Assembly: GCA_033439265.1 (NCBI GenBank)
Contig: JAVTVX010000010.1
Coordinates: 26,091,056-26,155,055, forward strand
Reading direction: 5' to 3'
Source of the DNA: Dillenia suffruticosa
Lineage: Eukaryota > Streptophyta > Magnoliopsida > Dilleniales > Dilleniaceae
DNA: 64,000 nucleotides
Both the position numbers and the translations under genes were made by a program. Of this stretch, positions 1-64,000 are shown in pieces; position 1 is the first letter of the stretch; each line of letters begins with the position of its first letter. A model generated the notes under the pieces. It saw only the letters and a program-made list of their open reading frames with translations, was not told the origin of the DNA and made no database searches.

Positions 1-24
1 CCTCCCACCTCCTCCCTCCCACAC

Positions 25-57
<33 letters not shown>

Positions 58-1180
58 ATATTGCTGTTAATTTCTGACAGCATCACATAAATTTCTGACA
101 ACTCCCTCTTTCCATCACATGTTCACAGGTTGTTCATCCCACAGCTGAGCCACCAAGAAGTGATTCCTCCCATTCATATATTGTAAAATGCAATGTGTTA
201 AACCACATCATGCTTGCATCCCAAACCACAAGGTGATTTCCATAGCTAACTCTATTTCAATCAAGAGTTAGGTTATGTCCTCAAGAAAAAATTAGAAGGC
301 AAAACATTTTCAAATATGACACCATATCGTGCCTCTTATATAGGTCTACTGCCATTTAGGCCTTCAACATGGTGAAGGAATCTTAAGCGCTACGATCAAC
401 CCACACTACACATGATGGACCCATTTCATACGTGTAGCATAATTTTATCCTTCTCTTTCCCTTTCTCATTGAAGTGTTAATTTTATCGCATATAACAAGT
501 ACATAATTCCTAAAGTTCATTCCACAGTTTATTTGCTCCATGCTGGATAACTATTTATCTTACTTCACAACAGTCTCAACCAAAAAAGCATCTAGTTCCT
601 TCCGAAATCTTCTCTTTGATTTCATGCACCATCACACTTGATGGCTATTATAAAGTAGGCCAAAAGTGGAAGCTGAAGCGAATTTTCTAAAGATAATTAC
701 CGACCTCCACTTTTTTTTTCCATTTTAACTAATCTTGTTACACATAAGGGAGTTATGTCAGAGGAGGAGAGAGAGAAATGCAAAGGTAGACAACATAGTA
801 TCTTCCCAAAGATATCTTGACCCAAGAACTCCACTGACTTCTATTTTGAAACAAAGTCTGATTGTTAAAATCTTTCACAGCTGAAAGATATTTTGACTTT
901 CTACCACCATACCGCTGCCAAGAATTTGTGCATGAGTCAATTACAAATTTCAAGCTCCAATTGTATTTGCCTCTAGGACACTCCCAATTCTTCCTGCCGG
1001 TGTCAACATTCAAGGTGCCATCCCATGATACTGGGCGCTGCACATTTGTGTGGTGTAAAAGTTGGCTATATTAACCCATCTTTTCCATTCGCCTCTATCA
1101 CAAGTCATGTCTAACATCCTAACCTTCATGATATATCTATATCTTTAAAAATAATAATAAAAAAAGAATCTTTTACTTAC
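1..1180. other. Region downstream of the acetyltransferase gene
   Basis: The stretch opens with a C/T-rich tract and an adenine run at about 25-51. The last exon of the neighbouring minus-strand acetyltransferase should lie here or beyond the window edge, but I could not find the expected basic C-terminal tail. A 96-codon minus-strand open frame at 753-1043 is tryptophan-rich and matches no family I recognise; its plus-strand counterpart is also open, so neither is called as a gene. Confidence 0.4.
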
Positions 1181-3124
1181 AATGGCGAGCAAGGAGATCG
1201 ACCACCATTAATGAAGTAAACAAACAAGAATGAATCATAATGCTGCCCATTGATGTAGTAGAAATCATGCAATTTTCTGATACATTTGAATGACATCTTC
1301 TTGTACAAACGGATGGCCGCATTATTGTATGAAATCACGTGCAAGTAAACTGCTCGGCAGGAAGAAATACTCCTGGCATATTTGATAACCTCTCGAATAA
1401 GTGACGAAGCTACAGGCCCAACCATTGACAAATTAGAGTTGAATAGCACAAAAGTACTTTTGAGAAGTCTGAAAAAGGAATAGGGATCTTACCAATGCCA
1501 AGATTTCTATAAGTTTCAATTACTCCCAATGTCAAAATATAAACCAATGTTTGATCTGATTTTGATGAATCAGGTCTGATCAGGTCTCCTATCTGCAAAA
1601 GAAAGTTTAATATTACTTCAGACCATCCAAACAAGCTATTTTGTTTAATGTAGTACAAAAGATAGAATGCAAGACACCAAGGGGTGATTTCTAGCTTAAA
1701 AAGTTATTACAAGAAAGCCAATCTACAACTTGGCATCTCGATAAAATGTAAACCACTACAAAAGATCAATGTTCCCCAGCAAAATCCCAGAACAATCTAA
1801 TCATTGAGCACTCTCTTATTTAGATCACCATGAACAAAGACAAAAATCAAAAGAGGGATCAAAAAATACTCTTCTTCTCCTCTGTACATGAAAAAGAATC
1901 CCATTCATTCATAAAGCCTACCACCACAACCACCTAAAGCTGGCTAAAGAAGCTAAGAATCATTCTAGTCCAATACTCCATAATCCTTTGGTCTAGGGCA
2001 CAAATATTGACTAAAATCTTTTATCATTTTTCTGAGTTATTAATTGAAAGGATCAATTCTTAAATACTTCTCAGCGAGTCTCATTTTATGCAGATTATCA
2101 GAGATCCATAAACTCTTGTTACAGGAAACTCTCCCCAAAATTCCATCCCCTCAATCAAAAGATATAATCAGCCTACACCAAATATGTTAAAAACTGTTTT
2201 AGATTTGAAATCTCTGGCCCCTCACTTGACACCCAGCACCATAAAATGTAGTGCTTAAAAAAAAAAAAAAACACACACACTGCAGAACCATGTCCAGTTC
2301 GATTAAAGAAATATCCCACCCATTCCTCCGTGCCCCCCTCCTCTTGCAGTGGCAGTGAGAACATGCATGGCTATCAGCATTATAACATCATACTCCACCC
2401 AACCCCACTCACAACCCACCTTGGCTTAAATCCTCTAGAGAAGAAAGCATAAACACCCACTTGTGCGACTTGAGCATTTTAATTGGTAACCACTACACAG
2501 TGATTGCATACCAAAGCCTTAACGTCATAGTGTTATTATGCAACCTAATTCAAGACCACAATGTTTATGAATCATTTGATTCCAACCTGCAACTTGAAAA
2601 CATTTCAGGTTGAAATGTAGCATCTCATAACTGATACAATAGTTTTCTAAATTCAAGGAACACCATAGATCATGCTCTCCTGATTTTATGTTCTTATTAT
2701 TCAAACACTATGATTAGCAACTCTTTTACCAAGTGTCTATAGAGGGCTCACTTCACTATCTCTTGCTAAGATAATTCTTGCTGTGACAAATCCAATGAGC
2801 TCATCACTTTGATCATCTGGCCGACTAAGATCAACTGCTCCCCAGGAGACAATATGATGACCATTCACAACATTGAGGAAGAACTCAGACTCATACCTGA
2901 AAAAAATAATGAGATCTATTATTTAAGGAATCCACTTTCTTGTCTTAAAGAGTGAGAAGCATGAAAAAAAAAAAAAAAAAAAAACTGATGATATATTCAA
3001 ACCTGATAGGAAAGATGTCACCATGGATTTTTTCAAGAATTTCTAAATCAGAGGGACGTATGGATCTATAAGAGATGGTTGAATGGTAGGGGGCTTTCAG
3101 ATCTACCATCGAACAATGTGGCAT
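1181..3124 (-). CDS. MCC1: MCC1/NAA60-like N-acetyltransferase (GNAT), four exons found, last exon not found
   Basis: Exons in transcript order are 3124-3003, 2896-2752, 1592-1493 and 1409-1181. They join in phase with GT-AG introns and leave two bases of a codon at the last donor. The product begins M-P-H-C-S-M-V-D and carries the family blocks YESEFF, VSWGAVDLSRPD, LIGFVTARI, TLVYILTLGV, YRNLGIASSLI, HVISYNNAAIRLYKKMSF and INGQHYDS. RNLGIA is the R/Q-x-x-G-x-A acetyl-CoA loop of GNAT enzymes. The plant relatives MCC1 (At3g02980) and At5g16800 are NAA60-like acetyltransferases; MCC1 overexpression affects crossovers. About 199 residues are visible against roughly 250 in relatives, so the C-terminal exon is missing from my model. 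The third intron is only 83 nt. The start is the first ATG in exon 1. Confidence 0.85.
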
Positions 3125-3220
3125 TAATCTCCAGGGAAAAATTGATATGTTTGGAGAACTTGTGTGATGACTTCACCTTCCATTTATGTTGCATTCAGTT
3201 CAGTCGCCATGCAGCAGTGT
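3125..3220 (-). other. 5' UTR part of the ATG-bearing exon of the acetyltransferase gene
   Basis: Upstream of the ATG the minus strand has a pyrimidine tract ending in TTTTATCCAG, a good 3' splice site, with the exon starting at 3220. This implies a leader intron further upstream. Confidence 0.45.
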
Positions 3221-6200
3221 CTGGATAAAAGCAAAATATAAAAGAAGATATCAGCAAATCCATCTAGAATGACCCTCGGCTAATGGTGCAGACAAGATAA
3301 TCGGATTTGAAATCCTGACCTTGGCAAGTAAGTCAGCATAAGGACAAAAGACACGAATCAAAGATTTCAAGATGAAAAACAGAGAGAGAAACATAAGTCA
3401 GAGCAGGACAAAGGAAAAGAAGAACATGGCAGCATTTTTATCAGGAAAAAAGAAGTAGCATAGTACATATTCAACAGTAGCATCTGAAGATATAACAAAA
3501 GCAACACATTGTAAAAGAAAATTAATTTCGCACTAATAGCCATGTCTAATACAAGATTACATATGCCAATGTTGTACTAGTCAAAGCAATAAAACTTGCT
3601 TATAGAATTTAGTACCCGGAGTTAATTAAAAAAAAAATTACATGTGGAATCAGCACATAGCAACAAGGCTTGTCAAAAAAAAGTGGGGGAAAAGGTGTTG
3701 ACAATTCCAAGGATGGAGCAAAACCTATGCTTACAGGTTTGTTAATCCGGAATTGGTCACACCATGTAAATGTTTTGGTCAAAGTTGTTGATTTGCTTTA
3801 AGTGGCATGGCTTTCGATAGAGCTTAATGAAAAAGTTAAGAGTCATACAGCCAACCCTGACTGAGCTGGGATAAAAGCTCAAATGAGTTCAGTTGTTAAT
3901 TTATTTTGAAATTTATAAATTCCACTTTTGATAGAACTTTAAATTACCTAGTCTATTTCAAGCACAATTTGGCTCCACACAGATCTGAAACAATTGCTTG
4001 ATGCTTCTGTGCTTTTACCATCAAGAGGAAAAGGCCTTTAGCCACAAGAAAATCAACAAGAAATCATTCTTGAAATGGTGAAATGCATAAACATATTATC
4101 ATATCTCACATGAGGTCACATGATCAAAAAGTTCAGCTCTTATGTTATTATTATTTCCAAAAAAAAAAAATTATCTTACAAGAGAATAGATCAAATGCTC
4201 AACTGAACATAAATTACATACGGAAAGGATTCAATATTAAGTTATCCACAAAACTCAAACAAACGTGAAATAAGAAAAGGCACAAATAATGTATATGATA
4301 GTACCAATTTTATGAGACTACTTTAACCTCCCATGCACTGAGTTTGTATTAGTATCCTAGACAAAATGAGAGCCAGTGAAGAAACAAACGAGAGCTCTCA
4401 TGGTACTGAGATGATAGACTCAAAACTGAACACCATAGACTCCAAGCAAACTATGACCATAAGCACTGGGCTCTCAAATTTACACCCTTCAAAGGGTAGA
4501 GGGCAGGCCTTACAGGAAAGAAAGGACCAGGACTTGCATCTCCTTTATATCCTCTCGTAGCCTGACAGACACAGATATGCTTTATTCTTCTCCTATTAAA
4601 TATGGTTGAGGGAGTTTAAAGGCAATGGGATTGAGTTAGTTGTTAGGATTCTGAGTAAGGAGGATGAAGGGTTCTAGCCTTCCCATCTTTTTGATCCTTT
4701 TCCATGAGTCCACAAACTCCAAAGAGGGTTGCATTATTTTGATAGATACTACAATTTTTCCACAACATTGACAAGAATTAATAAGGCAAGGATGTCACCT
4801 AAATGTGGAGCACTTTTTCAGGCCCAGACAGCAGCACCTGAGAGAGAGGTGTTGTATTGCCACCGATATATGGTTTAGGTACACAAGGGATCCTGCATTT
4901 GGGACAATGCACCCAAAGAAACTACTCGAGGAGAAGAGACTAGGTTAGAAACTTACTGTGGTGGCACATCAATCAGGAAAGTGATACAACACATTAATAA
5001 AATTTAGGAAGAGAGGGGTTTCTAGTAAGTAGCAAATAGATGGCTTGAAAAGTTAAATAGATTGATTCAGTGTGTCTAAACTTATACATATGAATGGAAG
5101 AAAAATACTGAAAAGATACAATCGTTTAATTTACCAGTAAGAGATAGCATAAAACTTTTTTTCCATAGGAGGATCAAGAAACTTTATTAAACCTTGTAGA
5201 TGCTTACTTTTCTACTAGATTGTACATGCGTACCTCCCTGCTGCATTTTAATGAATTCTTCTTTCAAATAAAATAAATAAAATAGAAAATTACTAAAGCT
5301 AATTTTTGCACTATGGATAATTTTCACCATTACTAGGATAATTATATAATCAGACTAGTTGTTAGTCTTTCTCCTTTTGAAACCTCAATAATTCAATGTG
5401 ACAACAAAATATTGGACACGGTGCGTTATGAGAAGGTGACGACCTTGTTGTCTTTTGCACTTCAGTTATATAGAAAAGGCAGGCACTAGATTAAGGGCGT
5501 GTTCGTTGTTCCATAGGTCCCATAAGGGGCTATGGCCGAAGACTCCCTTGCATTGGCTCCTATGTTACCATGGACAATACTGAAATCAAATATATAACCT
5601 TAAAACCAAGTGCGGGAGAAAAGATTAATAATGTGTTGCCTTTATATTTGTTACAAGAACTTAATATTTCAAAGCATTTTTTCCTTAAAGAATTTAAGCC
5701 AATTGTCCCACAGCCAAGTGTTCTTATCCATATCACAATCTAGACACGATGCAATGCCTAACTCCACAATCTGGAAATTCACCTGGTCGATAAATAAAAT
5801 AAACAAAAAGAAAAATAACAATTGTAGCAGAGAACATTCGTGCATTATAAGGTCATAATTGAACAGTTCTCCCAAGAAAGTCAAATATGCTTGCACCAGC
5901 ACAGGCAGATCAAAATATAATTGGGCCAGATAGGTGCCTCGACACTTAATGGACTTAGGTCTTAGATGAGGTACTTAGCCTTATTATTATTTTTTTCCCC
6001 CCTAAAAGCAATTAAGGAATCCCAAATCTCTCTCAAGGCAAGCAAGACTCTATTAGCAATATCATGCTAGATAAAACAATGAGCATTTGTTCCTCTAAAG
6101 TCGGAAGCCTGCTTTGCTATGCGGCAGGAGAGCTATTAGGATGTTCTTCCTTAGCTGTTGAAGGGGTCCAAAGGAAACATAGCCAGTAAAGAGCTGGATT

Positions 6201-7629
6201 TTGGAAAAAGTAAAAGAGGAACCCAAAGAGTGTGATATATGGATTATGAAGCTACATGCATCGCTGACCTAGTAAGTCTTATACTCAGTTTAACTTATTG
6301 ACAAGAACATCAAAAGCACAAGCACCAAAGAAATTAACCCCTTGCACGGAAATAATAGAACACCCTTCAACAAATCTCCTTTCTGATTCACCACATCATA
6401 GTTTTCTCACAGGAAAGCTAAATGAAAATCATCAGGATCTGCCATAACGTCTGCCACATTCTTCCCTTCCTAATCTTGTAGGGGGCAAGTGCACGGTGCC
6501 AAAGCTAAAGTTCCCTCTAGTGAGAGCCTCCTATCTTTCTTGAAGATATTGTCTACACTATTAGAATCACACTTAGAGACCAGACTTCTAATATCAGTCG
6601 AAATAAAACTTCAGACCAGATCTCCGTGCATCTAAAACCAACACCAGCAAGCAACAAGTTGTCTGCAATTAAGGCAACACTTGCCCATTCACGAACTTCA
6701 AGTATGCACGTGTAGTGTAACAGTGGCTGGTAAATAACCTAATTGGTCACCTTCTGTCCCAGACCCAAAACATGGAACTTATATCTGGATACTATGCTAA
6801 GTCATCCTCCATCTCAAACAAAAGATAAGGAAACTATTGATGCATACCATGTTAGGGACACTAGTGGAACCATTTCATTTAAGTGCAAGCATTAATCCTA
6901 TGTCTTCTGCCTCCATCCTAGAGGACGATGGTAAATTATAATTGAGAAACCTATTGTCATGGCAATCACAATGAATCCTTCAGCTTGCCATTTCAAAAGA
7001 CATGCTATTAACAGGAGGAATTTCAAAAAAGTGCCACCCATTTCACACTCTTAAAACGAACATCGGAGATGGAGGGTATAAGATTTTTCTTTTTAAGGCT
7101 TTATTACCTTAAAATGCTAAAGACAACTAAAACAAGATTCTCAATCAGACATCAGCAATGCAAGATTCATCATTAATGAAATCCCCGGATTAAATTTGAT
7201 TTGTACTAATGATCACATAGAGGAACACAAATAGAGAAAAATAGCAACGAGCGTGCCCTAATTATCGAGAACCAAAATGGACCCAACGATAGGACCAGTA
7301 GGAAGCAATAATTCCCTCGTCCTAGGTTTGGTGAACCTTTCTATACTTTTGTTATTTGTTTATTTTTGGGCTAGTCAATTTTGATAAACCTTAAAACTAC
7401 AAAATCTAAATGTGAAGTACATCAAAATCAATCTTTAAACTATTTGATCAATGAATTCAGGGGGGGAGAGAGAGGAAGCAGAAGCCCTTAACACTAAATA
7501 TGAAGAACAAGTAACAATCAAGATTTACATATCAAAATCAATGGAATTCAAATGACCAACACAAAATTGAATGAAAAATTCAAGTCAATTGTGCCGACAG
7601 AATTCAAGCCCGATCGAGACTTTCCTTAC
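3221..7629 (-). other. Probable long leader intron of the acetyltransferase gene
   Basis: No coding family is recognisable on either strand over these 4.4 kb; the short open frames here (for example 4083-4268, 4366-4560 and 5610-5902) look like chance. A donor-like CTCGAG|GTAAGG on the minus strand at 7630/7629 and the acceptor at 3221 would bound a single leader intron. This is inference from splice consensus only. Confidence 0.4.
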
Positions 7630-7830
7630 CTCGAGAGGAAGCCCAGATGCCACAGAGAGAGAGAGAGAGAACTTTAAAGAAGAAAGAGAAGAAGAAATGT
7701 TCTTTGCGTTTAAAGGCGGTGCTAAGATCTTAAGATGTTGTGTTAGTGTCAACGCCTGAAGGGCTCAATCAAAGCATGGAATTTTGGAATCGAATCAGAT
7801 ATTGCTTTTGCTTCGTCGCGTCAACAGTCG
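7630..7830 (-). promoter_or_regulatory. Candidate first (untranslated) exon and core promoter of the acetyltransferase gene
   Basis: The minus strand reads GATAAAAGG, a TATA-like box, at about 7842-7850. It is followed by a GA-rich leader (GA run near 7657-7670) and a donor at 7630. The foldback MITE at 7909 lies immediately upstream. Confidence 0.35.
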
Positions 7831-7908
7831 AGCAATTCTCCTTTTATCTAGCCTCCCCCTCCAGCCTTCTCTCTCTTCTGTCCCCTCACCTCTCTCTCTC
7901 TCTCTATC

Positions 7909-8216
7909 GAGTTTTGTACCAAATTAACCTTAAAAATAAAAAAAAAATTTAAAACAACACCCTTCAAAAAAATATTTCCAAATTTAACACACTCATATCG
8001 TGACTTGAAATCTGTTCAATAAACAGTACCGTATCGTAAATTCAAATCACGACATAAACAGTACCATATCGCGACTTGAAGTCACGACATGACACTGTGA
8101 TAGAACAGTAATGTCGTGATTTCAAGTCACAATATATGTGTGTTAGTTTTAAAAATATTTTTTGAACGGTGTTGTTTTAAATTTTTTTTTTTTAGGATTA
8201 TTTCCGTACAAAGCTC
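7909..8216. mobile_element. Foldback Mutator-like MITE, copy 1
   Basis: About 110 bp at the two ends form a near-perfect inverted repeat. The left end starts GAGTTTTGTACCAAATTAAC and the right end, read on the minus strand, starts GAGCTTTGTACGGAAATAAT; both then share an A-rich tract, AACAACACC and TTCAAAAAAATATT. The centre is built of short palindromic units of the type TCGTGACTTGAAGTCACGA alternating with AAACAGTACC. No transposase is present. It sits in a CT microsatellite, so a target duplication cannot be read. The same family recurs at 16117 and 18480. Confidence 0.8.
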
Positions 8217-8250
8217 GTCTCTCTCTCTCTTTATTCATAAGAAATCATAC

Positions 8251-8360
8251 GTAATTATTTTCCAACAGGCTAAAACATTTTTTATTTTATAAATAATCTC
8301 ACCGTGTAATTATTTTCCAACAGGCTAAAACATTTTTTATTTTATAAATAATCTCACCGT
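8251..8360. repeat. Perfect 55-bp tandem duplication
   Basis: Bases 8251-8305 and 8306-8360 are identical copies beginning GTAATTATTTTCCAACAGG and ending ATCTCACCGT. Perfect identity implies a recent slippage or repair event beside the MITE. Confidence 0.95.
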
Positions 8361-9489
8361 AATTCTTTTACATGATAATTAATACAAAAAATTAAGAAAG
8401 CAAAACATTTTCTTGCATCTAATATTTTAAGTATTTAATAATATTTTTATCTGTAATTTTTATTTCTCTATATTAATTTAAATAAATTATAACAAAATTA
8501 AATTACAATTATGAAAATCATATGAAAAATAAAAATTTTATTTTTCGTCACGAAAGATAATCACCAAACATTTCTCAAAGAAAATGCTCGAACTAATGCA
8601 AAAAAGAATTTTACATTTTTACCACAAATTTATTTAATTTCGAATTTATAAGAAAATTAATTCTAAAGCAAGGAGTGCAAGCAAATTTTGTACATATTTT
8701 CTTACATTAAATATTTAGGTGGTGTTTGGAATCAATTAATTTTACAAAAATTGTAAACTTCAATTTAATTCTAATTTTTAATGTTCGAGACCAATAAAAA
8801 ATTGTGAAATTTAATTCTAATTACATAGAATTGGATTTGTAAATCATAAATAAAATTAGAATTATGTAAAGAAAATTCGATGAAATTGTGAGTAATCACG
8901 AAAATATTTAATTTAACGATATTAAATAACACATTCAAATTTAAAAAATCGTTTTGATTATTTCAAATAGTCGAATTCAATTAAATTTTATATTTGCACT
9001 TTTCTTCAAACAAAACATTTCATTTTAAAATGAAATGGACTTAAAATTCTGCTTTAATGATAATATCAAATTTACATGACTAAGATTTAAGGGAGGGGGC
9101 TTTATTTGCACTTGCAGGTCATTGGGTCCAGGGGGAATTGGCAACTTGATGTTGTCATCAACAATAGCAAAGCTGGTAAGGTAATAGGATTTCTACTACA
9201 TCATCCGAGCTATTAATTTGTCATTCATAGGCAATAAAAAATTTCAAGAATAGAACTTGTTTAATTGTGGGTCAGATATACTTACATGTATTTCCTTAGC
9301 ACTGGAAAAGTTTTCGAGTGCAGAATAATATATGAACTAACAAGGGTACAAGCATTTGTCATACAAGGAAATGATTAGAGTCGATCGTGCTGTCATGCCC
9401 ATGCCCTTGCCATTTGATGTAAGGAAAAGCAGAACTGGCGAAATTCTTGTGCACCGATTTATAGTAACTCTTAGCTTTAATCCTGCAAC
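8361..9489. other. AT-rich spacer between two gene units
   Basis: No gene is seen. A stretch beginning GGTGGTGTTTGGAATC near 8710 and ending in the roughly inverse TTCTTCAAACAAAAC near 9010 could be a decayed TIR element, but the ends match poorly. Confidence 0.4.
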
Positions 9490-12400
9490 TCATAGAACAG
9501 AGCCTGTCATGAATCGATGGTTCAATATAGCTTCTGCAGTTGGCCGCTTCCGGAAATCGGGGTTCAGCATAGCCTATTGCATGAGCACACGTGAAAAGCA
9601 ACCTGGTGTTACAAAATATACCCATCCAGAGAGATGAAAGAAAGGGCGTAAGGGCTGAGGCTTCACCACAGGGCTTAAATTTCGGCGGAGAGCATTCTAA
9701 TTAAATTCAGAAGGGAATTAAATCCAGAAACTAACCAATTTCTAACAGGGACCATGACCCCCCCCCGCGGCGGGGGCAGGGGGGTTTAAAGGCAAAACTA
9801 AATTGTAACCAATAATTATAAAGCATCGACCTTTGGATGGGCAAGTAAATTGTGGTAACTCTTCCATTTTGTTTCCAATGAGCTTTAAATTCCTTTCCAG
9901 GGAGAGGTGGAGGGGGAGTGTGGGGATGTGATAGGTTAGAATTCATCCTTGTATCCTAGTTTTTTGAACAGCCAGATATAAAAAGAAGATCAATCAATGT
10001 GTGAAACCCGAGTGCAGGAAGAATTTTGATGCCAGCACCTTTTTCAAGAATCTAAGAATCTTCTTTATTCTTAGTGTAGCTGATAGGAATTAGAAATATC
10101 ATTATATTTGCCTATCATTAGAACTTGCTGATGCACCTGATTCTATAAGGGGTCTTGAACATAGAATTTTGGTTGTTTCAATTCATTACTTTTTTTTCCC
10201 TTCCAAATGTACCAGCAAATATGCAGAAAATTTATAAAATTATCAAACAACAATTGAACCTGAAGCAACTCCCAACCAGCGCCATCCCCCAGATCCAGAA
10301 ATTTGACAGCTTCTAACAAGCGGTCATCTGCTAAAAAATAACTAGAGAAAAAAGAGAGTGAATGTCAAGTGAAAGCTCTGAAGAATTATAAAAGGCAGAG
10401 AAAAATCTTTAACTGTAATGACAATATTTTTCCAGATTCCTGATTGCAATCTGAGATCATAATATGTTCAATATATGATAGCCTAATGACCATTGAAAGT
10501 AAAATAAAATAATAATAATAATAATTACTGATGGAAAAGAAGAGGTGTAATTGAATCCCATGGCCTGGCCTTTCCGTAGTTCGGGGAATTGGCAAACACC
10601 GAAATTGCAAGAAATATCAGTTCTTATTTTGCAATTCAAAGAGAGGGCTGAGTTATGGTCTGTAACCAAGGGTAAAAGTGCATAAGCTCTGTGATCCAAG
10701 ACACAGGGTGGTCGATTTCAAGCCTGACTTTACACAGTTTGGGTTCCTGAACACCTTAAATGAACAATTGCGTATCACTGGTGCTCCATTGCTTTATTTT
10801 TATTCAGCTATGCCAAGTAAACAGCAATGAGTTCTGACAGGAGAGATTAATAAAACTAGCATACCTACAATTCAAAAGATTGAGGATGCAATTTACCAAA
10901 TGACACAAGGATTGACAGAGTTCACTAACCAAAACTGTATAACATGATGTTGTTTGGATGGATGTTGAGGAGAATAACTCCTACCTAGATAAAAAATGAT
11001 TAAAGGTTGTTCCAGTTAAGGTTTGCACCAGGTTAGTGTTGCCACATGCTAGCAAGGTCCCCTTGTTGTTAAATGGACTTGTCACCTTGCCCATTTATAT
11101 CCATGCTGACACGACCCTTGACCTTGGTAAAGGTGTGGGTGTCAGGTAATTCTCTTCGGCGTAAATTCTGTCAGAATGAGTGTGAACCTACCTAGTACCT
11201 ACACCAACACAGAGCCACACCCCGTAGCTGCACCTGCATCTATTTAACAATGAGGTCTGCAACTACAGTACTCCTGTAATGTACAACTAGCTCTAATTAC
11301 TAGAACATAGAACATGTCAAAAGAAGCAGTGAGGGGCAGGATGGAGTAAAGTCTATTTCAAAGCATGATTTCACCAGTGCGGATCTTAATTTCTGTCACT
11401 GGTTGGAGTATTTGATTTGGTATCTATTCATGGCAGCACGTGATTAACAATCTTGAGTAAGCTCAACAGTTGAGCATTTGTAACATACTATTTGATAAAC
11501 TGGTAACAAGATTTGCTCCGAGTGATTTTGTACTTGAGGTAAACATGATTCCATCAATCATCAAGTTTACACAAACTACTGTTACAACAACATAATGTCT
11601 TAAATTGAGGAATTTCTTGTAAAGCTGTGTCAAGATTGGAACCAGCTAAGGACTAGCCAAGTTTCAGTTCCAATCTTATCTCATAAGCACAACTATCAGT
11701 CTTAAAATACTAGTTTCCAGGTTTGAATAATAACATCCTAAGATAACTAATTTCACCGAACTGTATACTAAAAGGATTCAACTAGTAAGAGTTCTAGACA
11801 AAATAAAAATGGTTTCCAGCTTGGGTTGTCAATGAATATCAACTTTCAAGTTGCTTTCAGCTTTTGAATTAGATCCCATAGGCAGAAAATATAAATCATA
11901 AAACAGGTCTTCTTACTCTCTTGCAGCTTCAAGATCAAGCTGGAATGTGCTTTCCAAAAGCCTCTACAGAGCAACGAGACAAAAAGTAAGCATTGATTCA
12001 AAAGAGCCTCCGATATTCAAAGATAACAAAAACGGCTTAACTAGTCCCCTCCACCAACTCACTCTGAAAAAGCACAGAAGTCCTTTTTTTTTGGATGAAA
12101 AATGATGTTTAATTAGCATGATAACTTACTTGCAAAGAAATGCTATCCATAACGCCTGCTTCACAAAATGGAACTACAGCCAGATATGCAAAAAGAAGAC
12201 CAGCCTCATATCTGCATGGAGGAGATAAAATAATTTGCTAATAAAATAGAATCCATGACCCTAGGAAGACAAAATCTACATTTTAACAAGGGAGAAGAAA
12301 GAAAGAAATAAGAAAATAGATAACTGGAATGAAAAGAAGTACTATGACTTGCATATCATCTGCTATTCCAAAGGTTCTTTTCTCCATAGGAGTGAAGGCA

Positions 12401-15400
12401 CCAGCAGCAGAAGCACGTCTCCAAAGTTCTGCTGACAATGTTCCTGGACCATCTTCTCTGTATGGTTGCCTGTTGAAAATGTGTTCAGCACATGAATGTG
12501 CTAACTGCAAATAGCTAAAAACATTGGCAGCCCTAAGCACCTAAGCCAACAGCCTAACTCTTAAATCTTTATTTATTTTTACTTTGCAATCAAGTCCTAA
12601 ACTTTTGAATTATGTGAAAATCTTAGTATTCTAAGAGAATGATGCACATAATCTTCATGTGGCATGTTTCACTGTCAGTTTACTGCCACAAGGGGCTGCG
12701 GTGGTTGCTAGATGGCAAATATTATTAATAATAATAATAATATATGACTAGTTGTAATGATCTTGTATCACCCTGGATGGTAATGACATAAGTTTAACAG
12801 CATAGTTCTGGGTAAGGCTGTTATGACACCTGGGTAGTGTCACGGGTACGCGTGACACTACCCGGTCAAAGCTCGAACCGAGCTCGGGCTCAAGTAGCTC
12901 GGTATCAAGCTCTAGCTCGAGCCCATTTGTGTCGAGCTCGAAATCTCAACGACCTACCCGAGAGATGTTAATTTTAAAAAAAATAATAATTTTTATACGT
13001 AAAATTACGTTTTTAGGTATATTTTTTTAAATATATTACCCAACGATACTATCCGACGACACTGCCTGACGACATTTCGAGCTCGAGCTCGAGCTTGAAA
13101 AATATAAGCTCGACAAGCTTAAGCTCACCCAAAGTACACCCGAGCCGAGCTCGAGTATTGTAATACCCGAGCTCAACCCGGGTGTCATAACACCCGAGCT
13201 CAACCCGGGTGTCATAACACCCCTAGTTCTGGGACACAAATTCTCTAGGCCAAGTTATTTTTCCTAGCTTCATCTTGGTGTTTTGCGAGCAGGGTAAAGG
13301 GATGGCTTTGGACAAGCATCCACGGGCTATAGAGATTGGAACCTCTTTTTCATTTTGCATTTTTTGTAGGATGATTCCTTATTGTCCAACTTGTATCACT
13401 GTGTACCATTCTTGTCATCATTAATTTCTTTTCTATACAAGAATACGATAATATAGCATGTTCTTATTTCCATATTGATCTACAAGTAAAGTGTTTGGTA
13501 TTGAGAAATACCCTTGAAATTATAAGTTGAGGCAAAACAAGCTACAAGACTTTAAGAATCATAACTATTACCTTATATCAACTGAAAAGGCTAGATCACG
13601 GAGACGTGGTACTAAATAAGCAGCCTCTCGTTCCATAATTGTGCTGGCATTAGCAATACACAACTATAAAACAGTATTCAAGTAAACATGAAAATAGGCT
13701 GCAGCCAATGTCACAGAAGCATACTTGAGAACTACAGAAGCTGGTCCAAGACTCTGATGTAATCTGTCATTGTCATGCATGTAAGCAAGTCCACTTATTG
13801 CACCTCGAAGCAACTTAATAACAAAAAATCTTCTGCGCCTAATTATTTGCTCTTGTTCAAAAGGATTCCAGAACTGCTGCTCTCCTAAAGAACGGTTTTT
13901 TGAAACTTTTTCACTTGTAACTTTTGCATAGTCAGCACTGCTGTATTTACCATCATCACGAAAAGCAAGCCACTGTACAAAATTGAAAACTACAGATAGT
14001 TTACATTATCAAAATTGTCTATTCGTTCGAATTATATAGTAACTTGATTATAAACCTGCTCCCCAGTTGCAGTCTCAAACCCTCCTAATAGTATCAGAAG
14101 GTTTTGACAAACATCTTTTGAATTGCTCTGCAGAGAATGTGCAGGGAAAATTTTTCAGACAGGTTTCTTCAACTGATCATAGTATTAAAACTCAGTTAGG
14201 GTTAAGACCTGCAACAAGCTTTTCAAAATCTTGAATAGAAAATAAATAAACTAAAGTAAGAGGTTTAAGAGCCAGGTTTTATCCTACTTGAAGGAATAAA
14301 TGGGCATTTAACTCATTGGCAGCCATCAAATCAGCCTCAACACCCCCAGCTGTTTGTCCGGGATATACCTTCATATGTAACATGATTCAGAGAAAAGATA
14401 ATTAGCCTAAAAGCGCAATGCAGGCAGATGGCAAGGAAAAAAGGCTGCAGAACTTATTACTGTCAATGTATGTGAAGAATCATTTGTTCCCACTGACGCC
14501 CTCTCATTGAGCACTCTAGAGTTTCACCATGTTTTACATACAATGATATCAAAAATAAGGAATAAGAGCCCTAAATATGTAATCATAAGGATATGCTAGT
14601 TACGTTATATACCATGAACTTCTTTGTAACAAAGATACACCGGTTCCAGATAACCTCAACAAAGCCTCAAAAGTCCAACTACACCAGGAGAAGAGAGATT
14701 AAAACTTTTCTTCACTGTTCTACTCCATATAGGGCAAGGTCAGATATCGGTTCACAACTTAAGTTCTCGTATGTTAAATTCAAACTGTATTTCATGCTAT
14801 CCTTGAGGAGTGTTAGCTTTACTTACACAATTCTGTGCTTAATTTTTTATTGATTTCATACTGCTAAACATCCTAATTTGACATTTTCCAAAATGTGAGC
14901 GTGTTGTCCTTTGATTAAAAAATAGCAAGCCAAATGCAACGCACATCACACACGACAATGATTCTCGTTCTCAAGTAAAATACTGGATTTAGTGACTCCA
15001 TTAGATGTAACAGAAACCCTCACAGAGAAAACACTTTTGGCCTAGTTTGAATTACAGACTGGAAAGCCCAAGGATTGGAGTTATGCTCAGGACAACTATA
15101 CACAGGATAATTTATCTGAGGATAATTATTCTAATGTATATTTGATGTGGGACCATTTATAAGACTAGAACCAAATCTTAGCCCTAAATTCAAATTTCTA
15201 GGTAATAAAAGGGTTCTAATCAGAATTTATTTAATGAATCCGCCGTCTTACATCAAAAAATTCAATAACCAAAAATATTAAAAATATACCTAATGTTTTA
15301 ACCAAGAAAACTATCCTACAGTGAGCTTAAAATTTTTGACAGTTGGCCTTTTTAGTACATGCATTAATATTAAATAAAAGATTAATAAAAAAATACCCAT

Positions 15401-16023
15401 TAGGATAAAAATTGTAATAAAATTAAAAGATCACCTTAAAGATAACCCTACTTCCTTTAAGAGGACCCTGAGTAATTCTTCCCTCATAAAGTCTGCAAAT
15501 GAACTGCCACGAGTAGCATTAGTAGCTAGTAAATTCCCAGTTTATTTCATCCTCCAAATCAAAAACAAACAATTCACCTGATTTTGACGCTGCCTTCGCC
15601 GACATCCTGAATTCTGAGCTTCCCAATATCTTCCGAAACAAAACCAGGTTCAACTCCGATTCCCGATTGGAATCCCGAATAACTGAGGAACAAAATCCAC
15701 CGAAATTCAAATCAAATTCGGAAAAAATAGAAAGAAACAGGTGCGGGGATTAGGGGAATTACGCGGTACCTGGTAATGTTGATGAAGCCATAGCTGCCAA
15801 TGAGTCTTCCGACCTCGAAATCGTTAGGATTTGTGATCAGACTCGCTTTGCAGCGAAATCGAGCTCGTCTTCTGGTTCTGATACGAACTGAACATTGAAG
15901 AGAAGACGGAGGAGTGAGGAAAGCTCTCGAAGTTAATGAATGGATATGGAGATGGTAATTCGGTTGTGAGGGTTTTAAGAGATGTGGTTTTGCGTAGAGG
16001 CGATCGGATGATGTCATGAACAT
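9490..16023 (-). CDS. Plastid-targeted protein kinase-like (pseudokinase) protein, 12 exons, 433 aa
   Basis: Exons in transcript order: 16023-15770, 15682-15578, 15492-15435, 14368-14288, 14127-14056, 13972-13725, 13643-13572, 12469-12353, 12211-12130, 11963-11917, 10341-10260 and 9573-9490. They total 1302 nt and stay in one frame to a TGA. The first 60 residues are rich in Ser/Arg and poor in acidic residues, like a chloroplast transit peptide. Residues 233-433 follow the C-lobe of a protein kinase: an amphipathic helix ending GLAYMHDNDRLHQ, then SLGPASVVLN at the catalytic-loop position, RDLAFSVDI near the DFG position, LWRRASAAGAF, GIADDIYEAGLLFAYL and NPDFRKRPTAEAILNHRF at the end. The catalytic-loop Asp and a clear DFG are not conserved, so it may be a pseudokinase. 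I recognise the family as a conserved plant plastid protein but know no function. The alternative start is the ATG two codons downstream. Confidence 0.85.
12212..12352 (-). other. GC-AG intron of the kinase-like gene
   Basis: Between exon 8 (ends 12353) and exon 9 (starts 12211) the donor reads GATAT|GCAAGT. Using GC as donor restores GIADDIYEAG in frame with the next exon. The nearest GT alternative, two bases downstream at CAA|GT, shifts the frame. The acceptor is ATGCAG. Confidence 0.75.
12813..13225. mobile_element. hAT-type MITE in an intron of the kinase-like gene
   Basis: The left end TAAGGCTGTTATGACACC and the right end, read in reverse as TAGGGGTGTTATGACACC, are terminal inverted repeats. 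GTTCTGGG flanks both sides (12805-12812 and 13226-13233) as an 8-bp target duplication, typical of hAT. The interior is full of GAGCTCGAG-type palindromes and has no open frame. The right terminus contains a 27-bp tandem duplication (13165-13191 and 13192-13218). Confidence 0.85.
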
Positions 16024-16116
16024 TCTCTCTCCCTCTCTGTGATTGGCGCCAAAGGATGATAAACAGGAGATGGATAAGTGCAGTCCTGCTTAGGACGTGC
16101 CCACACTCATGGTTCA

Positions 16117-16444
16117 GAGTTTGTATTATATAACCTTATTTTTTTAAAAAAATTTAAAATAACGCCCTTCAAAAAATATTTCTAAATCTAATATTTATAT
16201 ATCTAATATTTATATACAAGTCACGACATAATACTATTTATCACGATCTCATATCGTGACTTCAAATCACGATATAGTATTATACATGTCGTGACTTAAA
16301 GTCAGACATATACTGTTTATGGTACTGTTCAATGAACAGTAGATGTCGTGACTTCAAATCACGACTTATGTGTGTTAAATTTGAAAATATTTTTTGAACG
16401 GTATTGTTTTAAATTTTTTTTAAAGTTAGTTCCAAACAAAGCTC
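16117..16444. mobile_element. Foldback Mutator-like MITE, copy 2, with 9-bp target duplication
   Basis: CATGGTTCA lies on both sides (16108-16116 and 16445-16453), a perfect 9-bp target site duplication as made by Mutator-like transposases. The ends begin GAGTTTGTA and, in reverse, GAGCTTTGTTTGGAA. The arms share the A-rich tract, the AACGCCCTTCAAAAAATATT block and its complement, and the TCGTGACTTCAAATCACGA palindromes of copy 1. It lies about 95 bp upstream of the kinase-like ATG. Confidence 0.88.
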
Positions 16445-16614
16445 CATGGTTCATATCTCCGCACCCATTTGGCTTATTTTTGAGAGCTATGTACCGAAAT
16501 AAATCTAAAAAAAAAATTTTAAATAACCTTAGACAGAAAATTTATTACGGGTTGAACCCACGACAGGCTATGTCGCGAGTTGAACCCGCGACAAAGCTTG
16601 GTGTCAACATCACA

Positions 16615-17075
16615 TGTGTCTCGTCTCCGAGACGCAACACGGTGGCCCTCCTCCACTTATGGCACTGCACTTCTTCCCCACAGCATTGCGCTCTCTCTCT
16701 CTCCCTCCCCCCGCTGGTGCTACACTCTCCTATGGCACTACGTTCTCCCTTTCTCCCTCCACCCGCGGCGCTGCGCTCCTCTCTCCCTACTCCGCAGTGC
16801 TACGTTCTCCCCCTCGGCGGTGCTATGCTCTCCCCCCCCTCTCTCTCTCTCTCCCCTCGCAGCACTTATCCCTCTCTCTCCCCCATGGCACTCCCTCTCT
16901 CTCCCTCCCCTTGCGGCACTCCTCTCTCTCTCTCACCCCCGCAGCACTCCTCCCTCTCCCTCCCTCCCCCACTGCCGCAAAAGCCCTCTTCCTCTCTCCC
17001 CCATAGTCGTGGGAGCCTCCCTTTCCCTCCCTCCCCCACTGCTGCAAGAGCCAACTCCCTCCCTCGATGGGAAAT
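16615..17075. repeat. Pyrimidine-rich degenerate minisatellite
   Basis: About 460 bp of CTCTCCCTCCC-type sequence punctuated every 30-50 bases by variants of GCGGCACT/GCAGCACT. All three plus frames and two minus frames stay open because the sequence is low-complexity, so the long open frames here (up to 245 codons) are not taken as genes. Confidence 0.8.
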
Positions 17076-18479
17076 CATTTCATAATCCGATTTGAACGAA
17101 TAAAATTAAATCAATCGTGATCGTTTTAAATTAATTAAAATTGATAAAATCTTTCAATCATTCGAACTGATCCAAACTGCAAATAGATATACCTACTCCT
17201 AAAATATTTAATTTAAAGTATTATTTTATATTAAATGAAATATTATAGGGAAAAAAGGACAAACAGTTGTACATTACATATAATGTATTTCAATATTTTG
17301 AAATAGAAGCTTATAATATTTCAAATGGAGAATCTCAAAAGTGGAATTTTAAAAGTTCCATGAAAAGAAAAAATATGCAACATTTTATTTATATGCTAAA
17401 AATAAGAAATAGTTTAATTCAATTTTATTTTTTCAATTTTATTTTTTCAATTTTTTGTATGTAAATACATATATTTAAAAATCTAAAAATTATTCAAAAT
17501 CATTGACGTTAAACTGCAGGAGACTTCACCTTACCCCCAAATTAATTTTTTTAAAAAAATTTAAATTTTGTGAGTTTATAAAATGTTAAAATGTCATCTC
17601 ACTTTACTTGGTATCTTGGTAACCGAATTGGGTGTAAATTAATTATTGGGCGAGCAACTCAAACATCCTGCCAAGCCACTAAGTCACCTTTTTGAATTCC
17701 AACTTCCTACCCCCACCCCCCCCGCCGGAACAAAATGCACAGGACTACTATACAATTTGTGTTCAAATCGTTCGATCAACTACTTGATTTAATTTGATTT
17801 AGACTAAATTTGAATTGAGTTTATTATATAATCAAATCGAATTCAAATAATAAAATTATAAAATTAAAAATTCATTGAATAACTCAATAACACAACAACA
17901 ATGATAAACTGACTCTTAATTTCAATATTTGAGATCAATCATTTGAAAAATAAATTTTGAAAATAATAATAAATAAAAAAATAAAAAAATATTTAAAATA
18001 TGTTAGTTTAATTTGTGTAAATTTTTTTATACCATTCATTCTATTCAATATCATATTTTTCTCAAAACCCTTAACTATCATATTTTTATGAATAATTTGT
18101 ATTCAAATTTTCAGCGATCTATCCCTATATTTTACTAGATTTTATATATTTAAGTTTTCGATTCTCTTAACCGCTATATTTTTTGATTTTTTTTGTATAT
18201 ATACAACCACCTCGAATGATATTTTCATATTTTATTCACAATTGAATTAAATTAATAATATATATTAATATATATTATATATATTTATATATTATTATAA
18301 TATAAAAAATTAAATTAAATAGAATATATTATATATATACAAATTATTCATTGAGTTCACCCTTTTTGGGTCCACCCTCTTCTCCTTCCTTTTCCTTTCC
18401 CTGATTCACGCTTCTCTTCTCTCTCCACATTCTCATTCTCAAACCTTTCGCTCTCCGCTCTAAGTACTCTCTCTCTCTT
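17076..18479. other. Intergenic AT-rich spacer upstream of the HSF gene
   Basis: No gene is seen. Near 17615-17690 the minus strand reads GGTGACTTAGTGGCTTGGC followed by TTGAGTTGCTCGCCC, vaguely like the A- and B-box head of a tRNA-derived SINE, too decayed to call. The end of the spacer is a CT-rich tract. Confidence 0.4.
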
Positions 18480-18834
18480 GAGTTTTGTGCGGATATGTTT
18501 TGAAGAAAAAAAAATTTTAAATATCCCCATGGTAAACTAATTAAAAAGTATCAAAACATATAAGTTTTTAAAACTTGACATGCATGATTCATGAAATAAT
18601 ACCATGTTGAGTTTTAAAAACTGAATATGATATTGTTCATAATCATTTTATGTCGAGTTTTTAAAATTTAATATAAATACTATACATGTCGAGTTTTGAA
18701 AACTCAACATAATACTGTTAACAGTACATATTGTTTAATAAATAGTACCATACGGAGTCTGTCTGTGTTATTTTTGAAACCTTTTTACAATCGGGGATTT
18801 TTTTTTTCTTCGAGGCCACGACAATACAAAGCTC
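18480..18834. mobile_element. Foldback Mutator-like MITE, copy 3 (diverged)
   Basis: Ends GAGTTTTGTGCGGAT and, in reverse, GAGCTTTGTATTGTC match the termini of copies 1 and 2. The interior has the same plan: repeats of the TCGAGTTTTGAAAACTCAACAT type, then AACAGTACATATTGTTTAATAAATAGTACC. It ends 70 bp before the HSF start codon. Flanks are CT-rich and no clear target duplication can be read. Confidence 0.7.
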
Positions 18835-19150
18835 TTCTCTCTGTTATGGTTTATTTTAGTAAAACTTCTGCAATATTTCTTCGAATTTAGTTCAAGATTG
18901 CGGAATGGAAGGCCGAAGAGGTTCGGAGAAGACGACCCCGGCGATGGCGAGCATGAATTCGCCGCCGCAGTTTCTGAGTAAGACGCATGATATCGTCGAC
19001 GATCCGTCCACCGACTCGGTCGTGTCCTGGAGTTCTGGCATCAATAGCTTTGTAGTGTGGAATGTGCCGGAGTTTGCGAAAGAGCTCTTGCCTAAGTATT
19101 TTAAGCACAACAATTTCTCCAGCTTCGTTCGTCAATTGAACACCTATGTG

Positions 19151-19151
<1 letters not shown>

Positions 19152-19209
<58 letters not shown>
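19152..19209 (+). repeat. (CT)n(TA)n microsatellite at the HSF donor site
   Basis: About 17 CT dinucleotides followed by about 12 TA dinucleotides begin four bases after the presumed donor GT of the HSF intron. They have replaced the usual GTAAGT/GTGAGT context. Confidence 0.9.
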
Positions 19210-19216
<7 letters not shown>

Positions 19217-21764
19217 AATATGCATATCATGATTATGCGTTTTATTTCTCTATTGCGGATTTTGATTAAGTTTGGTGTAGACTGTGTGGTTATTGAAATT
19301 AAAGATGTATTTCTTATGCAAGAAAATAGTTGTGGAGAAAGGCGTTGTATTAGATATATACTTCAATAAGGAGTTGAGATGTTTAATACAGGCAAGTTCA
19401 TTTAAGTGTTGTATAAAGAACAAGAACATTCCGTTTTAATACTAAAAGAATAGGAAGATGAATGTTAGAGAGTACAGATGAGCGTCAATGATTTAAGATG
19501 TTGCTGAATGGGATATTTTGTAATTCGTCAGTTCATTTTAGTTGTTGGTTGTGAATCATCATAAATGGCATTAAAGTAGGAGTGGCTTGGCCCCCTTTTT
19601 TGTGCGTGGCAATGGGGATTCATAAGATGGGATCTTCCCAGTTTGAAAATCAAGAGGTTGTGGCGTTTTAGAGAGGCACTATCTCAAATATTTTAGGGGA
19701 AAGATATTTATTCCTTAGGGAACCCTTGATTTTGTTATAGTGCTGAGTTGCCCTTTTATTTAGTCTCCAATCAAAATAGAAGTGAGAAGGGATCTTTTGG
19801 TGATTATATCTTCAAATCAACATTGGGCACTTATTTTAGTAGATGTTTTCAAATTAAATACATGTGAGACGAATGTTAAACATCTCATTGCACAAAGTTT
19901 TCAATAATTTTTTTTAGTGTCATAATTAGAAGTTTCATCATTGGGGTTGGATTGTTATCGCACATAGAATTATTGTTGGAAGAGCCTTGGCCTCCTTCTT
20001 CACTTGAAAGATCATATATGGTCACATAAGGTAGAGCATCATCCCTGGAAAGATTTTCTGCATCCATTTGATTAATGTAGTATTTCTCTGTCTTCTTTGG
20101 AGCGTATTATATCCTCCTTGGAACTATATTTCTTCTTCTTAAATTCACCCTTTCTTTTTAAAGTAAAAGTGTTGCTGAGTAGTGGGGTCGTCAGCATAGT
20201 TTTTGGATCCAAACATGTATTCATGCAATAATCAGCAAGAAAAGTTTAAAGCAATATAGCTTAGTAACTTTGACATGGAAGATGTCAATAAACTAATGGG
20301 ATGTGATTTTCATCCATTTCAAATTGCAAGGTCCCATTCGGATGCATGCAAAAAATAGCCCTGTTTGTACAGGATATAAACTGTAGTGTTGGAAGTTACT
20401 CATCTCATTTATGATTCTCTATAGCCAAAGCAAAAAGGGAACTACTTGAAGGCATAAAGGTGCTACCACCCAGACACAAATAAGATATTTATATAATCAG
20501 GGTTGTATGCTCTGCCTTCTAGACAAGAAGATTGAGAATGAATGGCTAAGCATATTAACTCTTAAAGCAAAAGAAGAAGATTCAAATAGAACTTTCGCCC
20601 AGTGGTGACCTTTCTATGCCCTTTAACTCTTTCTTCTTTTGATAAGAAAGACACACCAAGGAGGTGCACCACGTACAATCCAGGAAAGGTAAAATAACAA
20701 CCTGAGCCTTAATCCCAAATTTTGGGGTTGGCTGTTTGAGAGACAAATATAGGACAATCCAAGGAAGGGAAAATGAATCCACAAAATACATAGCATCCTC
20801 TTCCATCCCCAAAAATTGAGAAGAAGGCCAAAAAGGTGTATGTACAATCCACTTAATGCATAAAGGGTGCATGATGGAGGGGAAGATTTTAAATCAAAAG
20901 CACATGACGGCATTAGACTCCAAGCTGAGCTTTCTTGGCCTTTAACTCTGTGCTATTTGTATCTCTCCAGACCAACTCAAACTAGAACATAGTGAGAGAG
21001 ACCGAGAATATAAACCATGTTACTCCAAGCTCACAATACTTCTGAAAATGAACCTGCCAGCACCTAAAAGATGCATGATGGAGTAGATTATCTCATGATA
21101 AATGCTATTTGTCAATGTCATACCTCTCTTTTGGAAGTTATCTGAAGTGAAATTCCTATCAGAGTCTCATAAGCTAAGAAAGGAATCTTGGTGGGATCCC
21201 TGCCTTCCAAATAAATACTCGTGCAAAATCCGGCCTTGTTAATTTGCTTTCCTCTTCTGTGGTACTTAAAAATATGATTGTGCTTTAAGGATTAGAGCAC
21301 AATCATAGAGGGAATTTACTCCTTGCTGTATTCATTTAAGCTTAGAGACTGGTTTGTTTAACAGGTAACCTCCTCATATCAGATCAGAGAGGAAACTTCC
21401 CCATGTCTGTCTTGCTTTGCAAATTATTGTAAGCTCAGGAATAAATGGTGTTATAGCAAAATATTTTAAGTCTAAGATAGAAAGAATGGAGTTTCTTTGA
21501 GGAAACATGGCAGTTGAAGAAAGTGGCATGCCCAAAAAAGGGAAAAAAAAGTAAAAACATAAAGTTGTAAACAACTAGGATTCTTGATAAATTTCATATC
21601 GTTTAGAACTAATTTGCTGTCTTTTTTAACCAGGATATGCATAGAATTATGTGTGAGATATGAGATAAATGGAAATAAACACACATTAAAACAGAAAAAA
21701 TTCTGGATTTTCTATAGTAAATTATATATATCTCATGTTAACAAAAGAGGAGATAGTAAGGAAT
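19210..21764 (+). other. HSF intron, 5' part, no gene seen
   Basis: The few open frames of 60-96 codons (19885-20067, 20582-20913) match no family. On the minus strand at about 20701-20740 the text CCAACCCCAAAATTTGGG plus ATTAAGGCTCAGG resembles a motif scattered through plant retroelement relics, but nothing larger can be recognised around it. Confidence 0.4.
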
Positions 21765-21902
21765 ACTTGATGCATTTCCAAATTTTGTATTAAAATGGGA
21801 GAGTGCTAATATAGATGAGCATGTGAGATGGTCATTTGTACTGCAATCAGAAAATATGCATAAAATAACCATCAAAGTCATAATTAGCAAGAAAAGAAGT
21901 AT

Positions 21903-21974
21903 TTTTGGTTGGAAAATTTTAATTAGGGTTGGTAGATTCAAAGTCTAGAGTGCTAATCACCACATCATAAAACC
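21903..21974 (-). pseudogene. tRNA-Gln relic, unit 1
   Basis: The anticodon arm (ACTTTGAATC) and the 5' half are recognisable, but the T arm and 3' acceptor strand have lost similarity. This is the leftmost and one of the most decayed copies. Confidence 0.7.
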
Positions 21975-22584
21975 TAGTTGGTTTGTAGACAAAGTATGAC
22001 CTTGTAAGGCAGTTTATTTCCAACCTTTTTCATGTCTGAAGTTTAGGGTTGCAGTTGGCTTAGACATAACATCTTACATATTCAGCCAAAGAAATAGAAA
22101 ATAATAGAGGTGATATTAGGGAATTGGGAGGCCTGTGAAAGAGATTTTAATGCCCTGCAAAAGGGGGAAAATGATGAAGTTGTACAAAGTTGGAGTTTTT
22201 GATCAAATTTGTAAATTGTCCTAGGTTTTCTGTGTGTTCAGCAGAAGATAGGAAGAAAAAATCATTAATAAGAAGCATTAGCCAGAAGTTTTAGAATTCT
22301 GCATTCTTTTGTGATCAATATTTATGATAAACAATGGACCTATCTTGGAAAGAAGGAAAAATTAGTATTAATTGTTGCACCACTGGAGGTCTTTTGATAG
22401 GGAAAGATTAGTATTAGTTGATGCATTACTTAATTTCTTGTCTAAATGGGATGTGTATACTTAGAGACAAGCTTGCAAGATGGTCATTTGATGTTATAAT
22501 AGTAATCCAAATGGTATATGGTAAGCTGCAAAGTTATGTGGGAGAAGGATATTAATAGATGAAGTGCATGTCATTTTTGGTTGA

Positions 22585-22656
22585 AAAAATGTGATGGAGT
22601 TGAACCAAGGTCGCCGGATTCAAAGTTTAGAGCGCAAAGCACTACACCATAGAACC
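22585..22656 (-). pseudogene. tRNA-Gln relic, unit 2
   Basis: The 5' acceptor and D arm are kept; the 3' acceptor strand no longer pairs and the anticodon stem has mismatches. Confidence 0.75.
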
Positions 22657-23254
22657 TGTTTGGTTTATGGATGAAGTATGCCCTATATACGGGGATTATA
22701 TGCAACCTTTTCAACATCTCAATTTAAGGGTTACTGATGGTTTGAAGATAGCATATGGAAGAGTGTTACACATCCAGTTGAAGTAAGGGATAAAGAATGG
22801 AGGTGTTATAGGGGAAATGTTAGGAGGCTTGTCGCAGAGCCTTACGAAGATATCATGCTCAAAAAGTGAAATAGGGAACAAAGTTGAAGTTCCTAATCAA
22901 AATTGTGATTGATCTTGGTTGGCCTTGTGTTTGAGGAAGATAGACAATCATTTATGAGATAGACTAAGTTCTAAATTTCAAAAAACCGGAACCTTTTGAG
23001 ATCAATCCTTGTGACAAGGGAAATTATGATTTTTACTTTTTTGATGATATTCTTTGATGCATTACTTAATTTCTCATGTAAATGGGATATGCATGATTAG
23101 AGACAAGTATGCAAGATGGTCATTTGATGTTGCTTTGGTAGCACAAATGAAAATGGAAAGAGAAAAATAGACTACCTGCAAAAGTTACATGTGAAAAAAT
23201 ATATTAATAGATGAAGTGCGTCCCATTTTTTGTTAAAAAAAAGTGATAGATAAA

Positions 23255-23326
23255 AGGTCGTACTGGGAGTCAAACCCACGTCGCTGGATTCAGAGTCCAA
23301 ATTGCTAACGACTACATCATAGAACC
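23255..23326 (-). tRNA. tRNA-Gln-like copy with CTG anticodon, unit 3, diverged
   Basis: Length is the full 72 nt. The anticodon loop reads CTCTGAA, so the anticodon is CTG instead of TTG, still a glutamine anticodon. The acceptor stem has one mismatch and the B box has a C-to-T change, so activity is doubtful. Confidence 0.5.
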
Positions 23327-23877
23327 TGTTTGGTTTTCTCTATATGTAGGCACTATATGCAACCTTTTCAACCTCTCAATTTAAGGTTACTGATGGCTTG
23401 AAGAGGACACATGGAAAAGTCTTACACATTTGATTGAAGAAAGGTAAAAAGAATAGAGGTGTTATTGGGGAAACGTCAGGGGGCTTTTGGCAAAGACTTA
23501 TGTGAATTTCATGCCCAAAAAGTGAAAAGGGTACAAACTTAAAGTTCCTGATCAAATTGTGATTTTCCTTGGTTGACCTTGTGTTTTGAGGAAGATGGAC
23601 GATCATTTATGTGATGGATTAATTCCAAGGCTCAAAAAACTTCAAGAGAAAGTTATAATCTTTACTCTTTTTGATGAGGAAAGATAGTTATTAATTGATA
23701 CATTACTTAATTTTTTGTCTAAATGGGATATGTGCGATTAGAGACAAATATGCAAGATGGCATTTGATGTTCCTGTGGTAGCCCCGATGAAAATGGAAAG
23801 AGAAAAATAGAGTAGCTGCAAAAGTTACATGGGAAAAAAGATATTAATAGATGAAGTGTGTGCTATTTCTGGTTAAA

Positions 23878-23949
23878 AGGTCCTACCAATAGTCAAACCT
23901 ATGTCACTTGATTCAGAGTCCAGAGTGCTAACCACTGCACCATAGAACC
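23878..23949 (-). pseudogene. tRNA-Gln relic with CTG anticodon, unit 4
   Basis: It shares the CTCTGAA loop with unit 3, but the anticodon stem and T stem carry unpaired changes. Confidence 0.7.
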
Positions 23950-24461
23950 TGTTTGGTTTACCCTATATGTGGGCATTGTATGTAACCTTTTTAAAATCTC
24001 AATTTGAAGTTATAGATGGGTTGAAGATAGCATATGGAAAAGTCTTACACATTCGATTGAAGAAAGGAAAAAAGAATAGAGGTTTATTGTGGAAACATCA
24101 TGAGGGTTTTGGCAAAGGCTTATGTGAATTTCAAGCCCAAGTGAAAAGGGTACAAAGTTTAAGTTCCTGATCAAAATTGTAATTATCCTTGGTTGACCTT
24201 GTGTTTTGAGGAAAATAGACAATCATTTATAAGATAGATTAATTCCAAGTTTCAAAAAACTACAAGGGAAAATTATGATCTTTACTTTCTGATATGAAAA
24301 GATAATTATTAATTAATACATTACTTAATTTCTTGTCTAAATGGGATATTTGCGATTAGAGACAAGTAAGCAAGATGGTCATTTGATATTCCTATGGTAG
24401 CCCTCATGAAAATGGAAAGAGAAAAATAGGTTAGATGAAGTGTGTGCCATTTTTGTTTAAA

Positions 24462-24533
24462 AGGTCCTACCGGGAGTCGAACCCAGGTCGCTGGATTCAA
24501 AGTCCAGAGTGCTAACCACTACACCATAGAACC
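24462..24533 (-). tRNA. tRNA-Gln(TTG), intact, unit 5
   Basis: The minus strand reads GGTTCTATGGTGTAGTGG at the 5' end and GGGTTCGACTCCCGGTAGG near the 3' end. Acceptor, D, anticodon (CTGGA/TCCAG with loop CTTTGAA, anticodon TTG) and T arms all pair. The discriminator T runs into a TTTT pol III stop. Upstream is ACCAAACA, a CAA motif common before plant tRNA genes. It is identical to units 7, 11, 13 and 17. Confidence 0.95.
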
Positions 24534-24955
24534 TGTTTGGTTTACCCTTTATGCGGGCATTATATTCAACATTTTCAACATCTCAATTTAACATTACCGA
24601 TGGCATGAACATAGCACATGGAAAAGTCTTACACATCCGATTGAAGAAAGGGAAAAAGAATAGAGGTGTTATTGGACAAATGTCATGAGGCTTTTGGCAA
24701 AGACTTATGTTAATTTCATGCCCAAAAAGTGAAAGGGGTACAAAGTTGAAGTTCCTGATCAAAATTGTGTTTGTCCTTGGTTGACCTTGTGTTTTGGGGA
24801 AAATAGTCTATCATTTATTGGATGGACTAATTCCAAGTTTCAAAAAACTGCGAGGGAAAATTATGATCTTTACTTTTTTTGATGTGAAAAGATATTATAA
24901 ATTATTACATTACTTAATTTCTTGTCTAAATGGGATATGTGCGATTAGAGACAAG

Positions 24956-25801
24956 TGATGAGGACGTCAACATTGCAAGGAATTTGCATGATTCAATTCA
25001 AGTTCTAATTGATCCGATGATGAAGGCTGGAGTTAAAAGATTCAAGGAAGAGCTGAATACTTTAATCCGCAGAGTTTTACAATAGAAAGTTAGAGTGTAG
25101 GTTAACGAAGAACCAAATGGGGTCTTAATGATGCTCATTCAAGCCCAAATGGGTGAATAAAAGACCCAAAATCATTCAAGACCAAAGGAGGACGTGAATG
25201 ACGGAAACAGGAGCAAAGAATCATTCAAAATATGGAATAAAACTTGGTCAAACTATACCTTGACAGATTTTTAGATAGTTTCCATTAGTTTCTTTGTTTT
25301 GGTCAAAATACGGGAAGATTTAGTCAAAATAGTTTGTTTTATTTTGTTTCTTTTTTTTATTTTTTATTGTTTAGGAAGTTATTTAAATTCTAATTATCAT
25401 TTTAGGAGTTAGTTCTAACTTATAAATAGGCCATTACAAGTTATGTAAAACCAGAATTTTTTGGAGAAAATTAATAATATTGTGAGATTTTTTCACATAA
25501 TTTTGTTCTTTTGAGAACTCTTTGAACTTACTCAAAATAGGTGTCATGTTTAGCTTTTTGACTTATCAATCTATGCTTTGAAACACCTAGATTATAGTGT
25601 CATTCGATTCATCTTTATACTGAGGTTCTTGTTTTAGTAAGATACGGGTCTAACGTCTTATATCTTAGGTTCTTCCTCCGTAAGAGCAACGGGTCGAGAT
25701 CTTTATTTTCACTTGTTCGATATCATTTGTCGGGACGATTCTTTGGCTATATTAACATATTCGTGGATTCTTGGATTTCTATACTTAACGGGTTCATATC
25801 A
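24956..25801 (+). mobile_element. Solo LTR of a Ty3/gypsy-type element, copy A
   Basis: A fossil of 846 bp starting TG and ending CA, flanked by ACAAG (24951-24955) and ACAAA (25802-25806) as a 5-bp target duplication. A TATA box (TTATAAATAGG) lies near 25424. The first 130 bp resemble the C-terminal tail of gypsy pol (a K-R-F-K-E-x-L motif), as in lineages where pol runs into the 3' LTR. No internal region is present. It is inserted in the spacer of a tRNA array unit. Confidence 0.75.
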
Positions 25802-25935
25802 ACAAATATGGAAGATGGTCCTTTGTTGTTGCTATGGTTGCCCTGATGAAAATGGAAAGAGAAAAATAAACTAGCTCAAATGCTGCATGGGAAACGAGAT
25901 ATTAATAGATGAAGTGCATGCCATTTTGGGTTAAA

Positions 25936-26007
25936 AGATTCTATCAAGAGTCGATCCCAAGTTGCTGGATTCAAAGTCCAGAGTGCTAACCACTACACCA
26001 TAGAACC
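25936..26007 (-). pseudogene. tRNA-Gln relic, unit 6
   Basis: The 5' half matches the intact copies, but the T loop and 3' acceptor strand (AGAATCT) are changed so that the acceptor stem is weakened. Confidence 0.75.
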
Positions 26008-26493
26008 TATTTGGTTTACCCTATATGTGGGCATTATATGCAACCTTTTCAAAATGCTAGTTTAGGGTTATTGATGGTTTGAAGATAGGACATTCTTATA
26101 CATTCAATTGAAGAAAGGGAAAAAGAATGGAGGTGTTGTTGGGGAAACGTCAGGAGGCTTTTGGCAAAGGTTTATGTGAATTTCATGCCCAAAAAGTGAA
26201 AAGGGCACAAAGTTTAAGTTCCTAATCAAAATTGTGATTGTCCTAAGGAAGATGTACAATCATTTATACGATGGACTAATTCCAAGTTTCAAAAAACTGC
26301 AAGGGAAAATTGTGATCTTTACTTTTTTGTTGAGGAATGAAAATTATTAGTTGATACATTACTTAATTTTTTGTCTAAATGGGATATGTGCGATTAGAGA
26401 CAAGTAAGCAAGATGGTCATTTGATGTTCCTGTGGTAGCCGTCATGAAAATGGAGAGAGAAAAATAGAGTAGATGAACCCATTTTTGTTTAAG

Positions 26494-26565
26494 AGGTCCT
26501 ACCGGGAGTCGAACCCAGGTCGCTGGATTCAAAGTCCAGAGTGCTAACCACTACACCATAGAACC
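26494..26565 (-). tRNA. tRNA-Gln(TTG), intact, unit 7
   Basis: The 72 nt are identical to unit 5. Directly downstream the strand reads CTCTTAAAC, so the immediate TTTT terminator of the other intact copies is lost; this may lengthen the transcript. Confidence 0.93.
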
Positions 26566-26985
26566 TGTTTGGTTTATCCTTTATGTGGGCATTATATTCA
26601 ACATTTTCGACATCTCAATTTAAAGTTACCGATGGCTTGAATATAGCACATGGAAAAGTCTTACACATCCGATTGAAGAAAGGGAAAAAAAATAGAGGTG
26701 TTATTGGACAAAGTCACGAGGCTTTTGGCAAAGGCTTATGTTAATTTCATGCCCAAAAAGTGAAAAGGTACAAAGTTGAAGTTCTTGATCAAAATTGTGT
26801 TCGTCCTTGGTTGACGTTGTGTTTTGGGGAAGATAGACTATCATTTATGGGATGGACTAATTCCAAGTTTCAAAAAACTACTAGGGAAAACTATGATCTT
26901 TACTTTGTTGATGTGAAAAGATAATTATAAATTAATACATTACTTAATTTCTTGTCTAGATGGGATATGTGCGATTAGAGACAAG

Positions 26986-27823
26986 TGATGAGGATTTCAA
27001 CATTGCAAGGAATTTGCATGATTCAATTCAAGTTCTAATTGATCCGGTGACGAAGGCTAGAGCTAAAAGATTAAAGGAAGAGCTGAATAATTTAATCCGC
27101 AAAGTTTAACAATAGGAAGTTTGAGTCTAGGTGAACGAAGAACCAAAGGTGATCTTAATTATACTCATTCATGCCCAATTGGGAGAATAAAAAACCCAAA
27201 ATCATTCAAGACCAAAGGAGAACGTGAGTGAAGGAAATAGGAGTAAAGAATCATTCAAAATATGGAAAAGAGTTGGTTAAAATATACCTTGACAGATTTT
27301 TAGACAGTTTCCATTAGTTTCTTTGTTTTGGTCAAAACATGGAAAGATTTTGTTAAAATAGTTTGTTTTATTTAGTTTTTTTTTTTTATTGTTTAGGAAA
27401 TTACTTAAATTCTAGTTAGCATTTTAGGAGTTACTTCTAGCTTATAAATATGCTATTACAAGTTATGTAAAAGCAAAACTTTTTACAGAGAATTAATAAT
27501 ATTGTGAGATTTCTTCACATGATTTTGTTTTTTTTAGAACTCTTTGAATTTATTCAAAATAGGTGTCATGTTTAGTTTTTTGACTTATCAATCTACGCTT
27601 TGAAATGCCTAGGTTGTGGCGTCAATCAATCCATTTTTATACTGAGATTCTTGTTCTAGTTAGATACGGATTTAAGGTCTTATATCTTAGGTTTTTCCTC
27701 CGTAGGAGCAATGGGTCAAGGTCTTTATTTTCACCGGTTTGATATCATTTGTCGGGATGATTTTTGGGTTATATTAACTTGTTCGTGGGTTCTCGGATTT
27801 CTATACTCAACGGGTTCGTGGCT
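26986..27823 (+). mobile_element. Solo LTR of the same Ty3/gypsy-type element, copy B
   Basis: About 838 bp closely similar to copy A over its whole length, flanked by ACAAG on both sides (26981-26985 and 27824-27828), at the same position of the array unit. Shared site and orientation show that it was copied with the array, not inserted independently. It is a fossil without internal region. Confidence 0.75.
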
Positions 27824-27957
27824 ACAAGTATGGAAGATGGTCCTTTGTTGTTGCTATGGTTGCCTCGATGAAAATGGAAAGAGAAAAATAAACTAGCTCA
27901 AATGCTGCATGGGAAACGAGATATTAATAGATGAAGTGCATGCCATTTTGGGTTATA

Positions 27958-28029
27958 AGGTCCTATCGGGAGTCGAACCCAAGTCGCTGGATTCAAAGTC
28001 CAGAGTGCTAACCATTACACCATAGAACC
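27958..28029 (-). tRNA. tRNA-Gln(TTG), near-intact, unit 8
   Basis: It differs from the intact copies at three sites. Two of them are a paired change in the T stem (outer C-G to T-A), which keeps the helix; the third is in the D loop. The anticodon is TTG and the TTTT terminator is present. Confidence 0.75.
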
Positions 28030-28521
28030 TGTTTGGTTTACTCTATATGTGGGCATTATATTCTACCTTTTCAAAATCTCAATTTAGGGTTACTGATAGT
28101 TTGAAGATAGGACATTCTAATACATTCGATGGAAGAAAGGGAAAAAGAATGGAGGTGTTATTGGGGAAATGTTAGGAGGCTTTTGGCAAAGGTTTATGTG
28201 AATTTCATGCCCAAAAAGTGAAAAAGGCACAAAGTTTAAGTTCCTAATCAAAATTGTGATTGTCCTAAGGAAGATGTACAATCATTTATACGATGGACTA
28301 ATTCCAAGTTTCAAAAAACTACAAGGGAAAATTGTGATCTTTACTTTTTGGTTGAGGAATGATAATTATTAGTTGATACATTACTTAATTTCTTATCTAA
28401 ATGGGATATGTGCGAATAGAGACAAGTAAGCATGATGATCATTTGATGTTCCTGTGGTAGCTGTCATGAAAATGGAAAGAGAAAAATAGACTAGATGAAG
28501 TGTGTGCCTTTTTTGTTTAAG

Positions 28522-28593
28522 AGGTCGTACCGGGAGTCGAACCCAAGTCGTTGGATTCAAAGTCCAGAGTGCTAACCACTACACCATAGAACC
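28522..28593 (-). tRNA. tRNA-Gln(TTG)-like, unit 9, slightly diverged
   Basis: The anticodon is TTG and the T stem has a G-U-type pair. One acceptor mismatch (TACGACC) and one change beneath the anticodon stem are present, and the adjacent TTTT terminator is missing. Confidence 0.6.
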
Positions 28594-28762
28594 TATTTGG
28601 TTTACCCTTTATGTGGGCATTATATTCAACATTTTCAACATCTCAATTTAAAGTTACCGATGGCTTGAATATAGCAGATGGAAAAGTCTTACACATCCGA
28701 TTGAAGAAAGGGAAAAAGAAATGAGATATTAATAGATGAAGTGCGTGCCATTTTGGGTTAAA

Positions 28763-28834
28763 AGGTCCTATCAGGAGTCGAACCCAAGTCGCTGGATTCA
28801 AAGTCCAGAGTGCTAACCACTGCACCATAGAACC
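28763..28834 (-). tRNA. tRNA-Gln(TTG), near-intact, unit 10
   Basis: All arms can pair. The T stem again has the T-A replacement seen in unit 8, and the D loop has one T-to-C. It lies only 241 bp from unit 9 because most of a spacer is deleted. Confidence 0.7.
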
Positions 28835-29271
28835 TGTTTGGTTTACCCTATATGTGTGCATTATATGCAACCTTTTCAAAATCTCAATTTAGGGTATGGT
28901 TTGAAGATTGGACAAGGAAAAGTCTTATACATCCGATTGAAGAATGGGAAAAAGAATAGAGGTGTTACTAGGGAAACGTCAGGAGGCTTTTGGCAAAGGT
29001 TTTTGTGAATTTCATGCCCAAAAAGTGAAAATGGCACAAAGTTTAAGTTCCTAATCAAAATTGTGATTGTCCTGAGGAAGATGTACAATCATTTATAGGA
29101 TGGACTAATTCCAAGTTTCAAAAAACTGCAAGGGAAAATTGTGATCTTTACTTTTTTGATGTGGAATGATAATTATTAGTTAATACATTACTTAATTTCT
29201 TGTCTAAATTGGATACGTGCGATTAGAGACAATTAAGCAAGATGGACATTTGCGTGCCATTTTTGTTTAAA

Positions 29272-29343
29272 AGGTCCTACCGGGAGTCGAACCCAGGTCG
29301 CTGGATTCAAAGTCCAGAGTGCTAACCACTACACCATAGAACC
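29272..29343 (-). tRNA. tRNA-Gln(TTG), intact, unit 11
   Basis: Identical to unit 5, with adjacent TTTT terminator and the upstream CCAAACA motif. Confidence 0.95.
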
Positions 29344-29786
29344 TGTTTGGTTTACCCTTTTATGTGGGCATGATATTTAACATTTTCAACATCTCAATTT
29401 AAAGTTACCAATGGCTTGAATATAGCACATGAAAGTCTTACACATCCAATTGAAGAAAGGGAAAAAGAGTAGAGGTGTTATTGGACAAACGTCACTGAGG
29501 CTTTTGGCAAAGGCTTATGTGAATTTCATTCCCAAAAAGTGAAAAGGGTATAATGTTGAAGTTTTGATCTTTACTTTTTTTGATGAGGAAAGATAATTAT
29601 TAATTGATTCATTACTTAATTTCTTGTCTAAATAAGATACGTGCGATTAGAGACAAGTATAGAAGATGGTCCTTTGTTGTTGTTGTCGTAGGCCTGATGA
29701 AAATGGAAAGAGAAAAATAAACTAGCTCAAAAGTTACATTGGAAACAAGATATTAATAAATGAAGTGCGTGCCATTTTTTGTTAAA

Positions 29787-29858
29787 AGGTCCTATCGGGA
29801 GTCAAACTCAGGTTGATGGATTCAAAGTCCGGAGTGCTAACCATGACACCAAAGAACC
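29787..29858 (-). pseudogene. tRNA-Gln relic, unit 12
   Basis: Full length, but the acceptor stem (GGTTCTT), D arm and B box (GAGTTTGACTC) carry changes that break pairing and promoter consensus. Confidence 0.75.
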
Positions 29859-30358
29859 TGTTTAGTTTACCCTATATGTGGGCATTATATGCAACCTTTT
29901 CAAAATCTCAATTTTGAATTATTGATGGCTTGAAGATCGGACATGGAAAAGTGTTATACATCCGATTGAAGAAAGGGAAAAAGAATAGAAGTGTTATTTG
30001 GGAAACGTCATGAGGATTTTGGCAAAGGCTTATGTGAATTTCTTGCCCAAAAAGTGAAAAGAGTACAAAGCCTAAGTTCCTGAACAAAATTGTGATTGTC
30101 CTAAGTAAGATATACAATCATTCATGGGATGAACTAATTCCAAGTTTTAGATAACTACAAAGGAAAATTATGATCTTTACTTTTTTTGATGAGAAATGAT
30201 AATTATTAACTGATACATTAGTTAATTTCTTGTTTAAATGGGATATGTGTGATTAGAGACAAGTAAGCAAGATGATCGTTTGATGTTCTTGTGGTAGCCC
30301 TCAGGAAAATGGAAAGAGAAAAATAGACTTGATGTAATGCGTGCCATTTTTGTTTAAA

Positions 30359-30430
30359 AGGTCCTACCGGGAGTCGAACCCAGGTCGCTGGATTCAAAGT
30401 CCAGAGTGCTAACCACTACACCATAGAACC
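30359..30430 (-). tRNA. tRNA-Gln(TTG), intact, unit 13
   Basis: Identical to unit 5, with TTTT directly after the discriminator base. Confidence 0.95.
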
Positions 30431-30960
30431 TGTTTGGTTTACCCTATATGTGGGCATTATATGCAGCCTTTTCAACATCTCAATTTAAAGTTACCGATGG
30501 CTTGAACATACATAGCAAATGGAAATGTCTTACACATCCGATTGAAGAAAGGGAACAAGAATAGAGTTGTTATTGGAGAAATGTCCCGAGGCTTTTGACC
30601 GAGGCTTATGTGAATTTCATTCCCAAAAAGTGAAAAGGGTATAATGTTTAAGTTTCTGATCAAAATTGTGATTGTCCTTGGTTGAACTTGTGTTTTGAGG
30701 AAGATAGACAATCATTTATGGGATGGACTAATTCGAAGTTCAAAAAATTGCGAGGGAGGAAAGATAATTATTAATTGATTCATTACTTAATTTCTTGTCT
30801 AAATGGGATATATGCAATTTGAGACAAGTATGGAGGATGGTCCTTTGTTGTTGTTGTTGTGGTAGCCCTGATGAAAATGGAAAGAGAAAAATAAACTAGC
30901 TCAAAAGTTACATGGGAAATGAGATATTAATAAATGAAGCATGTGTCATTTTTGGTTAAA

Positions 30961-31032
30961 AGGTCCTACTGGGAGTTGAACCCAAGTCACTGGATTCAAA
31001 GTCCAAAGTGCTAACTACTACACCATAGAACC
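30961..31032 (-). pseudogene. tRNA-Gln relic, unit 14
   Basis: Full length, but with changes in the D arm, anticodon stem, B box (TTCAACTCC) and T stem relative to the intact copies. Confidence 0.7.
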
Positions 31033-31540
31033 TATTTGGTTTACCCTATATGTGGGCATTATATGCAACTTTTTCAAAATCTCAATTTAAGATTACTAAT
31101 GGCTTGAAGATAGGACATGGAAAAGTCTTAGACATCTAATTGAAGAAAGGGAAAAGGAATAGAGGTGTTATTGGGGAAACGTCTGGAGGCTTTTGGCAAA
31201 GGCTTATATGAATTTCATGCCCAAAAAGTGAAAAGGGTACAAAGTTTAAGTTCCTAACCAAAATTGTGATTGTCCTAAGGAAGTTATACAATCATTTATG
31301 GGATGACCTAATTCCAACTATCAAAAAACTGCAAAGGAAAATTATGATCTTTACTTTTTTGATGAGGAAAGATAATTATTAATTGATACGTTACTTAATT
31401 AGAGATAAGTACGGAAGATGGTCCTTTGATGTTGCTGTGGTAGCCCTAATGAAAATGGAAAGAGGAAAAATGGACTAGCTGCAAAAGTTACATGGGAAAA
31501 AAGATATTAATAGATGAAGTGCGTGCCATTTTTGGTCAGA

Positions 31541-31612
31541 AGGTCCTACCGGGAGTTGAACTCAAGTTGCTTGATTCAAAGTCTAGAGTGCTAACCAGTA
31601 CACCATAGATCC
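31541..31612 (-). pseudogene. tRNA-Gln relic, unit 15
   Basis: Substitutions in the acceptor 5' strand (GGATCTA), D loop, anticodon stem and T arm. The anticodon TTG is still readable. Confidence 0.75.
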
Positions 31613-32144
31613 TGTTTGGTTTACCTTATATGTGGGCATTATATGCAATCTTTTCAACATATCAATTTATTGTTTCCGATGGTAGGAATATAGCACATGG
31701 AAAAGCCTTACACATCAAATTGAAGAAATGAAAAAAGAATAGAAGTGTTATTGGGAAACGCCAAGAGGCTTTTGGCAAAGGTTTGTGAATTTCATACCCA
31801 AAAAGTGAAAAGGGTACAAAGTTAAAGTTTCTAATCAAAATTGTGATTGCCGTAAGGAAGATATACAATCATTTATGGGATGGACTAATTCCAAGTTTCA
31901 AAAAACTGCAAAGGAAAATTATGATCTTTACTTTTTTATGAGGAATGATAATTATTAATTGATACATTACTTAATTTCTTGTCTAAATGGGATATGTGCA
32001 ATTAGAGATAAATATGCAAGATGGCCATTTGATGTTGCTGTGGTAGCCTTAATGAAGATGGAAAGAGAAAAATGGACTAGCTGCAAAAGTTATATGGTAG
32101 AAAAGATATCAATAGATGAAGTGTGCATGCCATTTTTGGTTAAA

Positions 32145-32216
32145 AGGTCCTACCGGGAGTCGAACCCAGGTTGTTGGATTCAAAGTTCAGAGTGTTAACC
32201 ACTACACCATAGAACC
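32145..32216 (-). pseudogene. tRNA-Gln relic, unit 16
   Basis: Acceptor and T arms are intact, but the anticodon stem (CTGAA/TCCAA) has two mismatches and the D stem is changed. Confidence 0.65.
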
Positions 32217-32727
32217 TATTTAGCTTACCCTATATGTGGGCATTATATGCAACTTTTTCAATGGCTCAATTTAAGATTACTGATAGCTTGAATATGGCAC
32301 GTAGAAAAGATTTACATGTTCAATTGAAGAAAGGGAAAATGAGTAGCTGTGTTTTTGGCAAAGGCTTATGTGAATTTCATGCCCAAAAAGTGAGAAGTGT
32401 ACAAAGTTGAAGCTCCTGATTGAAATTTGTGATTGTTTTGATGAAGATCGACAATTATTTATGGGATGGACTAATTCCATTAAAAAAAAATGGGAGGGAA
32501 AATTATGATTTTTACTTTTTTGATGTTGAAGGATAATTATTAATTGATACGTTACTTAATTTCTTGTCTAAATGGGATATGTGTGATTAGAGACAAGTAT
32601 GCTAGATGGTAATTTGTTGCTGCTTTTGTAGCCCTGATAAAAATGGAAAGAGAAAAAAAGACTAGCTGCAAAAGTTACATGGGAAAAAGGATATTTATAG
32701 ATGAAGAGCATGCCATTTTTGGTTAAA

Positions 32728-32799
32728 AGGTCCTACCGGGAGTCGAACCCAGGTCGCTGGATTCAAAGTCCAGAGTGCTAACCACTACACCATAGAACC
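32728..32799 (-). tRNA. tRNA-Gln(TTG), intact, unit 17
   Basis: Identical to unit 5 over 72 nt, with adjacent TTTT terminator. Upstream the flank reads ACCAAAGA. Confidence 0.95.
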
Positions 32800-33356
32800 T
32801 CTTTGGTTTACCCTATATGTGGACATTATATGCAACCTTTTCAATATCTCAATTTAAGGTTACTGATGGCTTGAAGATAGCACATGGAAAAGTCTTACAC
32901 ATCCGATTGAAGAAAGGGAAAAAGTATAGTGGTGTTATTGGGTAAACGTCACGAGGCTTTTGGCAAAGACTTATGTGAATTTCATGCCTAAAAAGTGAAA
33001 AGGGTACAATGTTGAAGCTCCCGATTCAAATTATGATCGTCATTGGTTGACCTTATGTTTTGAGGAAGATAGACAATCTTGTATGGGATGGACTAATTCC
33101 TAGTTTCAAAAAACTGCGAAGGAAAATTTTGATCTTTACTTTTTTGATGAGGAAAAATAATTATTGATTGATACGTTACTTAATTTCTTGTGTAAATGGG
33201 ATATGTGCAATTAGAGTCAAGTATGCAAGATGGTGATTTGATGTTGCTGTGGTATGACATATGGAAAGAGGAACATGACTAGGTGCAAAAGTTACAGGGA
33301 AAAGATATTTAGGTGAATTGCCTGCCATTTTTTGTTGAAAATATGTGATAGGCATA

Positions 33357-33426
33357 AGGTCCTACCGGGAGTCGAACCATGTCGCTGGATTCAAAGTCCA
33401 GAGTACGAACCACTACACATAGAACT
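33357..33426 (-). pseudogene. tRNA-Gln relic, unit 18
   Basis: Two single-base losses (T arm and 5' acceptor/D region) and changed bases make it 70 nt. It is the rightmost unit of the array. Confidence 0.75.
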
Positions 33427-33450
33427 CGTTTGGTTTGTTGTTGAAGTACA

Positions 33451-34410
33451 CGTTCTTTGAGGGGGGTTTTATGCAACTAACAATAATTTGCTTTATCCAT
33501 TGGTTGTAGTGGACAACATGTTTCTTTAAATTCATTAAAAATTTGCTTTTGTGTATTTTATTTAATGAAAACTTTATTTTAACATATTATGTCCGCATGT
33601 TCCATTAGGTACCTACATACATAGTACTGATTTATGATTAATGATGATTCACTATTTAAATCTTGATTAGATTACCATGAGTGTGATTCTGTCAAATTAT
33701 CTTGCATTTAAGGTCGGTTATTATGAGTATGTGGCTCACCACCAAATAACTCTATGATTTGAATTTTTTATGTTATCAACCAATAGCTAGTGACATGGAA
33801 AGTACACATCATGTTATTGGATATCCGGGGGATGGGATGAATCAAAAGAATGGACTTCTGCCTGGGAGAATGCATTTTATGAGACAGTTCCAGATGGCAT
33901 AATATGTTATTATCGTGATATGTTAAAATCAAAAGTACACATCATGATAATCTGTGAAATCTTGGGATAAGATCCTGGTGGTTTTTCAAGTTAGCAGGAA
34001 CTGCCTTGGCATTCTGGAAACTATCAGCAGTTGTTTGGGTTATTCACATTTTCCTTTTCTTGAATCATTTGTTTTGTTATTATCGTTAATTCAATTACCA
34101 AAACTGCATAGAGGTGCAAGACCCATGACTTCACAACCCCCCCGGGGCCCCCGCAGTCCCTCCATGGTCATGCTTGGTCTGCTAAAAGCGTGGAGCTGAT
34201 CTTGTTTATTTGCCTACTTTGCTTGGATTGGTTGGGAAGAACCTTGACCAGTATAACTGCATGGGATAGTTGTGTTTCTTTGGATGGGGAAATATACTGT
34301 ATCTGCATGAGCAGTTGGAAATTGCAGAATATTTGCATGCCTGAAAGTTGCATAAGATCTCTTATGACATTGGTAATCCATTAAAGAGAGTGGTGTAAAT
34401 TGCTGTCCTT
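33451..34410 (+). other. HSF intron between the tRNA array and the solo LTR
   Basis: No gene family is seen. A G/C cluster (ACCCCCCCGGGGCCCCCGCAG) stands out near 34135-34155 in otherwise AT-rich sequence. Short open frames here match nothing known to me. Confidence 0.4.
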
Positions 34411-34415
34411 CTTCC

Positions 34416-34995
34416 TGTTGAAATTTGGAGTGCGGAAGCGTAGGTGATTGAGCTAGGGTTTTGTGTTTGAGCAATGGATTGAAGGTTTTGTGTTTTATGT
34501 TTGAAGGTTGAAGAACAACAAAGAAAATGAGAGCTTGAATTTGTGAGAATGAATTCAATTGTATTGATTTAATAAAATATCAGATACAAGACATTTTTGT
34601 TGAGACAATACTCAAGAATATATGAAAATACTTTAAAAGAGACTATGCTCTATACTAGGCTATGGGGGACAATGCTCCAATATCTTACAAGTGAAGGGAG
34701 GAGACTTATTTATAGCTTAAAAGATCCTACTAGCCGGTGACACAAAAACTAGCCGGTAGATACAAACCCAAAAACTAGCTATTATAAATTTTATCTAAAA
34801 TACCCTTGGTAGTTTGGGCTGTCTTCTTGGGCTTTTCTAGGCTTCTTTGGGATCTCATTTTGGACCTGTATTAACGGACTTTCATCCCTCCAACCATGCC
34901 TTTCTTCATGCTTTTCTTGCTGCATAAAATAGGCTACCAAAGTTTGCTATGTTCTGGAACGTTTTCTGGACAGTATTCTGTCCAGTTTAGAACCA
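34416..34995 (-). mobile_element. Solo LTR, Ty1/copia-like, minus orientation
   Basis: A fossil of about 580 bp. On the minus strand it has a TATA box (GCTATAAATAAGTC), and ends with CTTCCGCACTCCAAATTT then CAACA, a common copia LTR terminus. CTTCC occurs at 34411-34415 and again at 34997-35001, offset by one base, as a likely 5-bp target duplication. No internal region is present. It lies about 250 bp before HSF exon 2. Confidence 0.6.
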
Positions 34996-36499
34996 GCTTC
35001 CTTGGATCGGTTCTTAGGTCATTTTAACCCCTTTTTTCTTCTTCTTTTCTTGGACTTTTGATGCACCTTTGCTATTCAAATCTTTGGCGAATTAGGGCCA
35101 TATATTCGGGAGGCATCCATGCTTCTTGGAATGCTTCACCATCATCTTCAACACTTTCTATATTTTCTTTTCAGGTGCCAAGATGATATTTATGTTTTCA
35201 TTATGTTCACAAATTTTATGTGTTTTCATGAAATGTTCTTTATCAGGGATTCAGAAAAGTTGATCCAGATTGCTGGGAATTTGCCAATGAGGGGTTTCTA
35301 AGAGGTCAAAAACACCTCTTGAAGACTATTCACAGGAGAAAACCCGCCAATGTGCATCCCCAGCCACAACAACCTCAAGTTCAGAGCACGACAATTGGTG
35401 CATGTGTTGAGGTTGGAAAATTCAGGCTTGAGGAAGAGGTTGAAAGACACAAAAGAGACAAAAACGTGCTGATACAGGAACTTGTTAGGTTGAGGCAGCA
35501 GCAGCAAGCAACAGATCACCAATTGCAAACTGTGGGGCAGCGCATCCAGTTGATGGAAGAGCGGTAACAACAGATGATGCCATTTCTTGCGAAGGCCATG
35601 CAGAGTCCTGGCTTCTTAGCCCAACTAGTGCAGCACAGAATGATAGTAACAGGCACATTACTGGAGTCACTAAGAAAAGGAGACTTCCCAAGCAGGAAGA
35701 AGAGAATTCAACGGGAGAACACCGCTACTTCGATGGGGAGATTGTCAAGTATCAACCTTTAATGAATGAGGCAGCAAAGGCAATGCTTCGGCAGATACTG
35801 AAGATCAATGCATCTTCTAGACCAGATAAGTCGAGGACCAACCCTGATACATTTCTCATCGATGATGTTGCCTCCCCTGATGCATCGGGCCGTGGGAGCT
35901 CCTTAAATGGGATCTCTGTGGTCACACTTTCAGAAGTCCCCCCGATATCCGGGCAGTCAACCTTGCATGTGGAGTCCGCTTTTCCTGTTAGTGATCAAAC
36001 AGCTGCTGCTTTGGAGGTTCAATCTTCAGATGCACTAAATGAATCTATTGATGCTGTGCGATTCCCTGACTTTGTTCCCCAATCAAATAAAGTGTTGCCC
36101 AAGTTTTCGCAAATTCAAGGCATTGCACCTGATAAAACACCAGAACTTCCTGAGGTCAGTTTTCTGGATCCTAAAGCAGGAGGTCATGGATATTTTGATT
36201 CAATGGCTACAGATGTGGATGTACCCATAGACACTGATGCATTCTCTCTGGATCCAGACCTGGATGTTTCATGGGATGAGGATCCTAAGCTACCGGGTAT
36301 TAATAATACTTTCTGGGAACGGTTCCTCACTGCGAGCCCTCTCACTGGGGACACGGATGAGATTGACTCATGCACACTGGCAGGTGTCAATATACAAGAA
36401 CTGGATCTGCAGACAGACCAGGAAAATGGATGGAACAAAGCCCAACATATGGATCGGCTAACGGAGCAAATGGAGCTTCTCTCATCAGAGAGGACTTAA

Positions 36500-37596
36500 A
36501 AATCATTTAATAATTGTATAATTTTTGTTCAGTGAAAAGTTACCTTCTGAAGGTACTATTTCTCAAGCATGTGAGTCTTTTGAATGTAATTTCCTCACTT
36601 CCTTCATATGGTAAATCAGATAATTTTGTTACTGCCTTACCCCTCTTCCATTTTTTATCTTTGTCCTCATCCTATGCAAATGGTGCTGAGGAATTTTGGA
36701 AAATGAATGCTTCTAGCAATCTGTCAACTATAGCTATGAGGTGCTTGAATTTGTAGAAAACACTGATTTACTTTGGGTCATTATGTACATGATATGTTTT
36801 TCTTTGTAATAGGTAATTCATGCAAATAAAAACAAAATAAATTTGTATTTCTGTTTTTGTGCCTCTTTTTCCCCTTATTTAGAAGAATAACGTGTTCTTG
36901 ATTTTTGGAAACCCTGGGTTTGTCATGGTTGTTGAAATGGTACTGCATGGGCACAACATTTTCGGCTTTCCATTATAAGCGGAGGCAAGGTTTGGATTGC
37001 CCACAGCTTCTGTTCGTGTAAAGTTATTTATAGCTGTGGAGAGATCAAAAGATATGGCTAAATGTTTCAAGATCTCTTTTACTGGACAAAAGCAGAATCC
37101 TCAACATTCAGCAGTTTGTTTCCTGAAACTCGTCATCGAATGCATCAGTTGAGCTACTACTAGTTGGTCTGAATGGGCCGAGGTGACATTCATTGTGAAC
37201 TTACTTTTTGTGGACTTATTTTTTGAGACCCCACTTAGGGATGAACGATATGAAATTGAGTACAATGGCGTAAAAAAATTCACATTACCAACCCTACTTG
37301 TGGGATAAAGGTTTAGTGGTGGCAGCAATGGTGGTTGGAAACAATTTTTTAAGGCCAGCCAATCCTGCAACTTAGGAAAATAATATAAATCCCTTGAGGG
37401 CATCCAATGGTCCCTACACATACTATTAACTTCCAAGTTGCTTGTTTCAAAACTTCCAACCTCTTTTTATATCAGACAAAATACTGTCTAATTTGAGTCA
37501 AATATATAGATTGAGAAGAAAAGAATTGCTTTAGGTCTCTTAACAGTTATGTAACAAGGGAAGCAATGCAAATGTCCTGATATAATAAGCACACAT
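36500..37596. other. HSF 3' flank
   Basis: Probable HSF 3' UTR followed by a spacer toward the convergent syntaxin gene. No other gene is seen. Confidence 0.4.
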
Positions 37597-37610
37597 AGTT
37601 CAAAAGGTAG

Positions 37611-37640
37611 ACCTTTCTCGGCCTTTTGGCTAAAATCAAG
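37611..37640 (+). pseudogene. U2 snRNA 5' fragment flanked by direct repeats
   Basis: The text ACCTTTCTCGGCCTTTTGGC followed by TAAAATCAAG matches nucleotides 3-32 of plant U2 snRNA with one mismatch (the normal molecule has AAGATC). The direct repeat AGTTCAAAAGGTAG lies at 37597-37610 and 37639-37652, bracketing the fragment like a 14-bp target duplication. The branch-site-pairing region is absent, so it cannot be functional. Confidence 0.85.
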
Positions 37641-37674
37641 TTCAAAAGGTAGTTTAGAAGGCTTTCATTGGCGC

Positions 37675-37748
37675 AGGATTAGTTGAAAACCAAGTAAGAG
37701 ACTTCGTTTCGAGGATCAGTTGAAAACCAAGCACGAGAATTCGTTTTT
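37675..37748. repeat. 37-bp imperfect tandem duplication
   Basis: Two copies of AGGAT-x-AGTTGAAAACCAAG followed by AGAxTTCGTTT lie 37 bp apart, just beyond the U2 fragment. Confidence 0.8.
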
Positions 37749-38233
37749 GTGAGACTTTAAGAGCACAAAACATAGCTACGAACTAATAATGCTTCACCAA
37801 CTCATTGGGGTACCCAGTATCCACCAAGCGCGCTATTAGCCAAGAAGATAGTGAAGTTACAAGCAGCAAAATGACCTCACTAATTTGCTAGAGTACCCCT
37901 TATTGTATGATGCAAATAGAATAAAGCTTCCCACTTTTTCAACGAGTTAAACCAAATTGGTTGCAGCAGTGTGTACAACATCAAATTACTAACATTAACA
38001 AATGATTAAGCAAGGCAAAAAGAATTTTGAATTTATTAATATGCTGAATAAGGCACTAATTACATAGTCTCCTTTCACATGATGTTTTAACTCAATCCCA
38101 AGAAACTGTACATGAAATGAGTAATTTGTCATTTTGTATAAATCAGATTTCAATCCCCATATGGGGACCATGTCCAGCCAGGCAACAAGAGTGCCAACAT
38201 AGAGATTATTACTTGAAAGCAATCTCATCATGT

Positions 38234-41200
38234 TCACACCACGACAATGAAGATCACAATGAGTATGATGATCCCGAAAATCAGCAGAAGCAAACAGGTC
38301 TACACAAGAGAATGGATGTCAAAATGTACCCTACAAGGGTCACAGAAACAATATGATCTGAAATAATTCAAACAAAACAACAGCACAGGAGAGCCAAGTA
38401 GAATGTCATGGCAGTAGTGGCATAAAATTAGAAGCCTTTAACTACCTCGTTCAGTTGGACAAGTTTTTTCCGATTTCAGACCAACAAACTAAACCGTGCT
38501 AACCTCTTCTAGACTAAATGTTTTGTATCTGCAGTAATATTTGACCATGTTTTACGGTTCACATCTTAAAACATTTTGGATACCTAATCACTAAATTCTT
38601 TTATTATAGCTTGTAAAGTTCCTCCTTAGCCCATTATACCTTTTCTAATCTCTTTAACCATTATCTTTCCTGGTACAATAACACAAGGCCTCAAACTCTA
38701 ATCTTCTCATATAATGATAAATCCTGCCAAACTATTTTTATCACCAAAGGAACGTTCCCTCCTTAAGCCCATTATACCTTTTCTAATCTCTTTAAACCTC
38801 ATCTTTCCCGGTACAATAACACAAGGCCTCAAACTCTAATCTTCTGATATAATTGAACCCAAGCTTCATAGAGTAAAAAATGTCCAAGCAACCTCAGAGA
38901 GAATAAGGGCATGGAAGTGGGAAAAGTAACAATATCTCAATATCCAATTAAATCTTTAATCCTTGTTTATTACCAAGGCTTCTAAAAACAAATGGATACA
39001 TTAAATTTGTTAAGGGAAAGAAATTGTAGCATAATATAATGTTTGCTCCAATGTAGAATGATAACCAATGTGGTGCTGCTCTAGAAATTGCCTGAAAGTT
39101 GGAACCATGATAAAACTAAAAAACATACGACTTGTTAATGTATATGTCACTCATAATTATTGTGATCTAAAGATTTAGCAAGCAATCCAAGACATGCAGT
39201 GTTCAAAATAGGCCTCCAACAAGAAGTTACATAAAAGTATCACTTAAGCACATACACAAGAACATGGATCAGCAAATATAAACTATATAATAAATCTTCA
39301 GTAATGTTGCTCTTACTTAGTCACTCACCAGAGATGAATTTGACTTTTGGGTCTTTGATGCTTTCAAAAGTTGGGACTTAGCTTCCACAGTTGCTGCATG
39401 AGATCTCTCTATATTTGAACTAATGTCATCTGAAAAATATATTGTGGGGATTAATAAAAAAAATACAGAAAAGATTTAATATAACTATTGTCAAACACCA
39501 CAATACATAAGAGAATCAAAGAACACCAGAATAAATAAGGGAGACAAAAATAGGCCATTGCTTACCAATCATAACTCCTTGGTCATGGACCAGCACAGCA
39601 AGATCTTTGAACATTTCATTTACCTCACCAATCTGCTGCTGAATTTCCTGGATCCCTTGCTCTCTTTCCTCAATGATGGCTTCGTTATAAACAATCTCAT
39701 TTTCCAATGCCACCACCTCTTGTCTACAGTTGAAAGACGTGTTTCCGCAGTTAAAATTTAATTGCATCATCACGAAGCACTTGTTCCCTAAATGTTGCTT
39801 AGAGTTTAATAATTTCATATACAAGAAGGGAAGAAGCACACAGAAAATACACAATTTAGAATTATGTAATGCAAGACCAGAAAACCCTGGATGATGATGC
39901 AGACATAGATGACGACACTTCTCAGCTCGAATAGGATGACCTTTATCTTTGGAATTCCTAGTCGAATATCAGGAGAATCAACACCTTGGAAAGTCCCACA
40001 TAACATAGACAGAGCCAGAGGAATGGGGTTCTCATCAATCAGCATTTTTCCCTTCTGAAAGTTGCTCTCTTTATACTCACTGAGCTGGTTCCAATTCTCA
40101 GGCCTAGGTTAGCCTCATAAACTCTATTTCAACGTAAGCAGGCAACTTTCACCATCAGTGTTAACTTTCTTGATTGAATCTCCTTAAAAGATCCTTTAAA
40201 ATAAAAAAGGCCAAACCAGGATCAGGGCTCTTATATTGTGGCACCTGCAAAACTACTCACATTTCATAAATTTAACCCTTGAATTTCATTTTTATTTTTT
40301 ATTTTTTATTTTTTTTCAAAGTAGTTGATGCACTGATGTTTAGGTTAATCACATGTCCCACTTCATGAACCTAAATTGCACTAAGGACATCAGGTAGGTT
40401 ACTGATCAAACTAACTTGATATCAGATGTAATGACCATTACAAGAGACCAATTAATATCACCATAAGAAGACAGCAACATCAAGCAGATAAACAATACTG
40501 GTGTAAAGATTTTCTTCACTTGCCACATTTCTCAGGACATCATGAAATGAGGCAAACTGCCTCCAATAAAAGAAAGTTGCACTCAAGAAGCATTCTCTTG
40601 ATAGAAAACTTTTAAAGCTTTGAATATCTAGAATCTATCTTGGGATCTCTTTGGTAGTCAAATCACCCTTATGCAACAGGAGAAGTCCTTAACTCAAGCC
40701 ACCAATTCAAGTAAGACGCATACTCCAAAGGTCATGGAATCAACAAGAATAAATTATTCTTTCTTCCTCTTTCAGCTCACTTCCTCCACAACCAGTCACT
40801 TCTATATGAGGGCAACACCTTCTAGAGTGCACCTATGCCATTTGTCTACTTATACTCTATGACAATAAAAGGGTTAGTCAGCCTATCTACAGGTTGCAAG
40901 TGCGCACATATACTGATGGCATCAAGCCCATTTCAGGACTAGTAAACCCTAAAAGGTGCCTTAGTCACCGAATAGTTGGACAACACTGAAACTACCTTAG
41001 CCTCTCTTCCAAAAGCATGTTTGGTAGTCAGTCTCCTTCTAGTGGTCGCTATATTTACATTCAGTTAACTATGAAGCCCTTGAGCTTTTCCACTTCCTCC
41101 CTTCTCTTACCACAGGGGAGATTTTCCACTTCCTCCCTTCTCTTACCACAGGGGAGGCCTGACATAGCCCTGTAACAAAATTCTTAAAATTTGCTTTGTC

Positions 41201-43371
41201 TTTTGCAAGTATTTTTTTTGGGCCCGTCCTTATCATCATTTGTAATGTGATTTTGGCAGTCTTGTCAATATGATAGTAAAACTCCAAAAATTTGTCTCAC
41301 TTATAGTATATGTTTAGCAACATTCTCTGTTAAAATATTAAGTTTCTCTTCTATGCGTAAGAATAAATCCCAGAGAAATCTTATAAAGCCATTTAAAATG
41401 GAAAATATAGTGTAAACTAATGCAAAAGTTGCCTCACCTCCTGGATTCCAGAAGAACTTGACGATCAGGACTCCTGGCTCTACTTTCTTGTAGCTCACTA
41501 CCTGTATCACTGTAGATATTTGATAAAAAGGGATTAACAGGATGGAATCTGAAAATGAAAGAAGAGAGTTGAATGATAGTTTATTAAATACAACATAACA
41601 AAAACAGCTTTTCGCATTTTGAAAGTTAAAAGTCGGCATCCAAAATGTAAGATCAAGGCAATTAAGAGTTTTACTCAGCAAAATTAAGTCCTAGAAAATA
41701 CATGGTATATCGGTTCACCAAGTGGAAAACGAATTGGCTGTTGTACAGCATGGTGTAGTGTAGATATGACCAAAGATAATTACAATGGATTCTATTTATA
41801 ACGTGATTCTAGAGTCATAGTCTCATAAGCATAACTAACATGTGAGAATCCACTTCTCACTAATAAGGCAACAGTTTTAGTGAAATTCAGTAAACATTTT
41901 AAGGTTTTCAACTATATCAGAAATTTCTTAACGTCTCTTTACTATTTTGAAATCTATAGTAGATACCGATATTTTCATCACACAAACCAGCACTACATAT
42001 AGATCGGTGTCCATCTGCCAAATTAAACATGTAAAAAAGTTACCTAGGAGGAAAAATATCCTTGGGAATAAAAGGGGCATATGCAGCTTCTCTCTCAGCT
42101 GCAAGTCGCTGAGCCTTCTGAAATTCCTTAAGAATGAATTGAAAATCTTTTGCAAGCTTAGCATCGGCAATCCTTTTACTGGGCTGCAATTCGATTACAC
42201 AGACACTATTAAAATTACAGATTTGTAACCTTGGTGCACATAGCTAAGCACTATAGTTACAGCACCATAGTGCTCAAAAGAAAAAAGGTCAAAGAGCATA
42301 AGCAAAGAAAGCATTCTTGCGTACAAAGGGAATACACTTACACTAACTTCACCATGCTGATCTATTTCACTTGCTTCCCTAAGTTTGGCTGATGTATCCT
42401 TCACAAGTTGCCCAATGTATAGCCTTGTCTTATGCCTGCACCATCCAAAAATAAAAATAAGTGCCACCCGCAGTTCCTAGAATGGGAAGAGCAAATTATT
42501 TCTTTAGGCAGGAAGTGGGGATATTCTCAACCTTTTTACAGTTAATTGTCACACAGCATGATTGAATTCATAGCCACTAACTCTATCGTCCACTTGAACT
42601 TCCACAACTTTTTCTCATTTCCAAATTCCCATAAAACATAAGCCCATCAAGTGACTCTTATATATTTAAGGATGAACCTAGCAAGGTTGGCCCAGTGGTG
42701 CTAGTTGCGATTGGTGCAATTCCGAAAAGTAGCACTTATATTTCTTCATCAAATATATATATTTAAGGGTAAAAAGAATTGGATCTCACTAATCTGTATT
42801 GTTATACAAATTGATCCTCTTAAGGAAGACCACTGCCAATTCAAACCATGTCTCATGAACACGCAGTAGTCTCTCGACATTGTCTTTCGCATTATGATAA
42901 TCTGGAAATTAAAATTCCCATAATAACAATTGTTTTAAATCTCAAATCAAAATTATGAAGTGATTACTTTCTCGATAACCTCAAAAATCAAGAATATAAA
43001 GTTTACTCCAATAAATGAAGGCACAAAGCTAGATTTTACCAAATAAAAAAATGAGGGTTTTGAAACTATCCTAGTCAACGAATACGCTGGAGACCGTAGA
43101 CATCCAAATTTGATCGACAACAGAACAACGAATTCCAATAAAATACAAAACCTAGATTTTTTTGCACAATTAGAAAAATATAATAATGATGGAATTACAG
43201 CTTTTCACGAAGTTCAAGAGTGTCCTTTGGGGTTCCAAGAGTGTTGACAAGACGTTGAAAGGAAGACACCGCCGTGTTGATTCGAAAAACGCCTGAAGCC
43301 ACCACTTGCGACGGCTCTTCCTTCGTCCTTGCCACCATGGGCCTTCCCGATTCCAAATCTTCAAAACTCAT
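38234..43371 (-). CDS. SYP22: SYP2-type Qa-SNARE syntaxin (SYP22-like), seven exons, 280 aa
   Basis: Exons in transcript order: 43371-43199, 42435-42342, 42183-42044, 41548-41438, 39723-39566, 39429-39329 and 38299-38234, all in phase, 843 nt to a TGA. The product starts [11 protein letters not shown]. The Habc part has [20 protein letters not shown] and [14 protein letters not shown]. The SNARE motif (about residues 190-250) contains [20 protein letters not shown] and [11 protein letters not shown], with Gln221 as the ionic-layer glutamine. A tail anchor of about 20 hydrophobic residues ([20 protein letters not shown]) ends the protein. SYP2 syntaxins act in fusion at the prevacuolar compartment and vacuole. 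Length is close to the Arabidopsis protein (268 aa). The start is the ATG after a CT-rich leader; upstream open codons are leader sequence. Confidence 0.95.
38618..38867. repeat. Tandem duplication of about 110 bp, period 137, in a syntaxin intron
   Basis: Both copies contain CCCATTATACCTTTTCTAAT and GGTACAATAACACAAGGCCT. They lie in the intron before the last syntaxin exon. Confidence 0.9.
41086..41157. repeat. Nearly perfect 36-bp tandem duplication in a syntaxin intron
   Basis: Copies 41086-41121 and 41122-41157 each read TTTTCCACTTCCTCCCTTCT then CTTACCACAGGGGAG, differing only at the final base. Confidence 0.95.
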
Positions 43372-43440
43372 TCTCTCTCTCTCTCTCTCTCTCAAGACTT
43401 CGTCGGACTTTCTTTCTCTCTCTCTCTCTCTTCTCTCTCA
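43372..43440 (-). promoter_or_regulatory. GA-rich 5' leader of the syntaxin gene
   Basis: Two GA dinucleotide runs on the coding strand lie directly before the ATG. GA/CT leaders are common at plant gene starts; here the repeat is part of the probable 5' UTR. Confidence 0.5.
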
Positions 43441-44744
43441 CCTAAACACACAAACAGAATAACTTCAAAAGTCGCGTAAATTATTAGGTGAGCAACACAA
43501 TCGGATTTCTCGCAGAAAATATAGCCACCCGTCTCGGTGCCATCGAAAACTTTGGCCCAATAAAATCTCGCCACGAAGCGACACATTCTCTAATTCCACG
43601 TGGTAAGATGTTATTCGTGAATAATTTTGGATTAAGCGGGGTTTATTCCACCGTAGTAGAATTTTTTTTATTTTTATTTTTTGTTGGGGAAGTGGAACTT
43701 GGAAGGCGTAAGGGTTGGGGCGCCTAGCGTAAACGCTTGGGGTGGTTTGGATGACTTGGTTGGAAGTTATTGGGAAAGAGAAAATTCTGATTCCGTGCGA
43801 GCGTCTACGGAGAAGGTTTTGTGAGGACGATCGTTTTGGCGCGTCCGTTATCAGAAAATGACAGCATTGCTTTGGACAATGATGAAAACGAAGGAGAGGT
43901 CAACAGAGTGGAATCGGTAAATTCATCTGCGTACGGTCACAGTCATGTTTGGCTGCGACATAATCGGAGCCTAGAAGGTTCTCATCCAAGAAGTTTCTAA
44001 TTATTTTCCATTTTTTCGTCACATTTCATAAATTTGTAAGCGAATGGACTAAATTTTCCTTATTTCTTTTTAAGATGAAAATCTAAATTTATTATACCAT
44101 TTTTATAGTTAACAAATACTTATGTTATTTTGTTTTAGTCATAGGATGGAATAAATAATAAGATTAAATAAAAATACATTTCTTTTTTATTTCCCTAAAA
44201 AAGGGTGAAGGAAATATTATAGCGGCTGATATTTTTTAACAAAGCTATAAAAACCCACCATTATAAAATATTTATGTTTCAATATCATTATTATTTTTTT
44301 TATTATACAGATATTTGAATTTTGAATATTCATATTAGAAAAGAAAATTGTGACCATTAGAATGTCCTTTGAAAACTCAATGTCATCAGTATTTATTTTT
44401 CATTTTCAAAAGACATTAGGGGTCAAATTAAAAATCTTTGTTAATGCACTTTGTAGAAATACATATTTCAATTTGTAATTAAAAAGTAAGATTTTGAAAT
44501 ATAGTGCTCATTTAGCAAGTTTTTTTTTTTTCGATTTATTTTCTCCTTATAAGAAAATTCTTGTCAAAGAAAATTTCTTTCCCATAAAAGTACCTTTTAT
44601 TTTAGTGAAGAAAAATATAAAAAATAATTTTAAAGGAGAAATTCCCGAGAGAAGTTTTTTTTTTAATACTCCAGTTTTTTTTGAAACTATATTTCTTTTA
44701 TTTCGCTTATATCTTCACTTGAATAATGTGAAATATCAAATATA

Positions 44745-44995
44745 TTTACGTTATAAGTGTTATGACTTATATGAGTTTAAATATATTTTTATAAATTTCA
44801 AATATATTCATAAATTCTAAATATACTCATAAATATTTTTTTATTCTATTTATATGACTTCAGTATCTATAAATATATGATTTGGGTGGATTTAAATATT
44901 TTTTTTATAAATTTCAAATATACTCATAAATATTTTTTTATTTCATTTATATGATTTAGGTGTTCATAAATATATGACTTATATTATTTTTGAAT
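44745..44995. repeat. AT-rich tandem repeat, period about 97 bp
   Basis: ATATACTCATAAATATTTTT recurs at 44821 and 44918 with similar flanks (TTTATATGAxTT, ATAAATATATGA). A weaker third copy lies to the left. Confidence 0.75.
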
Positions 44996-45690
44996 TTTTT
45001 GTTCTTTATGTTATATAAAAATAATTTTATATTTATAAATGTTTGATTTTAATTGTTTAAGAAAATAATTATTTTATTTTTATTTTAATTATTAGTACTT
45101 ATATTTGTTACTTTTAAAATGTAGATATATGAATTTTAATTAATCGACGGTGAGAAAAATTAAATCATATTTTATATATATACTTTTTATAATAATTTCA
45201 TTAAAAATAGAGTTTATAAAAAAATATTTTACCCAACAATTTATTTATATAAGGAATATAAAAATAGTTTTTAAAAATAATATTGCCAAACAATTTTTAT
45301 TTTTTTAAAAAGGAATTAATTTTTATTTCTCTTTAAAATGAGAAGATAAGGATAAAAAACTGTGTCAAACATATTCATAGCTTCTCAATTACTTTTACAT
45401 ATTATAAAATGAATATTAGTTTCTAATTTTAACAATTTCAGTAGGAATATAGGATAATTATTAAATTTTCTTCCTATTTTTTGATTTAATCTCAGACTTT
45501 TTTAATTCTTTTTATCAAGTTCTACTTGTTCATGTTTTATTATAATTATGATTCTATAACAAAATTACCAATAAATTATATATTTTACCGTTAAATATGC
45601 AACTTGACATAATACGTAGTATTATTTAAAATGAGTGATATCGGTTGAATTATAATTTATAGAATTAAGAGATATATATATTTTTTTGAT

Positions 45691-45890
45691 ATAATGTCTT
45701 GGACATCGCCCGATATTCGGGATTTCGTCGTGACTAATCCGAACCGATGTCTATGATAACTCTTTTTGGAGGGTCAATCTCCCAATAGGGAACTCTCCAT
45801 ACACATAAGGATTCGATATTCCCAACGGAAGTCGAATCTTGGTTATACTTAAGGGTAGTCAACTCTACATTCAGTTGAGTCAACCCACTT
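45691..45890 (-). mobile_element. tRNA-derived SINE, copy 1
   Basis: On the minus strand it starts GGGTTGACTCAACTGAATG (A-box-like), has AAGATTCGACTTCC (B-box-like) and ends in a segment with TCACGACGAAATCCCGAATA. The copy at 54341-54515 shares the head and the GACGAAATC tail block, so this is a small SINE family of the Au-like plant type. The 3' end runs into T-rich sequence. Confidence 0.55.
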
Positions 45891-46327
45891 TAGTACTAAG
45901 AGGTGTATTTGGTAATAAAAAAAGTGCACTTGATTAAGAGGAGATAAAAAAAAAAAAAAAAAAAAAAAAGATAACGGCCTTGGGCCCGGAAGAAACAGAT
46001 AAATAGGCAGGCCCCAAAAGAAAGACCCTAATCCAATACGAAGGAGATCCAGTGAAAACGAAAACCGCCCGCGTAGGAACCGAACGTGCGTCACTAAAAG
46101 GACAATCTAACGGTACAAATTCTCCTTTCCATACTCATGATTTTATGTTGAAATCTCTGTACAACCAAAAAACAGAAAGCGAACGTGTCCGTCACGATTA
46201 ACAAACACGTACTTATCCTTCCTTCGTTTTTAAGAACCGTCACTCCACCTCCCTCTGGCCTCTGGTATTTTTCGTTGTGTTTGGGTTCCTTCCTTTCTCT
46301 CTCTCCCTCTCTCTCTACCCATCCGTC

Positions 46328-49300
46328 ATGTCGGTGAGTATTTCTAACTCCGTCGATCAACTCTCCTCTATTTCTGCAAACTCTATTCCTAAGTTTTCAT
46401 ATGTGCGATTCACATACTCGAGTGCAGATATTGTTGATTCAGTTGTGTTTTTGTTGGTTTGAATTCTGTACGCGGATTTGATTTTTCTTTGTTTTTAATG
46501 AAGTTCCAGATCTGCTCAAGTGAGCAATTGATTTTATGCAAAACCAATAATTTTGCGATCTTGTTGTTTGACCCATCATGTGTGTGTGACTCTGAGATTA
46601 TAGTGCTATTCCATTTAAGCGTTTTCTCTACATTTATAAAGCCATTATGGCATTCAATCATACAAAGCCATTTGACGTGTTGTTTGATGCTTAATTGGAA
46701 TGGAACTTAGCGTTGGTTGCACAGAAATCAACATGATTTTAGGAGTCCTGCCCAACACTTGTTCCTTATCATTTAAAATTTTCACTGAATTGTGGGTCTC
46801 TCAATTTTTGATATGGGGTTATGAATAGAATCTTAACCGAGTCAAATCAGGTTGATTTTGTCTGTGTAAGGTTTCCTAATGGGAATTGTTTGGGGGAAAA
46901 GAAGTGGAAAACGGGGTTGTCTTTAGTATTTCTAATCCCGAAAACTGCCTTTTGGAGTTTGGAGAATCTGATGTGCTGTATACCAAATGTGATTAGCCAA
47001 AGAGGTCGGTAGTATCTTACTCGATGGTCGAGTTGGGACATGTTGAGATCCTTGTTTTCAGTTTACTTATTATGGTTGCTATTGCTATGTGAAGTGGTTA
47101 TAGTGAGTCAATCTAAGGGTTATGTTACTGGAGAAGCGTTCTCTAAAAGTATTAGGAAGAACTGAATTTCTAGTGGTTTTGGATTCCCTTGTTGTGTGGA
47201 TCGAATTGTCATAACTTGGCTAAGGAGTTGTAAAGCAGGTGCATGTTGGTTTAATTGCAGCTTGCCCCAACCCATGTCATAAAAAATTTTCAATTGTCTA
47301 ATCCCACCTTTCCAAAAGAGTGGCTAGCTATATTCACCATTTTTGATTTAAAAGAATCTGATTCAAGATTATTCGCTCTAATTTTTTCTTGTCCCTGATC
47401 CAGGCCCCTAATTGCAGTTGCTATTTGCCGTTTATTAATATGTAGGGTCATATTTTCCCTGCAACTGAGTCTGGAACATATTTTACTAATTTATTCTTCT
47501 TCCTTCCTCTGTCCTTTTTGGGCATCTTGTGATTGCAGATAAGAACCGTGAAAGTTAGTAATGTGTCGCTAAGTGCAACTGTGCATGATATAAAGGAGTT
47601 CTTTTCCTTTTCTGGTGATATTGAATATGTTGAACTGGACAGGTCAGTTTGTCTTCCACATGCCTTTCTTCTTGTTGACTGGTTGAAAAGTTAGAGAGTT
47701 GCGGCAACTAGCAGATTACATATTCATTTTCTGCCCTTTTTTTTGTGACCAATGGAGGCATTTCCATTACTAGCTTCTAAGGTTTTAAAATTATCTTAAC
47801 CTTGCCCTTAATTACTCATTTTGGGCCTTTTTTTTTCCCACCCCTTAAATATCAGTGAGAGTGCGTTGTCCCAGATTGCATTTGTTATGTTCAAGGATTC
47901 TCAAGGGGCAGAAACTGCAGTTCTTCTCTCGGTGAGCTAACACCTGGACCTCTCCTCCTCTTGTTTAAGTAACTCTCTGTTGTTCTCTCCTCATGTTTGA
48001 TGGTTTTGTAAGAACTTTTGTTTTCTGATTGTTAAAAGGAAATCTTGGTATTTTGCTCTGGTTATACTCCCACTATAGGCATAATCAGATTAGACCTGTA
48101 ACAAACATAACACTGTTGTTTCAGATTATTCTAATACTATGGTTAGATGGGGAGGGAAGAGAAATAGAGGGAGAATCCAAAGAGGGTCATTGATAAATGT
48201 TATCATGCTCGTGTTTTTGGTTGGGTGCTCTTTTGTCCTGTATCCGTTCTCTCTGGAGGACCAGTGTACTTTCTTAGGTTATTTTGTGGTGTTGCCACTT
48301 GCAAATCATGAAACGAGTTTCCAAAGACCGAAACCAACAGTGTTAAGATATTCTGAAATTGTGTTTGCCTTCTTCCCTATAAGCTATTATACCTTCTTAA
48401 AGGATCGTTCACCAATAGTTTAAATGCCAATGACCACCTTAATGTGGTGACACCATAAAGATTTGATCAAAATCTCATTACCTAAGCAGTGGACTGAGAA
48501 AAAGATAACATTCAATTTAGAGTAGTCTACATTGCATTATTTTCCATTTGGTTAAAACTGATCATGTGCAACTCAAACAGTGCGGATCAATTCCTAATCT
48601 TTTGCATCCCGTTTCTAAGTTAGATGTTTAAGCTCATCACAAATCAAATGGCCTATGTCAGCACTTTACACTTAGGTAGGGATATCACTATTTTAACTAA
48701 CATGGATTTTGGCTTTGTAGTGAATTGATCCACTTCTCCAAATTATCATGTTTCAGGAAATCCATCATTTGCATGATGTACATCTGCTTTGCAGTGCCCT
48801 GATATTTGTTTGTCTTCTTGTTAACATCCTGTTCTTCAATCCACAATTGTGTTTCATTTTGTGCAACATAGATTTATTATACTTTTGTATATTTGGTTGC
48901 GGGGGCAAAGTGTATACCTAGTAGTGGCAGTTTAGCAAATGCCTTTTAAAGTCTTTAAAATGCTATTTCTTCTATAAAAATGATAACATCTGCCCCCCTC
49001 TGCCCCTACGCCCCATCCATAGTATCTCCCCCACCCCCCAAAAAAAAATCTCTGGCTTTGCCCCTGTTTGATTTGGAAGAATTTCTTTTCTGTTTTCTTT
49101 TTTCAGTCTGTAATATTGTGAGTTCATTATGGTCTTTTTCAGGGAGCAACAATAGTTGATATGTCTGTTACAATTGAACTTGCTCCTGATTATCAGCCAC
49201 CACCTGCAGCTACAGCTTCATCTACTGTGAGGCCTGATCCTAGAGGCAAAAACTTTTCCTTTCTTTAATTTTTGTGGAAAGGTTTATCATTATATGAATT

Positions 49301-49843
49301 GCTCGATAAACTCAGGGCATGGGGAATCAAGTTGGAGGTGGTGCTGATTCTGCTGTTCAGAAGGCTGAGGATGTGGTCAGCACCATGCTTGCCAAAGGAT
49401 TTATCTTGGGCAAGGATGCAATCAACAAAGCAAAGGCCTTTGATGAGAAGCACCAGTTCACTTCCACTGCTACAGCGAAAGTTGCCTCTTTAGATCAAAA
49501 AATTGGTCTGAGCGAGAAAATTAGCATGGGTACAACAATGGTGAATGAAAAAGTGAAGGAAATGGACCAGAAGTTTCAGGTTTCCGAAAAGACCAAATCA
49601 GCACTTGCAGCTGCTGAGCAGACTGTCAATACTGCTGGATTTGCCATCATGAAAAACCGTTATGTATTGACGGGGACTTCTTGGGTGACTGGTGCATTCA
49701 GTAGAGTTAAGAAGGCAGCAGGTGATGTAGGGCAAAAGACAAAGGATAAAATGGCTGCAGAAGAGCAAGGAAGAAATGAGGCTACCGGGTATGCTCAGCT
49801 TCATGATCCTGACACTCCAACTTTCAGGCAATCAACCTTCTAA
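46328..49843 (+). CDS. BPA1: BPA1-like RRM protein (binding partner of ACD11 family), five exons, 265 aa
   Basis: Exons: 46328-46333 (only ATG TCG), 47539-47642, 47856-47931, 49143-49226 and 49316-49843, in phase, 798 nt to a TAA. The RRM covers about residues 3-75: RTVKVSNVSLSATVHDIKEF, IEYVELD, QIAFVMFKDSQGAETAVLLS and GATIVDMSVTIELAP. The C-terminal half is the alanine/lysine-rich helical part of the family: AEDVVSTMLAKGFILGKDAI, FDEKHQFTSTATAKVASLDQ, VNEKVKEMDQKFQVSEKTKS and YVLTGTSWVTGAF. Arabidopsis BPA1 and its relatives bind the lipid-transfer protein ACD11 and restrain immune cell death. Reading through the first donor gives a false 61-codon frame. A CT-rich leader precedes the ATG. 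Confidence 0.92.
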
Positions 49844-50706
49844 GCCTCAACCTGCACAAGGATTGACTCTGTAATTAAACTGAACTTTTGTGTAAATATC
49901 GGGCTATGAAATCTTAGATCATATGAATTGTGTATTAGCTTGGGGTTATCTTATTAGGTTGAACGTTCCAAGTGTGGAATGATGGCTATATATGTTGCTG
50001 AGAAGTTTGCAAGTGATGACTCGGATCATATTTCCCTAGATGCTGTGATTTTGATATCTAGGATTTCAATTTGGTCAGAGTGGTCTCTCACAGTGATATG
50101 CTTGACTGGCGCCTATTTGATCTAAATAGTGGTCTTGCAAACATTGTGAATATCTCATTTTCCATTGTAAATACTTTTTTTTTTTTTTTAATTTGTAGTT
50201 TTCACACGGGTAAATCAAATTCCTATTTTCACTTGTATACCTTTGCAAATGGTCAGCTCTCATCTTTTCATATGGATTGACACCAATTCCTTGAATTCTA
50301 GCATATGTGATTCCTCTCTTTCCAGAAACAACAAGAAGAGAAGATTCGCTGGTGAATCAAAAGGGCTGTTTTAACAGTAGTGACTATGAAAGAGGAGTAA
50401 ACCAACAAAATCAACATGTATAAGCCGTGTTACTGCAATCATCAACTTCTGTCTCTAGTTTGACAGCCACTGATGAGACTAATAATATTATATCAGCACT
50501 TGGGGTATAAACAATGTCACCATGAACAACCTTTGATGTCCTTAGTTGAGAGTGAAATTGGAATTCTTGTTATACAAGGTTGTTGGAGAATGTCAAATTG
50601 ACTCCCTAGTACCCCATGTTAATAACAAATGAAATCAAATTAGACAACTCTACAGTTAATATCGTAGCATATTTTCACAATTTTAATTCTGGGTATTGCT
50701 GAATTT

Positions 50707-50737
<31 letters not shown>

Positions 50738-50964
50738 CGCGAGAAAGAGAGAGAACTGAACTCGGAAAAGGCCGATCTGAGAAGAGTTCGTTTGCAGGAG
50801 TCGATATTTCATAGAGAGAGAGAGGCTTCTTCCATAAACTGAGCTCGGTGAAGGAAGAGATAAGAGTGCCCTACAGAGAATGTGGTCGGAAACCCATAGC
50901 AGGGTATCGGGAACAGCACGTTCTCACCTCAACTTTTTCATGTTTCTATGAACGAAAGCCATCA
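49844..50964. other. 3' flank of the RRM gene and spacer to tRNA-Val
   Basis: No gene is seen. A GA microsatellite (about 50712-50757) and a further GA-rich stretch to 50900 precede the tRNA gene. Confidence 0.4.
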
Positions 50965-51038
50965 GGTGTCGTGGTGTAGTTGGTTATCACGTCAGTCTAA
51001 CACACTGAAGGTCTCCGGTTCGAGTCCGGGCGACGCCA
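50965..51038 (+). tRNA. tRNA-Val(AAC)
   Basis: The 74-nt gene begins GGTGTCGTGGTGTAGTTGG and ends GGTTCGAGTCCGGGCGACGC plus CA. Acceptor GGTGTCG/CGACGCC pairs, allowing G-U. The anticodon stem TCAGT/ACTGA holds loop CTAACAC, giving anticodon AAC. A and B boxes are canonical and a T5 terminator follows within a few bases. Confidence 0.97.
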
Positions 51039-51367
51039 AATTTTTCCTTTTTCTGATTTTTCTTCTGCCTTACGTTTTGAATCCCTTTTCTTATACTAGT
51101 ATATTTCAAGGTGTTTTGCCGAAACTCATGCATGAGTTGGGCTAGAGTACTAACATTTTAGCCCAAAATTGACCCAAATTGCCCATTCTTTTTTTTTTTG
51201 GTGCATTATGAGAAGAAAAGAGCAAAACCAACACAGCGAAACACAAAACAGAAGGGATCAGCGGGCAGGGGGAGAAATCAACTTCTTCCTGACCCAAGAA
51301 GCATCAGCGGCATCGTGCTGAAGAAAACTTTCCACTTCTACCGGAGGAGTGTCACCTACATGAATGC

Positions 51368-51610
51368 TCAAACAGTACCTTTACCCAATTCAGCTAGCTT
51401 GTCTACACATTGATTGGCCTCTCTAAATATGCGACTTATCTCGGCTATTCCCAGGACATTCATGGAATCTCTACAGTCCACGATCATATTCCTCCAAGGG
51501 TGATTTTCTCTTACACCCTTGTTAATTGCATTAACTACTAACAGGGAGTCACTCTCCGCGATCAAAGGACCCAACTTCGTTCTTCTCGCGATCAGCAGAC
51601 CCTCCTTCAA
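51368..51610 (-). pseudogene. RNase H-like fragment of a LINE-type element
   Basis: The 80-codon frame reads LIAESDSLLVVNAINKGV, then NHPWRNMIVDCRDSMNV and IFREANQCVDKLAELGKG. This is the C-terminal half of the plant RNase H-like domain found in LINE polyproteins and related genes (AESDS and the late D-K-L-A block). There is no reverse transcriptase around it, so it is a relic of about 240 bp. Confidence 0.7.
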
Positions 51611-52113
51611 TCCCCATAGCTAAAATCATATTTAATTTTTTTTTGGTATTATTTTTCGAGGGTGTTAGTTAAATCTCATGTATAAATTAAGCTACAAATA
51701 TTGCCCATTATTTTTCATGTTTGTAGATTTTCACATAAATTCTGCATTTACATGTATGCATGTGTTTGAAGATATTTCATATATTTAGAATTGTTCAAAG
51801 TTTTTTTGAAAGGTCGCCCATTTTTCTTTTAAATTGCAAGCTTCTACTACTTTTTCATGCTTGGAAATAACATCTCCTGATTTTCCTACCCAAGAAACAT
51901 TTTTTTTTTCTAGATTTATAGAGATTTTTAAAATGAAACATAGAATAGTGCCATGCAAATACACTTATTGCAAAGGATTATTTTCCTTCTCTAGCCCAAA
52001 TATTGGAGCCCTAGTTTTTTTGGTTCATACTCGGGCTTGAACTCGAGCCTATTATATAGGGGAGGGGGCAAAGTGTCACTTGAGTTAAAGCTCATCGGAG
52101 CCCTAGTCTTAGC

Positions 52114-52506
52114 CTACCAAGGGTCGCAGCGGTCAAACTTGTCATTGTCGAACATACAAGGGCCCGTCGGTAAGATTTTCCAGACTAGGTAATCAAAGCG
52201 TCTGTCTCTGCGTTGGTCATAAACTGCAAAACTTTTACTTTCAGAACCCCAGTTGAAGTCACAAAGGTAAATTTTTTTACCGAAAGGCCATACAAAAAAC
52301 TTAAAACTATAATACTCTCCAGAGTGGAGAAGTTGTGGCCCAAGACTTCCCTTTTTGGATCTACACTCCAGCTTGAGATCAACTCCATCACCCAACTCAT
52401 TGTGGATTTCTACCCTATTTCTCCCCCACCGAGCTTCGCACTGAATACTTGCTGCTGAAAGCACTAACATAACCAGGAGGAATGGGGTTGTTTTCTGTGG
52501 ACTCAT
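52114..52506 (-). CDS. S-protein homolog (plant self-incompatibility S1 family), secreted, 130 aa
   Basis: A single-exon gene. The chosen start MSPQKTTPFLLVMLVLSAAS gives a signal peptide of about 24 residues; a longer in-frame start 38 codons upstream would bury it. The mature part has the family pattern RVEIHNELGDGVDLKLEC, then KKGSLGPQLL, SFKFFVWPFGKKIYLCDF, SFAVYDQRRD and a tail ending CDPW. Cysteines in LEC, LCDF, GPCMF and RCDPW are the four usual disulfide positions. Family members are small secreted proteins, best known from poppy pollen rejection; most plant copies have no known role. Confidence 0.93.
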   Translation of the reverse strand: MSPQKTTPFLLVMLVLSAASIQCEARWGRNRVEIHNELGDGVDLKLECRSKKGSLGPQLLHSGEYYSFKFFVWPFGKKIYLCDFNWGSESKSFAVYDQRRDRRFDYLVWKILPTGPCMFDNDKFDRCDPW

Positions 52507-52620
52507 CTTTTCTTCAAGGGGTTTGTGACTTGGGAGGTTGTGCTTGAGTTTTACTTCATAAATAGTACCCAAGAGATCAACCAATATGTCTAATGCAATC
52601 TCACCATTATTAATTTTCAT

Positions 52621-54340
52621 ATGTAGAGAATTTTCCCAATAAGGCTAGTGCAATCTCACCATTGTTTTTCATAGGAGAGGTTATGTATGAGGTTGCCTAT
52701 ATTTTTCTCAACATACTTCACATATTAAACATGCATATTTTCGAAATTTATCACTTTTTTTTTTGGGGAAATTTCGCTTAAAATGTCAAAATATCTCAAT
52801 ATCTTTTCTTGCAAAATTTTAGTAACCTTCATGAGGATCTTTGTGAAATATCAAGAAAATTTGTGATATTTATTGTTTGCGATTAATATTTTGTACACAA
52901 TTTGGCATTCTTGAGATTCAGATGGGATTTTTTTTTTTTTGAAATTTTAGGAAGCTTAAATCCTTGGTTGTATTTTACAAATATATTCGAAAATAAAGAA
53001 GGGATATCTTTAGGGTCATAAATAAAGAGAGGTTTTCATGACCTAATTTAAGCTTGGTTTGATAAGAATTTGGCTCAAAATTTTCTATAATTTAATTAAA
53101 AAAAGATCAAATTAAGTTTTATTCTGAAACTTTTTTAATAAATAATAGATCAATAGTTTCACTTTCACAAAACCGATGGAATCCTTAGATTGAAAATAGT
53201 TTTTAAGTAGCTCTTCGAGTTGAAATTATTTTAATTCTAATTATATAATTAGAATTTTGCAACCTTGATACATATTTGCTCTTGGCCCCCTTTCTGTTCC
53301 TCCTTTAGAGCACAAACACATATATCTCATCATCAATTCAAAATCAAAATGAAAATTTTTCATATGAAATTAGAAAATTTTTCAAAATTTAGATAATTCA
53401 GAAAAGTTAAAATAGCACAACGTTGAATAAATGAACCGAAAATAGACATTAAATAGAAATATAAACCAACCAAAATTTAGTAAAACATCGAGGTTGCAAT
53501 CCAAAATTCCTAACCCAAGTCATTTCATTACCCGTGTTTGGCAGATGGAATTAAAATAAGGCAATAAAGAGGAAAATTAATTAGATTGTATAAACTCGTA
53601 GAATTAGCGGTTATTTAACTTTTTAATTAATTATATTTTATTCTTTTTAATTGTATTTTAATTACGATAAATAATGCAATATTTTATGATTATTCTTTGT
53701 TACCTTAGTAGGGCTGTTTTATATCTTTTCCCCTCTTCTTTGAACTCGTCATTTTCTCAATTATTTTAAATTATTATTGTTTTCTAATAAACAGACACTT
53801 TTACGTATGTGGAGTAATAAACGGATAAGTTTGGTCGCAAATCCATCCATTGCATCTAATGTATTAGTTACGGAATCTTTAGTCATTGAAATTTGGTCAC
53901 AATATGATCTATAGTGACCAACTTCCCACATTTAGTCACAACACAACGGCTCTATTTGTAAATATCACATACAACCTTCCGGCCAAATTGCATGTTTCCT
54001 TGAGATCTGAAAGGAATAAAATAAAAGAAGAAAGCTAAAAATGGAGAGATTAGATTGGTTCAATAAAAACATTATTGTATTTAAAAATATATTTACTCAC
54101 TTTTGGTAGCGACATTAAATATTTATTTATTTATTTATTTATTAGGTATATTCATGTTGTGTCATTATTCATATCTTTAATATTCAAAAAGCAAATCCTT
54201 GAAAAAAGTATATTTTGAACAAAAACAACCTTAAAGTTTAATATTTTAATTTTTGCAAAAATATTTTAAAAAATAAAATTAGAATAAGATAAGGTCAGAC
54301 TTCTCATTAACCACATGTAACTTTTATTTTATTTTTTTAT
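52621..54340. other. AT-rich intergenic spacer
   Basis: No gene is seen. A (TTTA)n tract lies near 54118-54142. TTTGGTCRCAA occurs twice near 53830 and 53895 in opposite context to GTGACCAA, perhaps a decayed MITE. Confidence 0.4.
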
Positions 54341-54515
54341 CCTTGGTTTGGTCATCGACTAATATTTGAGATTTCGTCCCGATTAATTTGGACCGATTCG
54401 CTGTTAGGCCCGTTTTTCAAGAGATCTCTCAACATGATTTTTTTTATTCCCATGTTAAGTTGAACCCGAGCATAATTAAAGGGTTTAAGTGCTTTTCCTA
54501 CTGAGCCAACCAAAC
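54341..54515 (-). mobile_element. tRNA-derived SINE, copy 2
   Basis: On the minus strand it begins GGTTGGCTCAGTAGGAAAAG (A box) and has CTCGGGTTCAACTTAACATG (B-box-like), then CGGTCCAAATTAATCGGGAC and GAAATCTCAAATATTAGTCG, colinear with copy 1 at 45691. It ends in an AT-rich tail. Confidence 0.55.
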
Positions 54516-55622
54516 ATTGGTAATTTTTATTTTCTTGTCTATATTTATTGATGACAATTCAATTGAGAAAATTGGGATGAAATATTTTAGGTTTTTTTTA
54601 TATAAAAAAAAAACCCAAAAATGCTAAATAACGATTCTATCCTTATGAATAATACCCAAATTGTATGGCTCCTTTTTTTTCAGATTTGAATATCTTTAAT
54701 GGCTATAGTCCATGTAACTTTATTTTAGTTTTTCTTAAATATCACAAAATTATACTAAATTCAAAAGGAAAATAGAAAGAGAATAATGACATTTCCTTGC
54801 TATTCAATAGTTGTGGGCATTACCAAAAGAAAAAAAAAAAAAAAGTTGTAGGCATCCATTCAAATGCAACGTATCATTTTTGTGAAGTGGGATTATTTTC
54901 TAAGATTGGGGGGAGAGAGTGATAACGCATCGTTTCGCGAAATGGGTTGGGCCTCGCTAACTTCATATAAGAAGGCTACCTTTTGATGCTCGCGTACTTT
55001 GGCGGCAGGAAGAGAAGCGACTTCCCCACTTGGCTGTCGGGTTGAATACTCCGCAATTACAGACAATAGCCTCCCAAATTTCTTACAAAAGACAAAAGGT
55101 CTCTCCCTCTCTCTCGTTTCTTTAGGCTGACTTCCATGTGGCTCAACCCCATTTGGTTTGGCCCCAGTATTTGAAATTGAAATTACCCTTCTCTGATTCT
55201 GTATCTGCGTCCTGCAATTTTATTTTGTTTTATTTTTTAAAGTTTGTATTAAAGATGATATTAACATGAAAATCGTTATCAAGAGGTTAAATTATTCTTG
55301 AAATTTGAAAACCCAGTAGCCAATTTGCCCGAAATTTCAAGGGATACGTTCTGTAGCCACTAGTTCTATTGGGATTATGCGTTTGCGTTCAACATCAATA
55401 TGATGATTTATTTCGTTGTTTGGTATACTCTTACAAATTTGTTCTTTCATGCTATCTTCACTAAAAAGTCTTTCTCATGCAATCTTCACTAAAAAGCCTC
55501 TCTCTCTCTCTGTCTCCAACTTATAAACAAATAAGATTGATCTTATTTTGGACTGCTTCCTTGCAGGGGGTTAAAGAATCGGTTAAATACGCACGGCGAA
55601 TCACAAGTGCACGAAATAACTT
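54516..55622 (+). promoter_or_regulatory. Upstream region and possible leader exon of GEX1
   Basis: CATATAAGAAGG near 54965 could be a TATA box. A CT-rich tract follows at 55100-55120. TTCCTTGCAG ending at about 55566 looks like a 3' splice site just before the GEX1 ATG, suggesting a leader intron. The exact start cannot be fixed by eye. Confidence 0.35.
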
Positions 55623-58356
55623 ATGAGACGCAATCTGTACCTTCTGTTTTTGTTAATGATACTATGTTTGTCGACAGAGTGTCAATCATGGGGTTGGTTT
55701 CAATCATCAAAAGAAACGAATTCTCAACCTGATGCATCACAGAACAACTATCTGCCAAATGGGGTTGTTGCTGAATTCTCAATTGAGGGTCTCAATGACC
55801 CAAAAGGAATAAAACTCGTCGAAAATGCTAGGCGAAAATTGGTTGGTGCGAATTCATGCTGGCAAAAGGCTTATCAGAATCTATTTGCCGGGTGTTCTGA
55901 AATCATTGCAGACAAGGAAAAGCAATCAAGACTTGCTTGGGATCTTAGTGACTGCTTTCAAAGGGACTCTGGTAGATCTTCTTTTCCGGCTTGTGATTCA
56001 AAATCACCCATGCTCAAATGCCTGAAAATTTTGGATGAAGATTCCCACAGAGTTTATTTGGAATTCTTTCTCGAGACCAATTCCATTTGCCATCAATTGC
56101 AGTTAAGTAAAGATTTATTTTATTCTATGATAACCGTCCTGGATTTTTCTACCTCATACATGGGTATATCAATAAGAATGAGGTTGCTGGGATCATCATC
56201 CAACTGCTATTATTTCTCATGAGATTGAATGATAGATAATTGGTAACCATCTCAGGCACTGAGGTGACTGGGATTTTTCTTACACATCGGTATTGAAAGC
56301 CATAAAGTTGTTTGTATTATTATTTAATGGCTACCATTTCTCATGATATTGAAATGATAGATAACTAGTAACCATTTGATGGTGATCCAATTGCCACCAA
56401 TTTCATGGGTATCAATACACACAAAATAGCGAAAAATCATATGGTGTCACCACATCGCGTCACATCCCGCACCATGTCCGCTTGCATGTTTTTTAGCCTG
56501 GATTACATAACTTTGTCTAATTTGTGGGTAGGGAATTGAGAAACATGAACATTTTTTTTTTCTTCTGGGTGGTGTTGTTACAGGACGGATGCATTTAAGC
56601 GGCAGACGGAGAGGTTGGTGAATGAATTGAAGAAATCAGCCGAGTTTGCTGAAGAAAAGTTAGAATTGATCGAAGAAAATGCAGAGCGTTTGTTGCAGAA
56701 TTCAGGAAAAATTCATGATTCTTTAATTTCAATTGAGCTCCAAACTCAGGAAAATGCAGAGCGTTTGCTGCAGAGTTCAGGACAAATTCATGATTCTTTA
56801 ACTTCAATTGATCTCCAAACTCAAGAATTAGTAAAAAGTTCGAAGGATGTGGAAGATTATGTTGAGTATATAGCAAGGCATTCAGAAGCGGTTCATGAGC
56901 AAACTAAGGGAATTGCAGCTTCTCAGTTGGAATTGAGCGCAGGACAGGTGAGAATGAAGGACAAAATGGAGGAAGGAATGGCAATGCTTCGTGAGTCACA
57001 TAGTGATTTGCGAAAGGAAATTGGTGTCTTGAAGGATGAAGCAATTGAGATCGAGAAGGAGATAAATAATGTTGGGAAAACAATGTCATTGAAAATGGAA
57101 AACTTACAAAGCAAAGCCAATGACATTGGGAATATGGCAGGAATTTCTTTGGACAAGCAGAAGCAACTTTTGGATGGTCAGTCTGTGGCTATTGAGGGTC
57201 TTCAATTTTTAACAAAGTTTCAATCACAAGCACTTGAAGAGAGTAGGTAAAATAAATAAGCGATTATTATTTATTATCTATGTTGCACCAACACTCCTAC
57301 CCGACATATATTTTAGGCATGACTTGTTCTTCTCGGTGCATTCAAAGAAAATCAAGATTTTTTTAGAGTAATTCATTCTGCAATTGGCAGGGTTACTCTG
57401 CAGCAATTAGTCGAATTTGGACAAAAACAGCAGGAAGAGCTACTTCACCGGCAAGAGCAGCTTCAACGTGCCCATGACCATCTTGTCGAGAACTCAAAAA
57501 CTATATTGGCAGCACAGGTAAGTGTTTCTGGCCTTTCGAAATAAGGGGTTATTATTCATGTTGGCACTGACTTGGGGGATCATTCATTTTTGCAGGAAGC
57601 ATTTGAGTCAAAACAAGCAACCATGTTTGTTGCCTTGGATAAGCTTTTTGCTTTGCACAATGCCATGTTGCTCGAGTCTCGATTTATCAAAGCTTTCTTC
57701 ATATACTTCTTGTCAATGTTTGTGGTCTACATGTTTACCAGTACAAAGCAGACATACTCCATCAGACCCCGCCTTTATATAGGTGAGTGCATTACATTTC
57801 TCTCTCTTTTTTCACCAATCAAAATTTATTTTTCCCTGAAACTTTTGCTGTCTATAGGGCTATGCTTTGTACTTGTCCTCGAGTGCACGATAATTAGGTT
57901 CACCAAAGATGACATTGCGCAGCAGACATGGATTATCAACTCAGTCAGATTGGTCTTTGCAACTCTTGGATTGCTTCAACTTCTCTATGCAGTCTACTCT
58001 TACAAGTGAGTCATTAAATTATGATTAACAGACTATGTTTGAGGGCTAAATTGACATGAAAATGAAAATGAAAATGATGCAGGAACTATGAGGTGTTAAA
58101 CCATGAGATGTTGCTGACATTGATGGAGAAAGTAACTGGGATGGAAAGAGAGAAGAGAGAGAAACAGATGCTCTCTTATTATGGCTATGACTCGGACAGC
58201 GATGTGAATTGGTGTAAATGGGTTGATGTAGAGTTGCCTGAAGAAGTGAATGAGTTGGAAGACCCTGATTTCTTGCTTCCAGAACAAGTTGGGGAAAACT
58301 CGGTCATAACCTCTTCAATTACTAGAAAGTATAATCTTCGCCAGAGGCGCAGTTAA
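55623..58356 (+). CDS. GEX1: GEX1 (GAMETE EXPRESSED 1), nuclear-envelope karyogamy protein, six exons, 625 aa
   Basis: Exons: 55623-56101, 56584-57246, 57391-57517, 57596-57782, 57858-58005 and 58083-58356, in phase, 1878 nt to a TAA. An N-terminal signal sequence (MRRNLYLLFLLMILCLS) precedes the cysteine-rich domain (NSCWQKAYQNLFAGCSEI, LSDCFQRD, CDSKSPMLKCL, NSICHQLQ) typical of GEX1/Brambleberry/Kar5. A long coiled coil covers about residues 165-425. Three membrane segments follow (about 454-472, 483-500 and 513-533), then a basic C-terminal tail ending RKYNLRQRRS. GEX1 acts in nuclear membrane fusion in gametes and the early embryo. The donor of exon 1 is CA|GTTAAG, fixed by frame. Exon 2 contains a 75-bp tandem duplication. 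The protein is somewhat longer than the Arabidopsis one (593 aa). Confidence 0.95.
56675..56824 (+). repeat. 75-bp in-frame tandem duplication inside GEX1 exon 2
   Basis: Copies 56675-56749 and 56750-56824 encode ENAERLLQNSGKIHDSLISI plus ELQTQ, and ENAERLLQSSGQIHDSLTSI plus DLQTQ. The 25-residue unit lengthens the coiled coil. Confidence 0.93.
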
Positions 58357-59546
58357 ATGTTCTGTATTTTCTTATTCATGATAAAACATTTACAGAAAAA
58401 TTCTTGCTTTACATTATAAGTTAATCATGTGGATTCAAGCACTTCATTCACGAATGCCTCCAGAGTCATCAAACCAAGTCAACCATCATGATCCATAATT
58501 CTTTTCACATCTCATGTCAGATATTTTATATATTATCAACCTTAGCATTCATATTAATAGCATAATCATTACAATTTATAATTTATTTAAAATTATATTT
58601 AATTTTCAGTAAATTCATTGGATATAAACTCAAAATTTTTACAGACTATTATTTAACAATAATTCAAAATAATAATGTGGTACATTGCAGAGACTAGTTT
58701 TGAATAATATTGAATAAATTAAATAAGTTTCCCAAAACAAGACCAGGGGAGAATTAAGTATCAGTTCCAATTTGGAAATTAAAACAAGAAAAGATGTAAA
58801 TAAACAAAATTAAATGATTGAAACAATAAGAAGGGACCAACTGCCCTCTAGTTGGGGTGCTCCTTTGGGGTGTCTCATTCCTTCAACTCTATAGCAGAAA
58901 CAGGATCCTTGGTAGAGATTAAAGGCAGGTCATCACAAGATGGTTGCCAGCATATTCCGCGATGGCACACTCAACATTCTCCTCCCCATACTCGATAGCG
59001 CCTTATAAAGCATGTCTCCATCGAATTCTGTGAAGACCATCGGTGAAATTTTCCCTCCCTCGGAATTGCTTTCCCAAACGGAGACAATTCTTCCAATTAT
59101 ATCAATTAAGATATTTATTGGAGAAAGTTGCAATTCCCACACAGCAGAGGTCAAGAATATTATAGGAGACTTAACATTTGCCCAATTAGAGATGTGGGAA
59201 GGTGCTATTGAAAAGCAAGAAAAATGATGCATGAGTCAGCCAAGTATGAGCAAATGAAGAGTCACAGCCTAGTTCATGCCCAAGAGTCAGCCAAGCATTT
59301 GAAAATCATACCCAGGCCAGAGTATTTTTTCATATCGGACCCAGAATTCATGCCCTTGCAGGTAATTGGGAAAACAACACCCTTGAAACCAATGATAAAT
59401 GATCAATATTCCTTTACAATATGTGTTTCCACATGTCATTCAATACCTACTTCACCATTACAAACAAAACATTAGAAGTATCATGAGATAAAGTGCAGAA
59501 AATATCCAAGTTAGAACAGTTAATCGTAAAGAAGAGACGGGGCGTG
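58357..59546. other. GEX1 3' flank, no gene recognised
   Basis: Open frames at 58933-59232 (minus) and 59012-59475 (plus) overlap each other and match no family I know. Confidence 0.4.
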
Positions 59547-59890
59547 GGTCTGATCCAGGCCCCCAAATCAATGCCGCCCCCGGAAAGGGGGATCAGTGGG
59601 GGCAGACATGATGACCCTAATGTTCAGTCTCTGTACACCTAACCATGCTTCCTTCATTAATCAATCTCCAGAGCATCCGCTTATTGTGCACAGGAATCTT
59701 AAGATTGCGCCATTAACACCCTAATTAACAACTAAGGCTAAAAGAGAGAATGTAGGTCTGATCCAGGCCCCCAAATCATATGGCATCAGAGAGAGCAGAC
59801 ATGATGACCTTAATTTTCAATCTCTGTGCACATTACCATGCTTCCTTCATCGGAAACTCCAGAACATCGGCTTATCGTACACAGATCTCT
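59547..59890. repeat. Two diverged tandem copies, period about 206 bp
   Basis: Both copies contain GGTCTGATCCAGGCCCCCAA, GCAGACATGATGACC, ACCATGCTTCCTTCAT and a final CATC-x-GCTTAT block. Copy 1 additionally has a perfect hairpin CCCCCGGAAAGGGGG near 59577-59591. ATGATGA and CTGATCC resemble snoRNA C and D boxes, but their order does not fit a C/D snoRNA. Confidence 0.75.
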
Positions 59891-60129
59891 TTATATTAAC
59901 CAAATAAAAACCCATATTAGACAAACATCAAAACCTAAATCTCCAACGCATCAAGAAAATCCAGCTGGAACATTGTTCAACATCAAAAGATGAAAGGCGC
60001 AGGATAAACAACCGTTCTAGGGTATAATGTTAGAAGAATTAAAATCAGATTTGAAGAATCAGAGCGTTCCTTATCGATCTTTACCCTCTAAACAACAGGT
60101 AATTCATTTCCAGAACGAAGAATAGGAAG

Positions 60130-60205
60130 AAAAACCCTTGACCTCGTTCTAGGGTTTACTCATTTCTGAGCAAAGCAGTGCGGATGTCATGATTTTATAG
60201 GCACT
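60130..60205 (-). promoter_or_regulatory. Candidate minus-strand promoter with TATA box and telo-box
   Basis: The minus strand reads CCTATAAAATCATGAC at about 60190-60205, then AAACCCTAG (telo-box) about 40 bases downstream. Telo-boxes next to a start site are frequent in genes for the translation machinery. The transcript would run through the duplicated sequence at 59.5-59.9 kb; no protein frame is evident. Confidence 0.35.
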
Positions 60206-60209
60206 TCGG

Positions 60210-63116
60210 GGATTATATGAACGGCTGAGATGAATATTGGCTCTATTTGTGTAGATCACGTTACGGTGCAAGCATTTGCCCCCCGTCACCCTTTAGCTGT
60301 AATTTAAGTAGTTGTGCTTCAAAATTTTGAATGACTTTATTAAAAAAAATTCGAATTATTTTTAGAAGAATAATCTTATTTCATAATTGGTGAAATTATT
60401 AAAATGAAGCATTCAAAAAAAATTATATCTCCTCACAAGTTCACCATTATATTTGATTTGTATTGTGTGAGAAAATAGACCGAGTTTATTAAGTTAACGT
60501 CTCTTAATTGCAATAAATTTTTTTTTATGTTATATCAATAAATATTTAGAATTATATTTCAATTAATTCGATTTTAGAGTTCGTCAGACTCATTTTAAGA
60601 GACAGCTCTTCCAAAATTATGTTATTAATAGAAAATTTAAAAGCATATCATTTAATAGAATTTTTATTTATTGTGTTAATTATTTATTATATTTGTATGT
60701 TCTTTTTATTCTCACCATCATTATATTTTGATGTTTTTTGTTCGGTCGACCGACCATTAGTAAAATTATGAATAATAAATGTTAATGTGAATTATGATTA
60801 ATGATCAACCTATCAATCTATTGAGAATCGACCAATCCGAACCATGCAACTTGAAATAATAAAATGGAAGGTGCAATATAAAAAATTTGATCATCCCTCA
60901 AATTGAATCAACTAAATTTTCCTACATAAATCGGCCTGTGTTTACTACTATTTATCTTCTCGTTTTCTCTTGTACCAAACACAACCTTTCCAACCAACAG
61001 ATTTCACTTTTTCTTCCTAACCTCCCGTACATTCACAAAATGAAGGCCCTGCCATTTTATTTCCTACAATTTATCTTCTCTCTCTCTCTCTACATATTTT
61101 CATTTTTATCTCTTTATTTTTGCGAGATTTATTTTTCATCCCCACCAAAGCCTTTTTCTGCTGCCAAAAGCGCTGCACCATCAAACAACCTCCAGTACCC
61201 TTGCCCTTGATGATGATTGTAATGGGGGGTTGCATGAATAAACTGTTGTTGCTAGTGTCACTGCCGTTACTGTTGCTCGTGATGATGCCATTGTGGACGT
61301 TCTTGCCGATCACATTGAGACTGCAACACATACCCGGAATCCTGAACTACTTGTACATGAACACCAGTGTTGGGTGGACAAATTAAGCTTCTGATCAACA
61401 GAAGTCCCAGAAACCCTGCTGTTCCAAGAAGATAAACGCAATATTTTTAACGGTGTTAACCAAAATATGCATAGAGCTATTTGACTACTAACCGGAGGAT
61501 GCAGAGTATAATTGATCAAAACAAAGGATGTAGAGTGTTATAAAATATAATCTACAAGATGCAAACTGTAATTTACCTTCTATTGAAAACCAAATCGTCA
61601 CTAAAAACAGTAGTCTATCTACCTAAACTAACTCCCGAGGTACTTCATATCTGAGAATGTAGCGTTGTATGTTTCTGAACTCGTACCCCATACCATAACA
61701 AACGATGGTCCGGGTGACATTGGCCATCCTCTTGCCACGTTGGCATATACCGGAACTGGAGTGGAACTTCATGATATGATGCTTTACCCTTAATATCCCA
61801 GAGAAACTGTTATGCTCGAGCCTATGACTTCCCAGATGAGTAGATTGTTCACGGATCTAATCCTTAACAACTATCTGGATAGCTGCAGCCCACCAAACAT
61901 GCATCTCTCTGTGTTCAACATTCTTCCAGCTTTTCTCCCCCAAATTTTAACCTGGAGTTTTCAATAATGATAACCATTATATCCTAAGCATCTCACTTGT
62001 CTTCATTTTTCTTATTCCCATCTTGAATGAACCTCCACTAAGCCTTGGCTGCTTCACCGGTATTTTACGGATTTAAGACTAAATGATGGCTTCCAAAACG
62101 CTTTGGGCTGTGACATCTAAGAGTTCTACATAAAGAGGTTACTCAACGGACTCAAAACTCTTATCTGTAATTAGGGTCTTGGGATCGAGACTTTTTCCCT
62201 CCTCTGGCCACCCCATAAAAAAGGGACCTTTTCTTCTAGGCTTTTAAACAAAGTGAACCATCCATGCAGCAGCAATTCAGTTCTGTTTTGATTGTGTCGG
62301 CGTCAGAGTTTCTCATTCTGCGCTTAGAAGCTTCACTTGCTACAAAGACAGTATCCATGCTGATAGGTCTTCTTGCACGTTCACAAACTGAAACGAGAGT
62401 GCAAGTTCACAGTTTATCTTGGCATGGAAATGGGGAAAACACATTTGCTGCCTACCTAGGCCAGTTTGCTATGTTTGTTTGGGCAATGAATATGACCAAG
62501 CCAGCTTATATGGTTCCAAAATGAAACCAGAAAATGCAAGTTTCTTGAGATTCATTCTCGGGCTAAGGATGTGTAAGCTCGATATAATATATATGTATGT
62601 GTATATATATATCTCTATTATATATATATAAAGAGAGAGAGAGAGAGAGAATTGCTTCATAGAAGGCAATGAAAACTAGTTTTGGGTGGTATATATGGAT
62701 CCTAAAGAACACCCCTCTTTTGTAGGACATAGGAGCACTTATCCTCCAAAATAAGCATGTCACTTGGTCTTGCGGTTTACTTGTAATCTAAATTAGGAAT
62801 AAAAAGAAGAAAAGAAAATAAAAAATCACATAAAATCTGAAATCCGCAAGGCAACTCTAATCAAAACAAAAATGATCGAATCAACTCAAATGTCCAACGA
62901 CTGCATGATTGTTATCTTGCTCTTGCATATAGACAATTACACAATCACCATCCTTAATATGTACGCATAAAATATAAAGAGACCAATGATTCAACTTCCA
63001 CGAAAACTTCAGCACTATCAACATCAACAGCCAATGCCCATAAATTAACATTTAAATTAAGTCCAATCACAATAATGGACAAATGAATTAGAGCATGACA
63101 AGTTGATCAAATAACT
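60210..63116. other. Spacer with scattered coding-like scraps, no gene called
   Basis: Between about 61190 and 61390 and again at 61660-61790 single frames look protein-like (for example DAIVDVLADHIET and GPGDIGHPLATLAYTGTGVE), but stops separate them and I recognise no family. The 86-codon frame at 62264-62524 is also unrecognised. An AT/GA microsatellite lies at 62583-62650. The last 250 bp are probably the 3' flank of the calmodulin-like locus. Confidence 0.4.
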
Positions 63117-63690
63117 TCAACCCCATGAAATGTCAAATGCAGAAGAAGCAAGAGCACGAGAAAACTCCGGGAAACTAATGCATCCATCGCCATCCGTATC
63201 CGCCTCCTTAATCATCCCAGTCAACTCCTTTGCCGTAAGTGCTTGCCCCAATTTCGCCATAGAATGAGCCCTTTCGGCAGCATTGATAAACCCATTTCCA
63301 TCTCTATCAAACATATTGAACAATTTCTGCAACTCTTCTTCACTATATGGGCTTTTGGCTTTCGCAATGTCTGGCTCAACCAAACCCACAAACTCTGAAA
63401 ATTCCACAAGCCCATTGTTGTTTAGATCAGGTTTTTGTATCACTCTCTAACTGATCCTAGTTTCAATCCAAGAGATCTCAACAATGATCCAATCTCAAGT
63501 GAGGATAATCTCCCATCTTTGTTTCTATCAAATGATCTTAAAATTTCTCTTAACTCTGCAAGTTGTTTATCATCAATCGGTAATCGATCAAAAATATGAT
63601 CTAATTGTGAAAAATTTTTGTGGGTGTTTATTAACTTCGGAAATTGGATGGATTGATCTTGGAATTTTTCTGGGGCTGAAGATTCGAAAA
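63117..63690 (-). pseudogene. Calmodulin-like protein (CML15/16/18 type), apparently broken
   Basis: The minus strand encodes DKQLAELREILRSFDRNKDG at about 63575-63515 (EF-hand 1), and from 63443 onward DLNNNGLVEFSEF (EF-hand 2), FDRDGNGFINAAE (EF-hand 3) and ADTDGDGCISFPEFSRAL (EF-hand 4), ending in a TGA at 63117. Calcium-binding loops 1, 3 and 4 keep the acidic positions. The link between hands 1 and 2, near 63430-63450, needs two small frame changes, and no ATG is found in frame upstream before a stop near 63690. Plant CMLs of this type are normally intronless and about 150-160 aa. Sequencing error is an alternative for the frame changes but not for the missing ATG. Confidence 0.7.
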
Positions 63691-64000
63691 ATCAAGGTTT
63701 TTGTAAAGTTGGTCAATAACAATTCGATAAAAAGTGAGTCAATGCGTAAAAATTTTGCGGTTGTTGTTTGGTTCAGAAATTTCGGATCTGATTAGGGTTT
63801 GATTGTGGAATTACAACAACTACTAGTACAAAGACGGTGTGTGGTGTGAGAATGTTGAAATGGTCCGTTTTGGGTGAGTGATGTGTTGGCGCGTCAGCAG
63901 CAATTGCTATGTAAGAAATTGACTTAATGGAAACACTAACCCTAACCCTTCGAACCTTCTCTTCAACACCCGTTTAACATCTCTGTCCTCTGGTTGAAGG
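63691..64000. other. Upstream flank of the calmodulin-like locus
   Basis: Contains AACCCTAACCCTTCG-type sequence near 63940. No gene can be supported. Confidence 0.3.

Follow-up and report, generated by a model that had tools for sequence, protein, structure and literature searches.

A tandem array of tRNA-Gln(UUG) genes lies antisense within an intron of a duplicated HSFA1-type gene in Dillenia suffruticosa

An HSFA1-type gene of Dillenia suffruticosa carries, within a single intron and antisense to its own direction, 18 tRNA-Gln(UUG)-like copies, five of which are perfect. Sequence comparison within the 64,000-nucleotide stretch analysed here (the window) identifies this array as an old head-to-tail tandem duplication of a nuclear tRNA-Gln(UUG) gene. 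We consider it probable, at roughly 0.7, that the perfect copies are Pol III-active and under selection, that the others have been silenced by methylation and that the HSF gene in the window is decaying as one of two duplicates.

The plus-strand host gene consists of an HSFA1-like coding exon 1 (18905..19147; Pfam HSF_DNA-bind, E 3.3e-20) and an HSFA1-like exon 2 (35247..36499), the pieces of which gave no Pfam match when taken alone. The intron between them (19148..35246, plus strand) spans 16,099 bp, has GT and AG ends and contains the whole array. The earlier note had proposed about 18 tRNA-Gln(UUG) sequences antisense in one HSF intron, five of them identical, and our searches bore out both points. 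With the 72-nt tRNA body as query, blastn matched 18 copies at 21927-33425 on the minus strand, of which the leftmost two aligned over just 48 and 61 nt; ARAGORN called 13 tRNA-Gln(TTG) genes on the same strand (24461-33427), and 14 array matches reached at least the gathering score of Rfam RF00005. The five perfect copies share the same body, score 65.5 bits each with Rfam and, with a cloverleaf, a TTG anticodon, CAA/TATA motifs and a T-run, are predicted tRNA-Gln(UUG) genes. Four further copies carry three or four changes, and the remaining nine are further decayed or truncated.

All copies lie on the minus strand. Among the perfect ones, that at 24462..24533 has CAA at -6, TATA at -31 and a 3'-end TTTT, and those at 30359..30430 and 32728..32799 likewise have CAA, TATA and TTTT; the copy at 26494..26565 has CAA and TATA with its first T4 run only at +30, and the one at 29272..29343 has CAA at -6 and a 3'-end TTTT without an exact TATA. 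Near-intact copies with three changes are found at 27958..28029 (without a T4 run within 40 nt) and 28522..28593, and with four changes at 28763..28834 and 32145..32216. Decay is further advanced at 30961..31032 (six changes), 25936..26007 and 31541..31612 (eight each), 29787..29858 (nine, missed by ARAGORN and Rfam), 23255..23326 (nine) and 23878..23949 (ten), the last two having the anticodon CTG. A truncated remnant (22596..22656), a left-edge remnant (21927..21974) and a right-edge copy of 93% identity with deletions (33357..33425) complete the set. A promoter and terminator survey of 16 of the 18 copies, performed without a control and including parts that may be common by descent, found the upstream CAA in 14, TATA at -31 in 13 and a 3'-end T4 in 11 (5/5, 4/5 and 4/5 in the perfect five).

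In self-comparison the homology extends through the entire unit, spacer as well as body, and the units follow one another head to tail in a single orientation; they are mostly about 600 bp long and 74-94% alike. Fourteen of the 17 inter-copy spacings fall within 509-682 bp and one measures 241 bp; the remaining two, of 1,464 and 1,474 bp, contain an insert of about 840 bp. The first copy of this inserted element (24957..25801) is flanked by ACAAG/ACAAA, and the second (26987..27823), 87.8% identical to it, sits in a block of about 3 kb that matches the first at 89%.

The array has a counterpart. A paralogue at C10:11.02-11.06 Mb, whose gapped collinearity with the window extends over 37 kb, has three perfect copies in a homologous antisense array, which lies in the same intron of an HSF gene with an intact 506-aa frame. 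Both array edges are common to the two loci: the left-edge remnant is collinear with a paralogue remnant (C10:11047563-11047598), and where the window has its right-edge copy the paralogue has a perfect one (C10:11037549). Thus the array stood in the intron before the stretch was duplicated, and this layout shows it to predate the gene duplication. Furthermore, the HSF model of Dillenia turbinata, an orthologue of the window gene known from protein only, contains translated array pieces, and at protein level the array appears to be present in that species also; a search with the insert of this model returned that protein itself as the sole match.

The window HSF is broken by an in-frame TAA (35565-35567) and a frameshift near 35632. 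Its DNA-binding domain also bears an Arg-to-Cys change that D. turbinata has too, which points to a relaxation dating from before the two species diverged. That the array ended the use of the gene, as had been suggested, was not borne out: since the sister gene reads intact despite a comparable array, an array by itself probably need not end a gene, and we rejected it as a sufficient cause of HSF loss. The accompanying suggestion that the array enlarged the intron found partial support, in that the array makes up most of the intron and the array-bearing introns measure 16.1 kb (window) and 13.8 kb (paralogue; 13,819 bp) against about 5.5 and 6.1 kb in the HSF pair of this genome that comes next in similarity (C2, C5), which has no tRNA genes there.

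The perfect bodies stand out from their surroundings. The five window copies show 0/720 differences in the body, against 10.4% over 400 nt upstream and 19.0% over 110 nt downstream, and the 60 nt directly upstream (12.3%) differ no less than the full 400. Compared with two perfect paralogue copies, body differences are again 0, with 25.1% upstream and 33.4% downstream, so that the flanks of the measured perfect copies (five window, two paralogue) differ by 10-33%. In 11 non-perfect window copies the body (15.2%) and the upstream spacer (15.0%) decay at a like rate, the downstream value being 20.4%. Two controls using 16 of the 18 copies address the post hoc choice of the perfect ones: five identical 72-mers occur in the body against at most two in 367 spacer windows, and 0/20,000 neutral simulations reached five identical bodies. 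Chance identity of the five was rejected on these grounds.

In the decayed bodies, C>T changes affect 35/150 CG and CHG positions versus 10/240 CHH positions, counts which include changes common by descent; counted as distinct changes, the excess is 13/15 symmetric sites versus 8/24 CHH sites (p 0.0024). The corresponding excess in the paralogue is not significant (p 0.19). In the spacers, CHG C>T changes number 7/74 beside perfect copies versus 42/161 beside decayed ones (p 0.003), with no difference at CG (p 0.78) and barely one at CHH (p 0.08). Other changes at CHG sites run the opposite way (0.162 beside perfect versus 0.043 beside decayed copies), and the CHG spacer contrast may reflect clade-shared changes. 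Decay mostly by C-to-T change at CG and CHG is suggestive of a methylation-like footprint.

These observations are best accommodated by a sequence of events in which a tRNA-Gln(UUG) gene was duplicated head to tail inside an HSFA1-type intron before the surrounding stretch was itself duplicated. Both HSF copies kept an antisense array, the inner units then expanding and decaying mostly separately. The perfect copies would be maintained by Pol III transcription and purifying selection, perhaps aided by short gene conversion, and the others would have been silenced by DNA methylation and be turning into pseudogenes, a course described for tRNA clusters in Arabidopsis. The decay of the window HSF is presumably that of one member of a duplicated pair, and the array alone would be an insufficient explanation for it. 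Among the points against this account, one perfect copy is without a nearby terminator and one without an exact TATA.

Genome-wide, we found 132 close copies of the window tRNA-Gln(UUG), 65 of them perfect, of which 8 lie in the two HSF introns; a raised tRNA-Gln(UUG) dosage is accordingly a possible effect. Many copies reside in satellite-like arrays on C9 and C18, which resemble the HSF-intron array in combining perfect and decayed bodies of the same tRNA in tandem and differ from it in their monomers of about 310-380 bp organised in higher-order repeats (749-bp dimers on C18, 2,845-bp blocks on C9). Their spacers are unrelated to those of the intron: similarity between the C9 array and that of the window is confined to about 100 bp, and a common recent origin with the C18 satellite was rejected, spacer against spacer giving no match better than E 0.38. 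Among 66 intact-class C18 units, diversity is 0.022 in the body, 0.051 upstream and 0.021 downstream, and 43% of spacer windows lie below the body; unlike the HSF-intron array, this satellite gives no sign of constraint on the tRNA body. The same genome also carries tRNA-Ile and tRNA-Cys arrays, and beyond C18 and C9 tRNA arrays are recorded on C1, C13, C11, C2, C8 and C30.

The C18 array behaves as a homogenised satellite, and one could accordingly read the HSF-intron array as passive satellite-like DNA in which short conversion from dispersed tRNA-Gln genes resets the bodies without selection on each copy. The dispersed copies examined are homologous to the array only as far as the body or little beyond it, and a conversion tract from such a donor would end with that homology. 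Such body-limited conversion would give the same pattern as selection; moreover, the redundancy of 65 perfect copies makes per-copy selection hard to picture. Conversion within the array should, on the other hand, spill into the flanks, where the 60 nt upstream of perfect copies still differ by 12.3%, and 13/18 window copies have not been reset. We regard homogenisation without selection as unlikely. Still less credit is due to two further explanations, both of which we rejected. A family of tRNA-derived SINEs, a class marked by dispersed retroposed copies with A-rich tails and target-site duplications, landing repeatedly in the intron would account for many tRNA-like bodies but hardly for the tandem homology of entire units, spacers too, in one orientation within the locus; at six other tRNA-Gln loci, matches to the array extend over at most about 100 bp around the body, the inserted element (C17) excepted, and among the loci compared the array spacer is common to the paralogue only. 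Tandem repeats are a known assembly hazard, and the lengths assembled for the near-identical arrays on C18 and C9 may be wrong. For the window array this is hardly likely: its most similar stretches of at least 200 bp are only about 94% identical, and the same arrangement recurs in the paralogue elsewhere on the contig and in a separately sequenced species, which leaves an artefact or collapsed repeat, like the SINE, a very slim chance.

Compatible with the preferred reading of selected and silenced copies is the idea that the array stands in the way of HSFA1 transcription as a head-on roadblock, lowering its expression and helping to end the window copy. By sequence, the array is a predicted antisense Pol III unit within a Pol II intron; this nesting occurs in the same intron of both paralogues and of the window gene's orthologue in D. 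turbinata, and the window HSF is broken. A precedent exists in the first intron of mammalian Polr3e, where an antisense Pol III MIR cuts protein expression about 1.5-fold (PMC5358760). It likewise is an antisense Pol III unit in a Pol II intron that is conserved across species, although it is a single SINE-derived unit with demonstrated interference and the window holds a tandem tRNA array known from its sequence (PMC5358760). Against a roadblock, the paralogue with the same kind of array keeps its intact frame, and the orientation is a single event inherited by all and therefore no repeated evidence. Furthermore, loss of one of two gene duplicates is common, and the Arg-to-Cys change common to D. 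turbinata makes relaxation look pre-split. We hold a contribution of this kind to be improbable.

Within the literature searched, plant tRNA clusters are a known kind of structure, and the intron nesting, the shared inheritance and the scale are the new part. The window array has three hallmarks of such clusters: 18 copies of one isotype (13 ARAGORN calls) head to tail on one strand, homologous spacers within the repeat unit (74-94%) and intact copies mixed with pseudogenes (copies range from no change to 10 or more). Most of its spacings, at 0.5-0.7 kb, are wider than the rule of at least three tRNA genes per kb would allow if taken strictly (PMC11700998). The plant clusters named in that source are of Pro, Tyr-Ser and Ile, and neither "Gln" nor "glutamine" occurs in its main text (PMC11700998). 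Identical tandem tRNA pairs are reported to span all 20 standard amino acids, so that small tRNA-Gln clusters are implied, and clusters comprise up to 110 genes (PMC12652284). The Pro, maize Ile and Arabidopsis Cys clusters, like the window array, are one-isotype tandems that arose via local duplication (PMC11700998, PMC12652284, PMC10701932). The Arabidopsis SYY cluster of tandem tRNA-Tyr/Tyr/Ser units on chromosome 1, methylated and silent in most tissues and active in root-tip cells, also combines an intact core with flanks richer in variants and pseudogenes (PMC12308677). It differs in its isotypes and in its reported intersection with constitutive heterochromatin, and the passages of PMC12308677 that bear on it do not describe an antisense intronic array in a duplicated transcription-factor gene. 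Literature searches for tRNA-derived satellites and for satellite DNA with tRNA-Gln in plant tandem arrays found no reports; among the matches listed, those for tRNA genes with HSF and intron held none that was relevant, and those for a Dilleniaceae or D. turbinata genome held no genome report.

As a far more speculative prospect, and in our view a long shot, the antisense arrays in both HSFA1 introns of Dilleniaceae might function in regulation, with HSFA1 elongation slowed by Pol III traffic on the perfect copies and tRNA demand thereby coupled with the heat response; the lost HSF duplicate would then have left a pure tRNA-Gln factory, and the same tRNA would also have become a higher-order-repeat satellite. 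The finding bears on why large and redundant tRNA arrays persist in plants. Two sister arrays whose relative age is known lie in a duplicated HSF pair, one gene broken and the other intact, and within them protected units adjoin decaying ones, with a methylation-type footprint. This offers a direct test of whether conservation of the body marks active copies, and also of whether a Pol II gene is slowed by an antisense Pol III array. With several further tRNA arrays in the same genome, the process is open to study at different ages.

The earlier note had reported about 18 antisense tRNA-Gln(UUG)-like genes in one intron of an HSF gene, and our analysis confirmed this: 18 copies were found at window positions 21927-33425 on the minus strand, 13 of them accepted by ARAGORN and 14 by Rfam, and one 72-nt body is common to five of the 18 (the perfect copies). 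The host intron (16,099 bp, GT and AG ends) separates exon 1 (18905-19147, plus strand, Pfam HSF_DNA-bind) and exon 2 (from 35247, plus strand) of a gene termed HSFA1-type after the names of its nearest proteins; exon 2 is interrupted by an in-frame stop (35565) and, near 35632, by a frameshift, and its pieces taken alone gave no match in Pfam. In the genome's next closest HSF genes by similarity, located on contigs C2 and C5, the intron measures ~5.5 and ~6.1 kb, and ARAGORN found no tRNA gene in it. Self-comparison of the window showed a repeat unit, spacer included, of mostly ~600 bp, with units 74-94% identical; since whole units including spacers are homologous, the array arose by tandem duplication. 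Some duplication occurred in larger blocks, as in a ~3-kb block with a 2-kb shift that carried along an ~840-bp inserted element (24957-25801, flanked by ACAAG/ACAAA, and 26987-27823, flanked by ACAAG/ACAAG). The insert encodes a short ORF, VTKARAKRLKEEL, which we take to be retroelement-like, and has a relative at C17:5784567-5785293 (67%). In the decayed copies 23255 and 23878 the anticodon is now CTG. Elsewhere the window holds a tRNA-Val(AAC) (50965-51038, plus strand) and two snoR100 H/ACA snoRNAs (59540-59852, minus strand).

The stretch C10:11,021,001-11,057,999 aligns collinearly with window 48,988-3,085, with gaps of which the largest spans ~8 kb of the window, and contains a paralogous HSF gene whose 506-aa frame is intact. 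Its 13,819-bp intron holds nine tRNA-Gln matches (some partial, three perfect), antisense to HSF. At the edges, the copies of one array are collinear with those of the other, thus the array is older than the duplication. In a spacer tree with several weakly supported branches the inner units clustered mostly by locus, the exception being the old window unit 22585, which lies nearer the paralogue units. One decayed paralogue copy (C10:11043781) now has the anticodon CTA, is labelled tRNA-Pyl by ARAGORN and would be amber-reading if active. Over 472 codons from the readable pieces of HSF, window and paralogue diverge by Ks 0.21 and Ka 0.075 (NG86), or 0.18 and 0.081 with YN00.

Among 7,987 best-word-sharing candidates scored, the nearest named relatives of the paralogue HSF were two Dillenia turbinata protein models, P0121 and P0122. 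The window HSF pairs with P0122 (identical at 363/409 residues), the paralogue with P0121 (466/495), with tree support of 0.966 and 0.968, respectively; from this we infer that a Dilleniaceae plant is the source of the window. Four outgroups agree at 244 positions; of these, the window HSF departs at 33, P0122 at 25, and the paralogue and P0121 at 21 each. At window 35271-35273 a Cys replaces an Arg of the HSF DNA-binding domain, as it does in P0122; the other aligned HSF sequences compared keep Arg. As this Cys is common to both, relaxed constraint on the window duplicate may predate the species split. Between its HSF exons, P0122 has a stretch that matches translated window spacer and antisense tRNA-Gln, with amino-acid identity reaching 87.7%; the match scores 115 bits, and the best of 200 shuffles scored 26.2. 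A stretch of P0121 matches the paralogue intron (79% over 38 residues, a match without shuffle control); it contains no tRNA sequence, and its surroundings in the paralogue are ~67-76% like the window array units. Judged from sequence, both extra stretches would most simply be intron sequence annotated as false exons.

Bodies and flanks of 16 of the 18 window copies (two edge copies left out) and six of the nine paralogue matches (the perfect copy 11037549 at the right edge and two partial matches left out) were compared. The five perfect window bodies differ pairwise at 0/720 sites, whereas their flanks differ by 10.4% over 400 nt upstream and 19.0% over 110 nt downstream; the 11 other window copies differ by 15.2% (body), 15.0% (upstream) and 20.4% (downstream). 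Between the perfect window copies and two perfect paralogue copies the body differs by 0, the upstream flank by 25.1% and the downstream flank by 33.4%. As controls, at most two identical copies occurred per 72-nt spacer window (n=367), and five identical bodies were reached in 0/20,000 simulations on the spacer tree. We favour selection as what would have kept the perfect bodies identical; the main rival is conversion confined to the body, which would also explain them.

In ten decayed window bodies (copy 22585 left out) C>T changes on either strand affected 17/60 CG, 18/90 CHG and 10/240 CHH sites, raw counts that come from array sequence only and, like those for spacers, are inflated by kinship of the copies. 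The corresponding values were 13/58, 42/161 and 107/1398 in decayed spacers and 5/27, 7/74 and 37/668 in spacers adjoining perfect copies. The latter had fewer CHG C>T changes (p 0.003), but this contrast is soft because CG did not differ (p 0.78), CHH was weak (p 0.08) and other changes at CHG ran in the opposite direction (0.162 perfect-side versus 0.043 decayed). Counting distinct changes only, symmetric sites were hit at 13/15 versus 8/24 for CHH in the window (p 0.0024) and at 7/15 versus 6/24 in the paralogue (p 0.19). CG/CHG methylation would be expected to leave such a footprint.

Genome-wide, 132 places matched a 71-nt tRNA-Gln pattern with at most three mismatches (backwards-read control, 0), 65 of them perfectly: 42 on C18, nine on C9, eight on C10 and one each on C13, C15, C17, C20, C26 and C29. 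C18 carries a tRNA-Gln(UUG) satellite of 749-bp dimers at about 18.480-18.601 Mb, with 134 matches in 50 kb sampled; 7/15 further 900-base probes also gave matches, the positive ones reaching from 18.480 to 18.600 Mb, and no match came from three probes located at 18.510-18.519 Mb. Intact and decayed bodies alternate there, mostly at 377 and 372 bp, and the alternating class has lost T33 in its six commonest body types. The two commonest types with a shared G-to-C change at position 9 make up 17/66 intact-class bodies, and in part of the array these variants form every third intact-class unit (about 2,248 bp). Unlike in the window, the intact-class bodies are conserved no more than the spacer. 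A second satellite (C9:9763578-9797557, 96 matches) has a core of an eight-unit, 2,845-bp higher-order repeat with eight perfect bodies, one per block. The monomers of the two satellites are related to each other (76.8%), and the similarity of either to the window array is confined to ~100 bp around the body; a separate spacer-to-spacer comparison for C18 gave no match better than E 0.38. C15 has four matches ~1 kb apart. Other isotypes also form arrays: in the stretches sampled, tRNA-Ile(UAU) at C1:4296398-4359990 (5/5 copies, units >99% identical, period ~810 bp) and C13:16689794-16717061 (2/3, the third AAU), and tRNA-Cys(GCA) in tandem on C11, C2, C8 and C30. ARAGORN reads some C11 and C30 copies as other isotypes, probably owing to decay.

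Clusters of tRNA genes are already known in plants (PMC12308677, PMC11700998, PMC12652284, PMC10701932). The best reading of the window array is that it belongs to this class and has an unusual setting: it lies nested antisense within an HSF intron, both duplicates inherited it, and it includes a protected minority of copies. By analogy with Polr3e (PMC5358760), it could possibly interfere with HSFA1. The earlier proposal that the array ended the use of the HSF gene was not borne out: the paralogue, with its antisense array, keeps an intact HSF frame, and thus an array in the HSF intron is tolerated.
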